Source: Thermococcus sp. M39 (GTDB lineage Archaea; Methanobacteriota_B; Thermococci; Thermococcales; Thermococcaceae). Taken from it: a stretch of 64,000 nt of DNA. The notes under the pieces are model-generated. The model had not been told where the DNA came from. It worked only from the letters and a program-made list of their open reading frames with translations, and made no database searches. Location of the stretch: assembly GCF_012027325.1 (NCBI RefSeq), contig NZ_SNUG01000003.1:1-64000 (forward strand), read 5' to 3'. This document shows positions 1 to 64,000 of this stretch, piece by piece. Each line of letters starts with the position of its first letter. Positions within the stretch are counted from its first letter, which is position 1. The translations under genes and the position numbers were made by a program.

Positions 1-592
1 CTAAGTCAGCAAAATTCACCGTACCAAAAGCCCCGTAGAGAATTCCAAGCGCTAAGAAGTACATTGTAGTACCAATTGCACCAATCAGAGCGTATTTAAA
101 TCCTGCAGTGACTGAGTCACCCCTATCCCTGTAAAACATTACCAGAGCATAAGCCGCTATACTCGTAACCTCAATCATGACGAAGAGGTTGAAAGCATCA
201 CCAGTGAGTAAAACACCCAAAAGTCCAGCTTCCAAGCCAAGATAGAGCGTGTAGTACCATTCTAAGCCCTCCTCGTGCTCTAAATATCTATAAGAGTAAA
301 TCGCAATGAGGAACATTAATGCTGCTGTAACCAAGGCTATTAGAGCCCCCAATTTGTCAACCTCATACACAATTCCAATTGGAGCAACCCACTTGCCAAA
401 AGTATAAACTAATGGAGTGCTTGAAGAGTAAACCAACTGGAAGAGCTTGAAAGCACTGATTAAAGTTAAACCAGTCCCCAAGAGGGCATAAGCTTGAACG
501 ATTTTTCTGTTTCCTTTAATTAAGATGGAGGTTAGTGGAAGTGCGAATGCAAAGACAATTGGAATGATTGGAGTTAAGCCGACTACGTTCAT
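1..592 (-). CDS. mnhD: Mrp antiporter subunit D (MnhD), partial
   Basis: Membrane subunit of the Na+/H+ antiporter module, of the NuoL/M/N (Proton_antipo_M) family. Only the N-terminal 197 residues lie in the window; the gene runs off the left edge. The visible part has strings of hydrophobic helices and the family hallmark glutamate in a helix around NLFVMIEVTSIAAY, followed by KYALIGAIGTT. The start ATG is preceded by GGTGATG about 11 bases downstream of the mnhE stop. It is the last visible gene of the formate hydrogenlyase-Mrp operon and would use the redox-driven gradient for Na+/H+ exchange. Which of the D or A type it is cannot be fixed from a fragment, but position after mnhC and mnhE favours D. 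Confidence 0.88.
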   Translation of the reverse strand, partial: MNVVGLTPIIPIVFAFALPLTSILIKGNRKIVQAYALLGTGLTLISAFKLFQLVYSSSTPLVYTFGKWVAPIGIVYEVDKLGALIALVTAALMFLIAIYSYRYLEHEEGLEWYYTLYLGLEAGLLGVLLTGDAFNLFVMIEVTSIAAYALVMFYRDRGDSVTAGFKYALIGAIGTTMYFLALGILYGAFGTVNFADL

Positions 593-603
593 CTTTCATC
601 ACC

Positions 604-1089
604 TCACTCGAAAATCTTCTTTGCATATCTTTCAAAATCTTCGCAAATCTCCTTCTTGGCTTTTTCAGGATCTGTAGTAGTCACATTAATCCAGTTTACG
701 TACATGTATTCGTCATCCAAATCAACGACTACAGTGCCGGGAGTGTTCGTTATAGAGTTCGCTACAAGTGTTTTTGCATAGTCTGTTTTCACATCGATTG
801 GCACTTTTACAATTCCTGGATTATAGTTACCCGTGATTGTTCTAACCATGACATCAATGTGAGACTTAGTCTCGGCAACAATCATGTACCAGATGAAGTA
901 AATTACAGCCCAAAGCCACCTGACTGGATTTAACGCCTTAGCATCCTCCTTAACTAAATACTTGCCCACAAGCAAGCCAACGCCAATGGCAACAATTAAC
1001 CCAGTAACTAAGTCAAATGGCTTTACAGAGCCAGTGAAGAGGATGTAAGTGATGAATGCTAACAATGCAGTTGGGATTACACCCCTCAT
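604..1089 (-). CDS. mnhE: Mrp antiporter subunit E (MnhE)
   Basis: Small membrane subunit of the Mrp Na+/H+ antiporter, 161 residues, the usual size. The N-terminal third holds two hydrophobic helices; the rest is a soluble domain with the family pattern SITNTPGTVVVDL and YVNWINV. It overlaps the end of mnhC by four bases (ATGA-type coupling), with GGTGGTGAGCA before the ATG. It sits between the C and D subunits, whereas Mrp-type modules such as Mbh usually begin with E, so the order here is rearranged. Role inferred from family and context; assignment is secure. Confidence 0.92.
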   Translation of the reverse strand: MRGVIPTALLAFITYILFTGSVKPFDLVTGLIVAIGVGLLVGKYLVKEDAKALNPVRWLWAVIYFIWYMIVAETKSHIDVMVRTITGNYNPGIVKVPIDVKTDYAKTLVANSITNTPGTVVVDLDDEYMYVNWINVTTTDPEKAKKEICEDFERYAKKIFE

Positions 1090-1490
1090 TGCTCACCACC
1101 CCTCAGTAAAGCGGGCAACTTTTTACCAATCTCTCTAGTGTCCACAGTCCCGTACAGGCGGTAGATTTGGATTATTGCAAATGCAATGAGTACGTTTACA
1201 GCCATTCCAATGACGACTGCCGTAATTACCAAAGCTTGCGGGAGCGGATCAACTGCCGTGCTGATAAACTGCTGGAGGGCTTCCTTACTCAAACTTGGTA
1301 AAATTGGCGGTGCCACTGGGTAAATCAATCTATAGCCCAATAAGACTACGAGTAAGTTAGCAGTATCGCCGAAGATTGTCAGTGCAATGAGTTTTTTGAC
1401 TAAGTTAGGCCTCCTCGCAATTCCATACAAGCTGATTACAATCGTGGCAAGCAAAGTTAGGATTATAACTGCCCAAATGAAGGCGATCAT
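1086..1490 (-). CDS. mnhC: Mrp antiporter subunit C (MnhC/NuoK-like)
   Basis: NuoK-like membrane subunit of the Mrp module, 134 residues with three hydrophobic helices. The conserved run DPLPQALVITAVVIG (near residues 81-95) is characteristic of MnhC. It overlaps mnhB and mnhE by four bases on each side, so the set is probably translated as a coupled unit. In complex I relatives this subunit forms part of the ion path between the hydrogenase module and the antiporter-like pumps. No sign of damage. Confidence 0.93.
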   Translation of the reverse strand: MIAFIWAVIILTLLATIVISLYGIARRPNLVKKLIALTIFGDTANLLVVLLGYRLIYPVAPPILPSLSKEALQQFISTAVDPLPQALVITAVVIGMAVNVLIAFAIIQIYRLYGTVDTREIGKKLPALLRGGEQ

Positions 1491-2251
1491 TGTCTCACCC
1501 CCAGAATCTTCTTGAATACTTTTTCTGGGATTGCTAAGAGCAAGAATACCGCTGTGAACCCAGCACCAACTGCTAGGAACTCAAAGAAGTTGTAGTAGAT
1601 TAGTGAGCCGCCGATGAGCTGGCCATTAATTTCAGCTGGAAAGATTGGTTGATTCTGCATGATGAAACCACCACTGAGCAAGGGAACTAATGCTACGAGA
1701 ACAATTCCTAGGAGACCAATGGAACGCAGAATCAATGCTCTCGTCTTATCGAGGCCATTCTCTTCGAGGGCGTACTTAGAGTAAGCTGCAATGATTAACA
1801 ATGGTGCTACTGCTAGTGCTGAACCACCCTGGAAACCACCACCAGGAGTCAAGTGACCGTGCAATGCTATTGATGCTGAGACAGCCAAAATCATAGCAAC
1901 AATTACTTTTGTGACATCCTTAATTACTAAAGTTAATCCTCCACTGAATTCTTCTAGTTTTTGCTTTGCTTCTTTTTCTTGCTTTTTGTTTAATCTGAAG
2001 AGTGTTAAGCTTCCAATGATTGCAAGGAAGAACACTGAAGTTTCAAAGAGAGTATCAACACCACGATAATCCCAAAGGATTGCAGTTACAACCTCAGGAC
2101 TCTTAGCCGAATAATCACCAAAGTAGCTGTTTTCTAAGTAGAATTCACCCAACGGTCTTAACTCAGTTTGCTGTGGGAGTTTTGGAGCAATGTAATAGGC
2201 TAACCCAAATATTGCGATGAGTATAATTATGAGTGGAATTAACCTTTTCAT
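1487..2251 (-). CDS. mnhB: Mrp antiporter subunit B, fused MbhE/MnhB type
   Basis: Membrane subunit of 254 residues. The first about 95 residues (two helices plus DYRGVDTLFETSVFF) match the small MbhE-like subunit; the remainder is MnhB proper with HGHLTPGGGFQGG around residues 131-143. In the related Mbh hydrogenase these are separate proteins, so this gene carries both units in one chain, as does the C-terminal part of large bacterial MrpA plus MrpB. Start ATG at the DUF4040 gene boundary, one base after its stop. Part of the coupled Mrp string. Confidence 0.9.
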   Translation of the reverse strand: MKRLIPLIIILIAIFGLAYYIAPKLPQQTELRPLGEFYLENSYFGDYSAKSPEVVTAILWDYRGVDTLFETSVFFLAIIGSLTLFRLNKKQEKEAKQKLEEFSGGLTLVIKDVTKVIVAMILAVSASIALHGHLTPGGGFQGGSALAVAPLLIIAAYSKYALEENGLDKTRALILRSIGLLGIVLVALVPLLSGGFIMQNQPIFPAEINGQLIGGSLIYYNFFEFLAVGAGFTAVFLLLAIPEKVFKKILGVRQ

Positions 2252-2252
2252 T

Positions 2253-2507
2253 TCACACCACCTCGTATCTTTCCGTCTTACTTACCACGAAGACTAATAA
2301 TGCGGAATAGATACCAACGGCAATTGCTACATAAGCTAGGACGATGTCTGGTGCCATTAGGATGTAGAATGCAATGGCATAAGCAATAGCTTGGACTGCT
2401 GAAAAACCAATTGCTTTAAGCAAATCCTTCTCTATTATGGCAAGGTATGAGAAGATTAATCCAATGAGGACTGTGATGAGGAGCATTAGGAGGTGGATTT
2501 CAATCAT
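2253..2507 (-). CDS. DUF4040 Mrp subunit (MbhD/MrpA C-terminal-like)
   Basis: Short membrane protein of 84 residues with three helices, matching the DUF4040 domain that is the C-terminal part of bacterial MrpA and the stand-alone MbhD of archaeal hydrogenases. The core DLLKAIGFSAVQAIAYAIAFYILMAPDI is typical in spacing, with a charged KD pair after helix 1. It overlaps mnhG upstream by eight bases and abuts mnhB. It would form part of the channel interface of the antiporter module. Confidence 0.88.
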   Translation of the reverse strand: MIEIHLLMLLITVLIGLIFSYLAIIEKDLLKAIGFSAVQAIAYAIAFYILMAPDIVLAYVAIAVGIYSALLVFVVSKTERYEVV

Positions 2508-2859
2508 TCCTCCTCACCTCTGCCAAGTGATCCACCTTAGGCTCCCACTTGACAAGCTTAGCCTTATGAGCAGCGTAAGCTAATGCATGAGCACCAGCTG
2601 GTGCTGCGAGTAAGACAATTATTCCCGTGACAAAGCTAGCTCCTGCAATGGCATACTTGTGGGGCAGAAAGTCTGCTCCTAATGCAAGAAAACCAACACC
2701 AAACAATGGAACCACTGCTCCCCCAATAGTTCCTACCGTTGCAGCATGCAAGCGAATGTAAAAGTTCGGGAATTTAAGTAAGCCTAATGCTCCAAACAAG
2801 TCGCAGATACCACCAATGATAATCATGATTGCTCCCAAGTAGAATAAAATCTCGCTCAC
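2500..2859 (-). CDS. mnhG: Mrp antiporter subunit G (MnhG)
   Basis: MnhG family, 119 residues, three hydrophobic helices and the conserved stretch GLLKFPNFYIRLHAATVGT (residues 26-44). The start is GTG, supported by GGAGGTG six bases upstream, and it overlaps the mnhF stop by four bases. A basic C-terminal tail (AHKAKLVKWEPK) lies in the cytoplasm by the positive-inside rule. Function inferred from family: structural subunit of the multisubunit Na+/H+ antiporter. Confidence 0.92.
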   Translation of the reverse strand: MSEILFYLGAIMIIIGGICDLFGALGLLKFPNFYIRLHAATVGTIGGAVVPLFGVGFLALGADFLPHKYAIAGASFVTGIIVLLAAPAGAHALAYAAHKAKLVKWEPKVDHLAEVRRND

Positions 2860-3137
2860 ACTCCCACCTCCTTGCTAACCAAGTGTTTGGCAATGTAAAT
2901 GTCCAACAAGTAAGCCCACAATGCTAGTGTTATTGCTGCACTGATTAAGAATGCACTCTTGAAGTAAACTGCAAGAATCGCCATGAATGCTGCAATGTCG
3001 AAGGATAAACAATCAACGGCAAGAATAATATCCACTACCGTGGGACCCTTAAATGCCCTAACCCCATAAATGATGAACGCCAACAGGTAAAGAGGGATGA
3101 CGAATTTCATGAGCGTCATGAACGCACTTTCAAGCAT
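2856..3137 (-). CDS. mnhF: Mrp antiporter subunit F (MnhF)
   Basis: MnhF family, 93 residues and three helices, with the family signature RAFKGPTVVDIILAVDCLS near residues 25-43. I chose the ATG at 3137 rather than an upstream one because GAGGTGAG sits at proper spacing before it. This is the first gene of the Mrp block, 46 bases after focA. The short gap contains no promoter-like TATA box that I trust, so it is probably read through from the hydrogenase genes. Confidence 0.9.
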   Translation of the reverse strand: MLESAFMTLMKFVIPLYLLAFIIYGVRAFKGPTVVDIILAVDCLSFDIAAFMAILAVYFKSAFLISAAITLALWAYLLDIYIAKHLVSKEVGV

Positions 3138-3183
3138 TTTTCTCACCTCTTTCTTTGAAAATTATGAAAAAATGAAAGAGCCA

Positions 3184-4215
3184 TCAGGCAGCAGTCTCAA
3201 CGTTCTTGTAGAGAACAAATGCTCCGACGATGTAGTAGAGTGTTAGCACTAATGGAACAATGTACATTGCACCCTTGCCAAGTGCCTTGTCGAGAGCAAT
3301 TCCAATGCCTGCTGGAATGAGTGTTGCAACGACCCAGAATGCCAAGAAGACAACGAGGAAGTCTACGATTTCCTTGATTATTTCGTTAGTGCTGACCTCT
3401 GGGTGAGCTAAGTACCAGTAGTAGAATGCCACGAAGAGGAAGCCACCGACAGCGTTACCAAAGGTTACTGGGATTACGTTGTGGAAGAACTGGCTCCAGG
3501 TTATGGCGTAGTTGCTTGCTATGATTCCCGTTGGGATAACCCACATGTTTGCAATAGCGTGCTCAAAGCCTATTGCAACGAAAGCGAAGATTGGGAACCA
3601 TATTGCTAGGATTTTACCTGCACCGTCCTGAACTCTTGCTGACTGCCATATTGCAACGTTGACAAGCCAGTTACATCCGATACCAAGGAAGAACAATGCA
3701 AGTATGTCCTTTGACACTTTACCTGTCGCTATTGCAACAGCAGTGTTTCCGAAGATGTTAGGGTCACCGACATGACCAAAGAGTCCTGTCAATGGAACTG
3801 CTAAGAGTGCAAGGAATACTGAACCAATGAAGTTTCCACCGTAGCTTCCGAACCAGTTGTAGAGGACACATTTGAAGTCAGCATATCTCTTTGCCTTTGC
3901 TGCGCTGAGGAACTGAACGTTTCCTGTCCAGAGGTCAGCACCAGCAAGGATAACTGCAATCAAACCGACTGGGAACACTGCACCTAAGAGGACTTTGAAC
4001 AGTGCTTTATTGAATGTGTCACCAGCAGCGAAGGGGGGATATTTTGCTACACAGCCGGCCACTATTGCTAAAATGAAACCGAAAGCAATGAATGCACCTG
4101 CCATGAATCCTGCAGACAGCAGCCTTCCTGGGGTTGTCTTATACTTTGGTGTTGCCTTCTTTGCAACTGCTTCAAAAGTTGCATCAACTCCATACAATAT
4201 CTTTTCCTTTGACAT
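3184..4215 (-). CDS. focA: Formate channel (FocA/FdhC family)
   Basis: Pentameric formate/nitrite transporter family protein, 343 residues, with at least six hydrophobic helices. Motifs seen: GSYGGNFIGS, ARVQDGAGK and GFEHAIANM, the last carrying the histidine of the formate pore. The chain is longer than typical bacterial FocA (about 285) because of a C-terminal extension of about 55 residues holding two more hydrophobic stretches. Start ATG follows GGAGGTGAGTTGGG. Its place between the hydrogenase and Mrp genes fits import of formate for the hydrogenlyase; export of formate in other conditions is also possible. Confidence 0.93.
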   Translation of the reverse strand: MSKEKILYGVDATFEAVAKKATPKYKTTPGRLLSAGFMAGAFIAFGFILAIVAGCVAKYPPFAAGDTFNKALFKVLLGAVFPVGLIAVILAGADLWTGNVQFLSAAKAKRYADFKCVLYNWFGSYGGNFIGSVFLALLAVPLTGLFGHVGDPNIFGNTAVAIATGKVSKDILALFFLGIGCNWLVNVAIWQSARVQDGAGKILAIWFPIFAFVAIGFEHAIANMWVIPTGIIASNYAITWSQFFHNVIPVTFGNAVGGFLFVAFYYWYLAHPEVSTNEIIKEIVDFLVVFLAFWVVATLIPAGIGIALDKALGKGAMYIVPLVLTLYYIVGAFVLYKNVETAA

Positions 4216-4221
4216 CCCAAC

Positions 4222-4503
4222 TCACCTCCTTATTCTAAGCACTTCATTACTTTCCAAAGTCTGCAGAGCTTTGAGCAAAAGTTGTCTATCCCCCTCATCT
4301 ATATCATCGAGGGGAATCAACGGAGCATTGGCGAGTGTAATCTCTAATCCCCCCAGAGCTTCTTCTATTTTCTTAACGGTATCTTCACTAAGCTCACCAA
4401 GGTCTTCTTCGATTATGAAATCCCCTTCAAAGTGATCTAGCACATAGCTGACATAGGAGCTAAATCCCATATACGACCGTTTTATTAGATGATAGCGCTT
4501 CAT
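4222..4503 (-). CDS. Small unknown protein of the formate hydrogenlyase operon
   Basis: I do not recognise this 93-residue protein with certainty. It begins with a basic segment (MKRYHLIKRSYMG), then an acidic alpha/beta stretch. It overlaps the 3' end of the hydrogenase small-subunit gene by 44 bases, yet GGTGAAGGGAG before the ATG supports this start. Its place directly after the small subunit resembles that of the maturation factor HycH in E. coli, so a maturation or assembly role is possible, but I see no residue-level proof. No cysteines, so it is not an iron-sulfur protein. Confidence 0.7.
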   Translation of the reverse strand: MKRYHLIKRSYMGFSSYVSYVLDHFEGDFIIEEDLGELSEDTVKKIEEALGGLEITLANAPLIPLDDIDEGDRQLLLKALQTLESNEVLRIRR

Positions 4504-5284
4504 ATTCTCCCTTCACCTTCCAATATTCGCTTTCAAGGAAGCGCATACAAAATGCGATCCTATGGTCTTTTTCTTTTGCACAATAATCGTTTATGAGTTC
4601 TCTAAGGGCCTCTCTTGGGTTTTCGCTCTTTTTGGCTTTTTCAACGAGCTTCATGAAGTCGTCAAGGATTTTTTCTCTGTCGAAGTAACCAACAACATAC
4701 CTCAATCTTTCTCTCAGTGTTAGCCTTACTCTTTCTTCAATTGGGTATTCTTGGAGCATGAATGGTGCAGTCTCTTCGGTGTAGTGCTCTTCTTTCATTT
4801 TCTTCTCAACTACGCCCAGCAACTGAGCAATTCCATAGAGAATTTCCTCTGGCCTTGGAGGACAGCCGGGAATGTAGATAACCGGACCGACCTTTTCTCC
4901 ATCATCCTTGAGATCGGCAATAAGTTCTTCAATTCCCCCCCTTCTCGGATACTCTTTTCCTTCCCTCCCGCTTTCTGGTCTTCTGTATATTGGATAGCCG
5001 TTATAGAAGATTCCACCACTGCATGCGCAAGTTCCTACAGCAACAATTATCCTCGGCTCTGGAGGCATGGCTTTGATTGCCTTCTTCGCTGCATAATAAC
5101 ATTGCCTTGTCAGAGGTCCGGTTACGAGCATTGCATGAGCGTGTCTTGGTGAACCAATGAGCTTAACACCGAACCTTTCTGCATCGTAAAAAGGTGTAAG
5201 TACGTCTAAAATTTCAATATCACAACCATTACACGCACCGGTATCAAGGTGAAAGACCCAAACTGACCTCAGCTTTGGCTTCAT
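4460..5284 (-). CDS. hycG: Membrane-bound NiFe hydrogenase small subunit (HycG/NuoB-like)
   Basis: Carries the [4Fe-4S] cluster next to the NiFe site. Cluster ligands are visible as CNGC (residues 18-21), GTCACSGG and PGCPPRP, the NuoB pattern. At 274 residues it is longer than minimal NuoB; the C-terminal 100 residues are a helical, charged extension (DREKILDDFMKLVEKAK). It overlaps the ferredoxin gene by four bases. Acts at the cytoplasmic face in the Mfh complex, passing electrons from the polyferredoxin subunits to protons at the large subunit. Confidence 0.93.
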   Translation of the reverse strand: MKPKLRSVWVFHLDTGACNGCDIEILDVLTPFYDAERFGVKLIGSPRHAHAMLVTGPLTRQCYYAAKKAIKAMPPEPRIIVAVGTCACSGGIFYNGYPIYRRPESGREGKEYPRRGGIEELIADLKDDGEKVGPVIYIPGCPPRPEEILYGIAQLLGVVEKKMKEEHYTEETAPFMLQEYPIEERVRLTLRERLRYVVGYFDREKILDDFMKLVEKAKKSENPREALRELINDYCAKEKDHRIAFCMRFLESEYWKVKGEYEALSSNKTVVYGI

Positions 5285-5778
5285 TCTACCACCTCCTTTA
5301 AAGCCTCTATGCTCTTTTCTACTGTCACCTTTCTCCTACAGTCTCTGCAGATGTAGACTTTCTCTTCAAGCGCTTCCTCTTCTATAATCTCCTCTGGAAT
5401 TATGTGGAGTGCTTTCTTCACTTGTCTTTCTGTATAATCAGCATATCTTCCGCAGACTCTGCATTTAACGAGCTTAAGCTCAACAACTTCAACAAAGTCT
5501 CTCTTATCTGGTGAAGCCGCTTCGAATTCTTGAGTTAGCTTAATCGCTCCAGGCGGACAGACCTCTTCACACCTCGCACATCTTATGCATCTTCCTATAT
5601 CGAGAACTATCCTTCTCGTTCCTTTCTCATAGTCGTCAATTCTAAGCAATGCATCAGCGGGACAGACATTAACACACCCACCACAGCCAATGCATAAACT
5701 CGGATCAATGTGCGGCAACCCTCTGTATTCGGGAGGAGCCTCAATTTTGACAAAGGGATACTTAAGAGTCACCGCCAT
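5281..5778 (-). CDS. hycF: Hydrogenase ferredoxin subunit (HycF/NuoI-like)
   Basis: Polyferredoxin of 165 residues. Two classic [4Fe-4S] motifs, CIGCGGCVNVCP and CIRCARCEEVCP, lie at about residues 28-74. The C-terminal part adds two CxxC pairs, CRVC and CRDC, about 45 residues apart, which could bind zinc or an extra iron centre. An open frame extends 36 codons further upstream into hycE, but GGTTGTGAAA before the ATG at 5778 and protein length mark this start. Links the Fdh electron chain with the small subunit. Confidence 0.92.
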   Translation of the reverse strand: MAVTLKYPFVKIEAPPEYRGLPHIDPSLCIGCGGCVNVCPADALLRIDDYEKGTRRIVLDIGRCIRCARCEEVCPPGAIKLTQEFEAASPDKRDFVEVVELKLVKCRVCGRYADYTERQVKKALHIIPEEIIEEEALEEKVYICRDCRRKVTVEKSIEALKEVVE

Positions 5779-5780
5779 TT

Positions 5781-7544
5781 TCACAACCTCCTTGAGGCTT
5801 TGATTGAGAGTCTGTTGAACTCCTCCTCCCTCAAGATTCTGACTTTCCCAGTTTCTACGTCGATAATTTGCACTCTCTCTGTACATGAGTAACAGGGATC
5901 CATTGACGATATTATCAGTGGCGCATCCGCTATTGTATTTCCTCTCATCGCATCTGGAAGTGCTGGGAAGTTGTTGTATGAACCAGCTCTTGCTCTGTGA
6001 CGGTAGACTCTGTTTCCTGGCCCAGTCATTACGTAGTGGATGTTCTCTCCTCTTGGAGCCTCAGTCATACCTATAGCTTCCTGATATGGTGGAATCTCTT
6101 TGTACTCAGCCAATATATCTCCACCAGGTAGTTGATCCAAAGCCTGCTCAATTATCCAGAGGCTTTCTCTAACTTCCTCAACTCTAACCAAGAACCTAGC
6201 TAGAACATCTCCTTCCTTGTAAACAGGAACTTTGAAGTCTAAGTCTCCATAGGCTGCATAGGGGTGATCTCTTCTAACGTCAAAGTCTCTTCCTGAACCT
6301 CTTCCAAATGGCCCATCAACGCTCCATTCACGAGCAAGCTTGTAAGGCAGGACACCAACTCCCTCACAGCGCTTTATGAATGTTCTTGTAGAGAACGTCT
6401 CTTCTACCCACTTTTCAAACTCTTCCTTAAGCGTTTTTAGTGTCTTATCAATCATTTCTTTCCTATAGTCGAGGAAATCTCTCCTAACTCCACCTACGAG
6501 ATTTATACCGTACGTTTTTCTGTTTCCAGTTAAACGCTCCGCTAACCACATTACGGGCTCTCTGATTTTCCAAGCACGCATAAAGCCTGTGTCGTATCCT
6601 GCTAAGTGGCAAGCTAAACCTAAGTTCAAGAGGTGGGAGTGTATTCTTTCAATTTCAAGCATTATCGTTCTTATGTACAAGGCCCTTTCTGGAACTTCGA
6701 TTTTTCCAGCTGCCTCAATTGCCTGACAGTATGCGGTTGAGTGTGTAAAACCACAGATTCCACAGATTCTCTCAGCTATAAAGCACACCTGATCGCATGT
6801 TAACCTACATTCGCTTATTTTTTCAATTCCTCTGTGCTGGTAGAAGGTTCTAAGATCAACATCGACTATTTCTTCACCCTTAACGAAGAGCCTAAAGTGA
6901 CCTGGCTCATCGAGTGCAACGTGATATGGACCTAATGGAAATACAGCCGCTCCGTTTGGTGGTTCCCTAAATGGATACTTGTTTTCTTCAGTAACTTCCC
7001 TCATTGGACTGTCAGTATAGTGGAAATCTTTTCTTAATGGGAAAACTCCTTCAGGCCAATCATCAGGAACAACTAACCTTCTTGGATCAGGATGACCAAC
7101 GGGAATTACACCAATCATATCATAAGCTTCTCTCTCATACCAGTTTGCACCCTTATGCTGGGGAGTTATTGATGGGAACGTTGGGTCATCCTCGGGAATG
7201 TATGTCTTGATACCAAAGTAAACGTCGCCAGCAGCACCATTTATGCTGATCCAATAGATTAAGCTAAACTTTCCATTGAGGGGTCTCTCATCAGTTGCAA
7301 CCATAGTTGAAAGCTGGGTCTCCTTCCACTCTGGATGCTTAAGGATGTACAGAGCTACTTCAGGCAAATCATTCCTATCAACTGTAATGATCCATTGATT
7401 GTAAGCGACTCTTTTTATCTCTTTGATCTTATCCTTAAATTTAGACTCAAGCTCCTTAACGTATTTTAATCTAACCTCATCCTTTCTTATTTCTTTCATG
7501 ATCTCTTTGGTCTTACCCCTAATTTCATCACTCACAACACTCAT
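5781..7544 (-). CDS. hycE: NiFe hydrogenase large subunit fused to NuoC-like domain (HycE-like)
   Basis: Catalytic subunit of the H2-evolving hydrogenase, 587 residues. The N-terminal 190 residues are the NuoC (30-kDa) domain, including WYEREAYDMIGV; the rest is the NuoD-like large subunit. NiFe ligands are present as RICGICGFTHS and DPCYSCTER, so the active site looks intact. About 32 residues follow the DPCxxC motif. The ATG at 7544 is preceded by GGTGGTGAGA and lies just inside the hycD stop region. Partner of the small subunit and membrane arm encoded either side. Confidence 0.95.
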   Translation of the reverse strand: MSVVSDEIRGKTKEIMKEIRKDEVRLKYVKELESKFKDKIKEIKRVAYNQWIITVDRNDLPEVALYILKHPEWKETQLSTMVATDERPLNGKFSLIYWISINGAAGDVYFGIKTYIPEDDPTFPSITPQHKGANWYEREAYDMIGVIPVGHPDPRRLVVPDDWPEGVFPLRKDFHYTDSPMREVTEENKYPFREPPNGAAVFPLGPYHVALDEPGHFRLFVKGEEIVDVDLRTFYQHRGIEKISECRLTCDQVCFIAERICGICGFTHSTAYCQAIEAAGKIEVPERALYIRTIMLEIERIHSHLLNLGLACHLAGYDTGFMRAWKIREPVMWLAERLTGNRKTYGINLVGGVRRDFLDYRKEMIDKTLKTLKEEFEKWVEETFSTRTFIKRCEGVGVLPYKLAREWSVDGPFGRGSGRDFDVRRDHPYAAYGDLDFKVPVYKEGDVLARFLVRVEEVRESLWIIEQALDQLPGGDILAEYKEIPPYQEAIGMTEAPRGENIHYVMTGPGNRVYRHRARAGSYNNFPALPDAMRGNTIADAPLIISSMDPCYSCTERVQIIDVETGKVRILREEEFNRLSIKASRRL

Positions 7545-7546
7545 TC

Positions 7547-8470
7547 TCACCACCCCAATGCTGCGATAATTAACACAACCAAACTCGCCATGAACACTTT
7601 GCTGTTCACCCTAATAGCCTGGTCAATCCTAAAGCGGGCATTTGATGCTTCAATTATTGCAATGATTGCATAAAGTACAAACACAGCAACCAGCTGCGCT
7701 ACTAGTACTACTAATCCCCCTGCGAATGTTGAGATGTCAATGAAGTCCCTTATGATCGGGATTACAAGGAAGCTCACGAAGAGCCAAAGCAAGGCTAAGC
7801 GTTTAATTAACATTGACCACTTAAATATGCCCAACAGCTTTCCACTGTATTCACATAACGGTCCTTCGAGTATCTCCGGCTCTGCCTCAGCTATGTCGAA
7901 AGGTATGAAGCCACCTTCAGCATAAACAGCGTAAGCTAAGAGAGCGTAAGCTAAGATTGTTGATGGAGTAAACGTTAAGTTGAGTGGGATTCCACTTATG
8001 CTTAATGAATGAGCATTCAAAGCGAATATTCCAATTGCCACACCTAACACAGGTTCAATACTTAGGATGAGCATCATTTCTCTGTTTGCTCCAGCATTCG
8101 TATATGTGCTGTTTACACTAAAGCCCGCTATCATCATAGCAACTGAAAACATCGCTAAGACGTAGAGGAATACGAAGAAATCACCTGTGAATCTTACTGG
8201 GACAAAGTTTCCGAAGGGCAAAACTAAAGCCGCTGATAGAGCTGATGCAAAAGCTATGTATGGAGCGATTCTGAAAGCCAACCTCTCAGTTGGCAATATT
8301 GGCTCCATGCTTAGTAATGATTGTAAGTCATAGTAGGTTTGCAATATTGGACCGCCTTGTCTCCACTGAAGGATAGCCTTTATCTTCCTTGATATACCGT
8401 CAAGTAATGGAGGAAGGAAAAAGATTATTGCGATTGTTATCAATGCAAACACAATTTTTTGGACTTCCAT
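7547..8470 (-). CDS. hycD: Hydrogenase membrane subunit (HycD/NuoH-like)
   Basis: Membrane anchor of 307 residues with about eight helices. Family motifs: QGGPILQTYYD after helix 1, and the acidic loop PFDIAEAEPEILEGPLCEYSG (shown here only as landmark) that contacts the hydrogenase module in complex I relatives. Four bases overlap the next gene. The start at 8470 follows GGTGAGGAAA. It would couple electron transfer to ion movement in the pump subunits. No unusual features. Confidence 0.93.
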   Translation of the reverse strand: MEVQKIVFALITIAIIFFLPPLLDGISRKIKAILQWRQGGPILQTYYDLQSLLSMEPILPTERLAFRIAPYIAFASALSAALVLPFGNFVPVRFTGDFFVFLYVLAMFSVAMMIAGFSVNSTYTNAGANREMMLILSIEPVLGVAIGIFALNAHSLSISGIPLNLTFTPSTILAYALLAYAVYAEGGFIPFDIAEAEPEILEGPLCEYSGKLLGIFKWSMLIKRLALLWLFVSFLVIPIIRDFIDISTFAGGLVVLVAQLVAVFVLYAIIAIIEASNARFRIDQAIRVNSKVFMASLVVLIIAALGW

Positions 8471-8480
8471 TTTCCTCACC

Positions 8481-10553
8481 TCACAAAGTTAGCAGTATTA
8501 AGATTATACCCAAGACTACAATGGCTATTGTGAAGAGCAGATTTAAGTTGCCAAGCATTTCTCCAAAGACTACTCCGCTTCCCTGCACTACTTTAACCAC
8601 TGGACTTAATGCCGCTTCATCTAGGTAAACCTCTTTAACGCTGGTAACATACCACCTTCCAATTCCAGTAATAGCACCTGAAATTTTTGCGGCCCATCTT
8701 GTCAGTGTCTCTGCAACGCTTAAGTATGCATGAGTGAGTGCATCCTTCACAGCTATGCCGAATTCGTTAAGCTCACTTCCACCATGGTATAGGCCATGGA
8801 TATACTCCTCAAATGGCAGATAGTAGTGCTTTGCCTTGAGCTTGTAGTGTTCAAGCTTCACAGGTTCTCCGTTTGTCCATGGTTCTGCAACAGTCTTCTT
8901 AGTCGGAACAGATATGAGTATTGCAAAGAGCATTACACCAAAGACCCCAACGAAGAGGAGTGGATTGAAGTAGCTTTCAGCGCCAGCCGGTGTAAGTGGT
9001 GATTTGATCAAGACCAACCAGTACTTAGTGGTTATTAATCCGCTTAAGTCAACATTAGCTAATGCCTTACCTGGTGAAAGGAGCAATGGCAAGATTAGTG
9101 CTGGGATCAAACCTAAGAGCAGACAGAGTGAAGCTAAGAAGCCTTTTGCAATGAGCATTGAGGAGGAAACTTCTTTTACGTTCTGCGTTAATTTAGTTGG
9201 TTCTCCACCAAATGCGGTAGTATAGAACTTTATGAATGAAGCCAAGGTTGCAGCACTTATGAATAGCGCCATCACTCCAAAGAACACTAATAGACCATTT
9301 CCTGAGAGGAATGTTGATTGATAAATCATCCACTTGCTCATGAATCCGTTGAACGGAGGAGTTCCTGCAATTGACAGTGCAGCGATTAATGTGAAGATTG
9401 CCGTGAATGGCATAAGCTTGGCCAAACCTCCAAGGGCATTCAAGTCTCTGCTGCGAGTTCTGTAAAGTATTGAACCAGCCGAGAGGAAGAGCAAGCCTTT
9501 GAAGAATGTATGGTTAACAAGGTGATACAAACTTGACGCCAAGGCTATGGCTCCAAAGGCTGAGTAGATTCCTCCCTTGGCTATAAAGACTATCCCAACT
9601 CCCATGCCAAGCCAAATGTAGCCTATCTGACCAATGCTGTGATAGGCCAACAGTCTCTTGGCATCGGTCTGCTTTAACGCGTAGAGTGTTCCAACAGTCA
9701 GAGTTATTGTTCCAAGCAGGGCAACTACATATCCGAAAGTCTCATTTGGCTTTAGGATGAAACATGTAGTCCTTATCAAAGCGTAAACGGCAACCTTCTC
9801 CAATGCTCCAGCCATTAAAGATGAGATGCCGCTTGGAGCAACCTTATAAGCATCTGGAGCCCAGAAGTGTAAAGGAACAACACCAGATTTGCTTCCAAAG
9901 CCTATTAGGAATAGGACATAGAATATTGGACTTAGTTTTAGGGTTGCTAAGTTCTCGAAGTTAAGTCCGTTAACTGAGCCAGTCTTAGCGTACAATAAGG
10001 CGACAGCCATTACCAAGGGTAATGTGCTCACTATGTGCATCGTCACGAAGTACTTCCAACCTGCTTTTCTGACGTCTTCTTTATTGCTTTCCCAAATCGT
10101 CAGGAGATAGGACGTGAACGTCATGACTTCCCAAAGGAAGAGGAACCAGAACATGTTCGCTATCGTAACTATGAGCATCATTGAGAGCACGAAGGTGCTG
10201 TATAGTATTATGTAGAGCCATCCCTTGCCGAGCTTCTCATAGAACTCCATGTACTTTGGTGAATATATTGAAACTGCCAATCCAAGGCTTCCCAGGATAA
10301 AGCAGAGTATAAGTGAAAGGCCGTCAATATAGAAGGGAATCTTTACAACTCCAAGATTATATGTAAAGTCAATAGCCATTCCTTGAAGTACTAAGGGTAT
10401 GCCCTTCACGGTGAAGGCTAAGAGTGAGAGTGAGGCTAGAGCAGTAAGTGTATGGCCTAAGCTTATTGAAAGCTTGTAATTCCTCTTGAAGACTAAAGCT
10501 ATTGCCATTGATGCAAAGTACAAGATTATGGTTAGCGTGAACAGCTCCTTCAT
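8481..10553 (-). CDS. Large antiporter-like subunit of the hydrogenase (NuoL/HycC-like)
   Basis: Proton_antipo_M family, 690 residues, many transmembrane helices with the typical LFLWEVMTFTSYLL (conserved glutamate) and HFWAPDAYKVAPSGISSLM segments. The long C-terminal region includes an amphipathic stretch and a final helix, as in HycC and NuoL. It starts at ATG 10553 with GGTGAAA before it. Largest of three such pumps in the operon; together they may move several ions per formate oxidised. Number and identity of ions cannot be read from sequence. Confidence 0.92.
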   Translation of the reverse strand: MKELFTLTIILYFASMAIALVFKRNYKLSISLGHTLTALASLSLLAFTVKGIPLVLQGMAIDFTYNLGVVKIPFYIDGLSLILCFILGSLGLAVSIYSPKYMEFYEKLGKGWLYIILYSTFVLSMMLIVTIANMFWFLFLWEVMTFTSYLLTIWESNKEDVRKAGWKYFVTMHIVSTLPLVMAVALLYAKTGSVNGLNFENLATLKLSPIFYVLFLIGFGSKSGVVPLHFWAPDAYKVAPSGISSLMAGALEKVAVYALIRTTCFILKPNETFGYVVALLGTITLTVGTLYALKQTDAKRLLAYHSIGQIGYIWLGMGVGIVFIAKGGIYSAFGAIALASSLYHLVNHTFFKGLLFLSAGSILYRTRSRDLNALGGLAKLMPFTAIFTLIAALSIAGTPPFNGFMSKWMIYQSTFLSGNGLLVFFGVMALFISAATLASFIKFYTTAFGGEPTKLTQNVKEVSSSMLIAKGFLASLCLLLGLIPALILPLLLSPGKALANVDLSGLITTKYWLVLIKSPLTPAGAESYFNPLLFVGVFGVMLFAILISVPTKKTVAEPWTNGEPVKLEHYKLKAKHYYLPFEEYIHGLYHGGSELNEFGIAVKDALTHAYLSVAETLTRWAAKISGAITGIGRWYVTSVKEVYLDEAALSPVVKVVQGSGVVFGEMLGNLNLLFTIAIVVLGIILILLTL

Positions 10554-10555
10554 TT

Positions 10556-11770
10556 TCACCACCTCGCCCATATGAAGTCACACATGAATTGGCTTATCAA
10601 TGAGAGCACGAGGAGTAAAATGATGCTCAATGCCAAGCTTGCTGGAAGTTTTTTCTTTATCTCTGGCTCTCCTTCGCTTATCACATAGGCGTGGAATATC
10701 TTGAGGAAGATTATGAACGCTATGACCCACTCCACAGCAACGAATATTGCCAAGCCTTGACTGACCTCGAGCAAAGTTTTGATGACGTTGAGCTTGTTGA
10801 AGAACAAGTTGAACGGTGGGACACCCTCCAAGGCGAAGATTGATGCGGCAAAGAGTCCAGCGGTAAAAGCATCGCTGTTCATGAAGCCCTTCATTTTGCT
10901 CAAGCTCTTGGTTCCAAAGACGTAAAGTAGAGCTCCAGCTGACATGAAAGCTGCTGCTTTAGCCAAGCCGTGGGCTACGACATAATAACCAATATCCTTC
11001 TCAACACCAGTGACTCCTAATAACCCAGCAACGATTAGTAGGAACAGCCAGCCCATGTTGTCTATGGTTGACCATGCAAACAGTCTCTTGACATCATCTT
11101 GGAGTGGGTAAGATAATATTGCCGCAATCATGCTCAGCACTGCCATTATTCCAATTGCATAAATTACCCAGCTTGAGACACTCCAGCCAACTAAATCAAG
11201 GATTCTAATTGTTCCGTAAACACCGAGCTCAACCATAGCTCCACTCAGTATTGCTGAAACTGGTGAAGGTGCTGCTGGGTGTGCATCGGGGAGCCAGTAG
11301 TGCATCGGGAAGAGACCGCATTTTGTAGCAAATCCAAAGAACATTAGGAATACTATGATGTCCTTATACTGGGCAAAGCTTGTGAAGTTGAAGGTTCCTG
11401 TTACCGCATAGTAGAGCACGATTGCAAAGATTAGCGGTGTTGTGTCAAAGAGGTGCATAGTTACGAAATACTTCCATCCAGCTTTCTTTGCGCTCTCCTC
11501 AGGATAATCATAGATGATTAGGAAGTAAGAGGCAAGGGTCATTACCTCCCAGAGGAAGAGGAAGCTGAACCAGTCCCTAACTGCTGGAATTAGGAGCATT
11601 GAGGCTATGAAGATGAGCAAGGTTGAGTAGTAGGGAATCTTTGGTTTGAAATCATAGATGTCCATGTACTTGAGTGATGCGATTATCGCCGCTAACCCAA
11701 GTATCCCAACGTTCAGTGCAAAGAGCAGTGAGATTTTGTCAAAGGTGAGCGTGAAGTCAAAGGCGAACAT
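10556..11770 (-). CDS. Antiporter-like membrane subunit (NuoL/M/N family, short)
   Basis: Proton_antipo_M protein of only 404 residues, shorter than typical NuoM (about 500). The core is intact: FLFLWEVMTLASYFLIIYD, KCGLFPMHYWLPDAHPAAPSPVSAIL, and an internal lysine-rich cytoplasmic loop DDVKRLFAWSTIDN. It begins at the ATG after GGTGGTGAGAG, three bases after the preceding gene, and ends just before the next start. The likely role is a pump module of the formate hydrogenlyase membrane arm. Confidence 0.9.
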   Translation of the reverse strand: MFAFDFTLTFDKISLLFALNVGILGLAAIIASLKYMDIYDFKPKIPYYSTLLIFIASMLLIPAVRDWFSFLFLWEVMTLASYFLIIYDYPEESAKKAGWKYFVTMHLFDTTPLIFAIVLYYAVTGTFNFTSFAQYKDIIVFLMFFGFATKCGLFPMHYWLPDAHPAAPSPVSAILSGAMVELGVYGTIRILDLVGWSVSSWVIYAIGIMAVLSMIAAILSYPLQDDVKRLFAWSTIDNMGWLFLLIVAGLLGVTGVEKDIGYYVVAHGLAKAAAFMSAGALLYVFGTKSLSKMKGFMNSDAFTAGLFAASIFALEGVPPFNLFFNKLNVIKTLLEVSQGLAIFVAVEWVIAFIIFLKIFHAYVISEGEPEIKKKLPASLALSIILLLVLSLISQFMCDFIWARW

Positions 11771-11773
11771 CTC

Positions 11774-13225
11774 TCACCACCCCACCTTGATTATGAATGG
11801 ATAAGCTATGAGGGGAGCTATTATTCCAAGTATCAAGAGTAAAATCATCGAAAGCTTCATCAAAGCTGTGATGCTGTATTTCTCGTCCCTCTCAGGGACG
11901 CTGAATGCCATGCTGTGTATTCTGCTAAGCGAAACCATTAGGAATACGGCGGCATCTATGAGAACCATTACGAGCAGAGCTAAAGCTAATGGATTTCCTA
12001 AGGCTCCCTTGATGTTTGTCAGTATTGCAAGCTTGCTGAAGAAGACTGCAAATGGAGGAACACCAGCCAAGCCGATCAAAGCGAAAGTCCAGCTGTATGC
12101 TGAGATTGGCAGTGATTTAATCAGACCCTTGATTTTATCCATCTCAAGTGTTCCAATGGCGTAGCTGAAAGTTCCCGCTGTGAGGAATGCTAAACCCTTA
12201 ATGTATGCGTGATTGAAGAGCTGGAACATTGAAGCTTGTAAGCCAGTCTTTAGACCTAAAACGGCAAATGCCAGACCAACATACATTAAGCCAGATTCAG
12301 CGATTGTTGAATAAGCCAAAAGTCTCTTTGCATCTTTCTGAAGCGGATACATGAATACACAGAGTAACTGAGTTGCCAAAATTAGTGCTGCCATGACGTA
12401 GAAGGCCTCCTTTGGAAGAGGTTGCATAAACTGGATTGCTCTTGCTAAGAGATAGACACCCATCTCAACCATTGCTGCACCGTGAAGGAATGCTGAAGCT
12501 GGGGTGGGAGCGACCATAGCATCTGGAAGCCAAGAGTAGAGCGGGAACTGGGCACTCTTGGTGAAAGCAGCAATCATTATTGCAAGAAATACTAGGAGCT
12601 TCAAATTCTCTGGCAGAGTACCTAGAGCGAATAAGCTCAAGTTGTGGAGCTTTGTTATGCCAATGGCAACAGCTGTGTAGAGACCAACCATCGCACCAAA
12701 GTTCGTGATAATCAAAGCCTTGTAGGCAGAGCGCTCTGCTTTCTTACCACCATAATAGCTGACAACACCCCAACATGCTAGGCTCATCAGTTCAAAGAAT
12801 ATCAAAAGCTGGAGTATTGATGATGAATAAATGAAAGCTAGGGTTGCACCAATGAAAAGAACCATCCATCCATAAAATCTGCCTTTACCCTCATAAACGG
12901 GATGCTCCTTATTTTGGGGGCTCATGTAATCCTTAGCATATACCATGAAAATCAGACCAGCCGTTATAACAACGAACCCTACAGAAACGCTCATGGGGTC
13001 AATTATCAAACCATAGACCTCACCAAATGTCTTTGTTTGGAAGAGAATCTCGTGGATAGCTGGCATGCCCGCAGTGTAATAGCTCACAACACCTGCCAAA
13101 TTCAAAATTGTAGCGATGATTACAGAGATGAGCATGAAGTAATCAGCTCTTTTACCATCTAACCTAAACAATATCACGCCCGCAATTAAAGGAATTAAAA
13201 AGGAAAGAACGAAAAGCTCTTTCAT
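11774..13225 (-). CDS. Antiporter-like membrane subunit (MnhD/NuoN-like)
   Basis: Proton_antipo_M protein of 483 residues. Landmarks: LQLLIFFELMSLACWG with the conserved glutamate, QFPLYSWLPDAMVAPTPASAFLHGA, and DAKRLLAYSTIAESG. An open frame extends 38 codons upstream into the ferredoxin gene, but GAGGTGGTTGAA sits before the ATG at 13225 and the upstream segment is basic and unlike the family, so I use the shorter form. First of three pump subunits; together with NuoH-like and Mrp proteins it forms the ion-translocating part. Confidence 0.91.
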   Translation of the reverse strand: MKELFVLSFLIPLIAGVILFRLDGKRADYFMLISVIIATILNLAGVVSYYTAGMPAIHEILFQTKTFGEVYGLIIDPMSVSVGFVVITAGLIFMVYAKDYMSPQNKEHPVYEGKGRFYGWMVLFIGATLAFIYSSSILQLLIFFELMSLACWGVVSYYGGKKAERSAYKALIITNFGAMVGLYTAVAIGITKLHNLSLFALGTLPENLKLLVFLAIMIAAFTKSAQFPLYSWLPDAMVAPTPASAFLHGAAMVEMGVYLLARAIQFMQPLPKEAFYVMAALILATQLLCVFMYPLQKDAKRLLAYSTIAESGLMYVGLAFAVLGLKTGLQASMFQLFNHAYIKGLAFLTAGTFSYAIGTLEMDKIKGLIKSLPISAYSWTFALIGLAGVPPFAVFFSKLAILTNIKGALGNPLALALLVMVLIDAAVFLMVSLSRIHSMAFSVPERDEKYSITALMKLSMILLLILGIIAPLIAYPFIIKVGW

Positions 13226-13235
13226 TTCAACCACC

Positions 13236-13736
13236 TCAGACGCCCAAGAGTGAAATCTTCTCAGCCTTCTTTGCAACTTCAATGGCTTTTTCGGTGAATT
13301 TCTCTCTTCTCTCCCTCTGTATCTCATCGAAGTCTCCATAAATTAGTGCATCAGTTGGACAGGTCGCTACACAAGCGGGCTCTTTTCCTTCCTTTCTTCT
13401 GTGAGCACAGAGGTCACACTTGCCCATTATCTTGTTTATAAGGTCAAGCTCTGGAATACCAAATGGACAGACGATTCCACACATGAGACAGCCAATACAC
13501 TTCTGGGGAGCTAAGATGACTGCTCCATCGTCATCTCTATAGAGAGCGTTAGTTGGACAGACCTCAACACATGGAGCCTTTTCACAGTGCCTACAGTTCA
13601 AAGCCATAGCGGCCATCTCTTGCCATTCAAAGACGTTTATGAATGACATTCCGTTGTGCTCTCTCTCACAGGCAACCTCACAAGCCCTGCACTCAATACA
13701 TTTGGAAAAATCAATAAAGATAGTCTTCCTGGCCAT
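13236..13736 (-). CDS. Four-cluster ferredoxin subunit of formate dehydrogenase
   Basis: Electron-transfer subunit of the DMSO-reductase/HydN type, 166 residues, carrying ligands for four [4Fe-4S] clusters: CIECRACEVAC, CRHCEKAPCVEVCP, CIGCLMCGIVCP and CDLC...ACVATCP. No membrane helix or signal peptide, so it is cytoplasmic. GGGGTGATTTAA precedes the ATG, six bases downstream of fdhA. It would pass electrons from FdhA to the hydrogenase ferredoxin. The motif content is unambiguous, the partner is inferred from position. Confidence 0.92.
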   Translation of the reverse strand: MARKTIFIDFSKCIECRACEVACEREHNGMSFINVFEWQEMAAMALNCRHCEKAPCVEVCPTNALYRDDDGAVILAPQKCIGCLMCGIVCPFGIPELDLINKIMGKCDLCAHRRKEGKEPACVATCPTDALIYGDFDEIQRERREKFTEKAIEVAKKAEKISLLGV

Positions 13737-13741
13737 TTAAA

Positions 13742-15874
13742 TCACCCCTTAACGATCTCAATTTGTGGTATTGGATTTGGCAACTTCTTCATGATCTCGC
13801 AAGCCTCTTTCTCGCTGATCTTTGTTACTCTACATGCACAGGCCTTTGTCTCTGGTATCTTTGCTACTGGATCGAGAGCGTCGTTTGTGAGAACGTTTGC
13901 TCCCCAGTGCCATGGAACTGCAATAACGCCCTTCTTAACAGCTCTCGTAACTCTTGCCTTAATAGCGTAAACACCTCTCCTTGTTTCAATCTTAATCCAG
14001 TCGCCAGTCTTTATGCCGAGCTTAGCTGCATCATCTGGGTGAATCTCTGCTAGTGGCTCAGGCCATCTCTTCACTAAGGCCTCGCTTCTACCAGTCATGG
14101 TTATCGTGTGGTAGTGTCCAACGTATCTCATTGTTGTGAGTATGAATGGATACTCCTCATCTGGGAGCTCAACTGGTCCTCTGTAGTCAACTGCTGCTAA
14201 GTGGGCTTTTCCATCTGGGGTCAAGAATCTCTCCTTGTAGAGAACTCTTGTTCCGGGGTGATCTTCACTTGGGCATGGCCAGTGAATTCCAGCCAAGTTA
14301 GCCTTAAGTCTCTCTGGGGTGATTCCTCTGTATTGCGGTGTACAGGCATTGATCTCTCTCAAAACGTCAGCAGCCTCGTTGTATCTGAATCCTTTTGAGC
14401 CATCTCTGTCAAATCCAACTGCCTTACCAACCTCACTCAAAATCCACCAGTCTGGTCTTGCCTCTCCAGGTGGCTTAACTGCTGCAAAGCTCCACTGTAC
14501 TCTTCTCTCTGTGTTTGTGAGAGAACCTTCGTTCTCAAGCAGTGCAGCTGCTGGAAGAACTATGTCAGCGAACTCCAGTGTTGGCGTTGGCACGATATCT
14601 TGAACGACCATGAACTCAAGCTTTTGAAGAGCTTTGATTACGTGGTTTGCGTTTGCATCACTGATAACTGGGTTCTCACCCATAACGTAGTATGCTTTGA
14701 CCTTTCCTTTGTCAATAGCATGAGCTGCCTCAATGACTGTAAGACCAACTTCTCCGCTCAGCTCAACTCCCCAGAACTCCTCGAAGAATTTCCTCTTCTC
14801 TGGGTCGGTAACTGCCTGGTAACCTGGGAACACGTTTGGCAAAGCAGCCATATCACATGCTCCTTGAACGTTGTTCTGTCCTCTCATTGGTGCACAACCA
14901 CAGCCTTCTCTTCCCTGGTATCCACAGATTGCTGAAAGTGTTCCTAAGAGCCTAACGTTATCGTGACCGTGAGTGTGCTGTGTTAGACCCATAGCCCATG
15001 TAATAACTCCCTTTCCAGCTGTGGCAAAGGTTCTTGCAGCCTCAACTATAAGCTCAGCTGGGACACCAGTTATCTTCTCAACGTATTCTGGTGTGAACTT
15101 TTCAACGGCCTTAACGACTTCATCGAAACCAACACACCTCTCTCTTACGAACTTTGCGTCATAGAGCTTCTCTTTGATTATGACGTGAATGAGACCATTT
15201 ATCAATGCAATATCAGTTCCTGGGTAGTGCTGCAAGAAGATGTCTGCAAACCAAGCTGTTCTCGTAAATCTTGGATCTGCAACAATAACCTTTGCTCCTC
15301 TCTCCTTAGCCTTGAGAACGTATCTAAATCCAACTGGGTGGGTCTCTGCATAGTTGTGACCAATGATAAAGATGACATCCGCCTCTTCGATGTCCTTGTA
15401 AGTGTTGGTCATTGCACCTGCTCCAAATACTTGCTTCAATCCAGAAACAGTTGGAGCGTGGCACAAACGAGCACAGTGATCAACGTTGTTTGTGCCAAGC
15501 ATTCTTGCAAGCTTTTGGATGAGATAGTTTGGCTCGTTAAATGTTCTTGCAGAACCAAAGAACATTAATTGATTTGGATCATCTTTTGCATATGCCTTCA
15601 ATCTCTCAGCGACTTCTTTAATTGCTTCACTCCAGCTAATCTCAACGAATTTTCCTTGCTCCTTAGCCTTTAATGGCTTCTTTAATCTGTCCTTTGCTAA
15701 AATGTACTCAAGAACAGCGTTTCCCTTTGGACAAAGCTTACCATTTTCGTTTGAAATGCCCTCCAAGTCCTCTGCATACTCAATGTTTACTGGATATCCA
15801 TCCACTGCCCTTATGTATAACCTACATCCGACCCCACAGTAGGGACACACCACAGGTATTAATTTCTCCGCCAA
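13742..15874 (-). CDS. fdhA: Formate dehydrogenase catalytic subunit (Mo/W-bis-MGD)
   Basis: Oxidises formate to CO2 with a molybdenum or tungsten pterin cofactor; 710 residues. The N-terminal [4Fe-4S] ligands are Cys10, Cys13, Cys17 and Cys48, with Lys50 behind them. ARLCHAPT places the metal ligand at Cys138 followed by His139: this is a cysteine (TGC), not selenocysteine, enzyme. The C-terminal molydopterin-binding domain shows GVIAVPWHWGANVLTNDALDP in part. I start at TTG 15874 because AGGAGGTG ends seven bases upstream; the GTG at 15883 lies inside that ribosome binding site. No twin-arginine signal, so cytoplasmic. First gene of the hydrogenlyase operon. Confidence 0.95.
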   Translation of the reverse strand: MAEKLIPVVCPYCGVGCRLYIRAVDGYPVNIEYAEDLEGISNENGKLCPKGNAVLEYILAKDRLKKPLKAKEQGKFVEISWSEAIKEVAERLKAYAKDDPNQLMFFGSARTFNEPNYLIQKLARMLGTNNVDHCARLCHAPTVSGLKQVFGAGAMTNTYKDIEEADVIFIIGHNYAETHPVGFRYVLKAKERGAKVIVADPRFTRTAWFADIFLQHYPGTDIALINGLIHVIIKEKLYDAKFVRERCVGFDEVVKAVEKFTPEYVEKITGVPAELIVEAARTFATAGKGVITWAMGLTQHTHGHDNVRLLGTLSAICGYQGREGCGCAPMRGQNNVQGACDMAALPNVFPGYQAVTDPEKRKFFEEFWGVELSGEVGLTVIEAAHAIDKGKVKAYYVMGENPVISDANANHVIKALQKLEFMVVQDIVPTPTLEFADIVLPAAALLENEGSLTNTERRVQWSFAAVKPPGEARPDWWILSEVGKAVGFDRDGSKGFRYNEAADVLREINACTPQYRGITPERLKANLAGIHWPCPSEDHPGTRVLYKERFLTPDGKAHLAAVDYRGPVELPDEEYPFILTTMRYVGHYHTITMTGRSEALVKRWPEPLAEIHPDDAAKLGIKTGDWIKIETRRGVYAIKARVTRAVKKGVIAVPWHWGANVLTNDALDPVAKIPETKACACRVTKISEKEACEIMKKLPNPIPQIEIVKG

Positions 15875-16159
15875 GCGGAACACCTCCTAAGTTAGTGTAC
15901 AGACATGTTCTTCAATGTACTGATATATTTTAGTGCCCATATCTGCTTCAACATTTTGTTAAACGCTTTCCTTTAAAACTCTTTTTTTATAGCTTAGTTC
16001 TTAACAAAAGGTTATAATGATTGAGATATAGCAAAATAAAGCCACGAAAGTTCTTTTTTTAAATTGTTTTGTATACACTATTCTGTAAGATTTAAACAAA
16101 TACGCTTACAAATAGAATTGTTTAAATTGTTTATCAACGTTAAATACAGTAGAAAAATG
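15875..16159 (-). promoter_or_regulatory. fdhA promoter region with SurR-like site
   Basis: No gene is seen here. Read towards fdhA, positions 16041-15974 form a block repeated upstream of the Lrp-like regulator at 49.9 kb. Inside it, plus-strand 15997-16013 reads GTTcttAACaaaagGTT, a perfect fit to the published SurR consensus GTTn3AACn5GTT. Two candidate TATA boxes follow: CTATAAAAAA (about 15992-15983) and GTTTTAAAGG (about 15979-15970). The leader before the start codon has a repeated TGTAC core of unknown meaning. The left-over 16050-16159 is AT-rich with repeated AATTGTTTAAATTG-like runs after fdhD. Confidence 0.7.
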
Positions 16160-16939
16160 TCAAGTTTCGGTTTCCGATGCTATTCTATGTTCACCGCCGT
16201 ATATATTAAATCTTTTCCCTCTGGCGAATCCAATCAGTGTTACATTATGCTTTCTTGCAAGTTCGACTCCTTTATCCGTTGGCGGAGACTTAGTTATCAC
16301 AATAGGTATGCCCGCATTGACAACTTTTTTCGCCATACCATATGGCATTCTGCCACTTGAAGCCAAGATTAACTCACTTAACTCTAGTCCATTGAGAACA
16401 GCATAACCAACTACTTTATCAACAGCATTGTGTCTGCCAATATCTTCACTAAACGCGAGCACTCTACCGTCTTTATCAAAAAGGGCTGCCCAATGAGTCC
16501 CTCCAGTCTTTCTCCACGTCTCTGCAAGCTGAGTCATAGAGGAGGATATTCTTAAGATGAGCTCAGGGGAAACTTTTATGTCTCCAGCTTTTCTGCTGAG
16601 AACTCCTCCTTCTCTAGCTTTATACGGATCCCCGCAAGGAGTATGCCTTATGGTCAACTCGCTTCCCAAGCCACTAATGTCTGAACCCCTTATTTTTACG
16701 TAAATCCTCTCTCCTTCGACCCAGCTGTCAAGGATATTCTCTGCTTTTTCGTACCCCTCACAGACAACGAAACCAGCTCCAAGCTCTCTAAGCTGGTTTG
16801 GTGAAGCTGGAAGTTCAGCAAGAAACTCTTCAAATCCATCATAGACTATATAAATCTCAAACTTCTCCTCAATACAGACATAATCCTCAAGAGCTTTCAG
16901 ACCATTCTCCCATTTGAAAATCCTTACCTTCTTTATCAT
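16160..16939 (-). CDS. fdhD: Formate dehydrogenase accessory sulfurtransferase FdhD
   Basis: FdhD transfers sulfur from a desulfurase to the Mo/W cofactor of formate dehydrogenase; 259 residues. Family motifs seen are WRKTGGTHWAALF and EDIGRHNAVDKVVGYA. The usual CGxCGK motif is altered: HTPCGDPYKA keeps the first cysteine but has proline at the second. An upstream frame exists but overlaps frhA; GGTGATCAG before the ATG at 16939 fixes the start. It follows frhA by 35 bases and is likely in the frh operon rather than with fdhA. Confidence 0.9.
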   Translation of the reverse strand: MIKKVRIFKWENGLKALEDYVCIEEKFEIYIVYDGFEEFLAELPASPNQLRELGAGFVVCEGYEKAENILDSWVEGERIYVKIRGSDISGLGSELTIRHTPCGDPYKAREGGVLSRKAGDIKVSPELILRISSSMTQLAETWRKTGGTHWAALFDKDGRVLAFSEDIGRHNAVDKVVGYAVLNGLELSELILASSGRMPYGMAKKVVNAGIPIVITKSPPTDKGVELARKHNVTLIGFARGKRFNIYGGEHRIASETET

Positions 16940-16974
16940 CTGATCACCAAAGTTAGAGTATAATGGGTGGTTTT

Positions 16975-18180
16975 TCAATTTTTCCGTATATGCTCTACAT
17001 GGGTTGTGCACGGTATGCATGGATCAAACAACCTAACAGCAGCCTCAGCAGCTTCAACTGTCAGTCCTTTAACGGCGTTCTCGATTATCGGAATGTTGAA
17101 CATTGTAGGGGTCACTATTTTTAGCTTGCTGATTTTTCCTTCCTCATCAAGCTCTACGTAGTGGAACAGAGTTCCTCTTGGAGCCTCATAAACTCCAACA
17201 CCCTTACCCGGCCCAAAAATAATGTTCTGCTTTCTAAATGGCTCTTTTACATTAATTTCATTCAAAATCTCTTTCATCCTTTCAAATGAAAGGTCTATCT
17301 CCAGTATTCTTGAAGCATAGAGCCCAAATAGGGAGATCCCCTTAAAAGGTGTGAAGAGCATGAGCCTTGCTCTTGGACCAACTTCAACAGCTTTTCCTTT
17401 GTAAAAAGCAACCATCACTGTGGCCTCATTTACAAGCTTTCTTGGCTCTTCCCTATACTCCCAGTAAGGAACAGTTTGAATATCTTTAAAGGAAACTCTG
17501 TATTTGTCTCCAAAGAACAAGTCAGATGCTAAGAATTCATTTCTGACTATTTTTGCCCTCAGCTCATCTGCAATCTCCGTGAGATTGTCCTCATCCAAGA
17601 GGATACTCTTGATTTCCTCCCATTCCTTTTCAATCTTTGGAAGCTTCGCTTTTAAGTGATTCAAGACACTCCATTTTGGTGCCCTTGAAATGCCGCCAAC
17701 CGTTAAATAAGGAGGATGAGTCGCTCCTCCCCCTAATTTAAGCAGATAGTCGCTAACCTTGTCATACAGCTTAATTAGGCTGAAAATCAATTCATTTCTT
17801 TTTTCTTCAATAATCATATCTGCACTAACCATGATGAGAAGAAGAATATGTGTTTGAATCCTATTCACCAAGCCCAAAAGCTCTCTCATCAGCAGAGCAT
17901 TTCTTGGGGGAGAAATACCAACAGCACTCTCTATAGCTTCAGCAGCAACATTTGCATGGGCAACATGACAGACGCCGCAAATCCTCATGACAGCCTTAAT
18001 TGTAAAAAGTGAGTCCTTCCCAATAACAAGCTTTTCAAAACCCCTTAACGGAGCAGTTGACACAAAAAGAGCATCTTGAACTATGCCATCTTCCTGCTGG
18101 AAAATTAGCTTAGCTTCACCCATTATTCTCGTAACGCTCTCGAGGGGTATGTAGCTCAATGCACTTTTAGAATCATTCAT
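16975..18180 (-). CDS. frhA: Frh-type NiFe hydrogenase large subunit, second copy
   Basis: Group 3 NiFe hydrogenase alpha subunit, 401 residues, a close paralogue of the one at 19756-20940 (for example both have NIIFGPGKGVGVYEAPRG). Both metal-binding pairs are intact: RICGVCHVAH and DPCIPCTTH, with seven residues after the final histidine that a maturation protease may remove. No ribosome binding site precedes the ATG; a TTTTTTATT box lies about 25 bases upstream, so it may be leaderless from its own promoter. Electron acceptor unknown; Thermococcales are not known to rely on F420. Confidence 0.92.
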   Translation of the reverse strand: MNDSKSALSYIPLESVTRIMGEAKLIFQQEDGIVQDALFVSTAPLRGFEKLVIGKDSLFTIKAVMRICGVCHVAHANVAAEAIESAVGISPPRNALLMRELLGLVNRIQTHILLLIMVSADMIIEEKRNELIFSLIKLYDKVSDYLLKLGGGATHPPYLTVGGISRAPKWSVLNHLKAKLPKIEKEWEEIKSILLDEDNLTEIADELRAKIVRNEFLASDLFFGDKYRVSFKDIQTVPYWEYREEPRKLVNEATVMVAFYKGKAVEVGPRARLMLFTPFKGISLFGLYASRILEIDLSFERMKEILNEINVKEPFRKQNIIFGPGKGVGVYEAPRGTLFHYVELDEEGKISKLKIVTPTMFNIPIIENAVKGLTVEAAEAAVRLFDPCIPCTTHVEHIRKN

Positions 18181-18242
18181 GTCTTAAAATTGAAAAGATA
18201 GAAATAAAAAACTTTCTAAAAAGTTAAAAGCAAACTGTAAAA
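18181..18242 (-). promoter_or_regulatory. Possible internal promoter for second frhA
   Basis: A 62-base AT-rich gap between frhB and the second frhA. Read on the minus strand, AAGTTTTTTATTTC is placed about 22-28 bases before the ATG, the distance from TATA box to transcription start in archaea. With no Shine-Dalgarno match before the ATG, a leaderless transcript beginning at or near the start codon is the simplest reading. Inference only. Confidence 0.4.
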
Positions 18243-19076
18243 TTAAAGCAAATACATCATGTTTTGCTGCGCCCTTGCAAGTTTATCCCTTGCCTTCTTC
18301 AAAACTTCTCCGATCACATGCGAACCATCTTTCAGCTCCAAATATCCTTCTTTCTCCGCGTTTTTGATGAGTTCCTCTGCTCTAGGATTTCTGGCAATGA
18401 GAACTGTCCACCCTGGCTCGCTTTCTACGAATCCAGCTGATATGTCGCTCCATGTTCCAGTATAGTCAGTGCACACCAAACAGCCCGTTTGGAGATATGA
18501 GTAGACTTCCTCAATCGGCAGAGCAAGCGTTGTGTCATTGTATACTATTTCAAGGAAATCCTTCTTGAGGACTATATCCTTTATCTGCTCCGCTTTTATG
18601 CCGTATTTCATTCTGAGGTAGTTTAGGAATGCCTCGAAAGCGAATGTTCCCATACAGAACAGGCTTATTATGTACTTTATCCTTTCACCAAAGTCAGTTT
18701 CTAAAAGGGGGAAGTCCCTCATTTGACCAAAAAACTGTGCTTGACATGGTAGACATACTAAAGCAACTCTTTTCAAGTCTTCCTCCTCAATTTTTGCTTT
18801 CATTCTCGCTGCAAATGGAACTATACTCCACTTATTTCCTGCTGCTTCTAATAGTTCCTCTTTATTATGGGCAACGATTGCCTGCCCTTCAAATCCTTTT
18901 ATTCTCTTTGCCGTAACGACGCCGTCAACTATGCCTTTCTCAAGAGCATAAGTTAACAAAGCAGTAACCGCTCCTCCGCTTGCGACCTTTCTTTTCCTTA
19001 TCTCTTCATCCTTAGCCCTAGCTAAGTAGATTCCAAAGACAGTTCCCAAAAGATTATCTGATGCCAAGCTGATCAT
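18243..19076 (-). CDS. frhB: Frh-type hydrogenase beta subunit (flavin/FeS)
   Basis: FrhB/FdhB-family protein, 277 residues. Seen: the N-terminal KVASGGAVTALLTYALEKG segment, CLPCQAQ, LFCMGTFAFEAFLNYL and the cysteine pair GCLVCTDYTGTWSDIS, consistent with FAD and [4Fe-4S] binding. In methanogens this subunit reduces coenzyme F420; here the acceptor could be NADP or a thioredoxin reductase-like partner, which I cannot decide. Overlaps the frhG stop by four bases (ATGA). Confidence 0.91.
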   Translation of the reverse strand: MISLASDNLLGTVFGIYLARAKDEEIRKRKVASGGAVTALLTYALEKGIVDGVVTAKRIKGFEGQAIVAHNKEELLEAAGNKWSIVPFAARMKAKIEEEDLKRVALVCLPCQAQFFGQMRDFPLLETDFGERIKYIISLFCMGTFAFEAFLNYLRMKYGIKAEQIKDIVLKKDFLEIVYNDTTLALPIEEVYSYLQTGCLVCTDYTGTWSDISAGFVESEPGWTVLIARNPRAEELIKNAEKEGYLELKDGSHVIGEVLKKARDKLARAQQNMMYLL

Positions 19077-19750
19077 ATCCTACCCCCCATACAAAGCAGT
19101 TGAGACGCACGAGGACATCTCACATAGCAAGTTCCACAGCGAATGCACTTCTCGGCTATGAGGTTAGGTCTCTTATCAATCAGCTTAATTGCTTGAGTTG
19201 GACATGAAAGCTCACATGCACCACAACCGATGCAAAGACCCGTCAAAACAATATCGTCAATCAAGTCAAAGCCACTGAGCTTTTTGATATCTGCACAGAC
19301 TTTAAACAGTCTAAGCCTCCTCTCATCGCCAGCTATGAAGAACTTGAAGAACGACTGAACCATTTGGTGAGTCGGAGGACAGCCGGGAATAGAGTAATCA
19401 ACCTTAATAACACTGTTTACAGGCTGGAAGTTTCTGTGGTCGGGTCTAGGCTCTTGTCCGCCTCTACAGAACCTTAAAATTCCTCCAAATGTAGCGCATG
19501 AGCCGAAAGCAACGAGAGTGCTTGCTTTCTCTCTAAGGCTCTTTACCTTTTCAATTATATGAGGTTCATTCATACAAACTCCACCAGTTATGATGACCAT
19601 ATCATACTTGTCCTCAGCGCAAGTTTTCTTTGCAAGGTACTTCATGTCTAAATCAACGAACTCTTGGATGTTCGGAAGTGCTCTTAAAATGCTAACATTA
19701 CAGCCTTCACAACCTCCGATATCAACGTGAAGGACTTTTAATTTCTCCAT
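19073..19750 (-). CDS. frhG: Frh-type hydrogenase small subunit
   Basis: Gamma subunit, 225 residues, joining a small-subunit domain (GGCEGCNVSIL, GSCATFGG, PGCPPTHQ) to a C-terminal two-cluster ferredoxin (CIGCGACELSCP, CIRCGTCYVRCP). So it should hold three [4Fe-4S] clusters. I start at MEKLKVLHVDIGG; an upstream frame overlaps frhA. The only small subunit for two large subunits in this locus. Cytoplasmic: no signal or membrane helix. Confidence 0.93.
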   Translation of the reverse strand: MEKLKVLHVDIGGCEGCNVSILRALPNIQEFVDLDMKYLAKKTCAEDKYDMVIITGGVCMNEPHIIEKVKSLREKASTLVAFGSCATFGGILRFCRGGQEPRPDHRNFQPVNSVIKVDYSIPGCPPTHQMVQSFFKFFIAGDERRLRLFKVCADIKKLSGFDLIDDIVLTGLCIGCGACELSCPTQAIKLIDKRPNLIAEKCIRCGTCYVRCPRASQLLCMGGRI

Positions 19751-19755
19751 TTTGC

Positions 19756-20940
19756 TCACCTCAACTCCACAACATGGGTTGTACATGGAATGCATGGGTC
19801 ATACAAGCGCATAACAGCTTCTGCAGCCTGAATGCTGAGCCCTACTGCTGCCTCTTCCATAATTGGGATGTTGAACATTGTCGGGACCACTATCTTAAAG
19901 TTCTGAATTCTGCCCTCTTCTCCAAGTTCTACGTAGTGGAACAGAGTCCCTCTTGGAGCTTCATAAACTCCAACACCCTTACCCGGCCCAAAAATAATGT
20001 TCTGAGTTCTGAACGGTTCATTCATACTAACTTGGTCGAGAATTTCCTCCAGCCTCTCAAGGGCTATTGTTATCTCCTCAACTCTCGCTAGGTGAATTCC
20101 AAAGAGGGAGCTGTCTCTGAATGACCTGTAAACAGCCATTCTTGCTCTAGGGCCGACTTCAACAGCTTTTCCCTTATAAAATGCAACCTGAGTTGTTGCT
20201 TCTTTTGCCATCTCATCATTTTCACCTTTGTAATCCCAATAAGGAACTGTCTTCACTGCTTCTGGGGAAACATTGTATTCATCGCCGTAAAACATATGGG
20301 AAGCAAGATATTCAGGAGTGAACTTCTTTTCTTTAAGCTCCATGGCAATCTCAGTTAAATACCCCTCATCCACTAAATAAGGCATTATCTCGGCCCAGAG
20401 TGACTTAAGCTCTGGGAGTCTTGCCTTAAGGTTGTTGAAGACGCTCCACTTTGGAACTTTTAGAAGACCGCCAACTGTTAGATATGGGGGATGCGTGGCA
20501 GCACCCCCCAGCTTAAGCAGATAATCGCTTATTTTCCCGTGAAGGGTCATCAGCTTAAAGATGACTTCCATTCTCTTCTCTTCAATTATGAAGTCCCCTG
20601 CCATCATCGCCAATTGAAGAATGTGGCTTTGAATTCTGTTTATCAAGCCGAGTGCTTCCCTAATTAAGAGGCCGTTTCTAGGGGGTAAAATTCCCAAAGC
20701 ATTCTCTATTGCCTCTGCAGTTGCGTTTCCATGTGATGCATGGCAAAGTCCGCATATTCTCATGACGGCTTCAACTGCAAAGAGGGGATTCTTACCTATG
20801 ACCAACTTTTCAAATCCTCTCACTGGAGCGGTAGCGATGAAATTAGCCCGTTTAACAACACCATCCTCATGATATAGGACCAGCTTAGCCTCGCCAGCAA
20901 TTCTGCAGAACTCATCTATTTGAAGATACTCGCTCATCAT
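19756..20940 (-). CDS. frhA: Frh-type NiFe hydrogenase large subunit, first copy
   Basis: Group 3 NiFe hydrogenase alpha subunit, 394 residues. Ligand motifs RICGLCHASH and DPCIPCTTH are intact and only five residues follow the final histidine. GGAGGG lies before a pair of ATG codons; either 20940 or 20937 may start. First gene of frhA-frhG-frhB-frhA-fdhD. Its promoter holds a near-consensus SurR site, suggesting sulfur-responsive control shared with the formate hydrogenlyase. It reads as the housekeeping copy because frhG directly follows. Confidence 0.93.
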   Translation of the reverse strand: MMSEYLQIDEFCRIAGEAKLVLYHEDGVVKRANFIATAPVRGFEKLVIGKNPLFAVEAVMRICGLCHASHGNATAEAIENALGILPPRNGLLIREALGLINRIQSHILQLAMMAGDFIIEEKRMEVIFKLMTLHGKISDYLLKLGGAATHPPYLTVGGLLKVPKWSVFNNLKARLPELKSLWAEIMPYLVDEGYLTEIAMELKEKKFTPEYLASHMFYGDEYNVSPEAVKTVPYWDYKGENDEMAKEATTQVAFYKGKAVEVGPRARMAVYRSFRDSSLFGIHLARVEEITIALERLEEILDQVSMNEPFRTQNIIFGPGKGVGVYEAPRGTLFHYVELGEEGRIQNFKIVVPTMFNIPIMEEAAVGLSIQAAEAVMRLYDPCIPCTTHVVELR

Positions 20941-21276
20941 TATCCCTCCATCTCTGAATTTCTCTTCATAAAATGTTATGAGAACTTAGAATAAAAGGAT
21001 TTTCTGAACCAAAAGTTTAGAACGTAAAAGTTTCGGATCAAAATGGCATCATCGGAAGGGAAAACGGTAAATAAAATGATAGAACGTTTAAGTATTTCAA
21101 AGGATTTCCTATGGTTTATTTGCAATTTTGAGCGCACTTTTGCAGTTTTCAAAAAGTTGCTCACTAATGCTAAACCCCAACATTCACTCAAAATGCAAAG
21201 CTTTATAAAGGCACAGACCAAGTAATGGTGACGTTCTTCTGAAGGGCGTTGAAATATTTGAAAGGAGATATTGGAA
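20941..21276. promoter_or_regulatory. Divergent promoter region frhA / TRAM protein
   Basis: A 336-base gap without a convincing gene. For frhA (minus strand) a TATA-like CCTTTTATTCT lies near 20989-20999, directly preceded by plus-strand 21001-21017 TTTctgAACcaaaaGTT, which fits the SurR consensus GTTn3AACn5GTT at all but one base. For the TRAM gene (plus strand) GCTTTATAAAGG near 21200-21211 is a good TATA box, giving a leader of about 45 bases. A 60-codon open frame at 21043-21225 lacks a ribosome binding site and looks like chance. Confidence 0.6.
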
Positions 21277-21504
21277 ATGTATGGAGATAGATTTGGCGGA
21301 AATAGGGACAGATTTGGCGGAGTAGCTCCAGTTAAGGTTGGAGAAAGATACACTGTTAAAATCGAAAGTATAGGAAAAGGCGGAGACGGGATAGCTAGGA
21401 TTAAAGGCTTTGTTGTATTTGTACCAAATACCAAAGTCGGTCAGGAAGTTGAGATTGTAATTAACTCTGTCAAGAGAAAGTTCGCTTTTGGAGAAGTTAT
21501 TTGA
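21277..21504 (+). CDS. Small TRAM-domain protein
   Basis: A 75-residue protein: a short Gly/Arg-rich N-terminus with two DRFGG repeats, then a TRAM domain ([25 protein letters not shown]...). Archaeal stand-alone TRAM proteins bind RNA and have been proposed as cold-shock-like RNA chaperones. An upstream TTG is in frame, but AAAGGAG spaced seven bases from the ATG at 21277 supports this start. Single gene with its own TATA box. Family assignment is firm, cellular role inferred. Confidence 0.9.
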
Positions 21505-21594
21505 TTTCACATTCACAGTCCATTTTGGACTTCAAACTTTTTCTTTTGTTTTGAAATTGAAAAAACTTATGGGGAGATTAAAGCTTAGTTCTTG

Positions 21595-21814
21595 ATGAAT
21601 CTAGCACCTTAATTTTTTATCCTTGCGGTATTTGTTGCTGTTTTGATGATTAGGTTCCTAGTAATAGGCATTTACAGAGTCACAGGAACCCCTTATTAGC
21701 TACCTCATTGCCTTTGGCATGCTCATTGTAATTAGCCTTAGCCTTTTCCTGTTTTTGCAAGGACAAAACAAGGAAGATATAACATTTCACACATTTAGCC
21801 AATTAAGTTTTTAA
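21595..21814 (+). pseudogene. Probable remnant of a small membrane protein
   Basis: Translation from the ATG at 21595 gives MNLAP, a TAA stop, then a hydrophobic helix FFILAVFVAVLMIRFLVIGIY in the same frame up to about 21690. A +1 shift near there continues as LISYLIAFGMLIVISLSLF and QGQNKEDIT to a stop at 21812-21814. The two hydrophobic helices in neighbouring frames, joined without a gap, look like a broken two-helix protein carrying one nonsense and one frameshift change. No family recognised. Chance hydrophobicity in AT-rich DNA is the alternative. Confidence 0.4.
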
Positions 21815-21837
21815 AGCGCTAAGCTTAGCACTTTGCG

Positions 21838-23112
21838 ATGAGAGTTCACATTGAAACTTATGGATGCACAAGGAATAAAGCGGATGCAGAAATCATGGAA
21901 GCCCTCTTGGTTAGTGCAGGTTATGAAATAGTTGATTTGGATAGTGCGGAGTATGTAATCGTGAACACTTGTGCTGTGAAAGATCCAACAGAAAAGCACA
22001 TGAGAAAGAGAATTAAAGAGCTCCTAGATGCTGGCAAAAAGGTTATTGTCACCGGTTGCTTGCCTCATATTAACATTGAAGCAATAGACGAGAGAGTATC
22101 AGCAATCTTAGGCGTTAAGAGCATAGATAGGATTGTTGAGGCCATTGAGCTAGCAGAAAGAGGCGTAAAGCTCATTGATGTAGAGCAGAGGGAAATAGAC
22201 AAGCTTGAGCTTCCAAGAGTGTGGAAGAGCAAAGTAGTTTTTGTTGTGCCAATTAGTGAGGGCTGCTTAAATGCATGCACCTACTGTGCAACACGCTTTG
22301 CAAGAGGTATTCTGAAGAGCTATTCCCCAGAGAAAATTGTCAGATGGGCTAAAGAGGCATTGGCTAAAGGCTATAGGGAGATACAGCTTTCAAGCGAAGA
22401 TACTGGCTGCTATGGTTTTGATATTGGGACAAACTTAGCTGAGCTTTTAGACGAACTCACGTCCATAGAAGGAGAGTTTAGAATTAGAGTCGGCATGATG
22501 AACCCAAATCATGTCATAAAGTTCCTCGATGAGCTCATTGATGCCTACAAAGATGAAAAGATTTACAAATTCTTGCATTTGCCAGTTCAGAGTGGGGATA
22601 ATGAAATTCTAAGGAAAATGGGCAGAACATACACAGTTGAAGATTTCGAAGAGATTGTAAATGCCTTTAGGAAAGAGTTTCCAGAGCTGAACTTAAATAC
22701 GGATATAATTGTTGGGTTCCCTGGAGAAAGCGAAGAGGCTTTCCAGAATACTGTTGAGCTTATAAAGAGAGTCAAGCCAGATAAGATAAACGTTTCAAGA
22801 TTCTCTCCAAGACCCGGAACTTTAGCGGCAAGAATGCCAAACCAGATAGTTGGGTGGCGTGTTAAAGAGCGCTCCCGCTATCTTCACCGCTTGAGGTTAG
22901 CTATAAGCTATGAGATAAACCAGAAGTATGTTGGACAAGAAGTCCTAGTTCTAACACACGGGGAAGGAAAGAAAGGAGGAGTTGAAGGCAGAACGATGAA
23001 CTACAAGGAGATAATTCTGCCAGAGGCTCCAATTGGAGAATTCGTGAAAGTAAAAGTCACAAAGGCAACTGCAACTTATCTAGTGGGAGAGCTTGTTACA
23101 TCCCTTCTTTGA
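21838..23112 (+). CDS. tRNA threonylcarbamoyladenosine methylthiotransferase (MtaB/CDKAL1-like)
   Basis: Radical SAM enzyme of 424 residues that adds a methylthio group to t6A37 of tRNA. Domain order: N-terminal UPF0004 domain with three cysteines (ETYGCTRNKAD, VNTCAVKDPTE, VTGCLP), radical SAM core with CLNACTYC (about residues 142-149), and a C-terminal TRAM domain (YVGQEVLVLTHGEGKKGG). Length is typical. TATA-like GTTTTTAAAGC lies about 25 bases before the ATG, so the message may be leaderless or nearly so. Archaeal/eukaryal e-MtaB subclass by the CTRNKAD motif. Confidence 0.93.
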   Translation: MRVHIETYGCTRNKADAEIMEALLVSAGYEIVDLDSAEYVIVNTCAVKDPTEKHMRKRIKELLDAGKKVIVTGCLPHINIEAIDERVSAILGVKSIDRIVEAIELAERGVKLIDVEQREIDKLELPRVWKSKVVFVVPISEGCLNACTYCATRFARGILKSYSPEKIVRWAKEALAKGYREIQLSSEDTGCYGFDIGTNLAELLDELTSIEGEFRIRVGMMNPNHVIKFLDELIDAYKDEKIYKFLHLPVQSGDNEILRKMGRTYTVEDFEEIVNAFRKEFPELNLNTDIIVGFPGESEEAFQNTVELIKRVKPDKINVSRFSPRPGTLAARMPNQIVGWRVKERSRYLHRLRLAISYEINQKYVGQEVLVLTHGEGKKGGVEGRTMNYKEIILPEAPIGEFVKVKVTKATATYLVGELVTSLL

Positions 23113-23154
23113 AATACGAAAGCCGTATTAACTTTGGGAGATACTAATTCTTGG

Positions 23155-23394
23155 ATGAAAAAAATGAAAAGCATATTGCTTATTCGAGGTTTTAGAGGGT
23201 GTGAGAGGCTTATTGATTACTATTTAAAAATCCATAGTCTATCTAAAGAGATTTTTCTTGTTAAGGGTGAATACAACATCATTGCAGAAATCGAATATGA
23301 AGATTATGAAAACTTCAAAAATGTGGTTTCTGAACTCTGTAAGCTTCACGAAATTTCCAAAATAACAATCCTAAATGTAAAAAGTATCTTCTAA
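23155..23394 (+). CDS. Stand-alone Lrp/AsnC effector (RAM)-like domain protein
   Basis: A 79-residue protein with no DNA-binding domain. The order beta-alpha-beta (FLVKGEYNIIAEIEYEDYENFKNVVSELCKLHEI) matches the Lrp/AsnC ligand-binding (RAM) fold, where it makes dimers and binds amino acids. I choose the ATG at 23155 because it has a basic start and no better ribosome binding site; a TTG at 23134 is in frame. It may modulate a partner regulator by mixed dimers, or be an orphan sensor. Family call is by pattern, not certain. Confidence 0.6.
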   Translation: MKKMKSILLIRGFRGCERLIDYYLKIHSLSKEIFLVKGEYNIIAEIEYEDYENFKNVVSELCKLHEISKITILNVKSIF

Positions 23395-23426
23395 ATTCCA
23401 GATAGTAGTTTAGGCATAACCACAAA

Positions 23427-23471
23427 ACTTATAAGTAATGTAAAGTAAACTTTACGTAAAGGAAACTTTAC
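23427..23471 (+). promoter_or_regulatory. Promoter with two abutting palindromic operators
   Basis: TATA box ACTTATAAGT at about 23428-23437. Right behind it lie two 16-base inverted repeats placed end to end: GTAAAGTAAACTTTAC (23440-23455) and GTAAAGGAAACTTTAC (23456-23471), both of the form GTAAAG-n4-CTTTAC. They cover the expected transcription start, 14 bases before the first start codon of the operon. A repressor binding here would block initiation; the helix-turn-helix protein encoded second in the operon is the natural candidate. Confidence 0.75.
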
Positions 23472-23484
23472 ATCGGTGATGTGG

Positions 23485-23964
23485 ATGAACGAGCTGATAG
23501 TTAATTTCCTTATCTGGACAGTGATAGTAGTTGGATTCACATCTATTTGGCTGTATCTTTCGAAAAAATCTGGAGATGATGAAAAGAAGAAAGCCCTAAT
23601 TCCAGCCGTGATTGTAATCATAACGATGGGTTATATAATGGGATGGGCAATCAGCGAGGAAAACTCGACACTTGCATTTTCCACACTCGTAATTGGTGCA
23701 CTAATGCTTCACCTCTACTACAGCTCCCTAAGGAAGAAAGGATATGTTCTCGAAGACGAAAGAATTCTGAGAATTGGGGAAATCTCAGCAAGGAGAACCC
23801 TTCAAGTGTTTATGATTGGATTAGCATTTGTTGTGATATACCTCTCAATAGCCCAGCGGAAAAATCCCACACTTAGGGATGCATTCATTTTGGCTGAAGC
23901 TTTGCTTGTAGCTGTGATGCTCCTCCATATAGCGTTCAGAGCATATTATAGCAGGGTGATGTAA
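23485..23964 (+). CDS. DUF2178-type membrane protein
   Basis: Integral membrane protein of 159 residues with about five hydrophobic helices and a short charged loop KKSGDDEKKK. It resembles the DUF2178 family, found beside small XRE regulators in archaea and bacteria. I start at ATG 23485, five bases after GGTGAT; two upstream starts in frame overlap the ribosome binding site. First gene of a five-gene operon ending in an ABC exporter. Function unknown. Confidence 0.72.
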   Translation: MNELIVNFLIWTVIVVGFTSIWLYLSKKSGDDEKKKALIPAVIVIITMGYIMGWAISEENSTLAFSTLVIGALMLHLYYSSLRKKGYVLEDERILRIGEISARRTLQVFMIGLAFVVIYLSIAQRKNPTLRDAFILAEALLVAVMLLHIAFRAYYSRVM

Positions 23965-23965
23965 C

Positions 23966-24163
23966 GTGAAGAACCACCTGAGGGAGCTTAGAGAAGCAAG
24001 AGGCTTAACTCAGGAGGAGCTGGCGAAAATACTAGGAGTTACAAGGCAGACAATAATAGCGATTGAAAAAGGTAAGTATGATCCCTCCCTAAAGCTGGCT
24101 TTTAAAATAGCCCGATTCTTCGGAGTTAAGATCGAGGATATATTCATCTATGAGGGTGATTGA
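23966..24163 (+). CDS. XRE-family helix-turn-helix regulator
   Basis: A 65-residue single-domain repressor: LTQEELAKILGVTRQTIIAIEKGKYDPSLKLAFKIA contains the complete HTH with the GVTRQTI recognition helix, of the YozG/SdpR-neighbour type. GTG start one base after the preceding stop, with GGTGATG upstream. Likely binds the tandem GTAAAG-n4-CTTTAC operators in front of the operon and so controls its own synthesis and that of the ABC exporter; that is inference from layout. No effector domain, so the signal may come through the DUF2178 membrane protein. Confidence 0.9.
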   Translation: MKNHLRELREARGLTQEELAKILGVTRQTIIAIEKGKYDPSLKLAFKIARFFGVKIEDIFIYEGD

Positions 24164-24164
24164 G

Positions 24165-24347
24165 ATGTTTAGGAGCAGATACAGAGAAAGAGCCTGGTGG
24201 GCAATGTTTGTTGGTCTTCTTTTTGCATTTTCTGGCGCTTATGAGAATTTCAAGCCCATAACCATTGTTGGAATACTGTTTGCGACCTTTGGAGTGATAC
24301 TGCTCGAATACGACCGGAGGGTTGCACATGACAGCGATAAAAGTTGA
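24165..24347 (+). CDS. Small two-helix membrane protein
   Basis: A 60-residue protein with a basic N-terminus (MFRSRYRERAW) and two hydrophobic segments (AMFVGLLFAFSGAY and ITIVGILFATFGVILLEY). The ATG at 24165 is preceded by GGGTGATTGAG and overlaps the regulator stop closely; an upstream ATG lies inside the regulator. Its end overlaps the ABC ATPase start by 20 bases. Not recognised; probably a partner of the DUF2178 protein or the transporter. Confidence 0.65.
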   Translation: MFRSRYRERAWWAMFVGLLFAFSGAYENFKPITIVGILFATFGVILLEYDRRVAHDSDKS

Positions 24348-25059
24348 AAACCTCGAAAAAGACTATGGGAAAGTTAAAGCCCTAAAGGGGATAAGCTTTG
24401 AAGTTAAGGAAGGAGAGATTTTCGGCCTGATTGGACCCAATGGTGCCGGGAAATCGACAACTCTCAAGATTTTAGCTACTCTTTTAGTCCCAACTGGTGG
24501 AAGAGCCGAGGTTTATGGGTATGATGTTGTGAGAGAAGCTGAGGAGGTGAGAAAGCTCATCAGCTATCTCCCAGAGGAGGCTGGAGCATACAAAAATCTC
24601 ACTGGATACGAATATCTAGAGTTTATGGCAAAGCTATACTCAAAGACTGGGAGAAGTGTTGATGAAATGCTGAAGCTTGGCATTGAAATCGCCGGGCTTG
24701 GAGAGAGAATTCACGACAAAGTTGCAACTTATTCAAAGGGTATGACAAGAAAGCTTTTGCTTGCGAGAGCTTTAATGGTCACACCAAAGCTCGCTATTCT
24801 TGACGAGCCTGCAAGCGGTCTTGATATAGTGAATGCTTATGCAATTAGGCAGACAATCAAAAGATTTGCAAGAGAGGAGGGGGTTACATTCCTAATTTCC
24901 AGCCACAACATGCTCGAAGTGGAATTTCTGTGCGATAGAGTGGCTTTGATAAACAAGGGCATTATCATTGATATCGGAACATCAAAAGAACTGAAAGAGA
25001 AGTACAACGCTGAGAACCTCGAGGAAGTCTTTATGAAAGCTGTGGGGGTGAAATTATGA
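24328..25059 (+). CDS. ABC transporter ATPase (exporter type)
   Basis: ATP-binding subunit, 243 residues. Walker A GPNGAGKST, Q-loop region, degenerate signature YSKGMTRK (in place of LSGGQ), Walker B KLAILDEP with ASGLD and the switch histidine in SSHN are all visible, so it should hydrolyse ATP. Belongs to the CcmA/NatA group that pairs with ABC-2 permeases. Start at ATG 24328 after GGAGGGTTGCAC. Four-base overlap with the permease gene that follows. Substrate unknown. Confidence 0.92.
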   Translation: MTAIKVENLEKDYGKVKALKGISFEVKEGEIFGLIGPNGAGKSTTLKILATLLVPTGGRAEVYGYDVVREAEEVRKLISYLPEEAGAYKNLTGYEYLEFMAKLYSKTGRSVDEMLKLGIEIAGLGERIHDKVATYSKGMTRKLLLARALMVTPKLAILDEPASGLDIVNAYAIRQTIKRFAREEGVTFLISSHNMLEVEFLCDRVALINKGIIIDIGTSKELKEKYNAENLEEVFMKAVGVKL

Positions 25060-26345
25060 GCGACTTCTTTGTGATAGTCATGAAAGAGCTTAAGGATTTA
25101 ATGAGGAACAAACAAATTATAGTCGGAATGATAATCGTCCCGCTCATTCTCTTTCCCGCTTTAGGAAAGATGGTAAGCTTTGGAATAAGTGAAGCAAAGG
25201 AAGAGACCAAAGTCATCCTCGTCAATTTTGATGAAGGAAAATATGGTGATGTTCTCATAAGCGCCCTTAAAGCTGCTCCAAATGTTACTGTGACTCTCAT
25301 CGATGCCCAGACAGTGCAAGAAGCAATTCAAAAAGCTCAAGCCGAAAATTATAACGTCGTCGTAATAATTCCAGAGGATTTCTCCAAAAACATTGAAAAT
25401 GGGGAAAAGACATATGTTGAAGTTTATGCCGTGTTTAAAGGGATAAGTGCAGGAATCAAAGAGAGCGTAAGTGAAGGAAGAATTAACGCTGTTCTACAAG
25501 TCCTTAATGAAGAGTTAGCAAAGCTGAAGATAAGCGAGGCAGTGAACGGTAATCCGGAAGCAATTTTACATCCAATAGATGCAAAAAGCTACTCGGTGAT
25601 TCAAGGAAGAATTATAGATGTTCCTCCCTCAGTCGTCTCTGGAATAATCTACTCCCAAGCATTCTCCATTCCTTTAGTGCTCTTCATAATGATAAGCTAT
25701 GTTTCTCAGATGGCTGCAACAACAATGGCAGCTGAAAAAGAGAACAAAACACTCGAAACTCTGCTGACCTTACCTGTTAAGAGAATAACAATAATAACCG
25801 GCAAAATGGTGGGAACAGCGATAATAGCCCTCATTGCATCAATTGCTTACATGATTGGTCTGAAATATTACATAAACTCTTTTTCCCCCGAAAACATGAC
25901 TCAAATCGGAATCAACCTAAAAGACCTCGGACTTGAAATGACACCCAAAGGGGCTCTGCTCTTCGGGATTTCACTGTTCCTAAGCATAGTCTTTGCCTTA
26001 AGCTTGGCAATGCTCATTTCAGTGTTTGCAGAGGACATAAGGAGTGCAGGAACAATGGTCAGCATGATTATGATGCCTCTCCTCTTCCCAATCTGGATTT
26101 TGATGTTCAAAGATATCTCAACTCTGCCACCAGCAATAAAGTGCTTCCTTTATGCAATTCCCTTCAGTCATCCAGTAATAGCTTCAAGAGCCGTTCTTTT
26201 GAAGCAGTATGGAATAGTTTACGCTGGAATAGCTTATCTTCTCCTCATCAGCGGAGCAATGCTCTACATAACTGCAAAGTTCTTCTCAACAGAAAAAGTG
26301 CTTACAGCAAAGCTGAAGTGGGGAAAGAAGAAAGGAACCGAGTAG
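25056..26345 (+). CDS. ABC-2 type permease (NatB-like)
   Basis: Exporter permease of 429 residues: one N-terminal helix, a large external domain of about 150 residues (VILVNFDEGKYGDVL..., residues 48-190) and five or six C-terminal helices with the family pattern EKENKTLETLLTLPVKR. This layout is that of NatB/YhaP-like ABC-2 permeases, which export Na+, drugs or peptides. Translationally coupled with the ATPase. Being under an XRE repressor suggests response to a toxic compound or membrane stress; substrate is not readable. Confidence 0.88.
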   Translation: MSDFFVIVMKELKDLMRNKQIIVGMIIVPLILFPALGKMVSFGISEAKEETKVILVNFDEGKYGDVLISALKAAPNVTVTLIDAQTVQEAIQKAQAENYNVVVIIPEDFSKNIENGEKTYVEVYAVFKGISAGIKESVSEGRINAVLQVLNEELAKLKISEAVNGNPEAILHPIDAKSYSVIQGRIIDVPPSVVSGIIYSQAFSIPLVLFIMISYVSQMAATTMAAEKENKTLETLLTLPVKRITIITGKMVGTAIIALIASIAYMIGLKYYINSFSPENMTQIGINLKDLGLEMTPKGALLFGISLFLSIVFALSLAMLISVFAEDIRSAGTMVSMIMMPLLFPIWILMFKDISTLPPAIKCFLYAIPFSHPVIASRAVLLKQYGIVYAGIAYLLLISGAMLYITAKFFSTEKVLTAKLKWGKKKGTE

Positions 26346-26364
26346 CTTTTTCTTCTTTTTACTC
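26344..26364. terminator. T-rich terminator between convergent genes
   Basis: The 13-base gap between the ABC permease stop and the UPF0201 stop lies in TAGCTTTTTCTTCTTTTTACTC. Oligo-T runs on the plus strand are the usual intrinsic termination signal in Thermococcales, here for the exporter operon. No hairpin. Confidence 0.5.
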
Positions 26365-26766
26365 TATCGGAACTCCATCTTTTGTCCTCGGAGCCAGCCA
26401 TCTCATTAACCTTTGTGGGTCTTTAGTCCTTATTGTAATTGTTATTGGTCCCAAAGGGGATTCCTCATTAAAGTTCACTTTTCCAGCATAAGCTACTTGC
26501 TTGTGGACTTTGATTATAATTTCCTCACCAAAGTAGCCATCCTCAAGAAAAGCCCTCGCTGTGTCGAGAATAGCCTGGCCTCTAAAAAGCTCATACAACC
26601 TTTGTAAAGCTTTTTTATTCTTTGTTTTCCCAACTAAAATTATGTAGTCCCCCTTATCAAATGCCTCAAACTCCAAACCAGGGACTAAATTCAGCATAGC
26701 CTTCTTTACTTTCTCAATATCCTCAGTGGGATAAACGTAAGCCTCAACTTCAACTTCTTCAAACAT
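26359..26766 (-). CDS. UPF0201 family protein
   Basis: Archaeal conserved protein of 135 residues, family UPF0201 (PF01877), alpha/beta. Recognised by [22 protein letters not shown] at the start, the central [13 protein letters not shown] and the C-terminal [16 protein letters not shown]. It has been called RNA-binding by structural likeness to ribosomal protein L5, but no function is proven. I start at ATG 26766, seven bases after GGTGAG, rather than four codons upstream. Confidence 0.85.
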
Positions 26767-26816
26767 CTCTCTCACCATTGCTGCTCTTCTCTATGACGGT
26801 TTTAAAGTTTTGGGCA

Positions 26817-26853
26817 ACGTTTATAAGTTTAGGAGAACCTAAAATATTTAGGT
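26817..26853 (+). promoter_or_regulatory. Promoter and DtxR-like operator of the ZIP transporter
   Basis: TATA box TTTATAAG at about 26819-26826, followed by two overlapping inverted repeats: TTTAGG-agaa-CCTAAA (26828-26843) and ACCTAAA-ata-TTTAGGT (26837-26853, perfect 7-3-7). The half-site TTTAGGT/ACCTAAA is the core of operators bound by DtxR/IdeR/MntR-type metal-dependent repressors. The site covers the expected transcription start, seven bases before the ATG, so metal-bound repressor would shut off the gene. The repressor itself is not in this window. Confidence 0.7.
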
Positions 26854-26860
26854 GTAGTGC

Positions 26861-27670
26861 ATGCTAGAAAACTTCATTCAAAGTTTGGCAAGCTATATAC
26901 TCTCAGCATCAAACGGAAACATTATTCTCATTGCCTTCTATGCCGGGTTGTTCGTTGCTTTAATGACCTCTCTCGGCTCTTTAGTTGCAATATTTGCTAA
27001 AAGCCTTCCAGAATGGAGCGTTGAATTCAGCCTAAGCTTTGCCGCTGGAGTTATGATTGTTGCGAGCTTTACAAGCTTAATTTTGCCAGCGATAGAATCA
27101 ACCAACAGCTTTGCTCCAGCTGGGATTGGAATCTTTTTGGGAGTCATATTAATTTCCGTAATAGACAAGCTCATCCCACATGAACATATTGTTAAAGGTT
27201 ATGAAGGTCCAAAGGAGCTGAGAGATAAGTTAAAAGTGGTCTGGTTAATTGTTCTCGCTATGATAATTCACAACCTTCCAGAAGGACTAGCTGTTGGGAC
27301 TTCGATAGTTTACAATCTTGAAACCGGACTTGTTACAGCTTTAGCAATAGGGATTCAGGATTTTCCAGAGGGTATTGTTGTTGCCCTTCCTCTAGCAGTG
27401 CTCCAGAAGAAAAGGTTGCAGCCAATACTTATTGGAGTTCTGAGTGGAGTTGCTGAAATGATTATGACAGTTCTTGGAGCACTGCTATTTATCAACCTCA
27501 ACTGGCTTTTGCCCTATGGTCTGGGCTTAGCTGGGGGAGCAATGCTATATATAACAGTTAAAGAAATGGTCCCTGAAATTTACAAAAAAGAGGAAAATGA
27601 AACTCTCATAACAACTGGCTTCTTCTTGGGCTTTTACGTGATGCTGTTTCTGGATTCAATGCTTGGATAA
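26861..27670 (+). CDS. ZIP family divalent metal transporter
   Basis: Membrane transporter of 269 residues with eight helices. The two metal-binding helices show HNLPEGLAVG (about residues 138-147) and IGIQDFPEGIVVA, in which the second motif has glutamine-aspartate instead of the common histidine-asparagine. A cytoplasmic loop carries HEHIVKGYEGPKEL. Family imports Zn2+, Fe2+ or Mn2+. The DtxR-like operator suggests it is switched off when metal is plentiful. The ATG lies only a few bases after the operator, so the transcript probably has a very short leader. Ends tail-to-tail with UPF0200, overlapping by 15 bases. Confidence 0.9.
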   Translation: MLENFIQSLASYILSASNGNIILIAFYAGLFVALMTSLGSLVAIFAKSLPEWSVEFSLSFAAGVMIVASFTSLILPAIESTNSFAPAGIGIFLGVILISVIDKLIPHEHIVKGYEGPKELRDKLKVVWLIVLAMIIHNLPEGLAVGTSIVYNLETGLVTALAIGIQDFPEGIVVALPLAVLQKKRLQPILIGVLSGVAEMIMTVLGALLFINLNWLLPYGLGLAGGAMLYITVKEMVPEIYKKEENETLITTGFFLGFYVMLFLDSMLG

Positions 27671-28216
27671 TCCAAGCTTCTTTGCCAATTCCTCAATTTC
27701 TTTTCTGTAATCATCAATGTGATTGTCATTTACTATCATATAATCAGCCAACGCTATCACTGCGCCAATACCGAATTTAAGCTCCTTCCAGTCTCTAGCC
27801 TCAAAATCTTCCCAAGTTTTTGGGTCATCGCTCCTTCCTCTCCGCTTTAAACGCTCAAATCTCTTCTTCGGGGAAGAATGGACAGCTATTATTATAATCT
27901 CCTGGTCTGGAAAAGCATCTTTGAACGTCTGAATTTCATCTAAAGAACGGACGCCATCAATAATAACTGCCTTATGCCTCTTTAAGAGCTCTTTAACCCT
28001 TGGAACCGTCAGCTTTGCAACAGCATTATCTCCCAGCTCTTGCCTCAGCTGAATGCTTACTTTGTTCATTCCCTCCGGAGTTCTTGGAATTCCTCTCTTA
28101 TCTGCCTCTTCTCTCACAATATCTCCCATTGAAACGTGAGGAACGCCATATTTTGAGAAAATCCTCACAACTTCACCTTTACCAGAACCAGGCATGCCTA
28201 CTACACAGATTATCAT
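27656..28216 (-). CDS. UPF0200 family nucleotide kinase
   Basis: P-loop protein of 186 residues, family UPF0200, related to adenylate and dephospho-CoA kinases. Walker A is GMPGSGKGE (residues 7-15); DGVRSLDEI holds the Walker B-like strand and RRGRSDD the arginine finger/lid region. Substrate is not known from sequence. TATA-like sequence TTTAAACCCTCC is just upstream. Its tail overlaps the ZIP gene on the other strand. Confidence 0.85.
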   Translation of the reverse strand: MIICVVGMPGSGKGEVVRIFSKYGVPHVSMGDIVREEADKRGIPRTPEGMNKVSIQLRQELGDNAVAKLTVPRVKELLKRHKAVIIDGVRSLDEIQTFKDAFPDQEIIIIAVHSSPKKRFERLKRRGRSDDPKTWEDFEARDWKELKFGIGAVIALADYMIVNDNHIDDYRKEIEELAKKLGLSKH

Positions 28217-28260
28217 TGCCCATCCTCAGCTAAATATGGAGGGTTTAAAAGATTAACTAA

Positions 28261-31200
28261 TCACTTCAAAAAGTAATCAAGAGTTCCCTTCTTTGGCTTG
28301 GGGTTTGCTTCGGATTTCTTTTCCTCTGACTTGTCAGAATCTTTAATATTTTTCAACAATGGAAGCTCAACCCCAAAATGCTTGTAGATTCTCTCCAGAA
28401 CTTTAACACCAATGCCTTCAACGGCTAAAAGCTCACTCGGCTTAGCCTTTACAATGTCATTAACGGTTTTAAAGCCCGCATTGTACAAAGCCCTTGCTCT
28501 CTTCCTTCCAATCATTGGAAGCTCTACCAATTCCAACAGCTCTTCTCTAACACCATGCTTAAGCCTCAGATGGAGCCTCCTGAGGTATTTAATCGTCTCA
28601 CCCCTTGCATTGAGAACCTTCGCAAGCTCAATGAGAGAATACATTAACCAGTCTGCAAGCTCAATAATCCTATACAAGTCTCCAGTATCAATCCCATAAG
28701 CCTCAATCAGCTTTGCTTCACTTACTTCATTGATCCAATCTAAGAGCAACTTGGCTGTCTTAACTTCACTCAAAAACTTCTGAAACTCGTAGTCCTCCCA
28801 GTAAGGAATTGAGCGGTATAAATAGCTCTCCATCTCATAAGCATAATCGAGATAATCCTCCTGCTCCTTCCTCTTTATGCTGAGCGTTCCCATGTCTGGA
28901 GTTGATGCCAAAAGCTGGAAGATGCCAAGAGGATTTGGATTTTCCTCTATCTGAGGCAGAGCATCTTTGAATTTTTTAGCTGTGAGAGGGTCAAGATAGA
29001 GCTGGGAAGTCCTTATACCAAAGGGCAACGCTATAAAGCGATCATTTAGGTCAATATCTATGAACTCGTTCTCAAGGAGGAAGTAAACTATGCTCTTCGC
29101 CTTGCCTTCAAGAATTTCCAAGTCTTTTCTCTGATAATAATAGAAGGTCTTCTCCAAAAACTGTATCAACTCACGGAAGCTTTCAACTCCAAAGTTTGTA
29201 ATTAATGCTAAAACTTGGCTTCTAAATGCAGCATCGTTGGAGAGCATTGAGAATAGCTTTTCAGGCTTTCCAAAGATATATTTCTCCATGAGTTCTTCTG
29301 GCTTTTCTGTTTTTGCAACGATAATAGCTTCGCCTTCTTTGTCGTATTTAGGCCTTCCAGCCCTTCCCATCATCTGCTGGATTTCAAGAACGGGGATATC
29401 AGACCAGCCGAAAGTTGAGTATCTCTTTGTATCGCGGATTATAACCCTAAATGAGGGAAGATTTACACCTGCTGAATTATGAACAATGAAACCAACGCTA
29501 TAGCTCTCATTATCTTCAACTTCAAGATTAAAGACTTCCCCCTCATATTCCTGCTCTTCAATCCTCCGAACTTTCAAAAGTAGGTATCCATTCCAGATCT
29601 TATTGACTTGATAAACTCTATTTCCCAGCTTTGGCAGGGGATACCCTAATTCTTCAAGAAGTGAGTAGTAGCTTTTTCCACTTATTCTTACTTCATACAA
29701 TCCTTTTCTGCCCCATCTTTTATCCTTTCTATCAAAATAACGAACACTAGAAACATATCCCAATGAAGCAAGTAAAAGTTGAAGTTGATAAGCAAGATGA
29801 GGGGAAACTGTAGAGTAGGTTATATAATTTGATCTGTCCCTTGCGTTTATCCTCACATATCCATCGCCTTCTATTAATCCCTTTAATAGTCCAAGTTTTA
29901 CTTCCCTGTTTCCATTAAATAGGATTACTTCAGGTATCCTTTTATTATCTGCATGGGCTCCTATATTTTTCCTCAGCCATTCAGCAAATCTCTTGTTGCA
30001 GAATCTAATTCTACGCCTATTCCTCTCTTTGTCTTCCACAACAATCTTGGCTTTTGGGAAATACTTAGATATCGTCTGAATTAGAAAACTGGTTATATCC
30101 TCTTCATATGAGGCAATGTCAAAAAGTATAGCGCCTGTTTTTGAAGTAGATCCCTCCGCAATCCATAAACCAATTAAACGTGCTGTTTCAAAATTCAATG
30201 GCAGAAATTCCGGAGTTTTCTCAAGGGCTGGATGATCCCTATTAGTAACTCCAAATTGATTAACTACTTTGGATGGTTTTCTGAGAGGTATTTTATCAAC
30301 GGTAACAACAAGTTTAGGGATTGGTTGAAGTAGCATATATGAAATTTTTGGGTCATTATTCTGTTCTATGAGCTCCTTTAACTCTCTTGCAGTAATCCAA
30401 AATGGCCCTTCATACTCCCACCAAATTACTTGACGACCATTAGAATAGTGAGATTTATGCCGAATCTGCTTTATAACAAAAACTTTATGTTCGGGTGTTA
30501 TTTTTATAGGGACTGTTCCAAAAGCTTTGATCACAAGCAATTTACCTTTATGTTGCCTCTTCAATGGCATAATAACTTGCTTAAATTCTCCTGTATGAGT
30601 TAAAACAAAGTCTCCTCTTTTAAGTTCAGAAACCTTTTTTACGCCATATCTTGTTATAACCAGAGTGTCTGGGTGCATACATAATGTCGGCGTCGCAGTT
30701 AAGACTTTTATCAATCCTTCCCTAAATGCATCCTCAATCAAAGTTCTCTCCGCTCTTCCTAATCCAGCATGATGAAAGGCAGCACCGTTAACTAAAACCT
30801 CCTTAAGCTTATCATTGGTTGGATTGCTCTCCAATGACTCAGCCAGCTCTTTTAATCTCCTTGCTTCGGGCTTTGTTAAAAGCCGCCTAACTTTCTTGCC
30901 AAGCATTGCAGCTTCTTTTTCCGCTGACCTCCTAGTGTTCACAAAAACCAGAGATTGTTTGCCCCTTTTGACAGCATCAATTACGAGAGAGTCCCACTGA
31001 GCTGGAAGCTTGTCAATTTTGCCATCTTCCCAAATCAGCTGACCGTGGGCAAAGACGCCTTTCCTCAGCTTTACTGGACGCCAATCACTGACCACAAGCC
31101 TAGCATTTAACCATTCAGCCAGCTCCTCAGCATTTCCAACGGTTGCGCTCAATCCCAGAATCTGGGCTTTGCCAAGCATATGTGATAATATCATCTCTAA

Positions 31201-31683
31201 AGTAGCTCCCCTATCATAAGACCCGAGGAGGTGAATTTCATCCGCAACGATGAGCTTCACATCTTTAATCCATCTCGATTTATGCCTCAAAAGGGAGTCA
31301 AACTTCTCTGATGTTGCTATGATTATGTCATACCTTCCGAGCCATTCTTCACTGCTGTCATAATCTCCAGTCGTTACAGCAACCCTAACCCCCAAGTCCT
31401 CCCATGTTTTGAACTCTCTGTATTTTTCTTCAGCCAAAGCCTTAAGAGGGACTAAATATACCGCCTTCCCCCCTTCAGTAAAGAGCTTGTGGAGCATCAC
31501 AATTTCAGCAACGAGGGTTTTCCCGCTCGCTGTTGGAATTGCCAAAAGCAAATTCTCTCCATTGAGAACACCACTTTTCAAAGCCTCAGCTTGGGGAGGA
31601 TAGAACTCGCTAATGCCGCGCTCTTTAATTTTCCTGATTATTCTCTCATCCACACCAAATCTTGAAAGCTCATCAACCCGCAT
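28261..31683 (-). CDS. hel308: Hel308/Ski2-type DNA helicase with intein
   Basis: 3'-5' superfamily 2 helicase acting at stalled replication forks. Precursor 1140 residues; removal of a 402-residue intein leaves 738, near the family length. Motifs: IPTASGKT (Walker A), VADEIHLLG (DEIH box), MMGRAGRP (motif VI), and a C-terminal helix-hairpin-helix region (LPMIGRKRARALYNAG, AVEGIGVKVLERIYKHFG). I place the start at ATG 31683, not 31737, because a TATA box CCTATAAACGC lies between them about 25 bases upstream of 31683, implying a leaderless message. A basic C-terminal tail resembles a PCNA-interaction segment (TLDYFLK). Confidence 0.93.
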   Translation of the reverse strand: MRVDELSRFGVDERIIRKIKERGISEFYPPQAEALKSGVLNGENLLLAIPTASGKTLVAEIVMLHKLFTEGGKAVYLVPLKALAEEKYREFKTWEDLGVRVAVTTGDYDSSEEWLGRYDIIIATSEKFDSLLRHKSRWIKDVKLIVADEIHLLGSYDRGATLEMILSHMLGKAQILGLSATVGNAEELAEWLNARLVVSDWRPVKLRKGVFAHGQLIWEDGKIDKLPAQWDSLVIDAVKRGKQSLVFVNTRRSAEKEAAMLGKKVRRLLTKPEARRLKELAESLESNPTNDKLKEVLVNGAAFHHAGLGRAERTLIEDAFREGLIKVLTATPTLCMHPDTLVITRYGVKKVSELKRGDFVLTHTGEFKQVIMPLKRQHKGKLLVIKAFGTVPIKITPEHKVFVIKQIRHKSHYSNGRQVIWWEYEGPFWITARELKELIEQNNDPKISYMLLQPIPKLVVTVDKIPLRKPSKVVNQFGVTNRDHPALEKTPEFLPLNFETARLIGLWIAEGSTSKTGAILFDIASYEEDITSFLIQTISKYFPKAKIVVEDKERNRRRIRFCNKRFAEWLRKNIGAHADNKRIPEVILFNGNREVKLGLLKGLIEGDGYVRINARDRSNYITYSTVSPHLAYQLQLLLASLGYVSSVRYFDRKDKRWGRKGLYEVRISGKSYYSLLEELGYPLPKLGNRVYQVNKIWNGYLLLKVRRIEEQEYEGEVFNLEVEDNESYSVGFIVHNSAGVNLPSFRVIIRDTKRYSTFGWSDIPVLEIQQMMGRAGRPKYDKEGEAIIVAKTEKPEELMEKYIFGKPEKLFSMLSNDAAFRSQVLALITNFGVESFRELIQFLEKTFYYYQRKDLEILEGKAKSIVYFLLENEFIDIDLNDRFIALPFGIRTSQLYLDPLTAKKFKDALPQIEENPNPLGIFQLLASTPDMGTLSIKRKEQEDYLDYAYEMESYLYRSIPYWEDYEFQKFLSEVKTAKLLLDWINEVSEAKLIEAYGIDTGDLYRIIELADWLMYSLIELAKVLNARGETIKYLRRLHLRLKHGVREELLELVELPMIGRKRARALYNAGFKTVNDIVKAKPSELLAVEGIGVKVLERIYKHFGVELPLLKNIKDSDKSEEKKSEANPKPKKGTLDYFLK
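29476..30681 (-). other. Intein in Hel308 (motif V), with LAGLIDADG endonuclease
   Basis: In-frame insertion of 402 codons (residues 335-736). It splits the conserved helicase string TPTL/AGVNLP: extein ATPTL is followed by Cys1 (CMHPDTLV, block A), and the insert ends in VGFIVHN, then Ser+1 and AGVNLP. So splice residues Cys1, His-Asn and Ser+1 are all present. Two dodecapeptides, LIGLWIAEGST and LLKGLIEGDGYV, mark a LAGLIDADG homing endonuclease between the splicing halves. The acidic residues of both motifs are kept (E, D), so the endonuclease may be active. Block B appears as GTVPIKITPEHKVFV. Confidence 0.95.
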
Positions 31684-31735
31684 TGCATATCCACTAAGGG
31701 AAAAGCGTTTATAGGCTTTTGGTTTAGCTGATAGC
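31684..31735. promoter_or_regulatory. Compact divergent promoter with one shared TATA box
   Basis: Only 52 bases separate the two start codons. GCGTTTATAGGC (about 31706-31717) reads as a TATA box on both strands (TTTATAGGC forward, CCTATAAACG reverse). Both ATGs are about 20-27 bases from it and neither has a ribosome binding site, so both genes seem to be transcribed leaderless from one bidirectional element. Confidence 0.6.
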
Positions 31736-32305
31736 ATGAAAGTTGAAGTACCTTATTTGGTGTTTGAAGTTAATAGGGATGAATATATGATTGATGCCCA
31801 CTTTTCAAAGAAGCTTGAGCGGATTGAAAGAGTCAGCACCCTAATCCGACCAATAGACAGAACCCTATTAAAAACTGCAGAAGAACCTCTTCCAATACTC
31901 TTACAAAAGAATGAAATTGAGGGGTTCTTAAAAAATCTATTTATTGAGGTTTATGAACGCTCTGGAGAAAAGCTGAACGAAAGATTAAGGCACATGAGAA
32001 AATGGAATCTCCTTAGGCTCATTGGAATTCCAACTGGTTTTTCAAGGCATGTAGAGAAAGACGAACAGCTTTCAAAAGAAAATAGAGAGGCCATGTTCTC
32101 TCTAGCCATATTAAGAAAAATTCTTGGAGTTAAAACTCCCACAGAACTTGATAAGGTCAAGATAATCCCAAAAGAATACCTCTACTATAGGATTGAACTC
32201 AGAAACAGAGAAATTTTCAATGAAAAAGGAGAAAAAGACAGCATCTATACACAGCTCTTGGAGATTGATGAAGGTTTTAGGAAGGCATTGCTCTTTAGGA
32301 TTTAG
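31736..32305 (+). CDS. Conserved hypothetical protein opposite hel308
   Basis: I do not recognise this 189-residue soluble protein. It is highly charged, mainly helical, with an N-terminal strand pair (MKVEVPYLVFEVNRDEYMIDAHF) and a long basic helix NERLRHMRKWNLLRLIGIP. No cysteine clusters, P-loop or membrane helix. It is divergent from hel308 across a 52-base promoter, hinting at joint expression with replication or repair; that is a guess. Its end overlaps the ABC ATPase gene tail-to-tail by 11 bases. Confidence 0.75.
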   Translation: MKVEVPYLVFEVNRDEYMIDAHFSKKLERIERVSTLIRPIDRTLLKTAEEPLPILLQKNEIEGFLKNLFIEVYERSGEKLNERLRHMRKWNLLRLIGIPTGFSRHVEKDEQLSKENREAMFSLAILRKILGVKTPTELDKVKIIPKEYLYYRIELRNREIFNEKGEKDSIYTQLLEIDEGFRKALLFRI

Positions 32306-33269
32306 CGTAAAGCCAGCAAGCGACATAATGGTCTTTCTCAACCTCGACCATTGGAGGCTCCTCTTTTTTGCACACATCCTTTGCAAACGGACATCTTGGG
32401 TGGAATCTGCATCCAGCTGGCGGATTTATTGGGCTCGGAGGTTCTCCTTTAATGACCTTACGCTTTGCTTTAAGTTCTTTAGCCATTTCTGGGTCTGGAA
32501 CTGGGATAGCTGAGAGGAGCATTTGGGTGTAGGGGTGGAGCGGATTTTCGAAGATTTTATCCGCTGGACCAACCTCGACGAGCTTTCCAAGATACATGAC
32601 TCCCATTCTGTGACTCATGTACTTGACGACACCTAAATCGTGGGAGATGAAGAGATATGTAAATCCATGCTTTTCCTGCAAGTCCTTGAGAGTGTTTAGG
32701 ATGTTCGCTTGGACTGAAACATCCAAAGCAGATGTTGGCTCATCAAGCACTATAAACTCCGGCTTAAGCGCCATTATTCTAGCCAAAGCAATTCTCTGCC
32801 TCTGACCACCGCTGAACTCGTGAGGATATCTGTAGAGGTGCATCTCGTTGAGTCCAACACTTTCTAGAAGATTTATCACGAACTCCTCTGGGTCATCAAC
32901 TTCAATGCCATGAAATCTCACAGGCTCCATGATGATCTCAAACACTGTCTGCCTTGGGTTTAGAGACGAATATGGGTCTTGGAACATTATTTGGGATTTC
33001 CTCCTAAACCATTTGAGATCATCGCCTTTAAGTCCCATAACATTCTTGCCTTCAAAGAGAATTTCTCCGGCAGTCGGCTCTATCAAACGGAGGACTGTTC
33101 TTCCTGTTGTCGTCTTACCACAGCCGCTCTCGCCTACTAAGCCAAAAGTTTCACCCCTATAGATTTCAAAGCTTATGTCATCAACTGCTTTAACCCAGCC
33201 TTTTGTGAAGAATAAGCCTTTCACGGGGAAGTACTTTTTGAGATGTTTAACTTCCAACACTTTCTCCAT
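32295..33269 (-). CDS. ABC importer ATPase (OppF/DppF-like)
   Basis: Second ATPase of the family-5 importer, 324 residues. Walker [10 protein letters not shown], signature [13 protein letters not shown], Walker [13 protein letters not shown], and switch histidine in FISHDLG are intact. The C-terminal oligopeptide-transport region has [13 protein letters not shown] with three or four cysteines (family trait; CRFHPRCPF...C), probably an FeS or metal site. Last gene of the oppA-B-C-D-F string. Substrate is peptide or oligosaccharide; not decidable here. Confidence 0.92.
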
Positions 33270-33278
33270 GTTCTCACC

Positions 33279-34259
33279 TCAGTAAAGGTGGCATGCTACA
33301 AAATGTCCATCTTCAATCTCTTTCAGCTCAGGTATCTTCTGCTTGCAGACATCCATTGCAAATGGACACCTTGGATGGAATCTACAGCCGCTTGGCGGTG
33401 TGATCAGATTAGGCACTGTTCCAGGAATGGCCTCTAAGCGCTCAATCTTTGTCATCGGATTTGGCACAGCTTTGAGGAGACCCTTAGTGTACGGATGGAG
33501 GGGATTCTTGAAAATCTGCTCCACTGAGCCAATCTCAACTATCTTTCCGGCGTACATCACAGCTACTCTGTCGGCAGTTTCAGCAACAACACCTAAGTTG
33601 TGCGTGATCAAAATGACCGTTGCTTTGTATTTTTCTTTGAGCTGGTTAATCAAGTCAAGAATCTGGGCTTGAACTGTAACGTCCAAAGCCGTTGTGGGTT
33701 CATCAGCTATTAGAATCTTTGGATTGTTCGCGATTCCAATTCCAATAACTACTCTCTGCTTCATTCCACCGCTCAACTCGTGTGGATAGTTCTTAACTCT
33801 GTTCTCTGGGTCTGGGATAAGGACAGCTCTTAAAATGTCAACAGCTTTTTTAATCCCCTCTTTTATGCTCTCAACTTTTTCGTGAACCTCCATCGCTTCA
33901 GCTATTTGATAGCCAACTGTATAGAGGGGGTCGAGTGAAGCATGCGGATCTTGGAAGATGTAAGCTATTTCGTTGCCCCTAATCTCTCTAATCTGCTCCT
34001 CATCGAGCTTGAGCAGGTCAACAACGCTTCCGTCATCTCTGTAATACAAGACTTCACCCTCAACAATCCTTCCAGGGCTTTCAATAAGTTGGGTCAAAGC
34101 CCTTGAGGTTACGCTTTTTCCACAGCCTGTTTCACCAACTAATGCAAAAGTTTCACCCCTATAAACATCGAAGGAAACTTTTTCAATAGCCTTGACTATT
34201 CCAGCGTAAGTGTAAAAGTGAACAGTTAAGTTTCTAACTTGTAAAATTGGCTCAGGCAT
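33279..34259 (-). CDS. ABC importer ATPase (OppD/DppD-like)
   Basis: First ATPase of the importer, 326 residues, with Walker A GETGCGKSV, signature LSGGMKQRVVIG, Walker B ILIADEPTTALD, and THNLG. The C-terminal region has [14 protein letters not shown] as in its partner. Start at ATG 34259 after GGTGAGGCGA, overlapping the permease stop by eight bases; an ATG three codons upstream is in frame. Works as a heterodimer with the next gene product on the cytoplasmic face. Confidence 0.92.
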   Translation of the reverse strand: MPEPILQVRNLTVHFYTYAGIVKAIEKVSFDVYRGETFALVGETGCGKSVTSRALTQLIESPGRIVEGEVLYYRDDGSVVDLLKLDEEQIREIRGNEIAYIFQDPHASLDPLYTVGYQIAEAMEVHEKVESIKEGIKKAVDILRAVLIPDPENRVKNYPHELSGGMKQRVVIGIGIANNPKILIADEPTTALDVTVQAQILDLINQLKEKYKATVILITHNLGVVAETADRVAVMYAGKIVEIGSVEQIFKNPLHPYTKGLLKAVPNPMTKIERLEAIPGTVPNLITPPSGCRFHPRCPFAMDVCKQKIPELKEIEDGHFVACHLY

Positions 34260-35409
34260 TCGCCTCACCCTCCTTCTTGCTCTTCTTTACCTTGAATTCA
34301 ATGCTTCTCCTTGTCTTTGGATCAAGGATATCTCTAAGTCCATCACCAAGTAGATTCCAGCCCAATGCTACAAGCATGACAACTAAACCTGGGTAGAATA
34401 CTAGCCACCATGCCTTCGGGAAATACTGAGCTCCATCATAGACTATTCTACCCCAATCAGCTATTGGCGGCGTTGCACCTAAGCCGAGAAAGCTCAATCC
34501 AGCCTCCATGAGGATTACTCCACCGAAGTCAAGGGTTATGTAAACCAATATTGGGCCGATGATGTTTGGTAAGATGTGCTTAAACATTATTGTCCATGAA
34601 CTCAAGCCTATAGCCCTTGCAGCTTCAATGTAAAGCTTCTCCTTCTCTGTTAGCGTTGAACCTCTCGTTATTCTCGCATAAGCAGGCCACCAAACGATAA
34701 TCATCGCCAATATGACAGCTAAAAGCCTTCCAAGGTTTCCAGCTTCTCTAATATCTAAAGCGAATAACCATAGGATAAACTTCTGAATTGCTTCGTGTGC
34801 TGATATGAAGTTCTGAATTCTCTCGGGCAAAACTGCTGATAATGCAATTGCCAGAATTAATGCTGGAAATGCGAGGAACATATCAGTTATACGCATTATT
34901 AGCTCGTCAACTTTTCCACCGTAATAGCCAGCTATGAGTCCTAGGATTATTCCGAGGGGAACTCCAAGTGAAATCACTATAATTGATATTACAAAGCTCG
35001 TCCTTGCACCGCTGAGAATTAAGCTGAGCAAATCTCTACCATAGTGGTCTGAACCCAAGGGAAAGTTTATCACGGTATTGTTGTAAAAGTCAAGGATAAA
35101 CTGACTTCCTGGAGGTGCTAAGATTATTTTGTCGTAGCTCTTTGTGTAGAGCATTGGGAAGAAGTTGTATCTCCAAGGAGCTAATCTAGGCCCAAAAATT
35201 CCCACTAAAATGAACAAGATTACAAGGAATAAACCTATCAAAGCTGGGGGAGATCTGTTGAGTGCGTATAGCATTAAACGCCATTCTTCCATCTTTGATT
35301 TGTTCTTCTCCTTCCAGCCCTTTTTGAATAAGCTTATGAATGAGCCCAACCCATAGACAATCTTATCGGCAAGCTTATCCAAGATACTCTTTTTGTATTC
35401 CTCTTGCAT
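34252..35409 (-). CDS. ABC importer permease (OppC/DppC-like)
   Basis: Membrane permease of 385 residues with an N-terminal soluble stretch of about 45 residues rich in lysine, then OppC_N (NRSPPALIGLFLVILFILVGIFG) and five further helices. The EAA loop reads YIEAARAIGLSSWTIMFKHILPN, the coupling site for the ATPases. The C-terminus is long and basic. Spacing to the OppB-like gene is 10 bases. Larger than bacterial OppC (about 300) through its N-terminal and periplasmic-loop extensions. Confidence 0.92.
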   Translation of the reverse strand: MQEEYKKSILDKLADKIVYGLGSFISLFKKGWKEKNKSKMEEWRLMLYALNRSPPALIGLFLVILFILVGIFGPRLAPWRYNFFPMLYTKSYDKIILAPPGSQFILDFYNNTVINFPLGSDHYGRDLLSLILSGARTSFVISIIVISLGVPLGIILGLIAGYYGGKVDELIMRITDMFLAFPALILAIALSAVLPERIQNFISAHEAIQKFILWLFALDIREAGNLGRLLAVILAMIIVWWPAYARITRGSTLTEKEKLYIEAARAIGLSSWTIMFKHILPNIIGPILVYITLDFGGVILMEAGLSFLGLGATPPIADWGRIVYDGAQYFPKAWWLVFYPGLVVMLVALGWNLLGDGLRDILDPKTRRSIEFKVKKSKKEGEANA

Positions 35410-35419
35410 TTAAACCACC

Positions 35420-36421
35420 TCAATACCTAACTCTTGGGTCAATTACTGCATAGAGGATATCAACCACCAAGTTTGCGGTAACGTAGATTATTGCATAGAT
35501 GAAGGTTATTGCCACAACTGCTGGGAAGTCGAGGTTTTGAATTGAAAGGATTGCATACCTTCCCATTCCCGGTAAAGCGAAGACAGTCTCTGTAATTGGT
35601 GTTCCAGCCAACAAACCACCAAACTGGAGACCGAGAACTGTAACAATTGGAACCAGAGCATTCTTTAGTGCATGCTTGTAAATTCTCAGCTTTGGAACTC
35701 CTTTGGCCTTTAGGAACTGTATGTAGTCACCGCTGAGAGCTTCAAGGAATGAATTCCTGACGAACCTTGCGAGGACACCTGTCCCCATGAATCCCAGAAC
35801 AAATCCTGGAAGCCAGAATCTAGCCAAATGCTGCTTGAAGAGGGTGAAGTTTCCTGTAAGGAGAGAATCAATTATCGGGACATGGGTAATTTGAACGGGT
35901 GGTGCAGGGGGTACTCCAGCCAAATTTGTTATCCTAAACTTAACGAAGAACACAAACAGTAGCAGATATCCCAACCAGAAAACTGGAGTTGAAACACCAA
36001 TGAGAGCGAAAATCCTAACTAATGTATCTATCCAAGTGTTACGCTTTAATGCAGAGATCAAACCCAAAGGAATTCCAATCAATATTGTAAACGTAAACGC
36101 TATTATAGCCAATTGAAACGTAACAGGGAAACGATCTCTAATATCATCAAGAACGGGATTGGAAGTTCTGGGATCAATCAAGGTGTTTGTTGCTAACCCT
36201 TTTATGAGGAACCAGTACTGATCATACCAAGGTTCATTTAAGTGGTACCTCTCCTTAATCCTTTCAACTGCCTCGGGAGATGCTTTTTCACCTCCAGCCC
36301 AGGCTTTAGCGGGATCTGCTGGAATCACATACGCTATTAAGAAAACTATGATAGTCACACCAACGATTGTTGGTATAAATGTAAGAATCCTTCTGATTAA
36401 GAATTTCTTGAGATCTGCCAT
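35420..36421 (-). CDS. ABC importer permease (OppB/DppB-like)
   Basis: Membrane permease of 333 residues, six helices. N-terminal FLIRRILTFIPTIVGVTIIVFLIAYVIPADPA (read as landmark in parts) is the OppB_N hallmark, and the EAA loop is YIQFLKAKGVPKLRIYKHALKN. ATG follows GGAGGGACGGAA. It lies 64 bases after the binding protein gene; this gap is AT-rich and might carry an attenuating T run, letting the binding protein be made in excess. Confidence 0.92.
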   Translation of the reverse strand: MADLKKFLIRRILTFIPTIVGVTIIVFLIAYVIPADPAKAWAGGEKASPEAVERIKERYHLNEPWYDQYWFLIKGLATNTLIDPRTSNPVLDDIRDRFPVTFQLAIIAFTFTILIGIPLGLISALKRNTWIDTLVRIFALIGVSTPVFWLGYLLLFVFFVKFRITNLAGVPPAPPVQITHVPIIDSLLTGNFTLFKQHLARFWLPGFVLGFMGTGVLARFVRNSFLEALSGDYIQFLKAKGVPKLRIYKHALKNALVPIVTVLGLQFGGLLAGTPITETVFALPGMGRYAILSIQNLDFPAVVAITFIYAIIYVTANLVVDILYAVIDPRVRY

Positions 36422-36485
36422 TTCCGTCCCTCCAATTGAGCTTTGGATTCTAAGGAGTTGAAAACTAAATTAAAGAAAAGAAAGA

Positions 36486-38645
36486 TCAGCCAGAAACCTC
36501 GACGTTAACTTCCTTGAACTTAGTTGCACCGTAGAGGAATGGTCCAACCCAGTTGTCTGAGTCTAAGTAGTCTGGCACCCAACCGACAACGTAGACGTCG
36601 AAGTCACCCTTGCTGACCTTTCCTAAGTAGACTGGCCACTCGTAGCTTGAAACTGTAACTTGGAATCCAAGCTGGCTCCAGACGTTCTGGAGGAGCGTCA
36701 TTATCTTCTCACGTGCTGAGTTTCCAGCGTTGTAAATAAGCTCAATCTTGTACTTGGTTGGATCAATACCTGACTCCTTAAGGAGTTGCTGTGCTTTTGC
36801 TATGTTGTAGTCATACTTGATTATTCCGTGCTCGGTATAGCCTGGCCATGGCTTTGGAATTGGACCCCAGTTTCTCTCAAGCAAGCCTGAGTAAACTGTC
36901 TGTGCAATCTGGTCGTATGGAATTGCATAAGCCAAGGCCTGTCTGACCTTAACATTGTTGAATGGCTCCTTGTAGGTGTTGAAGACTATGAATGTAAGTA
37001 TTGGCTGTAAGAGGTCTGTCTGGACAATTGACTCAAATCCATCAAGCTTGAGGCCCTTAACGTCGTTGAGTCTCTCTGGTGGTGTTGCAACAGCATCAAC
37101 TGTTCCTGTCTGGAAGAGCTGAATTCTTGAAACAGCATCGTTGTTTATAACATAGATAACTCTCTTGTGAAGTGGCTTGATGTTGTTCCATATCTCCTTG
37201 TTCCAGTAGTATGGGTTAAGCTCAAGGACGATGTATGAGTTCTCCTGGTACTCTTTGACATAATATGGTCCTGTTCCAACGGGCTTCTTGTGCATGAGCT
37301 GGTGGGTTGGATCCTGCTCTCCTTCCTGGACGTACTTTGCCCATGCACTTGGATTCTTACCGTTGTCTGATGCCTTTAATGCTTCCTCATACTTGTCACC
37401 AAGGAGGTACTCCATCGGAACTACTGAGAGGAATGGGTCAGCCAAGATGTTGAGCACCGGTGCATATGGGTGTGGTAATACGAGCTTGAAGACTCCAGCT
37501 GTCTTTCCGCTGTAGCCAAAGAGGTTGAGGAGGTCATTTAGTGACTTGACTTCAACTGTCTTACCCTTATATTCTGCGATGAGCTTCTCGCTCTTGAGAA
37601 TGTTCTCAAACTCCTGCTCTGTTAATGCTTGGGATTTATTAACGTCCATGAACTCTGAAACCATCCATGAGACACTGTGTCCCAACCTCTGAACACGCCA
37701 GAATGTGAAGGCAACATCTGTTGCATCAATTGGGTAAGTCTTGTCGTCCCATGGGTCATATGCTACAACTCCCCCTCTAATGACAAAGTACCACTCTGTG
37801 CCGTCTTCGTTATGTGCCCATGCAACTGCAAGATCTGGACTGACCTCTTCAGTTTCATCCTTCCAGTAGGTAACTAAGGTATCACCAATCTCGTGCCAAA
37901 GCTCCCATCCAAAGGTCTCGTAAGTCCAAGCTGGGTCAAAGCTCTCCGGCCATCCAATTGTACCTATAACATAGGTTTCAGCATCGTTCTTGTACTCACC
38001 AATTCCTATGTTGATGCTCGGGGCATTTGGATCTTCCCAAAGAAGGTCATACCTCTCTGGAAGGGTTGGGTGGTAGTACCTTCCCTTAACCCAGTTCCAA
38101 TAAACACGCAATTGTCTGTTCTGTCCGATGATAACTTCGGGAACATAGTAGTTTCCTAATATGTAGAGTGCCTTAAACAGTTCACTTCTGATAGTTGGGT
38201 CAGTTTGTCTTCTTGCGGCAATTACAAGAGCGTCAACATTGGCATTTCTGAAGAATGCAGGGTTAATTGCACCGAAACCTTGTCCCTCTTCCATAAGCTT
38301 CTTGATATCTGGGGTGTTAGCCTCATCAACTACGTAGCTTACTTTAATTACCTTCTTGCCGCTTGGAAGTGAAACTGTTGGACTTTCTCCCTTTGGACCA
38401 ACGACTATAACGGAATTGTCAGTTTCAATTACAGTGACTTTACCAAGCTCAAGAATTGCAGGAGTGACTCCAGATGGCTTTTGGGTCTCAGTTGCTGTTT
38501 GGGTTGGGGAAGATGGTGTTGTTTGAGTTGTTGGCTGTGTTGTAGTTGGGGTCGTCGTTGTCTTTTCTCCACCAATACATCCGCTGGCAATTACTGAAAA
38601 ACCTAAAATTGCAATTAAAAACAATGCCGTTAAAGCCTTTCTCAT
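36486..38645 (-). CDS. ABC importer solute-binding lipoprotein (family 5)
   Basis: Extracellular binding protein, 719 residues. The signal peptide ends in the lipobox IASGC (Cys at residue 22), followed by a Thr/Pro-rich linker of about 40 residues as in many thermococcal surface proteins. The SBP_bac_5 domain follows, e.g. GTGPYYVKEYQENSYIVLELNPYYW in the second half and VKVRQALAYAIPYDQI. An extra segment of about 120 residues (VTVIETDNSVIVVGPKG...) precedes the core. Likely substrates are oligopeptides or oligosaccharides. First gene of its operon; GGGGGGAT before the ATG. Confidence 0.92.
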   Translation of the reverse strand: MRKALTALFLIAILGFSVIASGCIGGEKTTTTPTTTQPTTQTTPSSPTQTATETQKPSGVTPAILELGKVTVIETDNSVIVVGPKGESPTVSLPSGKKVIKVSYVVDEANTPDIKKLMEEGQGFGAINPAFFRNANVDALVIAARRQTDPTIRSELFKALYILGNYYVPEVIIGQNRQLRVYWNWVKGRYYHPTLPERYDLLWEDPNAPSINIGIGEYKNDAETYVIGTIGWPESFDPAWTYETFGWELWHEIGDTLVTYWKDETEEVSPDLAVAWAHNEDGTEWYFVIRGGVVAYDPWDDKTYPIDATDVAFTFWRVQRLGHSVSWMVSEFMDVNKSQALTEQEFENILKSEKLIAEYKGKTVEVKSLNDLLNLFGYSGKTAGVFKLVLPHPYAPVLNILADPFLSVVPMEYLLGDKYEEALKASDNGKNPSAWAKYVQEGEQDPTHQLMHKKPVGTGPYYVKEYQENSYIVLELNPYYWNKEIWNNIKPLHKRVIYVINNDAVSRIQLFQTGTVDAVATPPERLNDVKGLKLDGFESIVQTDLLQPILTFIVFNTYKEPFNNVKVRQALAYAIPYDQIAQTVYSGLLERNWGPIPKPWPGYTEHGIIKYDYNIAKAQQLLKESGIDPTKYKIELIYNAGNSAREKIMTLLQNVWSQLGFQVTVSSYEWPVYLGKVSKGDFDVYVVGWVPDYLDSDNWVGPFLYGATKFKEVNVEVSG

Positions 38646-39063
38646 GGGTATCCCCCCATGGCTAAAGCAATAATCTATATGAGCATAAGCAGTAATAAAA
38701 CTTTCGATTACTTAGACAAATTTATGACTAAATAATTAGCTTGCTTTTAGAATGTCTTACAAAATGTTTCATATTTCCCGCAAATTGTTATCAAAATGAA
38801 AACATTCAAAAAAAGTTGGCATCTAATGTACACCTTAAACGCTCAATAGTGCACATTTTGTGATACTATAATAGAAAGACGTGCAATGCTGTTCTAGATT
38901 TTAGTATACCACAAGTCAAGAATTACCACAGTCCAAAGATTCCCACCATTGCACTGAAACATTCACGAGCTTATTACACAACACAACAGCAAAATCAATT
39001 ACGAAAAGCTTAAATGAGATGAAATGCTAGTAACATCTGTAAAAAACTGCTCTGGTGGTGTAA
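38646..39063. promoter_or_regulatory. Intergenic region upstream of the binding-protein gene
   Basis: A 418-base AT-rich stretch without an open frame of note. For the importer operon (minus strand) AAGTTTTATTACTG near 38690-38703 is a TATA candidate. Further upstream an imperfect inverted repeat, AATGTACAC (38825-38833) and GTGCACATT (38849-38857), 8 of 9 matching with a 15-base spacer, could be an operator. For the plus-strand RAM gene, GAAAAGCTTAAATGAG near 39003-39018 may be the TATA box. Nothing else stands out. Confidence 0.45.
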
Positions 39064-39306
39064 ATGGTTAGGGCATATGTTTTATTGACAGTTGAAATTG
39101 GAAAAGTAGAAAAAGTTATAGAAGAGCTCAAAAAGATACCTGGAGTTACAAAGGCAGATGCTGTGACTGGACCTTATGATGCAATAATACACATCGAAGC
39201 AGAAGACCTGGGAGAGCTCACAAGGAAGATACTGCACGACATCCACAACATTGATGGCGTAATAGACACTACAACAGCAATAGTAGTTGAGTTAGAGGAG
39301 GAGTAA
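39064..39306 (+). CDS. Stand-alone Lrp/AsnC effector-binding domain protein
   Basis: An 80-residue protein made only of the Lrp C-terminal RAM domain: AYVLLTVEIGKVEKVIEELKKIPGV, then VTGPYDAIIHIEAEDLGELTRKILHDIHNIDGV. No helix-turn-helix. Such proteins bind amino acids and form rings or mix with full-length Lrp regulators. GGTGGTG precedes the ATG. Ends one base before the SRP19 stop on the other strand. Family call is strong, ligand unknown. Confidence 0.9.
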   Translation: MVRAYVLLTVEIGKVEKVIEELKKIPGVTKADAVTGPYDAIIHIEAEDLGELTRKILHDIHNIDGVIDTTTAIVVELEEE

Positions 39307-39618
39307 CTACTTTTTCCGCCTTTTGGACTTCCTGAACTCCCTAATCTTTTGGGCAATTAGTTTTAGGCTTTTTGACTTTCCATGTCTGCTTTCAACAATA
39401 AGCATTCCCCTCGTTCTTAAAGATTCATCTAGTCCAGATAATCTTGGATTCATCTTTTCCGACTCAACTTCAACAATCTTCATGTTAAGAGCTTCCGCTG
39501 CCCTAATGATTTCATCGAGCTTAGGTGACTCAACTGCCAAGTTCTTGGGAACTTCTCTTCCATATTTTCTCGAAAGTCTTGCATCTAGTTCATTTGCCCA
39601 CACTACAAATTTCTTCAT
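39307..39618 (-). CDS. srp19: Signal recognition particle protein SRP19
   Basis: RNA-binding protein of 103 residues that binds helices 6 and 8 of SRP RNA and prepares it for SRP54. Recognised by MKKFVVWANELDARLSRKYGREVP and the C-terminal basic tail KIREFRKSKRRKK. The 7S RNA it binds is encoded at 47.7 kb in the same window. No ribosome binding site is clear; the ATG has AT-rich sequence TTTTAAATC about 25 bases upstream, so a leaderless message is likely. Confidence 0.93.
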   Translation of the reverse strand: MKKFVVWANELDARLSRKYGREVPKNLAVESPKLDEIIRAAEALNMKIVEVESEKMNPRLSGLDESLRTRGMLIVESRHGKSKSLKLIAQKIREFRKSKRRKK

Positions 39619-39678
39619 TTACTAACACCTAAAAGATTTAAAAGATCAAGAGCATTAAAAATTCTTTGGTGGGTTAAA

Positions 39679-40305
39679 ATGGAAATTCACTCAATTGAAA
39701 AATTTCTTAAAGGCCAAGTGCGAGGGGGAGATATTGTTTTAATTGAGTATCCTAGCGCATATCCTTTTGAAGATCTTGTGTGGGGAAAAATCATTCCCGA
39801 AATCTCTCAAGATAACCAGATAGTAATTGATGATTTCTTTGGTATCGGAGATTTAAGCTTTAGAAACTATATCAGAAAGGTTTCTCCAAAGCAATACAAA
39901 AAGATTATTGAGATAACAAAGCATATAAATGTAATCAAAATCGGTCCCGGGAGAGCCAGCTACGGCTCAATTATCGACGAGATCCCATTGACGTATGAAA
40001 TATCCGAATTTATGAAGAACTACTACGACGCAATTAGAAAAGCCCTCGTAGATTCTATTAAGCCCCTATACTTTCTAAGCTTTGGACTAGCTGAGTACTT
40101 CTACTTTGGAAAGGAAAAAGCTCTTCAAGCAATTCTCTTCAGCAGAAGCAATCTCCCGGTCGAGGACTGGACATCAATTTACCTTATAAACAAAGACGTA
40201 ATAGAAAAGCCTCACCTGGCAATTCTGGAAGACATCTCAGCGTGGATCCTCGACATAGACAAAGAAGAAGGGAAATACACTATTAGGATTAAAAAAGAAA
40301 GCTGA
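39679..40305 (+). CDS. DUF257 family protein
   Basis: Thermococcales-specific family DUF257, 208 residues, soluble. It has a RecA/KaiC-like core pattern: GGDIVLIEYPSAYPFEDLVWGK near the N-terminus, DDFFGIGDL in the middle, but no Walker A motif, so it is probably not an ATPase. GGTGGGTTAAA precedes the ATG. It reads into trmI after 12 bases, suggesting co-transcription. Function unknown. Confidence 0.85.
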   Translation: MEIHSIEKFLKGQVRGGDIVLIEYPSAYPFEDLVWGKIIPEISQDNQIVIDDFFGIGDLSFRNYIRKVSPKQYKKIIEITKHINVIKIGPGRASYGSIIDEIPLTYEISEFMKNYYDAIRKALVDSIKPLYFLSFGLAEYFYFGKEKALQAILFSRSNLPVEDWTSIYLINKDVIEKPHLAILEDISAWILDIDKEEGKYTIRIKKES

Positions 40306-40317
40306 TGGTGAGAAAAA

Positions 40318-41079
40318 GTGATAACAGAAGGAGAAAAAGTTCTGCTAGTTGATCCTAGAGGAAAGAGGTACCTTATAACTGTGAAAAAAGATGAATTTCA
40401 TACAGATTTAGGAAAGATAAACCTTGAGGAGATAATTGGGAAGAATTTTGGAGATATTGTTGAGTCTCACAAAGGGTACAAGTTCAAAATTTTAAAGCCC
40501 AGAATAGTTGATTTCATTGATAAAATGAAGCGCGGCCCTCAGATAATTCATCCCAAAGATGCCGCCCAAATTGTGGCTTTTGCTGGAATCTCTCCAGGGG
40601 ATTTTATAGTTGAAGCTGGAGTTGGGAGCGGTGCACTAACTCTCTTCTTGGCAAATATAATTGGACCTAACGGAAGGATAGTCAGTTATGAGGTTAGAGA
40701 AGACTTTGCAAAGCTTGCATGGAAAAACATTGAATGGGCAGGTTTTGATGACAGAGTTACTATAAAGCTCAAGAGCATTTACGACGGAATAGACGAGAAA
40801 GACGTTGATCACATAATTCTCGACTTACCTCAGCCAGAGAGAGTTGTTGAGCACGCTGTAGAAGCCTTAAAACCCGGAGGATATTTTGTAGCTTATACTC
40901 CATGTATAAACCAAGTTGCTCGCCTTTATGAAAAGCTAAGAGAGTTTAAAGAGCATTTCATGAGGCCCAAAACTATTGAATGTTTGGTTAGAGAGCAAGA
41001 AGTAAAGAGAGAGTGCATAAGGCCGAAAACGAGAATGATTGCACACACCGGTTACATCACGTTTGCAAGGAAAATTTAG
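40318..41079 (+). CDS. trmI: tRNA m1A57/58 methyltransferase TrmI
   Basis: SAM-dependent enzyme methylating A57 and A58 in the T-loop of tRNA; 253 residues. N-terminal beta domain (residues 1-70), then the Rossmann fold with EAGVGSGALTLFLA (motif I), SYEVREDFAKLA and LDLPQPE (motif IV). Cysteines in TPCINQ, IECLVRE and KRECIRP could form stabilising disulfides as known for Pyrococcus TrmI. GTG start, GGTGAGAAAAA upstream. Its 3' end touches a C/D sRNA encoded on the opposite strand. Confidence 0.93.
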   Translation: MITEGEKVLLVDPRGKRYLITVKKDEFHTDLGKINLEEIIGKNFGDIVESHKGYKFKILKPRIVDFIDKMKRGPQIIHPKDAAQIVAFAGISPGDFIVEAGVGSGALTLFLANIIGPNGRIVSYEVREDFAKLAWKNIEWAGFDDRVTIKLKSIYDGIDEKDVDHIILDLPQPERVVEHAVEALKPGGYFVAYTPCINQVARLYEKLREFKEHFMRPKTIECLVREQEVKRECIRPKTRMIAHTGYITFARKI

Positions 41080-41137
41080 TCAGCAGAGAGGGAGGTTCAT
41101 CATCACCTCAGCGTACCGTGAGGCTCATCCCCAATTC
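41077..41137 (-). ncRNA. C/D box sRNA (23S rRNA guide candidate)
   Basis: Minus-strand order: C box-like GGGATGA (41131-41125), 13-base guide GCCTCACGGTACG, D' CTGA (41111-41108), C' ATGATGA (41103-41097), 13-base guide ACCTCCCTCTCTG, D CTGA (41083-41080). Equal guide lengths and a four-base D'-C' gap are as expected for archaeal 2'-O-methylation guides. The D' guide is complementary to GTACCGTGAGG, a universally conserved 23S rRNA stretch. A TATA-like TCCTAAAAAG lies about 25 bases upstream of the RNA (near 41160). Confidence 0.7.
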
Positions 41138-41202
41138 TGAAATTTAGGCTCCTCTTTTTAGGATTTTTGGTTAAGTGTTGCTATTCTCAAATTTTCTTCA
41201 AT

Positions 41203-41241
41203 GTTGTTAACCTTTGGTTAACAATACTTTTATAAATACTT
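41203..41241 (+). promoter_or_regulatory. nfn (sud) promoter with perfect SurR consensus
   Basis: 41203-41219 reads GTTgttAACctttgGTT, a perfect match to GTTn3AACn5GTT, the binding sequence of SurR, the redox-sensing regulator of sulfur/hydrogen metabolism. It is followed after seven bases by TATA box CTTTTATAAATAC (about 41227-41239). A site upstream of TATA is where SurR activates hydrogenase genes in Pyrococcus. The inner GTTAACCTTTGGTTAAC is itself a 17-base inverted repeat. Confidence 0.75.
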
Positions 41242-41298
41242 AATGTTCAAAACTTTTAGGAATGTTCAATAATGAGCACATGTACGGAGGTGTTCATT

Positions 41299-43610
<2,312 letters not shown>

Positions 43611-43632
43611 TTTTTCTTCTATCCTTTTCTAC
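43611..43632 (+). terminator. T-rich terminator after sudA
   Basis: TTTTTCTTCTATCCTTTTC right after the stop codon, no hairpin, typical of thermococcal termination. It lies well before the TATA box (about 43642-43653) of the next RNA gene. Confidence 0.45.
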
Positions 43633-43671
43633 ATCTTAAGGGATAAATTTATCAGCTCTCACGAGAAATCA

Positions 43672-43733
43672 TAATGGCTATGAGGAGCCTCACGATATCT
43701 GAGGCATGATGAGGGGCATACTGGCCGAGCCTA
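43672..43733 (+). ncRNA. C/D box sRNA
   Basis: C-like ATGAGGA (43680-43686, one change from RTGATGA), guide GCCTCACGATAT (12), D' CTGA (43699-43702), 3-base gap, C' ATGATGA (43706-43712), guide GGGGCATACTGG (12), D CCGA (43725-43728, one change from CTGA). GGC before and GCC after can pair as terminal stem. TATA-like GATAAATTTATC sits about 25 bases upstream. Its D' guide shares GCCTCACG with the sRNA at 41.1 kb. Targets not identified. Confidence 0.62.
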
Positions 43734-43805
43734 TTTGTAGGAGCAGACTTTTTCTACCTACCTTTTGAATTCCAATAACTTTATTTTACCGAGAGGCAAC
43801 AATAA

Positions 43806-43864
43806 AGTGAGCGATGACGAACTCTAGGGTATCTGAAATGTGATGAAAAAAGAAAGCCGAGCTA
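43806..43864 (+). ncRNA. C/D box sRNA
   Basis: C-like ATGACGA (43814-43820, one change), guide ACTCTAGGGTAT (12), D' CTGA (43833-43836), 3-base gap, C' GTGATGA (43840-43846, perfect), guide AAAAAGAAAG (10), D CCGA (43857-43860). Same architecture and same CCGA variant as the sRNA 110 bases upstream. TATA-like CTTTATTTTACC (about 43779-43790) is well spaced. Low-complexity second guide suggests that only the D' guide is used. Ends against the stop of the next gene on the other strand. Confidence 0.6.
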
Positions 43865-44203
43865 CTCCTTTTCCTCCTCTTCAATCTCCTCAAGGATGTG
43901 TTCAAACTTCTTGAAGTCCTCGCTCTGTGCAACGAGAGTTATGAACTCGTCAATCTCCTCCTTCTCGAGGAATGAACCAACTAAGAGCCTTCCAGTGTAA
44001 CGGTTGTTCTTAATTTCCCAGAACATGTAGAATTCGGGGAATTTGTTCTTGATTTCTCTATAAGCAACTCCATACTTAGAGTCCTTAAGAGGGTTCTGCT
44101 CAAGGAAGAAATGATTTTCAGAGAGCTCAATCTTATGGAGAATAGCTCCGCGCTTAGTTCTCACAAGCTTAACCTTAACATCCCATTCTTTTAGGGTCCT
44201 CAT
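43862..44203 (-). CDS. Conserved hypothetical protein next to gcvH
   Basis: Not recognised; 113 residues, soluble, strand-rich centre (VKVKLVRTKRGAILHKIELSENHFFLEQNP) with an acidic helical C-terminus ending EEIEEEEKE. GGAGGTG five bases before the ATG at 44203 selects this start over an upstream ATG. Follows gcvH by about 45 bases on the same strand, so co-transcription is likely; this could hint at a role in lipoyl or one-carbon metabolism but no motif says so. Confidence 0.78.
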   Translation of the reverse strand: MRTLKEWDVKVKLVRTKRGAILHKIELSENHFFLEQNPLKDSKYGVAYREIKNKFPEFYMFWEIKNNRYTGRLLVGSFLEKEEIDEFITLVAQSEDFKKFEHILEEIEEEEKE

Positions 44204-44247
44204 AAGAACACCTCCAACGAAATATGAAAAAACAAACCCAAACAAAA

Positions 44248-44652
44248 TCAGAGGCTCTTCAAGTATTCAGCATACTGCTCTGCTGTCATAAGATTCTTTA
44301 AGTCTTCTTCAAGGTTTGACGGCTTAATCTTTGCAATCCATGCTCCATATGGATCCTCGTTGATTTTTTCTGGGGAATCCTCAAGCTCTCCATTAACTTC
44401 AACAACTTCACCGCTGACTGGAGCGTAAACTTCGCTCACAGCCTTGACGCTCTCAATTTCACAGAGAACATCTCCTTGAGAAACTTCTTTTCCAACTTCT
44501 GGAAGCTCAACGTATGCAACATCGCCAAGCTCTTTTTGAGCATAGTCGCTTATTCCGACAAGAACAGTTCCATCATCTAAAACTTGAGCCCATTCATGCT
44601 CCTTTGTGTAGTATAATCCTTCTTTAACTTTATATTCGCCCACCTCAATCAT
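44248..44652 (-). CDS. gcvH: Glycine cleavage system H protein
   Basis: Lipoyl carrier protein of the glycine cleavage system, 134 residues. The lipoylated lysine lies in IESVKAVSEVYAP (about residue 66), preceded by GDVAYVELPEVG, all typical. The P and T proteins are not in this window. ATG at 44652 is preceded by GGTGGTTCTC; an ATG three codons upstream is less well placed. A TATA-like CATTTAAACC lies about 40 bases upstream. Confidence 0.94.
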   Translation of the reverse strand: MIEVGEYKVKEGLYYTKEHEWAQVLDDGTVLVGISDYAQKELGDVAYVELPEVGKEVSQGDVLCEIESVKAVSEVYAPVSGEVVEVNGELEDSPEKINEDPYGAWIAKIKPSNLEEDLKNLMTAEQYAEYLKSL

Positions 44653-44709
44653 GAGAACCACCAGAGTGTTTTACAGCTAAAAAACATTTAAACCTTTCTA
44701 CATTTTTGG

Positions 44710-45582
44710 TTATCCTCTCCTAGTACCTCCATAAATAATTCCAGCCACTATTAAAGCAAGGCCGATTATTGTTGAAATCAAAATCTTCTCCCCTACTGCA
44801 AAGTGAATTATAATCAGAGAGATGAACGGGGTTAGGTAAACAAGGTTTGCTATTTGGGCTGTTGTTTCTGATAGTTCCAGCGCTTTAAGCCACAAGAGAA
44901 AAGTAATGCCCATTTCAAAGGCACCTATGTAGACTGCACCAGCTAAGCCTTTAAGGGGAGGGAATGTAAGACCATGAACGAGGAGTACAAAAACTAAAGT
45001 GTAAATAAAACCAAAGGCAAAGTTAAAGAACATTTTAATCACTGCCTCTCTTTCATCTTTTAGATTCAAAATCCAATAAGTTGCCCAAATCAGTGCGCTC
45101 ATTAAACCCAAGAAAGCTCCGTAAGGATTAGCAAACTTAAGAGCTGCTATATTTCCCCGCGTAGAAATTATCAAGACCCCACAAAAGCTGATGAGAACAC
45201 CTAAAAAGTTTCTAAGCCTAACTTTTTGTTTCAGTAATGGAACTGAAAGCAAAGTCAGCATTATTGGCCAAGTATAGTTCAAAGCCTGAGCCTCCTGAGC
45301 TGGGAGGAGGGAATACGCTTTGAAAAGGACGAGGTAGTAGAGGAAAGGGTTGATTAATCCGAGAACTACCGAGTATCTGTGAGCAGACAATTCTTTCAAG
45401 GCATGAACTTTTCCCTGAACTGCAGTCAAAATAGAAAATATGAGCAGAGATGCTAGTGAGGCATAGAGCAGAAGATTTGCATAGTCAAGATATCTAAGGG
45501 AGAGCTTAAAGGCTGAGGCAATAGTTGACCACAGCAACACTGCAAGGAAGGCATAGAGATAAGCTGATTTTTGAGTGCTCAT
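44710..45582 (-). CDS. EamA/DMT family transporter
   Basis: Ten-helix membrane protein of 290 residues made of two EamA repeats, ending in KILISTIIGLALIVAGIIYG. The family exports amino acids and metabolites. It is divergent from an ACT-domain regulator with a 23-base perfect palindrome between them, which suggests control by amino acid level. Start ATG with AT-rich leader; TATA-like CCTTATAACT lies about 25 bases upstream, so the leader is very short. Substrate not determined. Confidence 0.88.
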   Translation of the reverse strand: MSTQKSAYLYAFLAVLLWSTIASAFKLSLRYLDYANLLLYASLASLLIFSILTAVQGKVHALKELSAHRYSVVLGLINPFLYYLVLFKAYSLLPAQEAQALNYTWPIMLTLLSVPLLKQKVRLRNFLGVLISFCGVLIISTRGNIAALKFANPYGAFLGLMSALIWATYWILNLKDEREAVIKMFFNFAFGFIYTLVFVLLVHGLTFPPLKGLAGAVYIGAFEMGITFLLWLKALELSETTAQIANLVYLTPFISLIIIHFAVGEKILISTIIGLALIVAGIIYGGTRRG

Positions 45583-45601
45583 GCATGTTAATGCGTAGAG
45601 C

Positions 45602-45702
45602 AGAGTTATAAGGATTATTCGATCCTCTATTCGACATTAAGAGAGCAAAACACTCATTTGATCAAACTTTCTTAAAGTTTGATGGGGAAAAGGTTTAAAT
45701 AT
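45602..45702. promoter_or_regulatory. Divergent promoters around a 23-base palindrome
   Basis: 45661-45683 is a perfect inverted repeat, ATCAAACTTT-ctt-AAAGTTTGAT (10-3-10). On the plus strand it is followed by TATA box GGTTTAAATATG (about 45691-45702) of the ACT regulator. On the minus strand CCTTATAACT near 45605-45614 serves the EamA gene. The palindrome is placed upstream of the TATA box, where an activator or an autoregulator would bind. Confidence 0.65.
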
Positions 45703-45738
45703 GCATTTCTACACATTTGTGAGTAAGAGGTGGCAAAA

Positions 45739-46332
45739 ATGATGCTCATATTAGAAGCTTACTTTAAGAATTATCCGGCAAGAAAAAAAGTTGCGGAGTT
45801 TTTATTTGAGAACGGGTTGAGTGTTAAGAACGGGAAGATATATCTAAGAAACGTAGAGGTTCCAATCAGTGAATTATCAAGGGTTATTGGAGTAAACAGA
45901 AAGATAATCTATCATACCATCGAATACATTGAGAAAACTTATCCGCTGAAGCTAATCTTCGAGCGATTAACTCCTCTGCCAAGCCTAATTGATGTTGCTC
46001 CAATAATGGGCTGGGAAGTTCTTGAAATTGAATTTGAAAAAGACCTCTACTCTCAAGCAATTTCAAGCATTCTCCAGATTCTCTCAAAAAACAATGTTCC
46101 GATAATGGAAATCTTCAGCAGGAACTTGAGAGATGAAGACAGCAAAGCATACATAGTTATAGACGGAACTCTGCCAGTTGATGTATTTGTAAAAATCAAA
46201 GACATACCCGGATTCAAAAAGCTCATCCTCCACACGCCAGAGAAGAGGAAAGAAAACTTTGTGTGTGCCTATTGTGAAGTGCGATATTGCCCAAAGAAAG
46301 TGATGTTGGAAAAAACTGGTGCAAAATCTTAG
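45739..46332 (+). CDS. Predicted amino acid-responsive regulator (HTH + ACT, COG2150-like)
   Basis: A 197-residue protein: N-terminal helix-turn-helix ([29 protein letters not shown], residues about 35-65), central ACT-like domain ([27 protein letters not shown]...), and a C-terminal cysteine motif CAYCEVRYC, maybe a metal site. Start at ATG 45739 with GAGGTGG before it. Fits COG2150, regulators of amino acid metabolism with an ACT domain. Probably binds the palindrome just upstream. Ends sharing TTAG with the acylphosphatase stop. Confidence 0.8.
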
Positions 46333-46604
46333 CCAACAACTCTAAATCCCTTTTCTCCCTTTGGCTCTTCCCATTTTATCTCGACCCTTGTAACTCTTGC
46401 AAACGGTGGGCCTTGATGTGCCCAACCAATTAACGCTTCAACTCTCTCCCTTTCTCCTTCTATTACAGCTTCAACACTCCCATCGGGTAAGTTTCTGACC
46501 CAGCCATTTACTCCAAGTTTTCTTGCCTCCCTCTGCATGCTCCATCTAAAGCCAACCCCCTGAACCCTGCCATAAATCCTTAGGTGTGCTCTTACAATTT
46601 CCAT
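46329..46604 (-). CDS. acyP: Acylphosphatase
   Basis: Hydrolyses acylphosphates; 91 residues, the normal size. Catalytic motif [17 protein letters not shown] holds the arginine (second R of GFR) and [17 protein letters not shown] contains the catalytic asparagine. A Thermococcales-typical thermostable small enzyme, single gene, with TATA-like AACTTAAATC sequence about 40 bases upstream. No oddities. Confidence 0.95.
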
Positions 46605-46675
46605 CTCAACCCCCGATAAAAATAACTCAACGTAAGATTTAAGTTTATCCTTAGGAGGTTATAAATGGTGGTAGC

Positions 46676-46990
46676 ATGAGTGATATGATACTTGTTTACA
46701 CAACATTCCCGGACTGGGAGAGTGCAGAAAGGATTGTAAAAGAGCTTTTGGAGAAGAAGCTCATAGCGTGTGCTAATCTAAGAGAGCACAAAGCCTTCTA
46801 CTGGTGGGAGGGAAAAATAGAGGAGGACAACGAAGTCGGTGCAATTCTTAAGACAAAAGTTGAGCTTTGGGACGAGCTTAAAAAGGAACTCAAGGAAAAG
46901 CACCCCTACACAGTTCCAGCAATAATTAGGATTGATATAGACACCGTAAATAAAGAATACCTCAAGTGGCTGTTAGAGGTTACAAAATGA
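46676..46990 (+). CDS. cutA: CutA1 family protein
   Basis: Trimeric ferredoxin-like fold protein of 104 residues linked to divalent cation tolerance. Motifs: [29 protein letters not shown] and [30 protein letters not shown] lies before ATG 46676; ATG 46685 (MILVYTT) is an alternative start. Its stop overlaps the DUF99 start (ATGA). Metal handling is known for the family but a precise role is unsettled. Confidence 0.93.
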
Positions 46991-47574
46991 TTAGGAAGGT
47001 AAAACCTCAAATTAGGGTTATTGGTTTTGATGACGGCACTTTTTCTTTTAAATCCAAAATCGAGAGGGACAAAACTATTCTGATTGGAGTTGTCATGAAA
47101 GGCTCTCAAGAAGTTGTCGGAATTTTGGTAAGATGGATTGAAGTTGATGGGAGAGACGCAACAGAAAAGATGATTGACTCCATTGTAAACTCCCGCTTTA
47201 AAGATCTGAGAGTCATAATGCTAAAGGGCATAACCTATGCTGGTTTTAACATTGTTGATATAGAAAAGCTCAGCAAGGAGACAGGTCTGCCGGTGATTGT
47301 CGTCATTAGAAAAAGACCAGATTTAAAAGCTATGGAAGATGCTCTGAGAAAGCATTTCCCGGATGCTGAAGAGAGGATTAAGCTACTGAGAAAAGGTGGA
47401 GAGGTGAGAGAACTAATACCAGAGAGGCTGTTCTATCAAGCTTATGGACTTGAACCAAAAACAGCAGAAGAGATAATCAAAATAACCCAGAAGAGCTCTC
47501 TAATTCCCGAGCCTCTTAGGTTAGCTCACATGATAGCCTCAGCAGTCATGACCGGGGAGTCGAAGAAGGAGTAG
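46987..47574 (+). CDS. DUF99/UPF0215 family protein
   Basis: Archaeal family related in fold to endonuclease V; 195 residues. N-terminal [13 protein letters not shown] and [19 protein letters not shown] give the acidic residues of a possible metal site; [26 protein letters not shown] is the RNase H-like core strand-helix. I take the ATG at 46987, overlapping the cutA stop, rather than an in-frame one inside cutA. Function unproven. Confidence 0.88.
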
Positions 47575-47665
47575 ATTCCTTTCGCCGCATTGATTGAATT
47601 TTTGTTCTGAACGGTCCTTCAATGGCTTCTTCCTAATAAGGTTGTTGAAATCTCCTAGGATACCA

Positions 47666-47680
47666 AACCTTTATATAACC
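47666..47680 (+). promoter_or_regulatory. Promoter of SRP RNA
   Basis: AAACCTTTATATAACC is a strong BRE/TATA element (TATA core about 47671-47678), placed about 25 bases before the 5' end of the SRP RNA at 47700. No gene lies between the DUF99 stop and this box. Confidence 0.8.
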
Positions 47681-47699
47681 CTCACATCTATTTTTAAAT

Positions 47700-48016
47700 G
47701 GCGGCGGACTAGGCCGGGGGGTTCGGCGTCCCCTGTAACCCGAAACCGTCGATATGCGGGGGCCGAAGCCCGAGGGGCGGTTCCTGAATCCAGCGGCGGA
47801 AGCCGGGGTAAACAATGAGCCCTCGTCCCACGGGGCCGGCGGTGGGCGAGGCGGAGCTGAAGGGCTCCGCTAACGCCCTTTGCCCGCCGAACCCCGCAAG
47901 GCCCGGAAGGGAGCAGCGGTAGGCGGGACGTTCGGCGCTCGTGGGGTAGCGGGGGCGAGGGAGTCCCGGTGGAAGCCGCTGGAGGAGGGTTCCCACCCTC
48001 GGGCGTGTCCGCCGCC
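47700..48016 (+). ncRNA. ffs: Signal recognition particle 7S RNA
   Basis: About 317 bases of strongly GC-rich sequence in an AT-rich genome, as expected for structural RNA of a hyperthermophile. The ends pair: 5' GGCGGCGGAC with 3' GTCCGCCGCC. Near the 5' end GGGGGGTTCGGCGTCCCC and GTAACCCGAAACCGTC form the Alu domain hairpins. In the S domain, GGCCCGGAAGGGAGCAGCGGT contains the conserved helix 8 asymmetric loop (AGCAG / GGAAGG) that binds SRP54. SRP19 is encoded at 39.3 kb. Confidence 0.95.
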
Positions 48017-48096
48017 GTAAGAATTCTCTTGCTTTACAATTAACGAGGCAAAACTTATTAAACGGTGAACTCCCTTTTAGCACTTAGGTGTAAAAA

Positions 48097-48996
48097 ATGC
48101 TGAGCGTTGAACTTGCTAAGCTTAAGCTTGAGAATCCTCTCATCTTAGCTTCTGGTGTCGCAGATATGACTCCTGATTTGCTTAGGCGGGCACACAAGGA
48201 AGGAGCTGGAGCTGTTGTGACAAAATCAATTGGGGTTGAGCCTAGAAAAGGTTACGATAATCCCACGATAGTTGAGCTCCCCTACGGCTTGATTAATGCC
48301 ATGGGACTTCCAAATCCAGGCTGGAAAGCTTTTTACGAGGAATTCAAAAATGAGGAATTTGATTTCCCAGTGATAGTTTCAATCTTTGGAAAAGACGAGA
48401 AGGAGTTTGCATTCTTAGCTGAAAAGCTGAGCGAAGTTGCAGATGCCTTTGAGCTTAATTTAAGCTGTCCTCATGCCAAAGGTTACGGCATGGAAATTGG
48501 GCAGAACCCAGAGATGGTGTATAAAGTCGTCAAAGCCGTTAAAGATGCAACAGATAAACCGGTAATAGCGAAGCTGACTCCGAACATTGACGACATAACT
48601 AAAATCGGACTAGCAGCAGAAAAAGCGGGAGCTGATGCAGTCTCCGCAATTAACACAGTCAAAGCTATTGCAATTGATATCTACGCAAGAAAGCCAATTT
48701 TGAGCAACAAGGTCGGCGGTTATTCTGGGCCAGGAATTAAACCAATTGCTTTAAGGGCTGTCTATGATTTAGCAAAAGCTCTGGACATTGACATCATCGG
48801 AATTGGAGGAATAACGACATGGCAAGATGCAGTTGAATTCCTAATGGTAGGTGCAAAGGCTCTACAAATTGGGACTGCTGTCTCATTGAGAGGATTTAAA
48901 GTTTTTAAAGAAATCAGCGAAGGAATAGAGAGATTTTTAAAGGAAGAAGGGTTTAATAGCATAGATGAGATAATAGGAATAGCTTTGGAGGGATAA
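48097..48996 (+). CDS. pyrD: Dihydroorotate dehydrogenase, class 1B catalytic subunit
   Basis: Pyrimidine biosynthesis enzyme with FMN, 299 residues. The catalytic cysteine is in FELNLSCPHAKGYG, and GIGGITTWQDAVEFLMVGAKALQIGTA is the phosphate-binding end of the TIM barrel. Class 1B enzymes pair with PyrK, which is not next to it here. TATA-like ACTTATTAAACG lies about 45 bases upstream. Followed after 3 bases by queC, so the two may form one transcript. Confidence 0.94.
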   Translation: MLSVELAKLKLENPLILASGVADMTPDLLRRAHKEGAGAVVTKSIGVEPRKGYDNPTIVELPYGLINAMGLPNPGWKAFYEEFKNEEFDFPVIVSIFGKDEKEFAFLAEKLSEVADAFELNLSCPHAKGYGMEIGQNPEMVYKVVKAVKDATDKPVIAKLTPNIDDITKIGLAAEKAGADAVSAINTVKAIAIDIYARKPILSNKVGGYSGPGIKPIALRAVYDLAKALDIDIIGIGGITTWQDAVEFLMVGAKALQIGTAVSLRGFKVFKEISEGIERFLKEEGFNSIDEIIGIALEG

Positions 48997-48999
48997 AAA

Positions 49000-49719
49000 A
49001 TGAAAAGAGCAGTTGTCTTATTTAGCGGTGGTCTAGACTCAACAGCTTGCCTATACTGGGCAAAGAAAAATTATGATGAAGTCATCATGCTCACAATAAA
49101 CTATGGCAGCAATGAGGAGAAAGCAACAAACAAGGTAGCAAAGTTCTTCTCAAAAGAGCTGAATGTTCCACTTAAAATTATCAAACTCGACTTTTTAGAG
49201 GAGTTCTCCAAGCTTAGGGGGACTACATTAGTTGGAGGGGAAACGCCAAAAGTCACAGCAAAGGATTTAGAGAGCATGGAAGTTGCTCAAGAAACAGCTA
49301 AAAGCGTTTGGGTTCCAGCGAGAAATGTTGTGTTAATCTCCATAGCTGCTTCGCTTTTAGATGCCCTAGGAGGGGGAGACATAATAGTCGGCTTCAACGC
49401 TGAGGAAGGAGCGACTTTTCCCGATAATACCCCAGAGTTCGTTGAAGAGATGAACGAGATGCTGAGGTATGGAGCATTGAGTGAGGTTAAAGTTGTTGCA
49501 CCTCTCATTGATCTTGACAAGAAAGGCATCGCAAGGCTTTTGAAAGAGCTAAATGCAAAATATGAGTACTCAAACTCATGCTACATGCCGAAAGGGTTTA
49601 CAGAGGATGGGAAGCCAATTCACTGCGGAGAATGTGAGAGTTGCGTGAGGAGGCATCGCGGACTAATCGAAGGGATTGGAGATGACAAGACAGTTTATGC
49701 AGTTGAGCCTAAAATTTGA
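49000..49719 (+). CDS. queC: 7-cyano-7-deazaguanine synthase QueC
   Basis: Makes preQ0, the precursor of archaeosine in tRNA; 239 residues. PP-loop [10 protein letters not shown] (residues 9-18) binds ATP, and four cysteines in SNSCYMP and [12 protein letters not shown] bind zinc. GGAGGGATAAAA before ATG overlaps the pyrD end. T-rich sequence CCCTTTTTCTATTCTTCTGTTCTTTTG follows the stop. Confidence 0.94.
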
Positions 49720-49725
49720 ATACCC

Positions 49726-49752
49726 TTTTTCTATTCTTCTGTTCTTTTGATA
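49726..49752 (+). terminator. T-rich terminator after queC
   Basis: A cluster of T runs (CCCTTTTTCTATTCTTCTG and TTCTTTTG) begins a few bases after the queC stop; no hairpin. It separates pyrD-queC from the next regulator promoter. Confidence 0.45.
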
Positions 49753-49830
49753 CTTACTGGGACTTAGAAAGGTTAACAAAACTATTTACAAACGTAAGTA
49801 TTTACTTGCATAGTTCAAGGCATACAAATC

Positions 49831-49926
49831 AATTTACAAAAAAGGAATTATAGGACTTTATTTTGCGATATTTCAAATATCTCAACCTTTTGTTAAAAAC
49901 TAAGCTATAGGAAAAGAGTTTTATAC
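49831..49926 (+). promoter_or_regulatory. Regulator promoter sharing a module with fdhA
   Basis: 49856-49923 matches the fdhA promoter block (16041-15974 on the minus strand) at 58 of 68 bases without gaps, by hand alignment; weaker likeness extends about 30 bases further upstream. Inside, 49884-49900 reads AACcttttGTTaaaAAC, the reverse of a perfect SurR consensus, in the same orientation to transcription as at fdhA. TATA candidate GTTTTATAC (49918-49926) follows. Positions 49753-49830 show nothing I can name. Confidence 0.75.
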
Positions 49927-49981
49927 AAAAACTCCTGGGATAATGTGAAGATTATGACTTGACAAATGGGAGGTGAAAATG

Positions 49982-50452
49982 ATGGGAGAGAATGTGAAGC
50001 TTACATCAAAGCAAATTGAGCTTTTAAGAAAGTTATATAATGAAGGAAAGCCTATTGAGGTCCATACTGTTGAAAAAAGCCAAGAAGAACTTGCAAGAGA
50101 ACTCAAAGTTACGAGACAGGCATTGAGCTTTCACCTGAAGACCTTAAAAGAGATTGGATATATAAGAACAGGGAGAGGGTTCATAGATTTGACCAGAAAA
50201 GCAGTCGAGTTTCTTGAGAACGGCAAAAACAACAAAGCTTTTATCTTTGTAAAAATAGACCCAACAAAAAGAAAAGAAGTCTATGAGGAGATAAAGGAGC
50301 TTAACGGAATAAGGGCATATAGGGTTACTGGAAACATAGACATAGTGATTGAAGTTGACAGGACAAGATTTGAGGAAATTCTCGATAAGGTATCCTCGAT
50401 TGATGGAGTCAGAGAGACAATAACCCACTTTATAATTGAACCAATTGCCTAA
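49982..50452 (+). CDS. Lrp/AsnC-like transcriptional regulator
   Basis: A 156-residue regulator with an N-terminal winged helix (SQEELARELKVTRQALSFHLKTLKEIGYIRTGRGFIDLT, about residues 33-72) and a C-terminal RAM effector domain (AFIFVKIDPTKRKEVYEEIKEL... ITHFIIEPIA). GGGAGGTG lies six bases before ATG 49982 (ATG 49979 is the alternative). Its promoter module is shared with the fdhA operon, so it probably belongs to the same regulon and may bind both. Ends tail-to-tail with the THUMP gene, stops sharing CTAA. Confidence 0.88.
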   Translation: MGENVKLTSKQIELLRKLYNEGKPIEVHTVEKSQEELARELKVTRQALSFHLKTLKEIGYIRTGRGFIDLTRKAVEFLENGKNNKAFIFVKIDPTKRKEVYEEIKELNGIRAYRVTGNIDIVIEVDRTRFEEILDKVSSIDGVRETITHFIIEPIA

Positions 50453-50943
50453 AGCTCAACCTCCTTTTTAATTATCTCTTCTGGCCTTATAACGCTTATT
50501 GCAGTTCTGTTTCCTAAGACCTCAATCCATACGTACCAATCTGGATTGTCCAAGTTAACTTGTACATTCAAGCTTTCCTTAATTTTTGCACCAAGCTCGA
50601 TCTCTATTTCCTTGCTTGAGCGTATCCAGTTTCCTCTTCTCTTGCAGCGAACGGCAAAGCTTTCTCCTTCTTTAATTCTAGCTTTTGCGAGCTTAAATCC
50701 TTCTTCAATGATATCCTCCTTTTTGCTTCTAACCCACTTTTCCAAGGGAACTATCTTGAAGATTGCAGTCGTCTCAAAATCTCTCAAAATTCTTAAAGCT
50801 TCCTCTTTTGGCAGAGGAGTTTTAACGATTAAAACCCCTCTCCACTTCGTTCTCCTAATTTTGACATCTCCCAATGCCCACTCAAGCTCAAGGGAAGCAT
50901 CACCTTCTCTGCCCGAGGGCACAGTGATGAGTAGCGTTGCCAT
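50449..50943 (-). CDS. THUMP domain protein
   Basis: RNA-binding protein of 164 residues; the THUMP core is FKLAKARIKEGESFAVRCKRRGNW followed by LGAKIKESLNVQVNLDNPDWYVWIEVLG. No catalytic domain is attached, so it resembles Tan1-type adaptor proteins that present tRNA to a modification enzyme. ATG 50943 follows GGGGGTGAAAAG; an upstream ATG is in frame. The partner enzyme is not in the window. Confidence 0.87.
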   Translation of the reverse strand: MATLLITVPSGREGDASLELEWALGDVKIRRTKWRGVLIVKTPLPKEEALRILRDFETTAIFKIVPLEKWVRSKKEDIIEEGFKLAKARIKEGESFAVRCKRRGNWIRSSKEIEIELGAKIKESLNVQVNLDNPDWYVWIEVLGNRTAISVIRPEEIIKKEVEL

Positions 50944-51004
50944 CTTTTCACCCCCTATGGACAAGCTTTTATATCTCTATTGAAATTTAAAGTTGGTGGG
51001 TAAA

Positions 51005-52213
51005 ATGGAAAGATCGAGCACACTTAAAGTTTACCCCTCTCCTTCCTATGAGGTCTATGGCTTATCGAGGAACCCATTCGGAGAGTTGGCAAGCGAGGGC
51101 ATTGAGGATATAGAGAGCATTCACGTTTATCAAGAGGTCGACATGAAGCTGTCAATGATAATCTCCGAAGTCATAGGAAACAGAAGCTCAATTGCCTTTT
51201 CTATCGTTGGGCCTTTGGGAATGGGAAAGACTCAGAGGCTGAAAAGCATTGCCAAGGCTATAAGCGAGCAGGGAGGAAAAGCTATCTACGTCAAAGTTGA
51301 TACCAACGACATTTTGAAAATCACAAGGGATATATTCAACTCGATGAAGCCCCCAAAGAGTAAGACGAACATATTCCTAGAAAATCTCTCAAGGAAGCTT
51401 GGCTTCATCGACCGCTTGGAGAAGATGCTCTCATCTACCCAAGAGTATAAATCGAGGGATATTGCCGAGATGCTGACGAAAGAGCTGAACAGATATCAAT
51501 ACTCCGCTCTTCTCTTGGATGAACTCGAGAACATGCGGACTGCAAGAGAGCACGAAAAGATTCAGTTCTTTGAGATGTTAAGGCACTTCATAAGCAACAT
51601 GCCTCAAGGATGTATAGTTGCATTTGCATGTATTCCAGAGGCATATGAAGAATATACAAAGATTTTCCCGGCATTTTTCATGCGTCTGCACTATGAATTC
51701 AAGCTCAGACCTATGAGTCTTGAGGAGACATTTGAGCTCGTTAAGAAGAGGCTGAACAAAGTGAGGATTAGGGATACCGATGATCCAATTTATCCTTTCA
51801 CAGAGGGAGCAATAAAGCTCATCCATGAACTTGGAAAAGGAAATCCAAGGCAGATTTTGAGACTGCTTCATTATGTATTAAGTGAGGCCAGCAAACATAA
51901 GTTCGACCCAATTGACGATTATGTTGTTACAACAATCCTTGAAGAGCCAAAGAGCCTGGAAGAATACCTCACAAGGATTCCAAAGGAGTATAGAGATTTG
52001 ATTGAAGCAATAGTTTACAAATTTAATGGAGGACCAGTCAGCTACATCCAGATTGCAAAGGAGGTTAAAAAGCCGGGCATTCAAGCTTATGAGCAGCTTG
52101 AAGAGCTTATAAGGCTCGGTTTCCTTGTCGGCGATCCAAAAGGAAACTACAAGGTTCCAGACTACGTGAGAAGGTTCTTAGAGGAAGAGAGGACAGAGGA
52201 GGAAAACAAATGA
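51005..52213 (+). CDS. ORC/Cdc6-like AAA+ ATPase
   Basis: A 402-residue protein with AAA+ core: Walker A GPLGMGKTQ (about residues 66-74), Walker B LLLDELENM, sensor-2-like GNPRQILRLLHYVLSEA, and a C-terminal winged helix (GGPVSYIQIAKEVKKPGIQAYEQLEELIRLGFLVGD). The plan is that of archaeal Orc1/Cdc6 paralogues, but Walker A departs from the usual form and no origin repeats are nearby, so an origin role is not supported. ATG 51005 follows GGTGGGTAAA. CTTTTATATC near 50968-50977 is the TATA box. Next gene overlaps by four bases. Confidence 0.8.
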   Translation: MERSSTLKVYPSPSYEVYGLSRNPFGELASEGIEDIESIHVYQEVDMKLSMIISEVIGNRSSIAFSIVGPLGMGKTQRLKSIAKAISEQGGKAIYVKVDTNDILKITRDIFNSMKPPKSKTNIFLENLSRKLGFIDRLEKMLSSTQEYKSRDIAEMLTKELNRYQYSALLLDELENMRTAREHEKIQFFEMLRHFISNMPQGCIVAFACIPEAYEEYTKIFPAFFMRLHYEFKLRPMSLEETFELVKKRLNKVRIRDTDDPIYPFTEGAIKLIHELGKGNPRQILRLLHYVLSEASKHKFDPIDDYVVTTILEEPKSLEEYLTRIPKEYRDLIEAIVYKFNGGPVSYIQIAKEVKKPGIQAYEQLEELIRLGFLVGDPKGNYKVPDYVRRFLEEERTEEENK

Positions 52214-52740
52214 ACTACGAGGAGCATGTTCTTGGAGGTATAATCACTTATCCTCTAGTCATTTTAATTGCTTCTCTTCTTAAAGTTTACCTAAATGTGC
52301 CGTTTCAGCTAAGTGCTATGGCCATGATGCTTGGATATGCTTTCTATGTTCTGGGTAGTGATTTGCCAGATATAGACCATCCAGATGCCATCATCCACAA
52401 AGGTACAAAGCCTCTAGTAGCAGTTGCCATAGGTTCATCAGCTTTTCTAAAGCTCAAAGACATCACATTGACAAGCTATGACTGGGCAAATCTCACTATA
52501 GCATGGGCCATATCCTCATTCGTGGCTTTTGCCTCTTGGTATGTCTTCTCAGCAGTAATACCCAGGCACAGAGGCATAGTACACTCTATAGGCTTTGGAA
52601 TTATTTATGGAATTGTCTCCTTTTTGGTAGTAGTTTATGGCCTGGGGCTGAAGCTTGAGGAGGGAGCATTCATAGGATTCGCGGCATTTATGGGCTACTT
52701 GCTGCATTTAATTCTAGACAAGCATATTAAACTGATTTAG
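52210..52740 (+). CDS. YdjM/DUF457-type membrane metal-dependent hydrolase family protein
   Basis: Membrane protein of 176 residues with about four helices and conserved histidines typical of the family: YEEHVLGGIITYP, GSDLPDIDHPDA, PRHRGIVHSIG and HLILDKHIK. These His/Asp motifs suggest a metal site, but biochemical function is unknown. Translationally coupled to the ORC-like ATPase (ATGA overlap). Confidence 0.82.
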   Translation: MNYEEHVLGGIITYPLVILIASLLKVYLNVPFQLSAMAMMLGYAFYVLGSDLPDIDHPDAIIHKGTKPLVAVAIGSSAFLKLKDITLTSYDWANLTIAWAISSFVAFASWYVFSAVIPRHRGIVHSIGFGIIYGIVSFLVVVYGLGLKLEEGAFIGFAAFMGYLLHLILDKHIKLI

Positions 52741-52812
52741 GGTAAATTACACAAATTTGTCCAATAATGCTTTTAAATTGTTCAATTAAGAAGCAGTTTG
52801 GAGGTGAGAAAG

Positions 52813-53802
52813 ATGTTCAGCTTAACTGGATTTTCAAAAGGAAAAGAAGAAAAAACAACTTGGGATGTCATAATTATCGGTGCTGGGCCGGCTGGATATA
52901 CAGCAGCAATATACGCAGCGAGATTCGGGCTTGAAACAATCATAATAAGCAGAGATTTAGGAGGAAATATGGCATTAACGGACTTAATCGAAAACTATCC
53001 AGGATTTCCAGAAGGAATAAGCGGTTCAGAGCTCAACAGAAGGATGTACGATCAAGTGAGGAAATACAATGTTGACATAGTTTTTGATGAGGTCGAGAGG
53101 ATTGACAAGGGAGAGTGCCCATACTACGAGGGCAAGTGCTACTGGCTCGTTTACACCAAAAACGGGAAAGTTTACAAGGCAAAGACCGTTATCATAGCGG
53201 TTGGAGCAGAGCCGAGAAAGCTCAACGTCCCTGGAGAGAAAGAGTTTACAGGGAGAGGAGTGAGCTATTGTGCAACTTGTGATGGACCCTTGTTTGTTGG
53301 AAAAGAAGTAATAGTTGTCGGCGGTGGAAACACAGCACTGCAGGAAGCATTATATCTCCACAGCATTGGCGTTAAAGTTACACTGGTTCACAGGAGAGAC
53401 AAGTTCAGAGCAGACAAGATTCTCCAAGATAGATTCAAAGAAGCTGGTATCCCGGCACTTTTAGACACTGTTGTAATTGAAATAAAAGGCAAAGAAAAGG
53501 TTGAGGCTGTTGTGCTTAAGAATGTAAAGACTGGAGAAGTCTTTGAGAAGAAAGTTGATGGTGTGTTCATATTCATTGGATATGAGCCAAAGACAGATTT
53601 TGTTAAGCATCTCGGCATCACAGATGAGTGGGGCTACATACCCGTTGACATGCACATGAGGACTAAAGCTCCAGGGATATTTGCTGCAGGAGATATAACA
53701 AATGTTTTCAAGCAGATTGCTGTGGCAGTTGGCCAAGGTGCAATTGCAGCAAACTCTGCAAAGGAATTCATTGAGAGCTGGATAGAAAAGAACGGTGCTT
53801 AA
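52813..53802 (+). CDS. trxB: Thioredoxin reductase
   Basis: Flavoprotein of 329 residues. FAD motif IIIGAGPAGYTAAIYAARFG, redox-active CATC in SYCATCDGPLF, NAD(P)-binding VVGGGNTALQEALYLHSIG followed by VTLVHRRDKFRAD (the HRR pattern favours NADPH), and C-terminal GIFAAGDITNV. Start at ATG 52813, six bases after GGAGGTG. TATA-like GCTTTTAAATTG near 52768-52779. Keeps thioredoxin-like proteins reduced; in a sulfur/H2 organism it could also exchange electrons with Frh-type hydrogenase, which is inference. Confidence 0.93.
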   Translation: MFSLTGFSKGKEEKTTWDVIIIGAGPAGYTAAIYAARFGLETIIISRDLGGNMALTDLIENYPGFPEGISGSELNRRMYDQVRKYNVDIVFDEVERIDKGECPYYEGKCYWLVYTKNGKVYKAKTVIIAVGAEPRKLNVPGEKEFTGRGVSYCATCDGPLFVGKEVIVVGGGNTALQEALYLHSIGVKVTLVHRRDKFRADKILQDRFKEAGIPALLDTVVIEIKGKEKVEAVVLKNVKTGEVFEKKVDGVFIFIGYEPKTDFVKHLGITDEWGYIPVDMHMRTKAPGIFAAGDITNVFKQIAVAVGQGAIAANSAKEFIESWIEKNGA

Positions 53803-53837
53803 TTTCAACGTTTTTTAATTTTTCTCGAAACTTTTTC

Positions 53838-53876
53838 GAACAAATCTGTTCACTGATGAGCATAAAATTATATAGC
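53838..53876 (+). promoter_or_regulatory. Promoter of the class III aminotransferase
   Basis: TATA box AAATTATATAGC (about 53865-53876), about 30 bases before the ATG. Upstream a short inverted repeat GAACA-aatc-TGTTC (53838-53851) could be an operator, but at 5-4-5 it is near what chance gives. Confidence 0.5.
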
Positions 53877-53906
53877 ATAATTACAACTCTTCTTTGGTGA
53901 GCTAAA

Positions 53907-55244
53907 ATGGTGAAGAGACCAGTTGTTAAAGAGCTTCCTGGGCCGAAAGCAAGAGAAGTTATTGAGAGGAACTTTGACCTTTTAGCAGTTACAACCCAAG
54001 ACCCAGATGCCTTGCCAATTGTTATCGAGAGAGGAGAAGGGATAATGGTTTACGACGTTGATGGCAACGCTTTCTATGACTTTGGAAGCGGTGTTGGTGT
54101 TCTTAACGTTGGACATGCCCACCCAAGAGTTGTCGAAGCTATAAAGAGACAAGCTGAGAAGTTCACTCACTTCGCATTAAACGACTTCTTCTATGAGAAC
54201 GCTGTAATCCTGGCTCAAAAGCTTGCTGAGCTTTCTCCAGGAGAGTTTCCAAAGAAAGTAGTTTACCAAAACAGCGGTGCTGAAGCTAATGAAGCCATGA
54301 TGAAGCTCGTCAAGTACGGAACAGGAAGAAAGAGATTCATTGCATTCTACCATGCATTCCACGGAAGAACACAGGCTGTTCTTAGCTTAACAGCAAGCAA
54401 GTGGGTTCAACAGGAGAGATTCTTCCCAACAATGCCTGGCGTTGAGCACGTTCCATATCCAAACCCATACAGAAACCCATGGCACATTGACGGTTATGCC
54501 GATCCAAAGGAGCTCGTGAACAGAGTCATTGAGTTCATTGAGGAGTACGTCTTCAGGCATGTTCCACCAGAGGAAGTTGGAGCAATTGTCTTTGAACCAA
54601 TACAAGGTGAAGGTGGATACATCGTTCCACCAAAAGAGTTCTTCAAGGAGCTCAAGAAACTTGCAGACAAGTACGGAATTCTTTTAGCGGATGACGAAGT
54701 TCAGATGGGCGTTGGAAGAACTGGAAAGTTCTGGGCAATTGAGCACTTTGGCATAGCACCAGACACAATTCAGTTCGGTAAAGCCATTGGTGGAGGAATT
54801 CCATTAGCTGGTGTCGTGCACAGAGCTGACATAGCTTTTGACAAGCCAGGAAGACATGCATCAACATTCGGTGGAAATCCAGTAGCAATCGCTGCTGCAC
54901 TTGAAGTCGTTGAAATTGTCAAAGAGTTATTACCTCACGTCCAAGAGGTTGGTGATTACCTCCACAAGAGACTTAAGGAGTTTGAGGAGAAATACGAAGT
55001 TATCGGCGATGCAAGAGGTCTCGGCTTAGCTCAAGCAGTAGAATTCGTCAAGAACAAGGACACAAAGGAGAAGAACCCAGAGGTTAGGAATAAGGTTGTC
55101 AAGGAAGCTGCAAAGAGAGGACTAATCCTCCTCGGCTGTGGCGACAATTCACTGAGATTCATCCCACCGCTGATCGTCACTAAGGAAGAGATTGATGTCG
55201 CCATGGAAATCTTTGAAGAGGCTCTTAAAGCCGCTCTTAAGTGA
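53907..55244 (+). CDS. Class III aminotransferase, probable ornithine aminotransferase
   Basis: PLP enzyme of 445 residues. The PLP-binding lysine is in [16 protein letters not shown] (about residue 291), with [15 protein letters not shown] before it and the [15 protein letters not shown]-terminal motif. The beginning ([19 protein letters not shown]) resembles the thermococcal ornithine aminotransferase rather than the broad-specificity amino acid racemase, but these families are close, so the substrate is provisional. GGTGAGCTAAA before the ATG. Monocistronic by the gap on both sides. Confidence 0.85.
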
Positions 55245-55309
55245 GTTCCCCTTCTTTTTAAGTTTTCTTAAGTTTTCGAATTTTGCACTGCCATCTTTTT
55301 TGCAAAAAG

Positions 55310-55344
55310 CTTTTAAGCATCGATTTCAAGTTTTAACTTGAAAT
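55310..55344 (+). promoter_or_regulatory. Promoter and 22-base palindromic operator of ECF gene
   Basis: TATA box CTTTTAAGC (55310-55318), then a perfect inverted repeat ATTTCAAGTT-tt-AACTTGAAAT (10-2-10) at 55323-55344, covering the expected transcription start and ending 25 bases before the ATG. This is the place for a repressor. The binding protein is unknown; a vitamin- or metabolite-sensing repressor would suit an uptake gene. Confidence 0.65.
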
Positions 55345-55368
55345 TTGTGTAAAGAGGAGGTGCGAAAT

Positions 55369-55971
55369 ATGGAGTTCGAAGCAATTGGGGCATATGCAAA
55401 ACCTATACTAGCGCTTGCTGTTTTAATCTATATTGTGTACATTTTTGTCATTAAAAAAGAGGAGTTCAAAAAATCCCAAGTTGTGGCAATCTCAGCTGTT
55501 ATGACAGCTTTAGTAACAGTTGCGACAATTGTGATTCAAGTCCCAACACCACCAACAAGAGGTTATATCAACCTTGGAGATACAATGGTCATGCTGAGCG
55601 GTGTGCTGTTTGGACCGCTGGTTGGAGCATTCGCTGGAGGTTTTGGTTCAGCTTTGGCAGATGCAATCACTGGCTATGCCCACTGGGCACCTTTTACATT
55701 GATAATCAAAGGTCTTGAAGGATTAGCCGTCGGATATATAGCTTACAAGAGAGAAGACTTCACAGGGATACTCATAGGAACAATAGTCGGTGGATTCATC
55801 ATGGTCTTTGGATACTTCCTTGTTGAGGTGTTCTTCTATGGCTATCCGAGTGCTATAGTTGAAGTCCCAGGAAATACTCTTCAAGCAGTCAGCGGAATAA
55901 TAGTCGGAGGAGGATTGGGGTATATAATAAAGAAAAGGTACTCAGACATAGTAAGTCTCATACAAACCTAA
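55369..55971 (+). CDS. ECF transporter substrate-binding (S) component
   Basis: Membrane protein of 200 residues with about six helices, of the ECF S-component type: INLGDTMVMLSGVLFGPLVGAFAGGFGSALADAITGY is the characteristic long motif (helices 2-3). S components capture vitamins such as biotin, thiamin, riboflavin or pyridoxine, and work with a shared ATPase/T module encoded elsewhere. Start at ATG 55369, six bases after GGAGGTG. Specificity cannot be read from sequence. Confidence 0.85.
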   Translation: MEFEAIGAYAKPILALAVLIYIVYIFVIKKEEFKKSQVVAISAVMTALVTVATIVIQVPTPPTRGYINLGDTMVMLSGVLFGPLVGAFAGGFGSALADAITGYAHWAPFTLIIKGLEGLAVGYIAYKREDFTGILIGTIVGGFIMVFGYFLVEVFFYGYPSAIVEVPGNTLQAVSGIIVGGGLGYIIKKRYSDIVSLIQT

Positions 55972-56249
55972 ACTCTCTGTATCTCCTCCCATACTTCCTT
56001 TTCTTTGAAGAGAAGCTCTATTGATATTCTTCTTGAGGCCCTCTTAAGCTGTCCCAAGTATTGGGAGTCTGCAATCACGGCATCAGAGTTAAGCTCCTTT
56101 ATCTCATAAACAGCAAGTCCGCAGTTCTGAAGTATATCTGCCGCATACTTAAGAAATTCTGGTCCAGCGAGTATTATATCCGGATTTAGGCCTTCCTCTT
56201 TGAGCTCTTCGATAGCAGCTTTTAGGAGATCATAGAGCTCTTCCTTCAC
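55968..56249 (-). CDS. Family 4 (A-domain) encapsulin-like protein, DUF1884
   Basis: A 93-residue protein that I match to DUF1884 of Pyrococcus/Thermococcus, the truncated HK97-fold (A-domain) proteins classed as Family 4 encapsulins. Visible pattern: N-terminal helix ([20 protein letters not shown]), [50 protein letters not shown]. It starts with GTG whose last bases are the DeoC stop (GTGA), so the two are translationally coupled. Family 4 genes have been reported beside DeoC as presumed cargo. Recognition is from memory of the family; a fold search would settle it. Confidence 0.75.
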
Positions 56250-56902
56250 TTTTTGGCACCCTCCACGATCTTTACCCCACTTGAGGTACCGATTCTGTTT
56301 GCCCCTGCCTTAATCATTTCTAAAGCCTGCTCGTAAGTCCTTATTCCTCCGGCAGCTTTAACCCCAAGCTTATCCCCAACAACCCTTCTCATCAGCCTAA
56401 CATCTTCCACTGTAGCCCCTCCGGTTCCAAAGCCCGTTGAAGTCTTTACAAAATCAGCTCCAGCCTCCATTGCTAGCTTACATGCTATCTTCTTCTCTTC
56501 ATCTGACAGATAGCAGGTTTCAATGATTACCTTAACTATTGCTCCTTTCTCGTGAGCAACTTTGACAACTTCTTCTATATCCCTCTTGACGTAGTCATAA
56601 TCCTTATCTTTCAATGCCCCAATGTTTATGACCATATCAAGCTCATCAGCACCATCTTCAAGCGCTTTTTTTGCTTCAAAGACCTTAACCTCTGTAGGCG
56701 TTGCACCTAGCGGAAAGCCTATAACCGATGCGACCTTTATGTCTGTGCCCTTCAATTGCTCCTTTGCAAGTTTTACGCGGTAGGGATTAACGCAGACAGC
56801 ATAAAAGTCGTATTTCTTAGCTTCCTCGCACAGCTTGATTATATCTTCCTTTGTTGCATAAGGCTTCAAATTGGTGTGATCAATGTACTTGGCAATATCC
56901 AT
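56246..56902 (-). CDS. deoC: Deoxyribose-phosphate aldolase
   Basis: TIM-barrel class I aldolase, 218 residues, cleaving 2-deoxyribose 5-phosphate into acetaldehyde and glyceraldehyde 3-phosphate. The Schiff-base lysine is in FVKTSTGFG and the second catalytic lysine in [22 protein letters not shown] supplies the catalytic aspartate region. ATG 56902 follows GGTGATGCTT. Ends inside the start of the encapsulin-like gene. The short C-terminus ([12 protein letters not shown]) could be the contact with the shell, but no cargo peptide consensus is visible. Confidence 0.94.
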
Positions 56903-57008
56903 AAGCATCACCAAATTAAGTAGTTCCTTCGTATATTTAGGACTTTTCCTTCAGATATGAGCAGTTTTTAATTAAAAATTGGAGACCTATAGCGAAATTT
57001 AAACAAAT

Positions 57009-57109
57009 TTATTCAACACCCCTCAGCTTCTTCAATGCCCTCAAAGCTCTATTCTAAACTGGCCAGCCTCCAGAAAGCCCTCATTTCTCAGCTGCTCTTT
57101 CCACTCCAT
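57009..57109 (-). pseudogene. Possible decayed gene fragment
   Basis: In the 299-base gap upstream of deoC, the minus strand reads MEWKEQLRNEGFLEAGQFRI from 57109; after a one-base shift near 57050 it continues NRALRALKKLRGVE to a stop at 57009. The amphipathic, charged composition is like thermococcal coding DNA. Too short to name; could be chance. The rest of 56903-57201 holds nothing clear apart from TATA-like sequences for deoC near 56935. Confidence 0.25.
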
Positions 57110-57201
57110 GATATCACATAAGTAATTCCCAGATTAAGGAGTTTACTATGCTGGGCTCCTTCAAGTACTGAGCATTTTGAAAATTAGAAAAGAACACAAA
57201 G

Positions 57202-58128
57202 CTACTCTTGCGGCTCAGGCTTTTTAAAGCGCCTATAAATATTCCTGCCAATCAAATAAAGCACTGCAAATGGAGATATTATTATCAGCAGGGCAAGAAT
57301 GCCCTCAATTACCATGAGCAGTATTGCCACAGCTTGATATATTGTTTTTCTGAAGCCTAAATCAATCTCGAACACAGGCTTTTCTTTGCTCTCTATTGTG
57401 ACGTGATAGGTTATATAATCCGTGACTTTCTCATAGTAATCCTTCTGGAGATACAAATAGTTTAAGCGGGAGTTTATGCTGCTTATTCTGGATTCAATCC
57501 TCATCAAATCATCAATGTCCTTTGAAAGGTTGTAGAATTCGAGGAGCTTATTTTTCTCAGCCTCTAGACTTTCAATTTCAGCAAGAATTTGGTTGTATTT
57601 GCTTGTTACATCTTGAGTATCCAAGCGGAGGCTTTTGACGTTGTATTTCTCCAGAAGTGTCCCAACTTTATTTTCATTTTCTACCGTGTTTGGAATCCTA
57701 AACTCAATGTAATAAACAACCCTTTCTTCACTCTTGTCAAGATTTTCAGAAATTACATATCCCCCCAAAGAATATACCTCAGCTTTTATTTCACCAGCAA
57801 CTTTCTCTGGACTCTCGTCTTGGATAACAACATAATAGTCCTTTTTCAGCCTTTGGATTATTTCCTGTGGCTTTTCATATCCAGTAGTTCCTACCGAAGT
57901 TTGGGTGGCAGTTGGCTTTGTATAAGTCGGAGCGTATGCCATCGTTTGAGTGTATGTAATCCTTTCAGCCTCAATGTCCCAACCTTTCTCTTCATAAACC
58001 GAGGGTTGGTACTTCGGCTCACTCCCAACTCTAAAAGAAGCTCCGCTCTGAAAAACCTTTGAGACAACAAACCCAGCGACTATTATCACCACAACCAAAA
58101 GAACTACCCCAATATTTCTTTTATGCAT
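57202..58128 (-). CDS. DUF4349 membrane-anchored protein
   Basis: A 308-residue surface protein: N-terminal signal-anchor helix (IGVVLLVVVIIVAGFVVSKV), a Thr/Tyr-rich linker (TQTMAYAPTYTKPTATQTS), the DUF4349 domain with a coiled coil (LAEIESLEAEKNKLLEFYN, about residues 185-225), and a C-terminal pair of helices ending in a basic tail NIYRRFKKPEPQE. ATG 58128 follows GGTGAGAGCT. DUF4349 proteins are of unknown function, thought to sit in the cell envelope. Confidence 0.85.
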   Translation of the reverse strand: MHKRNIGVVLLVVVIIVAGFVVSKVFQSGASFRVGSEPKYQPSVYEEKGWDIEAERITYTQTMAYAPTYTKPTATQTSVGTTGYEKPQEIIQRLKKDYYVVIQDESPEKVAGEIKAEVYSLGGYVISENLDKSEERVVYYIEFRIPNTVENENKVGTLLEKYNVKSLRLDTQDVTSKYNQILAEIESLEAEKNKLLEFYNLSKDIDDLMRIESRISSINSRLNYLYLQKDYYEKVTDYITYHVTIESKEKPVFEIDLGFRKTIYQAVAILLMVIEGILALLIIISPFAVLYLIGRNIYRRFKKPEPQE

Positions 58129-58177
58129 AGCTCTCACCGAAAATATTACTCATGATTACATTTAAGGGTTGTTAAAG

Positions 58178-58195
58178 CTTCAAAATGAATTGAAG
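58178..58195. repeat. Inverted repeat like that upstream of enolase
   Basis: CTTCAA-aatgaa-TTGAAG, flanked as AGCTTCAAA...TGAAGTGAAAA, upstream of the DUF4349 promoter. Nearly the same element occurs at 59496-59513 between enolase and the CGP-CTERM gene, so it is likely a binding site for one regulator. Confidence 0.5.
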
Positions 58196-58212
58196 TGAAA
58201 AAAAGAATCAAA

Positions 58213-59442
58213 TCAACGCATTTTTCTCCAGATTAAAGGCAAAATAGAAACTAAGCCTAAGAATGCAGGGCCGCAGATTGTTCTGGAGGAAGTGGTTGGT
58301 GACAATGGCGAATACTCCGAAGTTGTTGTAGGGGATGATGCTATCTTCACTGTTCCCTTCGGCAATTTATAAGCTAACGGCTCAGCAGTGCACTTTAAAA
58401 GCTTGGCATCTTTGCTCTCAAAGTAGGGAATCCACGCATATCTTCCATCCTTGGTTTCATACCAGCCGATGTGGGAGTTGTAGCCAGCATAGCCCCTCTT
58501 TGCAACTTTCACAATCTCTTCAATGTCTTCATCACTTATATTCAATATTCCAGTATCTTTGAGCCATTTAATTTCAACTCTCAGCGCTTCTTTAAAGTTA
58601 AATGTGTAGGGATCAACAACTCCTTCAGGCATGTTAGCAACTTTTCTCTCAAACTTCACGTTTTCAAAAGCACATTTGATGCCCAGAGCATCAAATAGGG
58701 CATTAAGCGGTTCCCTATCTTTTTCTGTCAGCTCCTCTCTGTTGTAAACGAAAATTCTAACATCAGCTTTTCCGCTTCTCAAAATCTTTGATGGGTCAAC
58801 TCCATGCTCCTTTAAACAATTGAGTACAGCTGAATTCGGCTTCCAAGAGCAGATTCCATTCACACAGCCGCAGCTTGTAAGCTTCAAACACTCATACCAG
58901 TCCTTGTAAACACAGATTGAAACCACTTTACCTGCGTTTTCTCTGGTTGTGCATATCTCTCCAGAGCATCCTCCTATGGCACAGTCTGAATCAGAGGAAC
59001 ATTCATTCCCCCTCTGCATCTCAAGCTGCACGAGATAGTTGCCCTTTGTGAAATAATAGACGTCCCTAGATTCTGAGTAAGTAACATTCCACCCAAGCCC
59101 TCCAGCTTTTTTGAGCATGTCGTCAGTTACCAAGATTAGCGCTGAGAGGTTAGCTCTTAAATAAGTTGAATTCCAGCTTTTTACGGGAATCTCAATTCTT
59201 AGATGCAATCCCTTATCATCCCATAGCATAACAGCCACTCTTTCGTCATAATGGGAGCGATAAATTAGTCTTCCATCTTCAATTGAGACATTTTCCGCAT
59301 TTTTAAGCGGCTCAAGATTGTATACAATTCCAGGCTTGTTGAAATAAACCTCTACAGCCAAGTTATCAGTTGGGCTAAAGCATGCCTGAGCGAAAGGAAG
59401 TACTGCTAAGATTAAAATGAAAATTATAGCATGTCTTTTCAT
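58213..59442 (-). CDS. CGP-CTERM-anchored, eight-cysteine surface protein
   Basis: A 409-residue exported protein: signal peptide (IIFILILAVLPFAQA), a cysteine cluster in the middle (NECSSDSDCAIGGCSGEICTT to SCGCVNGICSW; about eight cysteines in 60 residues), a C-terminal helical domain, a Ser/Thr linker, then CGPAFLG, a hydrophobic helix and WRKMR. That end is the CGP-CTERM sorting signal found in Thermococcaceae. Start at ATG 59442 after AGGTGGGAATT. The cysteine cluster probably forms disulfides outside the cell. Function unknown. Confidence 0.85.
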   Translation of the reverse strand: MKRHAIIFILILAVLPFAQACFSPTDNLAVEVYFNKPGIVYNLEPLKNAENVSIEDGRLIYRSHYDERVAVMLWDDKGLHLRIEIPVKSWNSTYLRANLSALILVTDDMLKKAGGLGWNVTYSESRDVYYFTKGNYLVQLEMQRGNECSSDSDCAIGGCSGEICTTRENAGKVVSICVYKDWYECLKLTSCGCVNGICSWKPNSAVLNCLKEHGVDPSKILRSGKADVRIFVYNREELTEKDREPLNALFDALGIKCAFENVKFERKVANMPEGVVDPYTFNFKEALRVEIKWLKDTGILNISDEDIEEIVKVAKRGYAGYNSHIGWYETKDGRYAWIPYFESKDAKLLKCTAEPLAYKLPKGTVKIASSPTTTSEYSPLSPTTSSRTICGPAFLGLVSILPLIWRKMR

Positions 59443-59474
59443 AATTCCCACCTAGTTCTAGTTAATGCTCCCAA

Positions 59475-59528
59475 GGTATTTATCTTTGCTCATAGCTTCA
59501 AACCAATTTGAAGTGCAAAAGTTTTAAG
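59475..59528. promoter_or_regulatory. Divergent promoter enolase / surface protein with inverted repeat
   Basis: CTTCAAA-ccaa-TTTGAAG (59496-59513, perfect 7-4-7). To the right, TATA box AAGTTTTAAGC (about 59518-59528) of enolase; to the left on the minus strand GATAAATACC (about 59484-59475) of the surface protein. The repeat lies just upstream of both TATA boxes and could serve both genes. It is not the TATCAC-n5-GTGATA glycolytic motif of Thermococcales. Confidence 0.6.
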
Positions 59529-59561
59529 CTCTAAAAATCAACATCACTCGAGGTGATTAAG

Positions 59562-60854
59562 ATGGAGAACCCATTTGAAATTACTGCAATTGTAGCAAGG
59601 GAAATCTTGGACTCAAGAGGAAACCCAACAGTAGAGGTAGATGTCTACACCCCAGTTGCCATGGGAAGGGCTGCTGTGCCAAGCGGAGCATCAACAGGAA
59701 CTCATGAGGCCTTGGAGCTTAGAGATGGTGGAAAGAGATTCCACGGAAAAGGAGTTAGGAGAGCTGTTGAGAACATCAACAAGATTATTGCTCCAGAACT
59801 CATTGGAATGGATGTAACATTACAGAGAGATATTGATATGCTCATGATTGAGCTTGACGGAACTGAGAATAAGTCAAACCTTGGAGCAAACGCTATTTTG
59901 GGAGTCTCATTGGCAGTTGCTAAGGCAGCTGCAAACACTTTAGGCTTGCCGCTTTACCAATACATCGGTGGAACTAACGCTTATGTGTTGCCAGTTCCAA
60001 TGAGCAATGTCATCAATGGTGGAGTTCATGCCGGAAATGACCTTGACTTCCAGGAGTTCATGATCATGCCTGTTGGCGCTAAGAGCTTTAAAGAAGCCAT
60101 TCAGATGGTCAGTGAAACATATCACACACTCAAAAAGATTCTGATGGAGAAATACGGAAAGTTAGCGGTTAACGTAGGTGATGAAGGCGGATTTGCGCCA
60201 CCAATGAAGGAAGTTACAGAGCCACTGGAAGCTCTCGTCAAGGCAATTGAAGAAACTGGATACAAAGTTGGAGATGAAATCGCATTTGCATTAGATGCTG
60301 CATCAAGTGAGTTCTACAACGCTGAAAAGGACAAATACATTGTTGGAGGCAAAGAATACACAAGGGAAGAGCTCATTGACCTTTACAAAGAATTAGTCAG
60401 CACTTATCCAATAGTCTCAATTGAGGACCCAATGCACGAGGAAGACTTTGAGGGCTTTGCAATGGTAACAAAAGAGCTCGGAAAGAAGATACAGATTGTT
60501 GGCGACGACATCTTTGTTACAAACGTGAAGAGGCTAAAGAAGGGCATTGAAATGGGTGCAGCAAATGCTCTACTCTTAAAAGTCAACCAGATCGGAACCT
60601 TAAGTGAAGCAATCGATGCAGCTTACTTAGCTTTCAGAGCTGGTTACGGAGTTGTTGTTTCACACCGCTCTGGAGAAACTGAAGACGCAACAATTGCAGA
60701 CTTAGCGGTAGCAATAAACGCTGGGCAGATTAAGACAGGTGCTCCAGCAAGGAGCGACAGAAACGCAAAGTACAACCAGCTCATCAGAATTGAGGAAGAG
60801 CTTGAAGGTATAGCATATTATCCTGGAAAGAAGTTCAGGAACCCATTCTTCTGA
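59562..60854 (+). CDS. eno: Enolase
   Basis: Glycolytic and gluconeogenic enzyme interconverting 2-phosphoglycerate and phosphoenolpyruvate; 430 residues. N-terminal [14 protein letters not shown] and the loop [16 protein letters not shown], Mg2+ ligands in [21 protein letters not shown] and [10 protein letters not shown], and catalytic lysine in [23 protein letters not shown] near the C-terminus. ATG 59562 follows GAGGTGATTAAG. Complete and ordinary. Confidence 0.97.
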
Positions 60855-61358
60855 GCTTTCTTTCTTAATTTTGTCGAAGGTTTTTCAGTTCTTATTTGTT
60901 TTGCTTTTTCTGCAATTTTCAGCTGCAAAAAATCGTTAATTTTAGAATGACGGCTTGTGAGTTCTTTGGAAGTTTTTAGTAATGTTTTGTTAGGAAATTA
61001 CTTTGTGTTATAAATTTTCCTTGGAATTGTAACGTTTTAAATGCATACATTTGGATTTGAGGTTTTCGAGAGGTTCTTTGGCATGTCTCCCTAATGGAAA
61101 GTTGACCATTTCGAGTTTAGAAGAGTTTAAGACCAGATTTTTAAAATTAGAGGTCTAGTTGGGCGTTGGAAGTCTCTTGAACATTTTTGTACACTGGTAA
61201 ATTAGAGCGAGTTGTGGAATGGATTTGCCATGAAAAAGCAATAATAGCGTCTGAATCTGAGGCTTACTTTGGCTTTGTTACTAACCCTCTGACGAAAGGC
61301 TTTTATAATTTTAGTGTGTTTACAGTCTTATTGGAGAAATAGAGCAAAATTGCGCCCA
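60855..61358 (+). promoter_or_regulatory. AT-rich gap and CRISPR leader
   Basis: 504 bases without a gene. The first 20 bases (CTTTCTTTCTTAATTTTG) can end enolase transcription. The last part is the likely leader: AT-rich, on the side of the array where repeats begin, with a TATA box GGCTTTTATAATTTTAG at about 61288-61304, so the array should be transcribed to the right. No cas gene or open frame of note is present. Several short T runs could terminate stray transcription. Confidence 0.6.
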
Positions 61359-61725
61359 GTTTCAATAAGACTCTAAGAGAATTGAAAGTACAGCAACGTG
61401 AGCCTCACCCTCTACTTCAACAACACGTTTCAATAAGACTCTAAGAGAATTGAAAGAAAGTAGAAGAGGCTCAAGGTCTGAACCCTCAAGCTCGTTTCAA
61501 TAAGACTCTAAGAGAATTGAAAGATGTTGGATGGCGACCCTTATTGGGCTGGGTATGCTGTTTCAATAAGACTCTAAGAGAATTGAAAGGTTGCTACCTC
61601 GATCCAGAAACCTTTGTAAAAGAAGCCGTTTCAATAAGACTCTAAGAGAATTGAAAGCCGCACCCGCTAAAGTTGCCACTCCCTTTTTCCATGCCGTTTC
61701 AATAAGACTCTAAGAGAATTGAAAG
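61359..61725 (+). CRISPR. CRISPR array, six identical 30-base repeats
   Basis: Repeats at 61359-61388, 61427-61456, 61494-61523, 61560-61589, 61628-61657 and 61696-61725. All six are identical by eye, beginning GTTTCAATAAGACTC and ending AGAGAATTGAAAG, the thermococcal type. The five spacers are 38, 37, 36, 38 and 38 bases. No degenerate terminal repeat, and no cas genes within the window. Each spacer has at least one open frame on some strand (for instance YLDPETFVKEA in spacer 4), consistent with origin from viral or plasmid genes. Confidence 0.97.
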
Positions 61726-61872
61726 AAGGATGGGATTGACGAACTGATTTATGCTTTCTTTAACCCCAATAAGAACTAAATTCTCATTTTTGAGTTCTTG
61801 ATAAAAATTAGAGAAAACCTTAAAGCCTTTCAATGCAGAATCTATGAAATAAAACTAACTGGAGGGATAGCA

Positions 61873-62751
61873 ATGTTTGACGTGGTTGCAATAGGCAACC
61901 TCAACTACGACATAATAATGCTCGTTGACCGCTTTCCAGAATTCCACGAAAAGATACCAGCAAGAGATGCCTACTTTGGGCTCGGAGGAGCAGCAGGAAA
62001 TACAGCAACATGGCTAGCTAATATGGGTCTTAAAGTGGGATTCATAGGAGCTGTAGGAAAAGACGAAATTGGAGAGGCTCATATAAACTTCTTCAAAAAG
62101 ATTGGTGTTGATGTAAAAGGCATAAAAATCGTTGATGTCCCCTCAGGTGTTGCCGTGGCAATAATAAAAGGCGAAGACAAGAGAATCGTGAAGTATTTAG
62201 GAGCCAACGCATACAGAGAGCTTGATTTTGAATATTTAGCTAAGACAAGACACATCCATCTTTCATCAAATCCAAAAAAGCTCATCATTGATGCAGTGAA
62301 CTTTGCCTATGAGCATGGAATTACGATCTCACTTGACATTGGAGAAGCAAAAATCCCAGATGAAATTGAAGGGAAGATAACATATCTGCTCATGAATGAG
62401 GACGAATTTAAGAGGAAATTTGGAAGCTTGGAGAAGATTACGGAGGTTAAAGCAAAAAACGTAATTATAACGCTGAATGGCGGCGGTGCTTTAGTAAGAG
62501 ATGAAAACGGGGAAGTATTTGAGATCAGAGGGCTTAGTGCAGAAGTCGTTGATTCTACAGGTGCAGGGGATTCCTTCGATGCTGGACTCATTTACGGAGT
62601 CCTCAAAGGCTGGAGTTTGAGAGATGCCGCAAAGCTCGGAATGCTTCTGGCTTATCTCACTGTCCAGAAAGTTGGTGCAAGGAGTGCCGTGGTTCCTCTT
62701 GAAGAGATAAAGAAGAAAGCGGAAGAACTAGAACTCAACCTGCCTTTCTAA
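61873..62751 (+). CDS. PfkB family sugar/nucleoside kinase
   Basis: Ribokinase-like enzyme of 292 residues. PfkB signature 1 [20 protein letters not shown] and signature 2 [16 protein letters not shown] with the catalytic aspartate. N-terminal [22 protein letters not shown] resembles the Thermococcus ADP-dependent ribose-1-phosphate kinase of the pentose bisphosphate route, but cytidine or other nucleoside kinases are near relatives. ATG 61873 follows GGAGGGATAGCA; an ATA-rich frame extends upstream. TATA unclear; AAGAACT...AGTTCTT (61771-61799) lies between the array and the gene. Confidence 0.85.
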
Positions 62752-63569
62752 TAGCTCTTTAACCCAACTATTTTTGCCTGCTTTTCACTCCATTTATACG
62801 CGAGATAGCCAAGCAGAGCATATAGTGTTGAGATAAAGACGAGATATGTTATTTCATTAATTGAGTTTAAATATCCAAAAGCAACAACCTTCCTTACTGC
62901 TTCACTCGTTGGAGCATACGGCATTGCTTGGGCTAGGAGCTGTAGAGGCTTTGGAAGGATTTTTACTGGATACATTGCTCCACTCAAGGCAAAAACGAGC
63001 ATTTCTAAGATGTTTATGAACGGCCCAGGGTCTTTTAAGTAAAGCACAATTCCCGCAGCAGTCATTCCAAGGCCAATCATTCCTACAGTCCCAAGGAGAA
63101 GGACTGGTAGGCCCTTAAGAAAACCAACCAAATCTATGTGAACGCCAAACACGATAACAAAGAGCGGAATGTAGACTGCCATATAAACGAACGACAGAAA
63201 AATTCTGACTAAAACGTTACCCAGAAAGAACGTTATCCTCCTCATTGGAGCCGCAAAAGAGTATTCAAGAGTTCCAGCGTAGAGTTCATCAACAATGCTC
63301 CACACAAAGCCGCCCATGAAAGTTAGGCCAAAGCCAAGAACCATGAAGCCAAGCACTGCAAAGGTCAAATAGTCAGAATAGCCCGTCATCTGCTGCAGAG
63401 CAGGTGAGTTTCTCTGTCCTGTTAAGCCAATTCCTATGAGCAAAGCCTGTCCCACGAAGAAGAAGCCGAGCATTATATCGCTGATCATCCAAAGCTTGTA
63501 GCTCAAAAAGATTCGCCAGCTCTTCGCTGCCACTCCATAGAGCGCTCTCAGCTCTTCAGTAACCGCCAT
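62748..63569 (-). CDS. ABC-2 type permease
   Basis: Exporter membrane subunit of 273 residues with six helices. Typical ABC-2 features: [24 protein letters not shown] after helix 2 and [24 protein letters not shown] near the end. The ATG is inside the 3' end of the upstream permease gene (14-base overlap), with GAGGGTGATGGGTT before it. The two permeases probably form a heterodimer; the ATPase should lie beyond the right edge. Ends tail-to-tail with the PfkB gene, stops sharing CTAA. Confidence 0.88.
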
Positions 63570-64000
63570 AACCCATCACCCTCGTTATTCTCTCGGCCCA
63601 CCTAAAGAGAGCATAGCCAACCAGCCAGTAAACAAGAACTAGAAGGAGAAGCCAAGTTATTGATGGAGCAATTTCAGCATAGGTCTTTCCAATAAAAATG
63701 CCTCTAATGGCAGTTATTGAATGAGTCAAAGGAAGAACCTTTGAGAATTCTATTATTGCTTTAGGCATTACATTGAGTGGGAAGAAGACTCCAGAGAAGA
63801 AGAGCATCGCAAATTCAAAGATTTGGGCAAAAGGTCCTATGTGCTTAAGCATCATGACCAACCCAGCGAAAATGAAGCCGAAGCCTAAGAAAGCTAGGAA
63901 AGACAGCAGTAAGATTGGCAGAGACTTCAGCAGAATAGAGAATGTTAAAGAAATGTCAAAAATTAAAACTCCAAATGCAAAGACTATCATCATCAAAACC
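63556..64000 (-). CDS. ABC-2 type permease, partial
   Basis: Only the C-terminal 147 or so codons lie within the window; the frame is open to the right edge. Four hydrophobic helices with SGVFFPLNVMPKAIIEFSKVLPLTHSITAIRG, which parallels the C-terminal half of the neighbour downstream. So the pair is homologous and most likely arose by duplication. Start is outside the window. Confidence 0.85.
   Translation of the reverse strand, partial: VLMMIVFAFGVLIFDISLTFSILLKSLPILLLSFLAFLGFGFIFAGLVMMLKHIGPFAQIFEFAMLFFSGVFFPLNVMPKAIIEFSKVLPLTHSITAIRGIFIGKTYAEIAPSITWLLLLVLVYWLVGYALFRWAERITRVMGYGGY

Follow-up and report, generated by a model that had tools for sequence, protein, structure and literature searches.

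Sites for SurR have already been described at hydrogenase and formate operons (fhl, frh and mbh; PMC10025317, section 8.2). The long form of the SurR motif is GTTn3AACn5GTT (PMC12162507), which reads AACn5GTTn3AAC as its reverse complement, and SurR sited upstream of the BRE/TATA elements leads to activation when sulfur is absent (PMC12162507, PMC10025317). Beyond SurR, little is known of fhl regulation, and PMC10025317 presents this as an open question for Thermococci. Hints on formate regulation of fhl are conflicting in T. paralvinellae: formate-dependent expression of fhl is cited in PMC10025317, whereas enzyme activities gave no sign of independent formate regulation (PMC11959275).

We analysed a stretch of 64,000 nucleotides from Thermococcus sp. 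M39 (contig NZ_SNUG01000003.1, positions 1 to 64,000), called the window below. It has the Group 1A frh-fhl-mbh arrangement of Holden and Sistu 2023 (PMC10025317). In the SurR-dependent fhl, frh and mbh promoters of Group 1 Thermococci reported there, GTTn3AACn5GTT lies just upstream of BRE/TATA, and this arrangement is found here at frh (21007), at fhl (15997), and also at a gene for an Lrp-like regulator (49884). Neither this regulator gene nor a duplication of the promoter is mentioned in the available part of that article. In the literature open to search, we found no paper on the regulator, on its belonging to this promoter family or on its origin by promoter duplication.

Results

Two copies of one promoter in the window

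Re-alignment from the raw sequence of 49856-49923 (plus strand) with 16041-15974 (minus strand) gave 58 identical positions over 68, ungapped, which is the figure that the initial annotation had given. It had also mentioned a weaker likeness further upstream, a separation of 34 kb and a perfect SurR consensus in each copy, and these points were confirmed: a gapped local alignment of the regulator and fdhA promoters extends from ~49774 to ~49950 with a score of 151, the two copies are 33.8 kb apart, and AACn5GTTn3AAC is present at 49884-49900 and 15997-16013. The maximum score among 2000 Markov-simulated pairs of the same composition and dinucleotide make-up was 62. The best further match to the module in its own genome has an E value of ~0.1, meaning that the module is present exactly twice there. 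Coordinates are reported in Table 1. The letters of the SurR motif are unchanged in all seven aligned module copies, and AAAAnnGTTTTA is almost invariant among fdhA promoters. Two elements are absent from fdhA promoters, the palindrome described below and ATATTTCAAATAT, a perfect inverted repeat in the three regulator promoters.

Table 1. Features of the two promoters and their genes, and other long SurR motifs (positions in the window).
Feature	Position	Strand	Basis or remark
fdhA, formate dehydrogenase alpha, first fhl operon gene past the promoter	13742..15874	-	TIGR01591, sequence reading
TATA-like TTTTAAAG of the fhl operon promoter	15971..15978	-	sequence reading
Module copy at fdhA (fhl operon)	15988..16041	-	flank 16041-16031, SurR motif 16013-15997 (upstream of fdhA), flank 15997-15988
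Long SurR motif, frhA-like gene	21007..21023	-	upstream of its gene
Long SurR motif GTTGTTAACCTTTGGTT, sulfide/dihydroorotate dehydrogenase-like gene	41203..41219	+	upstream of its gene
Upstream part of the putatively duplicated promoter	49774..49855	+	local alignment, 7-copy alignment, coordinates
Palindrome GTAAGTATTTACTTGC (GCAAGTATTTACTTGC in G004)	49794..49809	.	regulator promoters only; hypothetical, candidate operator
TACAAAtCAATTTAcAAAAAAG in the regulator promoter	49823..49844		matches TACAAAaCAATTTAaAAAAAAG of fdhA at 16073-16053
Conserved flank CTTTATTTTGC	49856..49866	+	alignments; matches 16041-16031 at fdhA
ATATTTCAAATAT inverted repeat	49868..49880	.	sequence comparison
Long SurR motif AACCTTTTGTTAAAAAC (GTTn3AACn5GTT), regulator	49884..49900	-	upstream of the gene, just upstream of BRE/TATA
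Conserved flank CTAAGCTATA	49900..49909	+	alignments; matches 15997-15988 at fdhA
BRE/TATA-like element GGAAAAGAG-TTTTATAC	49910..49926	+	sequence reading
Shine-Dalgarno GGAGGTG of the regulator gene	49969..49975		
Lrp-like regulator gene (wHTH + RAM domain)	49979..50452	+	Pfam, structure model, PDB matches

The likeness is also present in related genomes. Over the 68 bases, the regulator promoter of the window's genome (G000) is 94% identical to its copy in G002 and 93% to that in G004, and the fdhA-promoter copies of G001, G002 and G004 stand at 84-85%. The module is thus found at both promoters in two more regulator-bearing species, and at fdhA in a fourth. The G001 regulator promoter is off its contig, and comparisons of regulator promoters are those of G000, G002 and G004. 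Among these three, 62 of 68 columns of the module are invariant, as are 74 of 84 in the block above it (49772-49855), compared to 32 of 52 in the stretch from queC to this block. At four-fold degenerate sites of the regulator gene, pairwise identity falls to 57-64%. Such a largely invariant promoter next to diverged four-fold sites means that the promoter has been held by selection since the species split.

The identity of fdhA is supported by TIGR01591 (814 bits, for a cut-off of 666), and the gene is directly downstream of fdhD and frhA/frhB-like genes. Its mechanically assigned GTG start (15883) falls within the Shine-Dalgarno GGAGGTG (15887-15881; stretch 15871-15887, minus strand), so that the TTG at 15874, placed behind this sequence, is the more probable start. 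In two other genomes, a gene for a YaaH-like transporter stands between the fhl promoter and fdhA (L208, G090:C28:3793-4412; L209, G098:C143:1335-2007). The module matches of G090 and G098 were therefore rejected as marking a new gene, the YaaH-like gene being there the leader of the fhl operon.

The module belongs to the fhl promoter

A sequence-only profile, R1, was built from 16 fdhA promoters and none of the regulator copies, and run over 94 Thermococcaceae genomes. Regulator promoters scored 67.8 (G000), 70.7 (G002) and 65.6 bits (G004), with E values of ~1e-17 to 1e-19. All matches above 60 bits were fhl operon promoters or regulator promoters, and the next match scored 36 bits, which leaves the regulator as the sole non-fhl gene with a strong match in these genomes. 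The regulator copies group together (99/99) in a tree of the promoters, as sister to the fdhA promoters of the same genus (97/98). This placement indicates that the promoter of the regulator is a duplicate of that of fhl, a case of "promoter capture", and the simplest account of the alignments is a duplication of the fhl promoter in front of the regulator within the genus. The initial proposal of a dedicated member of the fhl regulon agrees with both the profile and the tree. As far as sequence comparison goes, common descent of the two promoters, their conservation and the exclusiveness of the module are established.

The flanks CTTTATTTTGC and CTAAGC call for a more divided judgement. They had been pointed out as conserved in both copies, which is correct, but they are not a mark of the regulator, being kept at fdhA in ~15 regulator-free species. 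The fdhA promoters of such species display the TATACAAA block, CTTTATTT, the SurR motif, YAAGC, an A-tract and GTTTTAA, from which it follows that the flanks are a property of the fhl promoter itself and not of the regulator. They were consequently rejected as a specific mark of a binding site of the regulator. The combination of CTAAGC with a SurR site is seen again upstream of glutamate dehydrogenase genes, and the variants CAAAGC and CGAAGC precede mbh/mrp-type operons. In another Thermococcaceae genus, gdh promoters carry AACTTTTTGTTGnAAACTAAGC (L150, L152, L059, L163, L166 and L168; site at 1501), a SurR motif with an fdhA-like CTAAGC flank, suggesting an extended SurR-type site.

SurR motifs and expected activation

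The window contains 4 long SurR motifs, for 0.45 expected. At the frhA-like hydrogenase operon promoter, the motif is placed as published for Group 1 Thermococci. The motif GTTGTTAACCTTTGGTT is upstream of a TATA-like CTTTTATAAATA and ~55 bases before the sulfide/dihydroorotate dehydrogenase-like gene, whose product is of the FAD/NAD-binding type (PRK06222, 331 bits). At the regulator, the motif ends ~10 bases ahead of a BRE-like purine run, and in both module copies it occupies the activating position, upstream of BRE/TATA. SurR itself is encoded beside pdo in the same genome (G000:C5; match to PF0095, E 3.8e-94). Membership of the regulator in the SurR/fhl regulon is well supported. Given the activating geometry at both copies and the published SurR rule, co-activation of fhl and the regulator would be the best-supported function of the module; since the regulator carries a copy of the fhl promoter, its expression probably starts along with that of the fhl operon.

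The regulator protein, its paralogue and a candidate operator

The regulator, 156-158 amino acids long, combines a winged HTH with a RAM domain (AsnC_trans_reg PF01037, 31.7 bits, cut-off 25). The HTH matches HTH_5 (ArsR) with 25.4 bits (cut-off 22), and HTH_24 is likewise barely above its cut-off; NCBIfam LysM reaches 32 bits for a cut-off of 180. The best PDB fold matches of a structure model are the Lrp/AsnC proteins PH0140 and PH1519 (E 9e-8), with a whole-chain TM of only 0.42, a pTM of 0.49 and an uncertain domain orientation. The RAM part of the model superposes at ~2 A on stand-alone RAM proteins.

Almost all of the Thermococcaceae genomes examined encode a paralogue ~65% identical to the regulator. 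In G000 it adjoins an engB-like GTPase gene (G000:C7:78374-78835) and has the same domain order as the regulator. A search of its upstream region revealed no long SurR motif and no fhl-like promoter. The recognition helix reads SFH in the regulator and SNH in the paralogue, an N to F change at one position that may confer a new specificity. A recent duplication of the paralogue within the genus was considered and rejected, as in the protein tree the clade of the regulator branches outside every Thermococcaceae paralogue (77/69, weakly rooted), meaning that the regulator is old or fast-evolving. In G004 the paralogue is frameshifted (L079, G004:C1:1871495-1871958), with the fhl-promoter regulator intact; this could be a real loss or a sequencing error.

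The palindrome GYAAGTATTTACTTGC is found ~75 bases above the SurR site, in regulator promoters only. The pattern AAGTAnnTACTT has a single match in the window, for 0.08 expected. When the genus was searched, other sites with at most one mismatch in regulator-bearing genomes were inside apparent genes, and no further convincing site was found. Sites with two mismatches were no commoner than those of a reversed-pattern control, which corresponds to background, and were equally present in regulator-free genomes. A role of GYAAGTATTTACTTGC as a regulon-wide operator was rejected on these grounds, and the palindrome is retained as a candidate autoregulatory operator. A comparison of fdhA promoters brought out no motif common to regulator-bearing species, and confined to them, that could serve as a binding site of the regulator.

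Distribution of the regulator

The regulator was found in 4 of the 94 Thermococcaceae genomes (G000, G001, G002 and G004), all of the window's genus. All four have an fhl-type fdhA, counted at 79% identity or more, as do ~15 regulator-free species of other genera. Possession of fhl is also reported for T. barophilus CH5 (PMC10025317). Congeners G003, G005 (only ~80% complete) and G006 have neither the regulator nor the fhl fdhA, so that regulator and fhl are jointly present or absent in 7 of 7 genomes of the genus. Within the genus, this joint pattern represents a single evolutionary event rather than four.

The regulator gene lies between queC and a THUMP-like gene (names read from translations, with ThiI/Trm14 matches). 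In G003, G005 and G006, queC directly abuts the THUMP-like gene, and in the G011/G015 genus the THUMP-like gene closely follows queC, with no regulator between them. The queC product ends with KIEIA* in L213, L214 and L215, around 2217-2230 (G003, G006 and G005). The queC tail of these three genomes (AAAATTGAAATTGCTTAAAGC) resembles the 3' end of the regulator gene (ATAATTGAACCAATTGCCTAAAGC), which would be consistent with the regulator having been deleted in this clade along with the loss of fhl; the stretch being short, this is suggestive only.

Discussion

We consider it likely that an Lrp-like regulator has captured a copy of the fhl promoter, that this copy was kept by selection and is activated by SurR jointly with fhl, and that the regulator may in turn act on its own promoter and perhaps on fhl. 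A copy of ~150-170 bases, from ~49774 to the TATA box, would have been placed before a lineage-specific regulator gene in the ancestor of the G000, G001, G002 and G004 group. In the absence of sulfur, reduced SurR on AACn5GTTn3AAC upstream of BRE/TATA would activate both genes, as expected from published SurR work. The regulator, with its DNA-binding part and small-ligand RAM domain, may then respond to a metabolite by tuning the promoter from which it is transcribed and, perhaps, fhl or further genes. In this scheme, SurR acting on the regulator would form one branch of a circuit of the feed-forward or feedback type.

What the regulator acts upon is the point on which readings diverge. It may be a co-expressed bystander, sharing the SurR timing and having targets elsewhere than fhl, for instance redox or amino-acid genes during hydrogen-producing growth, a reading whose chances we place slightly below even. 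It fits the ~15 species whose fhl operons work without the regulator, the SFH helix compared to SNH in the paralogue, and the lack of a common operator in fdhA promoters. It is however at odds with the joint presence or absence of regulator and fhl throughout the genus, and with their proximity, ~28-34 kb, in G000 and G004.

We hold it possible, but rather doubtful, that the regulator is the missing metabolite-responsive controller of fhl, answering to formate, CO2/H2 or an amino-acid derived compound in a feed-forward loop set up by the duplicated promoter, in which SurR would turn on both fhl and the regulator and the latter would tune fhl as well as itself. The ~15 species having the same fhl promoter and no regulator imply that the operon does not need it, and that it is not a general requirement. 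A controller of fhl acting directly through the shared flanks, at its own promoter included, is improbable. Flanks beyond the SurR motif are indeed common to both promoters, and Lrp-like proteins often autoregulate (PMC2995911), but the flanks are conserved at fdhA in regulator-free species and CTAAGC accompanies SurR motifs at gdh promoters. This reading would require the paralogue found throughout the family to bind the same site.

Concerning the origin of the likeness, two unrelated promoters might have convergently come to carry the same SurR sites and those of another factor, as sites for DNA-binding proteins arise time and again and those of SurR are common across the family (PMC12162507, PMC10025317). 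Since the likeness is colinear over ~170 bases, spacers included, and regulator promoters are sister to the fdhA promoters of their own genus, we give this very little credence. That two A+T-rich archaeal promoters, a composition that both regions do have, resemble each other by chance is already refuted by the score of 151 against its null and by the persistence of the likeness in related genomes.

The question of fhl regulation receives a single named gene, driven by what appears to be a duplicate of the fhl promoter, and the locus clearly exemplifies how an archaeal transcription factor can enter a regulon, namely through a copy of the regulon's promoter.

Compared to known systems, the regulator resembles the archaeal Lrp/AsnC proteins FL11/PH1519, PH0140 and LrpA in pairing a winged HTH with a RAM domain (PMC2995911). 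It differs from the characterised members by a weak sequence likeness (best PDB E 2.7e-4) and by an HTH that scores equally with ArsR/MarR models. Another Thermococcales regulator, Tar (TK0271) of T. kodakarensis, has as its target TGGACA-N8-TGTCCA at operons for aromatic amino acids (PMC6737238). The likeness with Tar is one of arrangement, as Tar is an operon-linked activator expressed from a promoter belonging to the regulon that it controls (PMC6737238).

Follow-up and report, generated by a model that had tools for sequence, protein, structure and literature searches.

A conserved palindrome in the promoters of an ECF transporter S component and of pdxST probably marks a vitamin B6 regulon in Thermococcaceae

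What is the role of a perfect palindrome that lies in the promoter of an archaeal vitamin transporter gene, and which vitamin does it concern? The question is raised by a window of 64,000 nucleotides (the whole stretch of DNA analysed) from Thermococcus sp. M39, in which positions 55323-55344 read directly as a 22-base perfect palindrome, ATTTCAAGTT-TT-AACTTGAAAT. A sequence-only reading had described it as exact over 10 + 10 bases, covering the expected transcription start of an ECF vitamin transporter gene. Sequence and coordinates agree with that description, and the gene product indeed matches PF07155 (1.9e-39). The locus comprises the following features:

53907-55244, plus strand: class III aminotransferase (PLP-type family), encoded next to and upstream of the ECF S-component gene (ECF-S), given as context with no regulon membership implied
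55302-55317, plus strand: BRE-like GCAAAAAG and TATA-like CTTTTAAG of the ECF-S promoter, inferred from the archaeal promoter consensus; the TATA-like element alone occupies 55310-55317
55323-55344, no strand assigned: palindrome with left arm ATTTCAAGTT (55323-55332), spacer TT (55333-55334) and right arm AACTTGAAAT (55335-55344)
55354-55362, plus strand: Shine-Dalgarno-like GAGGAGGTG, read from the sequence
55369-55971, plus strand: S component of an ECF transporter (PF07155; 200 aa), probably the PdxU/HmpT-like subunit of a vitamin B6 importer

The palindrome lies 5 bp past the TATA-like box and 24 bp ahead of the ECF-S ATG at 55369. Archaeal transcription starts about 26-27 bp after the centre of the TATA box, and on this geometry the start should fall near 55340, which is inside the palindrome as had been claimed. 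Tail to tail with ECF-S, on the minus strand at 55968-56249, is a gene for a family 4B encapsulin shell protein adjoining a deoC-like gene, an arrangement repeated in several related genomes.

Within the window, the 20-bp core at up to three mismatches matched once against 0.14 expected, and perfect 10 + 10 palindromes with spacers of 0-4 occurred twice against a mean of 0.43 in 30 first-order Markov simulations. Taken alone, the palindrome is weak evidence, not beyond chance; what makes it more than chance is its recurrence at functionally related promoters. The second perfect 10 + 10 palindrome of the window, ATCAAACTTTCTTAAAGTTTGAT at 45661-45683, sits immediately before the TATA-like box of a gene (45730-46332) for a 200-aa protein that by eye looks like an HTH plus ACT-type regulator, and possibly serves the autoregulation of that gene. 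Its arms had no match in 405 loci.

Copies of the operator elsewhere in the genome had been expected to reveal the pathway and hence the substrate. We searched the organism's own genome for TTTCAAGTT-n2-AACTTGAAA with mismatches allowed. At two mismatches or fewer, only two places matched, ECF-S itself with none and pdxS-pdxT with one. All remaining matches carried three mismatches and were about as frequent as in the reversed control (9 forward, 11 control). The one-mismatch site (C7:50960-50979) follows directly on the TATA-like element of pdxS-pdxT, which encodes the DXP-independent pyridoxal-5'-phosphate synthase. A second copy therefore exists, in the pdxST promoter, and this copy together with the family-wide pairing described below points to vitamin B6: the operator is common to ECF-S and pdxST, and its positions are those of a B6 regulon whose targets are pdxST and a PdxU-type transporter.

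Recurrence at pdxS also bears on a quite different account, under which the palindrome would terminate transcription of the upstream gene or fold as an RNA hairpin. Its place between two co-directional genes would suit such a role, but we consider this extremely improbable: at pdxS the upstream neighbours are others, the palindrome adjoins the TATA box and lies mostly ahead of the expected start, and no run of T follows it.

Across Thermococcaceae, 53 of 94 genomes carry the site at two mismatches or fewer, and the table summed over all 94 gives 90 forward matches against 27 for the reversed control. The 75 forward sites listed divide into 37 within 120 bp upstream of ECF-S, 21 likewise upstream of pdxS and 17 in other places, so that the two gene types together account for 58; among the matches listed, every perfect site (7/7) and every one-mismatch site (16/16) precedes ECF-S (23/23). 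When the promoters of 60 of the 88 ECF-S matches and 60 of the 74 pdxS matches were read, a site of at least 14/18 was present within 90 bp in 43/60 and 36/60, respectively. For background, we took 1501 regions upstream of open reading frames in genome G035, five of which reach 14/18, one of the five being pdxS itself. These regions stand in place of the reversed-sequence control for ECF-S promoters (27/60), which is invalid because the palindrome, even when reversed, still matches itself once the register is shifted. By genus group, the site was present in the ECF-S promoters of g1 (7/7), g2 (3/3), g3 (0/7), g4 (20/30), g5 (12/12) and g6 (1/1), and in the pdxS promoters of g1 (2/2), g2 (1/1), g3 (6/8), g4 (22/43), g5 (4/5) and g6 (1/1).

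A scan of all stretches of G035 ranked ECF-S first and pdxS second, the latter with a score of 17.3 that is barely above the best reversed-sequence control (17.0). Apart from these two, no site in G035 reached the control maximum. A collection of 84,980 species contained 38 stretches with an exact match (L116-L153), and all seven from Thermococci are upstream of ECF-S. Ten of the 38 fall in Flavobacterium contigs and are probably an unrelated palindrome.

Two-mismatch sites in other places, downstream of glyA, inside genes and before an MBL-fold-like gene, were read and are held to be unproven. The match before the MBL-fold-like gene is conserved in three g5 genomes (L096:4879-4898, L097:4862-4881 and L098:4886-4905) and may mark either a further regulon member or the site of another factor. 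One genome has a second pdxS fragment, about 32 codons long and with a separate copy of the operator (G016:C18:70230-70368); it seems to be a promoter-region duplicate that is broken.

The architecture of the operator differs between its targets. ECF-S promoters carry a single site past or overlapping the TATA-like box; at pdxS, a pair of sites spaced by 23-24 bp, or about two helical turns, occurs in 25 of the 60 promoters. A site of at least 15/18 was also present in five of the 13 ecfA-ecfT promoters examined (G093, G002, G039, G013 and G031); the organism's own ecfA-ecfT promoter has no site of 15/18 (best 12/18). This extension is weaker because at these promoters the TATA box itself makes up part of the left half. 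The ecfA-ecfT module probably serves other S components, for example BioY, and its sites, like the conserved match before the MBL-fold-like gene, would fit a broader regulator for which the B6 genes are only some of several targets. We regard such breadth as unlikely, given just two sites at two mismatches or fewer in the organism's own genome and the lack of any further G035 site at the control maximum.

Our own grouping of the genomes distinguishes three states of the operator. The first has the classic operator. Genomes of the second lack ECF-S (for example G019, G020 and G033) and have, in the corresponding position ahead of pdxS, a palindrome altered to TTTCAAATC-n3-ATCTGAAG. The third, a subgroup of g4 (for example G018, G022, G024, G028, G044 and G058), has both genes and the site at neither.

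The organism's own EcfT is encoded at G000:C3:276340-277095, with EcfA just upstream. Among 57 family genomes, related to one another and one of them incomplete, EcfT was found at 2.3e-20 or better in 48 of the 49 with ECF-S, the exception being the 82% complete G083, and in none of the eight without it; of these, G010, G019, G020, G021 and G033 had no match and G030, G042 and G073 only matches at 1e-11 to 1e-13. All good genomes without ECF-S keep pdxS, and all good genomes without pdxS keep ECF-S. This complementarity is not significant, with none of 74 good genomes lacking both (p=0.34; p=0.51 for all 94), when ECF-S is scored absent at a best E above 1e-17 (nine weak matches dropped) and one weak pdxS match (G084) is dropped.

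Which substrate does the S component carry? The protein scores 135.9 bits against PF07155 (gathering score 26.7), a family whose Pfam name is riboflavin S component. It falls below the cut-off of the RibU riboflavin equivalog model NF010182 (30.6 bits against 99). By profile, its nearest solved structure is HmpT/PdxU2 (4HZU chain S), at E 6.9e-33 against 1.4e-4 for RibU, and single-sequence comparison again placed HmpT/PdxU2 closest among solved S components. An AlphaFold2 model (pLDDT 88.3) matched the same structure with a Foldseek value of 1.3e-6 and a TM score of 0.80 on the target. HmpT, formerly believed to carry HMP, was assigned to pyridoxamine by mass spectrometry and simulation, according to the accessible part of PMC4860826, which names six pocket residues: E41, H84, Q87, Y149, N169 and Q172. 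In our alignment, Y149, N169 and Q172 are identical (3/6), and Trp76 is conserved as well. Unlike HmpT/PdxU2, the Thermococcus protein is archaeal, has an extra N-terminal helix and carries D71, K114 and E117 in place of E41, H84 and Q87. With three of the six pocket residues different, the alignment does not fix the exact B6 vitamer. The S component most likely imports one of the B6 vitamers. According to the accessible part of PMC9997740, Archaea have only the DXP-independent B6 route, and few B6 transporters are characterised.

The name of PF07155 leaves room for riboflavin as the substrate and for the riboflavin regulator RbkR (HTH + DUF120), which is present in G035, as the protein that binds the site. 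A distant ECF-S homologue from another family (L298:5162-5656) lies, by eye, directly upstream of riboflavin-type genes, and substrates may therefore differ within the wider family. For the Thermococcus protein we find this account very unlikely. Besides the low equivalog score and the far closer kinship to HmpT than to RibU, pdxST has no riboflavin role, the rib genes of the one genome inspected (the ribA/ribH region of G035) lack the site, and an RbkR orthologue persists in G028, where the operator is missing.

Equally doubtful is the proposal that the site is one for ThiR, the regulator of thiamine genes, and that the S component imports HMP or thiamine. ThiR (HTH + ThiN) is present in G035, pdxST adjoins thi4-thiC in several genomes, and the older assignment of HmpT was to HMP. 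Yet thiC and thi4 carried no site in the G035 scan, and three thiC/thi4 regions that were read have, instead of the palindrome operator, a different element, about AAAACTnAGTTTT. Nor does thiC track ECF-S (p=0.71), and it is kept in five of 11 good genomes without pdxS and absent from three of ten good genomes without ECF-S. The absence of the palindrome from their own target genes thus speaks against both RbkR and ThiR. The AAAACTnAGTTTT element itself, at L005:4060-4120, near 4370-4410 in L115 and near 16930-17000 in L242, is a candidate ThiR operator.

If a dedicated B6 regulator binds the palindrome, its gene might be sought beside the targets. Our own winged-helix profiles detected no regulator near ECF-S or pdxS in 120 short loci; their hits in the longer stretches were, in G088, an Lrp-type gene at a distance of about 5 kb and, next to distant ECF homologues, genes of the DtxR type (G109 and G110). 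We also assumed a loss model, under which the regulator should be missing where the operator is missing, as in the state-three genome G028. A PH0730-like DUF4443 protein, present in 74/74 good genomes including those without the operator, is unsupported under this model. All eight Lrp-type proteins of G035 have reciprocal best hits in G028, as do its SurR-like, RbkR, GfcR-like and several ArsR-type proteins. Three proteins have no G028 match and, by eye, an unsuitable context: a DeoR-type beside a PTS operon, a TrmB-type beside a sugar ABC transporter and a double-HTH protein beside a nucleotidyltransferase. The comparison, from which RHH and most XRE types were left out, did not find the factor absent from G028.

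In conclusion, the palindrome probably serves as operator in a small Thermococcaceae regulon for vitamin B6 that joins import to synthesis under a putative repressor. The conserved common site, the genes that it precedes and its position are observed; from them we infer the regulator protein, repression, PLP as its ligand and the transported vitamer. A putative dimeric transcription factor would bind TTTCAAGTT-n2-AACTTGAAA between the TATA box and the start of ECF-S and pdxST, where two dimers would often cooperate at pdxS; the same factor would bind at the ecfA-ecfT module of some species. With B6, probably PLP, in plentiful supply it would block initiation, and when B6 is short it would leave, switching on both synthesis and import of a B6 vitamer by the S component. 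Repression by blocked initiation is suggested by the site's place between TATA box and start, and PLP is the simplest guess for the co-repressor, since both branches end in it. With only moderate confidence we go further and propose that a dedicated, non-MocR B6-sensing repressor controls both the synthesis and the import of B6, along with the ECF energising module of some species; that in the lineage without the ECF transporter the pdxS operator drifted to TTTCAAATC-n3-ATCTGAAG, suggesting a changed specificity of the regulator; and that another subgroup lost the control.

The proposed regulon would suggest what an orphan vitamin transporter of Archaea, named for riboflavin in Pfam, probably carries. 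It predicts a vitamin B6 regulon in Archaea as well as which species depend on B6 uptake, and its 20-bp site is a defined bait with which the missing regulator could be captured.

Among known systems, the closest in content are the bacterial PdxR (MocR-type) regulons, in which a single regulator likewise governs PLP synthase and a PdxU-type importer; the accessible part of PMC5320631 lists pdxST, pdxK and pdxU among their members and states that MocR factors are absent from Archaea. In contrast to PdxR regulons, the Thermococcaceae operator consists of one inverted repeat of 20 bp placed between TATA box and start, and whereas PdxR combines a GntR HTH with an aminotransferase domain, the putative archaeal regulator would not be of the MocR type. 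As a lineage-wide vitamin regulon of Thermococcales, the system resembles those of RbkR (riboflavin) and ThiR (thiamine), regulators that have enzyme-like sensor domains and whose G035 target genes lack the palindrome operator. The regulons predicted for P. furiosus in the accessible part of PMC10746257 include RbkR, ThiR and CblrR and no B6 regulon, and a literature search confined to open-licence papers found no report of an archaeal one. The content of the regulon is thus familiar from Bacteria, and the archaeal operator with its missing regulator appears to be new as far as our searches show.

What the first reader, a model, noticed from the sequence alone, without database searches (positions are those of the whole stretch)
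55968..56902. DeoC translationally coupled to a Family 4 encapsulin-like A-domain protein
Seen: a 93-residue protein starts with GTG that overlaps the deoC stop (GTGA). Known: Thermococcales DUF1884 proteins are reduced HK97-fold A-domains, classed as Family 4 encapsulins, and deoxyribose-phosphate aldolase is one of the enzyme types found beside them. Inference: the pair forms a small protein compartment or scaffold around an aldolase that releases reactive acetaldehyde, a possible reason for enclosure. Few such systems have been studied in the lab.
Basis: partly seen in the sequence, partly recalled or inferred. Interest (0 to 1): 0.85.

Follow-up and report, generated by a model that had tools for sequence, protein, structure and literature searches.

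The report
DeoC gene with A-domain encapsulin-like partner
A heat-loving archaeon makes a sugar-phosphate aldolase (DeoC) together with a tiny protein shaped like one piece of a virus shell; the pairing was described in 2021, and comparing 94 related genomes shows that each gene persists without the other in some lineages, which argues against a compulsory compartment around the enzyme.

Summary
Window 56246-56902(-) encodes DeoC. A 93-residue ORF, 55968-56249(-), starts at a GTG that overlaps the deoC stop and has a Shine-Dalgarno-like GGAGGG just upstream. The small protein is Pfam ENCP4 / NCBIfam encap_f4b. Its AlphaFold model matches 2PK8 and then many HK97-fold capsid proteins (TM about 0.5). 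The DeoC-type Family 4B operon was already described by Andreas & Giessen 2021 (PMC8346489).

Data from 94 genomes of the order weaken the compartment reading. The small gene follows deoC in all 76 genomes that hold both (one copy is broken), and it is under purifying selection. But it has been lost about six times behind an intact, equally constrained deoC; clear remnants persist in three genomes, one of them the window genome's nearest relative in the tree. In the Pyrococcus-like genus, deoC is absent and the small gene persists, separated from GAPDH and in one genome cut off by an opposite-strand permease. DeoC has no conserved cargo tag, and the protein lacks the other HK97 shell domains.

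Best reading: a dispensable, co-translated A-domain accessory or scaffold protein, not an obligate shell around DeoC. Binding to DeoC is not shown. The 'GAPDH operon' class may be a rearrangement by-product.

The parts
55968..56249 (-). 93-aa Family 4B A-domain encapsulin-like protein (ENCP4, formerly DUF1884); GTG start
   Evidence: PF08967 1.3e-26; NF041191 2.1e-42; AF2 pLDDT 88.6; 2pk8 E 6e-7, then HK97 capsids TM about 0.5
56246..56902 (-). deoC, deoxyribose-phosphate aldolase, 218 aa from ATG (in-frame TTG at 56914)
   Evidence: TIGR00126 3.5e-91; solved DERAs to 5.8e-83; D89, K153, K182 in every sequence
56246..56249 (-). GTGA: start of the small gene overlapping the deoC stop
   Evidence: overlap of the two ORFs in 73 of 76 genomes
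56257..56264 (-). Shine-Dalgarno-like GGAGGGTG inside the deoC 3' end, 7 nt before the GTG
   Evidence: sequence; SD-like match of 4-5 nt in most linked genomes
56931..56947 (-). BRE/TATA-like AAAGTCCTAAATATA upstream of deoC, likely promoter of the pair
   Evidence: sequence; same kind of motif at about -45 of deoC in the other genomes of the genus; inferred
55345..55971 (+). ECF riboflavin-type S component, convergent, stop overlaps the stop of the small gene by 4 nt; conserved neighbour, not shown to be part of the system
   Evidence: PF07155 2e-39; convergent neighbour in 78 of 84 loci with the small gene by tblastn, and a convergent membrane ORF in the same place in the five of the other six inspected

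Best explanation
This is a DeoC-type Family 4B (A-domain encapsulin-like) two-gene operon. SHOWN: the small protein is a real, selected gene of the HK97-A-domain family, expected to be translated from the deoC message by overlap and an internal Shine-Dalgarno sequence, and dispensable to DeoC over evolution. INFERRED: it forms small A-domain oligomers (dimers or rings), and it holds, stabilises or locally clusters DeoC as an open accessory scaffold rather than enclosing it in a shell. Its benefit is conditional, so it can be lost. In the Pyrococcus-like genus it was kept although deoC is absent, so it must also have a role, or a partner, other than DeoC.
For: Family and fold. Gene pair conserved 76 of 76 with overlap and SD. 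Purifying selection on the small gene (omega about 0.02-0.2). No full HK97 shell architecture (93 aa). No conserved DeoC tail as targeting peptide, and the same tails without the small gene. About six losses behind intact DeoC. DeoC constraint unchanged by the loss (median omega 0.023 vs 0.024; 0.040 vs 0.047). Presumed catalytic residues kept in all 80 DeoC sequences. Recombinant T. kodakarensis DeoC is tabulated as an active enzyme with an optimum of 95 C (PMC6244999 citing Rashid 2004).
Against: No binding of the two proteins is shown by anything here. Loss of the gene with no change in DeoC also fits a protein that never touches DeoC. A P. furiosus proteomics study (Menon 2009, as cited in PMC8346489; not readable here) reports a stable complex of GAPDH with the A-domain protein, so a tighter enzyme association than I infer is possible.
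Confidence: 0.45

Rival explanations
1. The small protein works independently of DeoC (its own target or partner); deoC is simply the gene with which it shares a message in most genera.
For: It persists in all 8 Pyrococcus-like genomes in which it was found, none of which has deoC. It is lost elsewhere with no trace on DeoC. It evolves 2-4 times faster at amino acid level than DeoC.
Against: 76 of 76 adjacency with conserved overlap across four genera is hard to keep without a functional or regulatory link.
Confidence: 0.3
2. One reading: a closed protein compartment of A-domain subunits around DeoC that contains acetaldehyde.
For: HK97-like fold; enzyme-shell gene pairing is typical of encapsulins; PMC8346489 raises enclosure and sequestration of reactive intermediates as one possibility.
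Against: No cargo tag. Shell-forming domains are absent from a 93-aa protein. Dispensable in about six lineages with intact DeoC. DeoC alone is active. Present where there is no deoC.
Confidence: 0.1
3. The small protein is a factor for glyceraldehyde-3-phosphate enzymes in general (DeoC makes it, GAPDH uses it), binding either enzyme.
For: The two reported Family 4B partners share this metabolite, and a GAPDH complex was reported in P. furiosus (cited in PMC8346489).
Against: GAPDH is never its neighbour where deoC is present. In G012 an opposite-strand permease separates the two. In the other seven genomes the genes are 63-85 nt apart without coupling. PMC4706686 lists gapdh PF1874 as a singleton transcription unit.
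Confidence: 0.1

Closest known systems
DeoC-type Family 4B A-domain encapsulin operon (Andreas & Giessen 2021, PMC8346489)
   Same: Same family (PF08967 / NF041191), same gene order (enzyme upstream, small gene directly downstream), same hosts (Thermococcales)
   Different: Nothing in this locus; the repeated losses, the Pyrococcus rearrangement and the lack of a DeoC tail are additions from this work and are not in the parts of that paper I read
Family 4A A-domain protein PF0899 (PDB 2PK8)
   Same: Same fold (Foldseek E 6e-7, TM 0.68, 29% identity over the aligned part)
   Different: 4A sits by sulfhydrogenase or OsmC; 4B has a conserved C-terminal helix (residues 77-92) beyond the end of the window genome's 4A protein
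Classical (Family 1) encapsulins and HK97-fold phage capsid proteins
   Same: A-domain fold, TM about 0.45-0.55
   Different: The full fold has an N-arm, E-loop and P-domain, closed shells and targeting peptides; here only the A-domain. No Family 1 encapsulin (PF04454) in this genome

Membership tests
Family 4 (A-domain) encapsulin, subfamily 4B | PF08967 / NF041191 match above curated cut-off | tested here: met
   93 vs cut-off 31.4 bits; 143.4 vs 90 bits; below cut-off for 4A (35.1 vs 90)
Family 4 (A-domain) encapsulin, subfamily 4B | About 100 aa with HK97 A-domain fold only | tested here: met
   93 aa; AF2 pLDDT 88.6; top hit 2pk8, then mostly HK97 capsid proteins at TM about 0.5 with weak E-values (0.09 and up); V/A-ATPase stalk subunit E and FliH rank 2-4 with TM 0.40-0.44
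Family 4 (A-domain) encapsulin, subfamily 4B | Encoded directly downstream of an enzyme gene of a known type (DeoC or GAPDH for 4B) | tested here: met
   Behind deoC with 4-nt overlap; 76 of 76 genomes
Family 4 (A-domain) encapsulin, subfamily 4B | Self-assembly into facets and complex with the enzyme (a hypothesis in the defining paper) | not testable with these tools
   No multimer prediction or wet-lab work available
Encapsulin nanocompartment in the strict sense | Full HK97-fold shell protein | tested here: not met
   93 aa, A-domain only
Encapsulin nanocompartment in the strict sense | Dedicated cargo loading, e.g. a conserved terminal targeting peptide on the cargo | tested here: not met
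   DeoC ends are short and variable and look alike in genomes with and without the small gene; a non-terminal loading surface is not excluded
Encapsulin nanocompartment in the strict sense | Icosahedral self-assembly | not testable with these tools
   No assembly prediction or electron microscopy available
DeoC (class I deoxyribose-phosphate aldolase) | TIGR00126 equivalog and conserved catalytic Asp/Lys/Lys | tested here: met
   304.4 vs cut-off 117.3 bits; D89, K153, K182 in 80 of 80 sequences; catalytic assignment by homology to E. coli DeoC, from general knowledge

The most novel reading that the evidence does not exclude
Family 4B A-domain proteins have no fixed cargo enzyme. The DeoC pairing is ancestral and dispensable, the 'GAPDH operon' of Pyrococcus is a by-product of a rearrangement after deoC loss, and the protein has its own, undescribed cellular function in Thermococcales.
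Probability: 0.3. Interest if true: 0.55.

Novelty: already known. Interest (0 to 1): 0.38.

Why it matters
Family 4 is the least understood encapsulin-like family, and its status as a compartment system rests on gene neighbourhood and fold. The natural loss series (intact gene, partial remnant, clean loss, all with intact DeoC) and the deoC-free Pyrococcus-like lineage give ready-made comparisons to decide whether these proteins enclose, scaffold or ignore their neighbouring enzymes. They also caution against reading every enzyme gene next to an HK97-like gene as cargo.

Tried and rejected
Closed-shell reading: rejected as main explanation (see rivals). Designed pentatricopeptide proteins as PDB matches: rejected, since they only repeat a short [15 protein letters not shown] stretch. 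V/A-ATPase subunit E and FliH as fold relatives: better E-value than the capsids but lower TM and larger rmsd; kept as a caveat. Own promoter of the small gene in the Pyrococcus-like genus: TATA-like matches lie at -41 to -51 in all eight genomes, but individually they do not clearly exceed shuffled sequence, so this is only suggestive. PHROGs scan of the 61 relatives gave no capsid family. Menon 2009, the source of the GAPDH complex claim, is not held. Joint structure prediction of the two proteins was not possible with the tools.

Full report
WHAT IS THERE. On the minus strand, deoC (56246-56902) is followed at once by a 93-codon ORF (55968-56249) whose GTG start overlaps the deoC stop as GTGA. 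A GGAGGGTG lies 7 nt before the GTG, inside deoC. The downstream ORF is Pfam ENCP4, described as 'Putative type 4B encapsulin shell protein' (1.3e-26), and NCBIfam encap_f4b (2.1e-42; the 4A model stays below its cut-off). The upstream ORF is DeoC (TIGR00126, 3.5e-91), with solved relatives to 5.8e-83. The genome has a second ENCP4 gene, of 4A type, behind an OsmC-like gene (OsmC named by eye), and no Family 1 encapsulin.

FOLD. An AlphaFold model from 61 relatives (pLDDT 88.6) matches 2PK8 of P. furiosus (E 6e-7, TM 0.68). Most of the next matches are HK97-fold phage capsid proteins and an encapsulin at TM about 0.45-0.55 (individual E-values only 0.09 and up, probabilities up to 0.97). V/A-ATPase stalk subunit E and FliH rank between them with lower TM. 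The protein is an A-domain only, plus a conserved C-terminal helix (residues 77-92).

ALREADY KNOWN. Andreas & Giessen 2021 (PMC8346489) define Family 4, its 4A/4B/4C split, and four archaeal operon types including DeoC for 4B. They discuss stabilisation or sequestration of intermediates as possibilities. Of enzyme complexes they cite only the GAPDH one from P. furiosus (Menon 2009, not readable here). No later experimental work on Family 4 was found in the held library.

THE PAIR ACROSS THE ORDER. g3 is called Pyrococcus-like because it lacks deoC and has the small gene by GAPDH, as reported for Pyrococcus; this is an inference. In 94 genomes, 76 hold both deoC and the 4B gene, always deoC first and the 4B gene directly behind it; 73 of these overlap. 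In one of the 76, G084, the 4B gene is broken. Eight g3 genomes have the 4B gene and no deoC. Six genomes have deoC and no 4B gene. Four others, all incomplete drafts, lack the 4B gene and have no deoC or only a fragment. No match to the 4B profile was seen in the searched genomes of the same phylum outside this family. Median dN/dS is about 0.04-0.2 for the 4B gene by genus (single pairs down to 0.02) and 0.03-0.07 for deoC; at amino acid level the 4B gene changes 2-4 times faster.

LOSS BEHIND AN INTACT deoC. Behind deoC in G088, the window genome's nearest relative in a deoC+ECF tree (93/89 support), only the last ~38 bases of the 4B gene remain (alignment score 51 vs at most 28 in 500 shuffles). 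G079 keeps mainly the 3' third. G084 has a clean internal deletion with frameshift, while its sister G083 is intact. G074, G086, G077 and G093 have lost it essentially completely, and deoC there converges directly on the ECF gene. On the tree this reads as six losses (my count by eye). DeoC constraint is the same in pairs with and without the 4B gene, and the presumed catalytic residues are invariant in all 80 DeoC sequences. G084 is a draft assembly, but G088, G074 and G079 are single-contig genomes. The intact 4B genes of g5, the genus with most losses, sit on a very long branch (1.57 changes per site).

THE 4B GENE WITHOUT deoC. In g3 the 4B gene is still convergent with the same ECF-type gene as in the window, but GAPDH lies upstream. 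The gap is 63-85 nt in seven genomes, without overlap. In G012 a permease on the opposite strand lies between GAPDH and the 4B gene. The homologous permease (67.6% identity) is tail-to-tail with GAPDH in the window's own genome. This suggests that the block of 4B gene and ECF gene came to lie beside the GAPDH-permease block and that later loss of the permease made GAPDH its neighbour. A promoter-like AT-rich element lies at a similar distance before the 4B gene in g3, but individually it is not clearly above composition. PMC4706686 lists P. furiosus gapdh PF1874 as a singleton transcription unit.

NO CARGO TAG. DeoC ends directly after its last conserved segment; the few extra residues are variable and look the same where the 4B gene is missing. 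Recombinant T. kodakarensis DeoC is tabulated as an active enzyme with a 95 C optimum (PMC6244999 citing Rashid 2004).

MECHANISM. Shown: family, fold, gene coupling, selection, dispensability, persistence without deoC. Inferred: small A-domain oligomers that act as an optional, open accessory or scaffold for DeoC in most genera (confidence 0.45). The main rival is a protein with its own role that merely shares the message (0.3). A closed, acetaldehyde-retaining shell is least supported (0.1), because the connecting domains of HK97 shells and a cargo tag are missing and because DeoC has done without it in about six lineages.

VERDICT. The operon type is known, and the proposed compartment is not supported by the comparative evidence. 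The losses and the Pyrococcus rearrangement are useful additions that make the function of Family 4B testable.

Noticed in passing
55345-55971 (+): An ECF riboflavin-type S-component gene converges on the 4B gene with a 4-nt stop overlap. The convergent partner is kept in nearly all loci of the order, including the deoC-free genus.
   Followed up: partly
L001:1495-1779 (-), G000:C2:341685-341960: The second ENCP4 gene (4A type) lies behind an OsmC-like gene and overlaps a convergent downstream gene at its 3' end.
   Followed up: no
g5 genomes: loci L095, L096, L101, L103, L107, L108, L109: Intact 4B proteins of this genus are on a very long branch (1.57 changes per site), in the genus where the gene has been lost most often; possible relaxed or changed function.
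   Followed up: partly
58213-59451 (-): 412-aa cysteine-containing protein ending in a CGP-CTERM-like tail (TICGPAFLGLVSILPLIWRKMR); surface anchoring is likely.
   Followed up: no
57202-58137 (-): DUF4349 protein (PF14257) upstream of the deoC pair, with hydrophobic stretches near both ends by eye.
   Followed up: no
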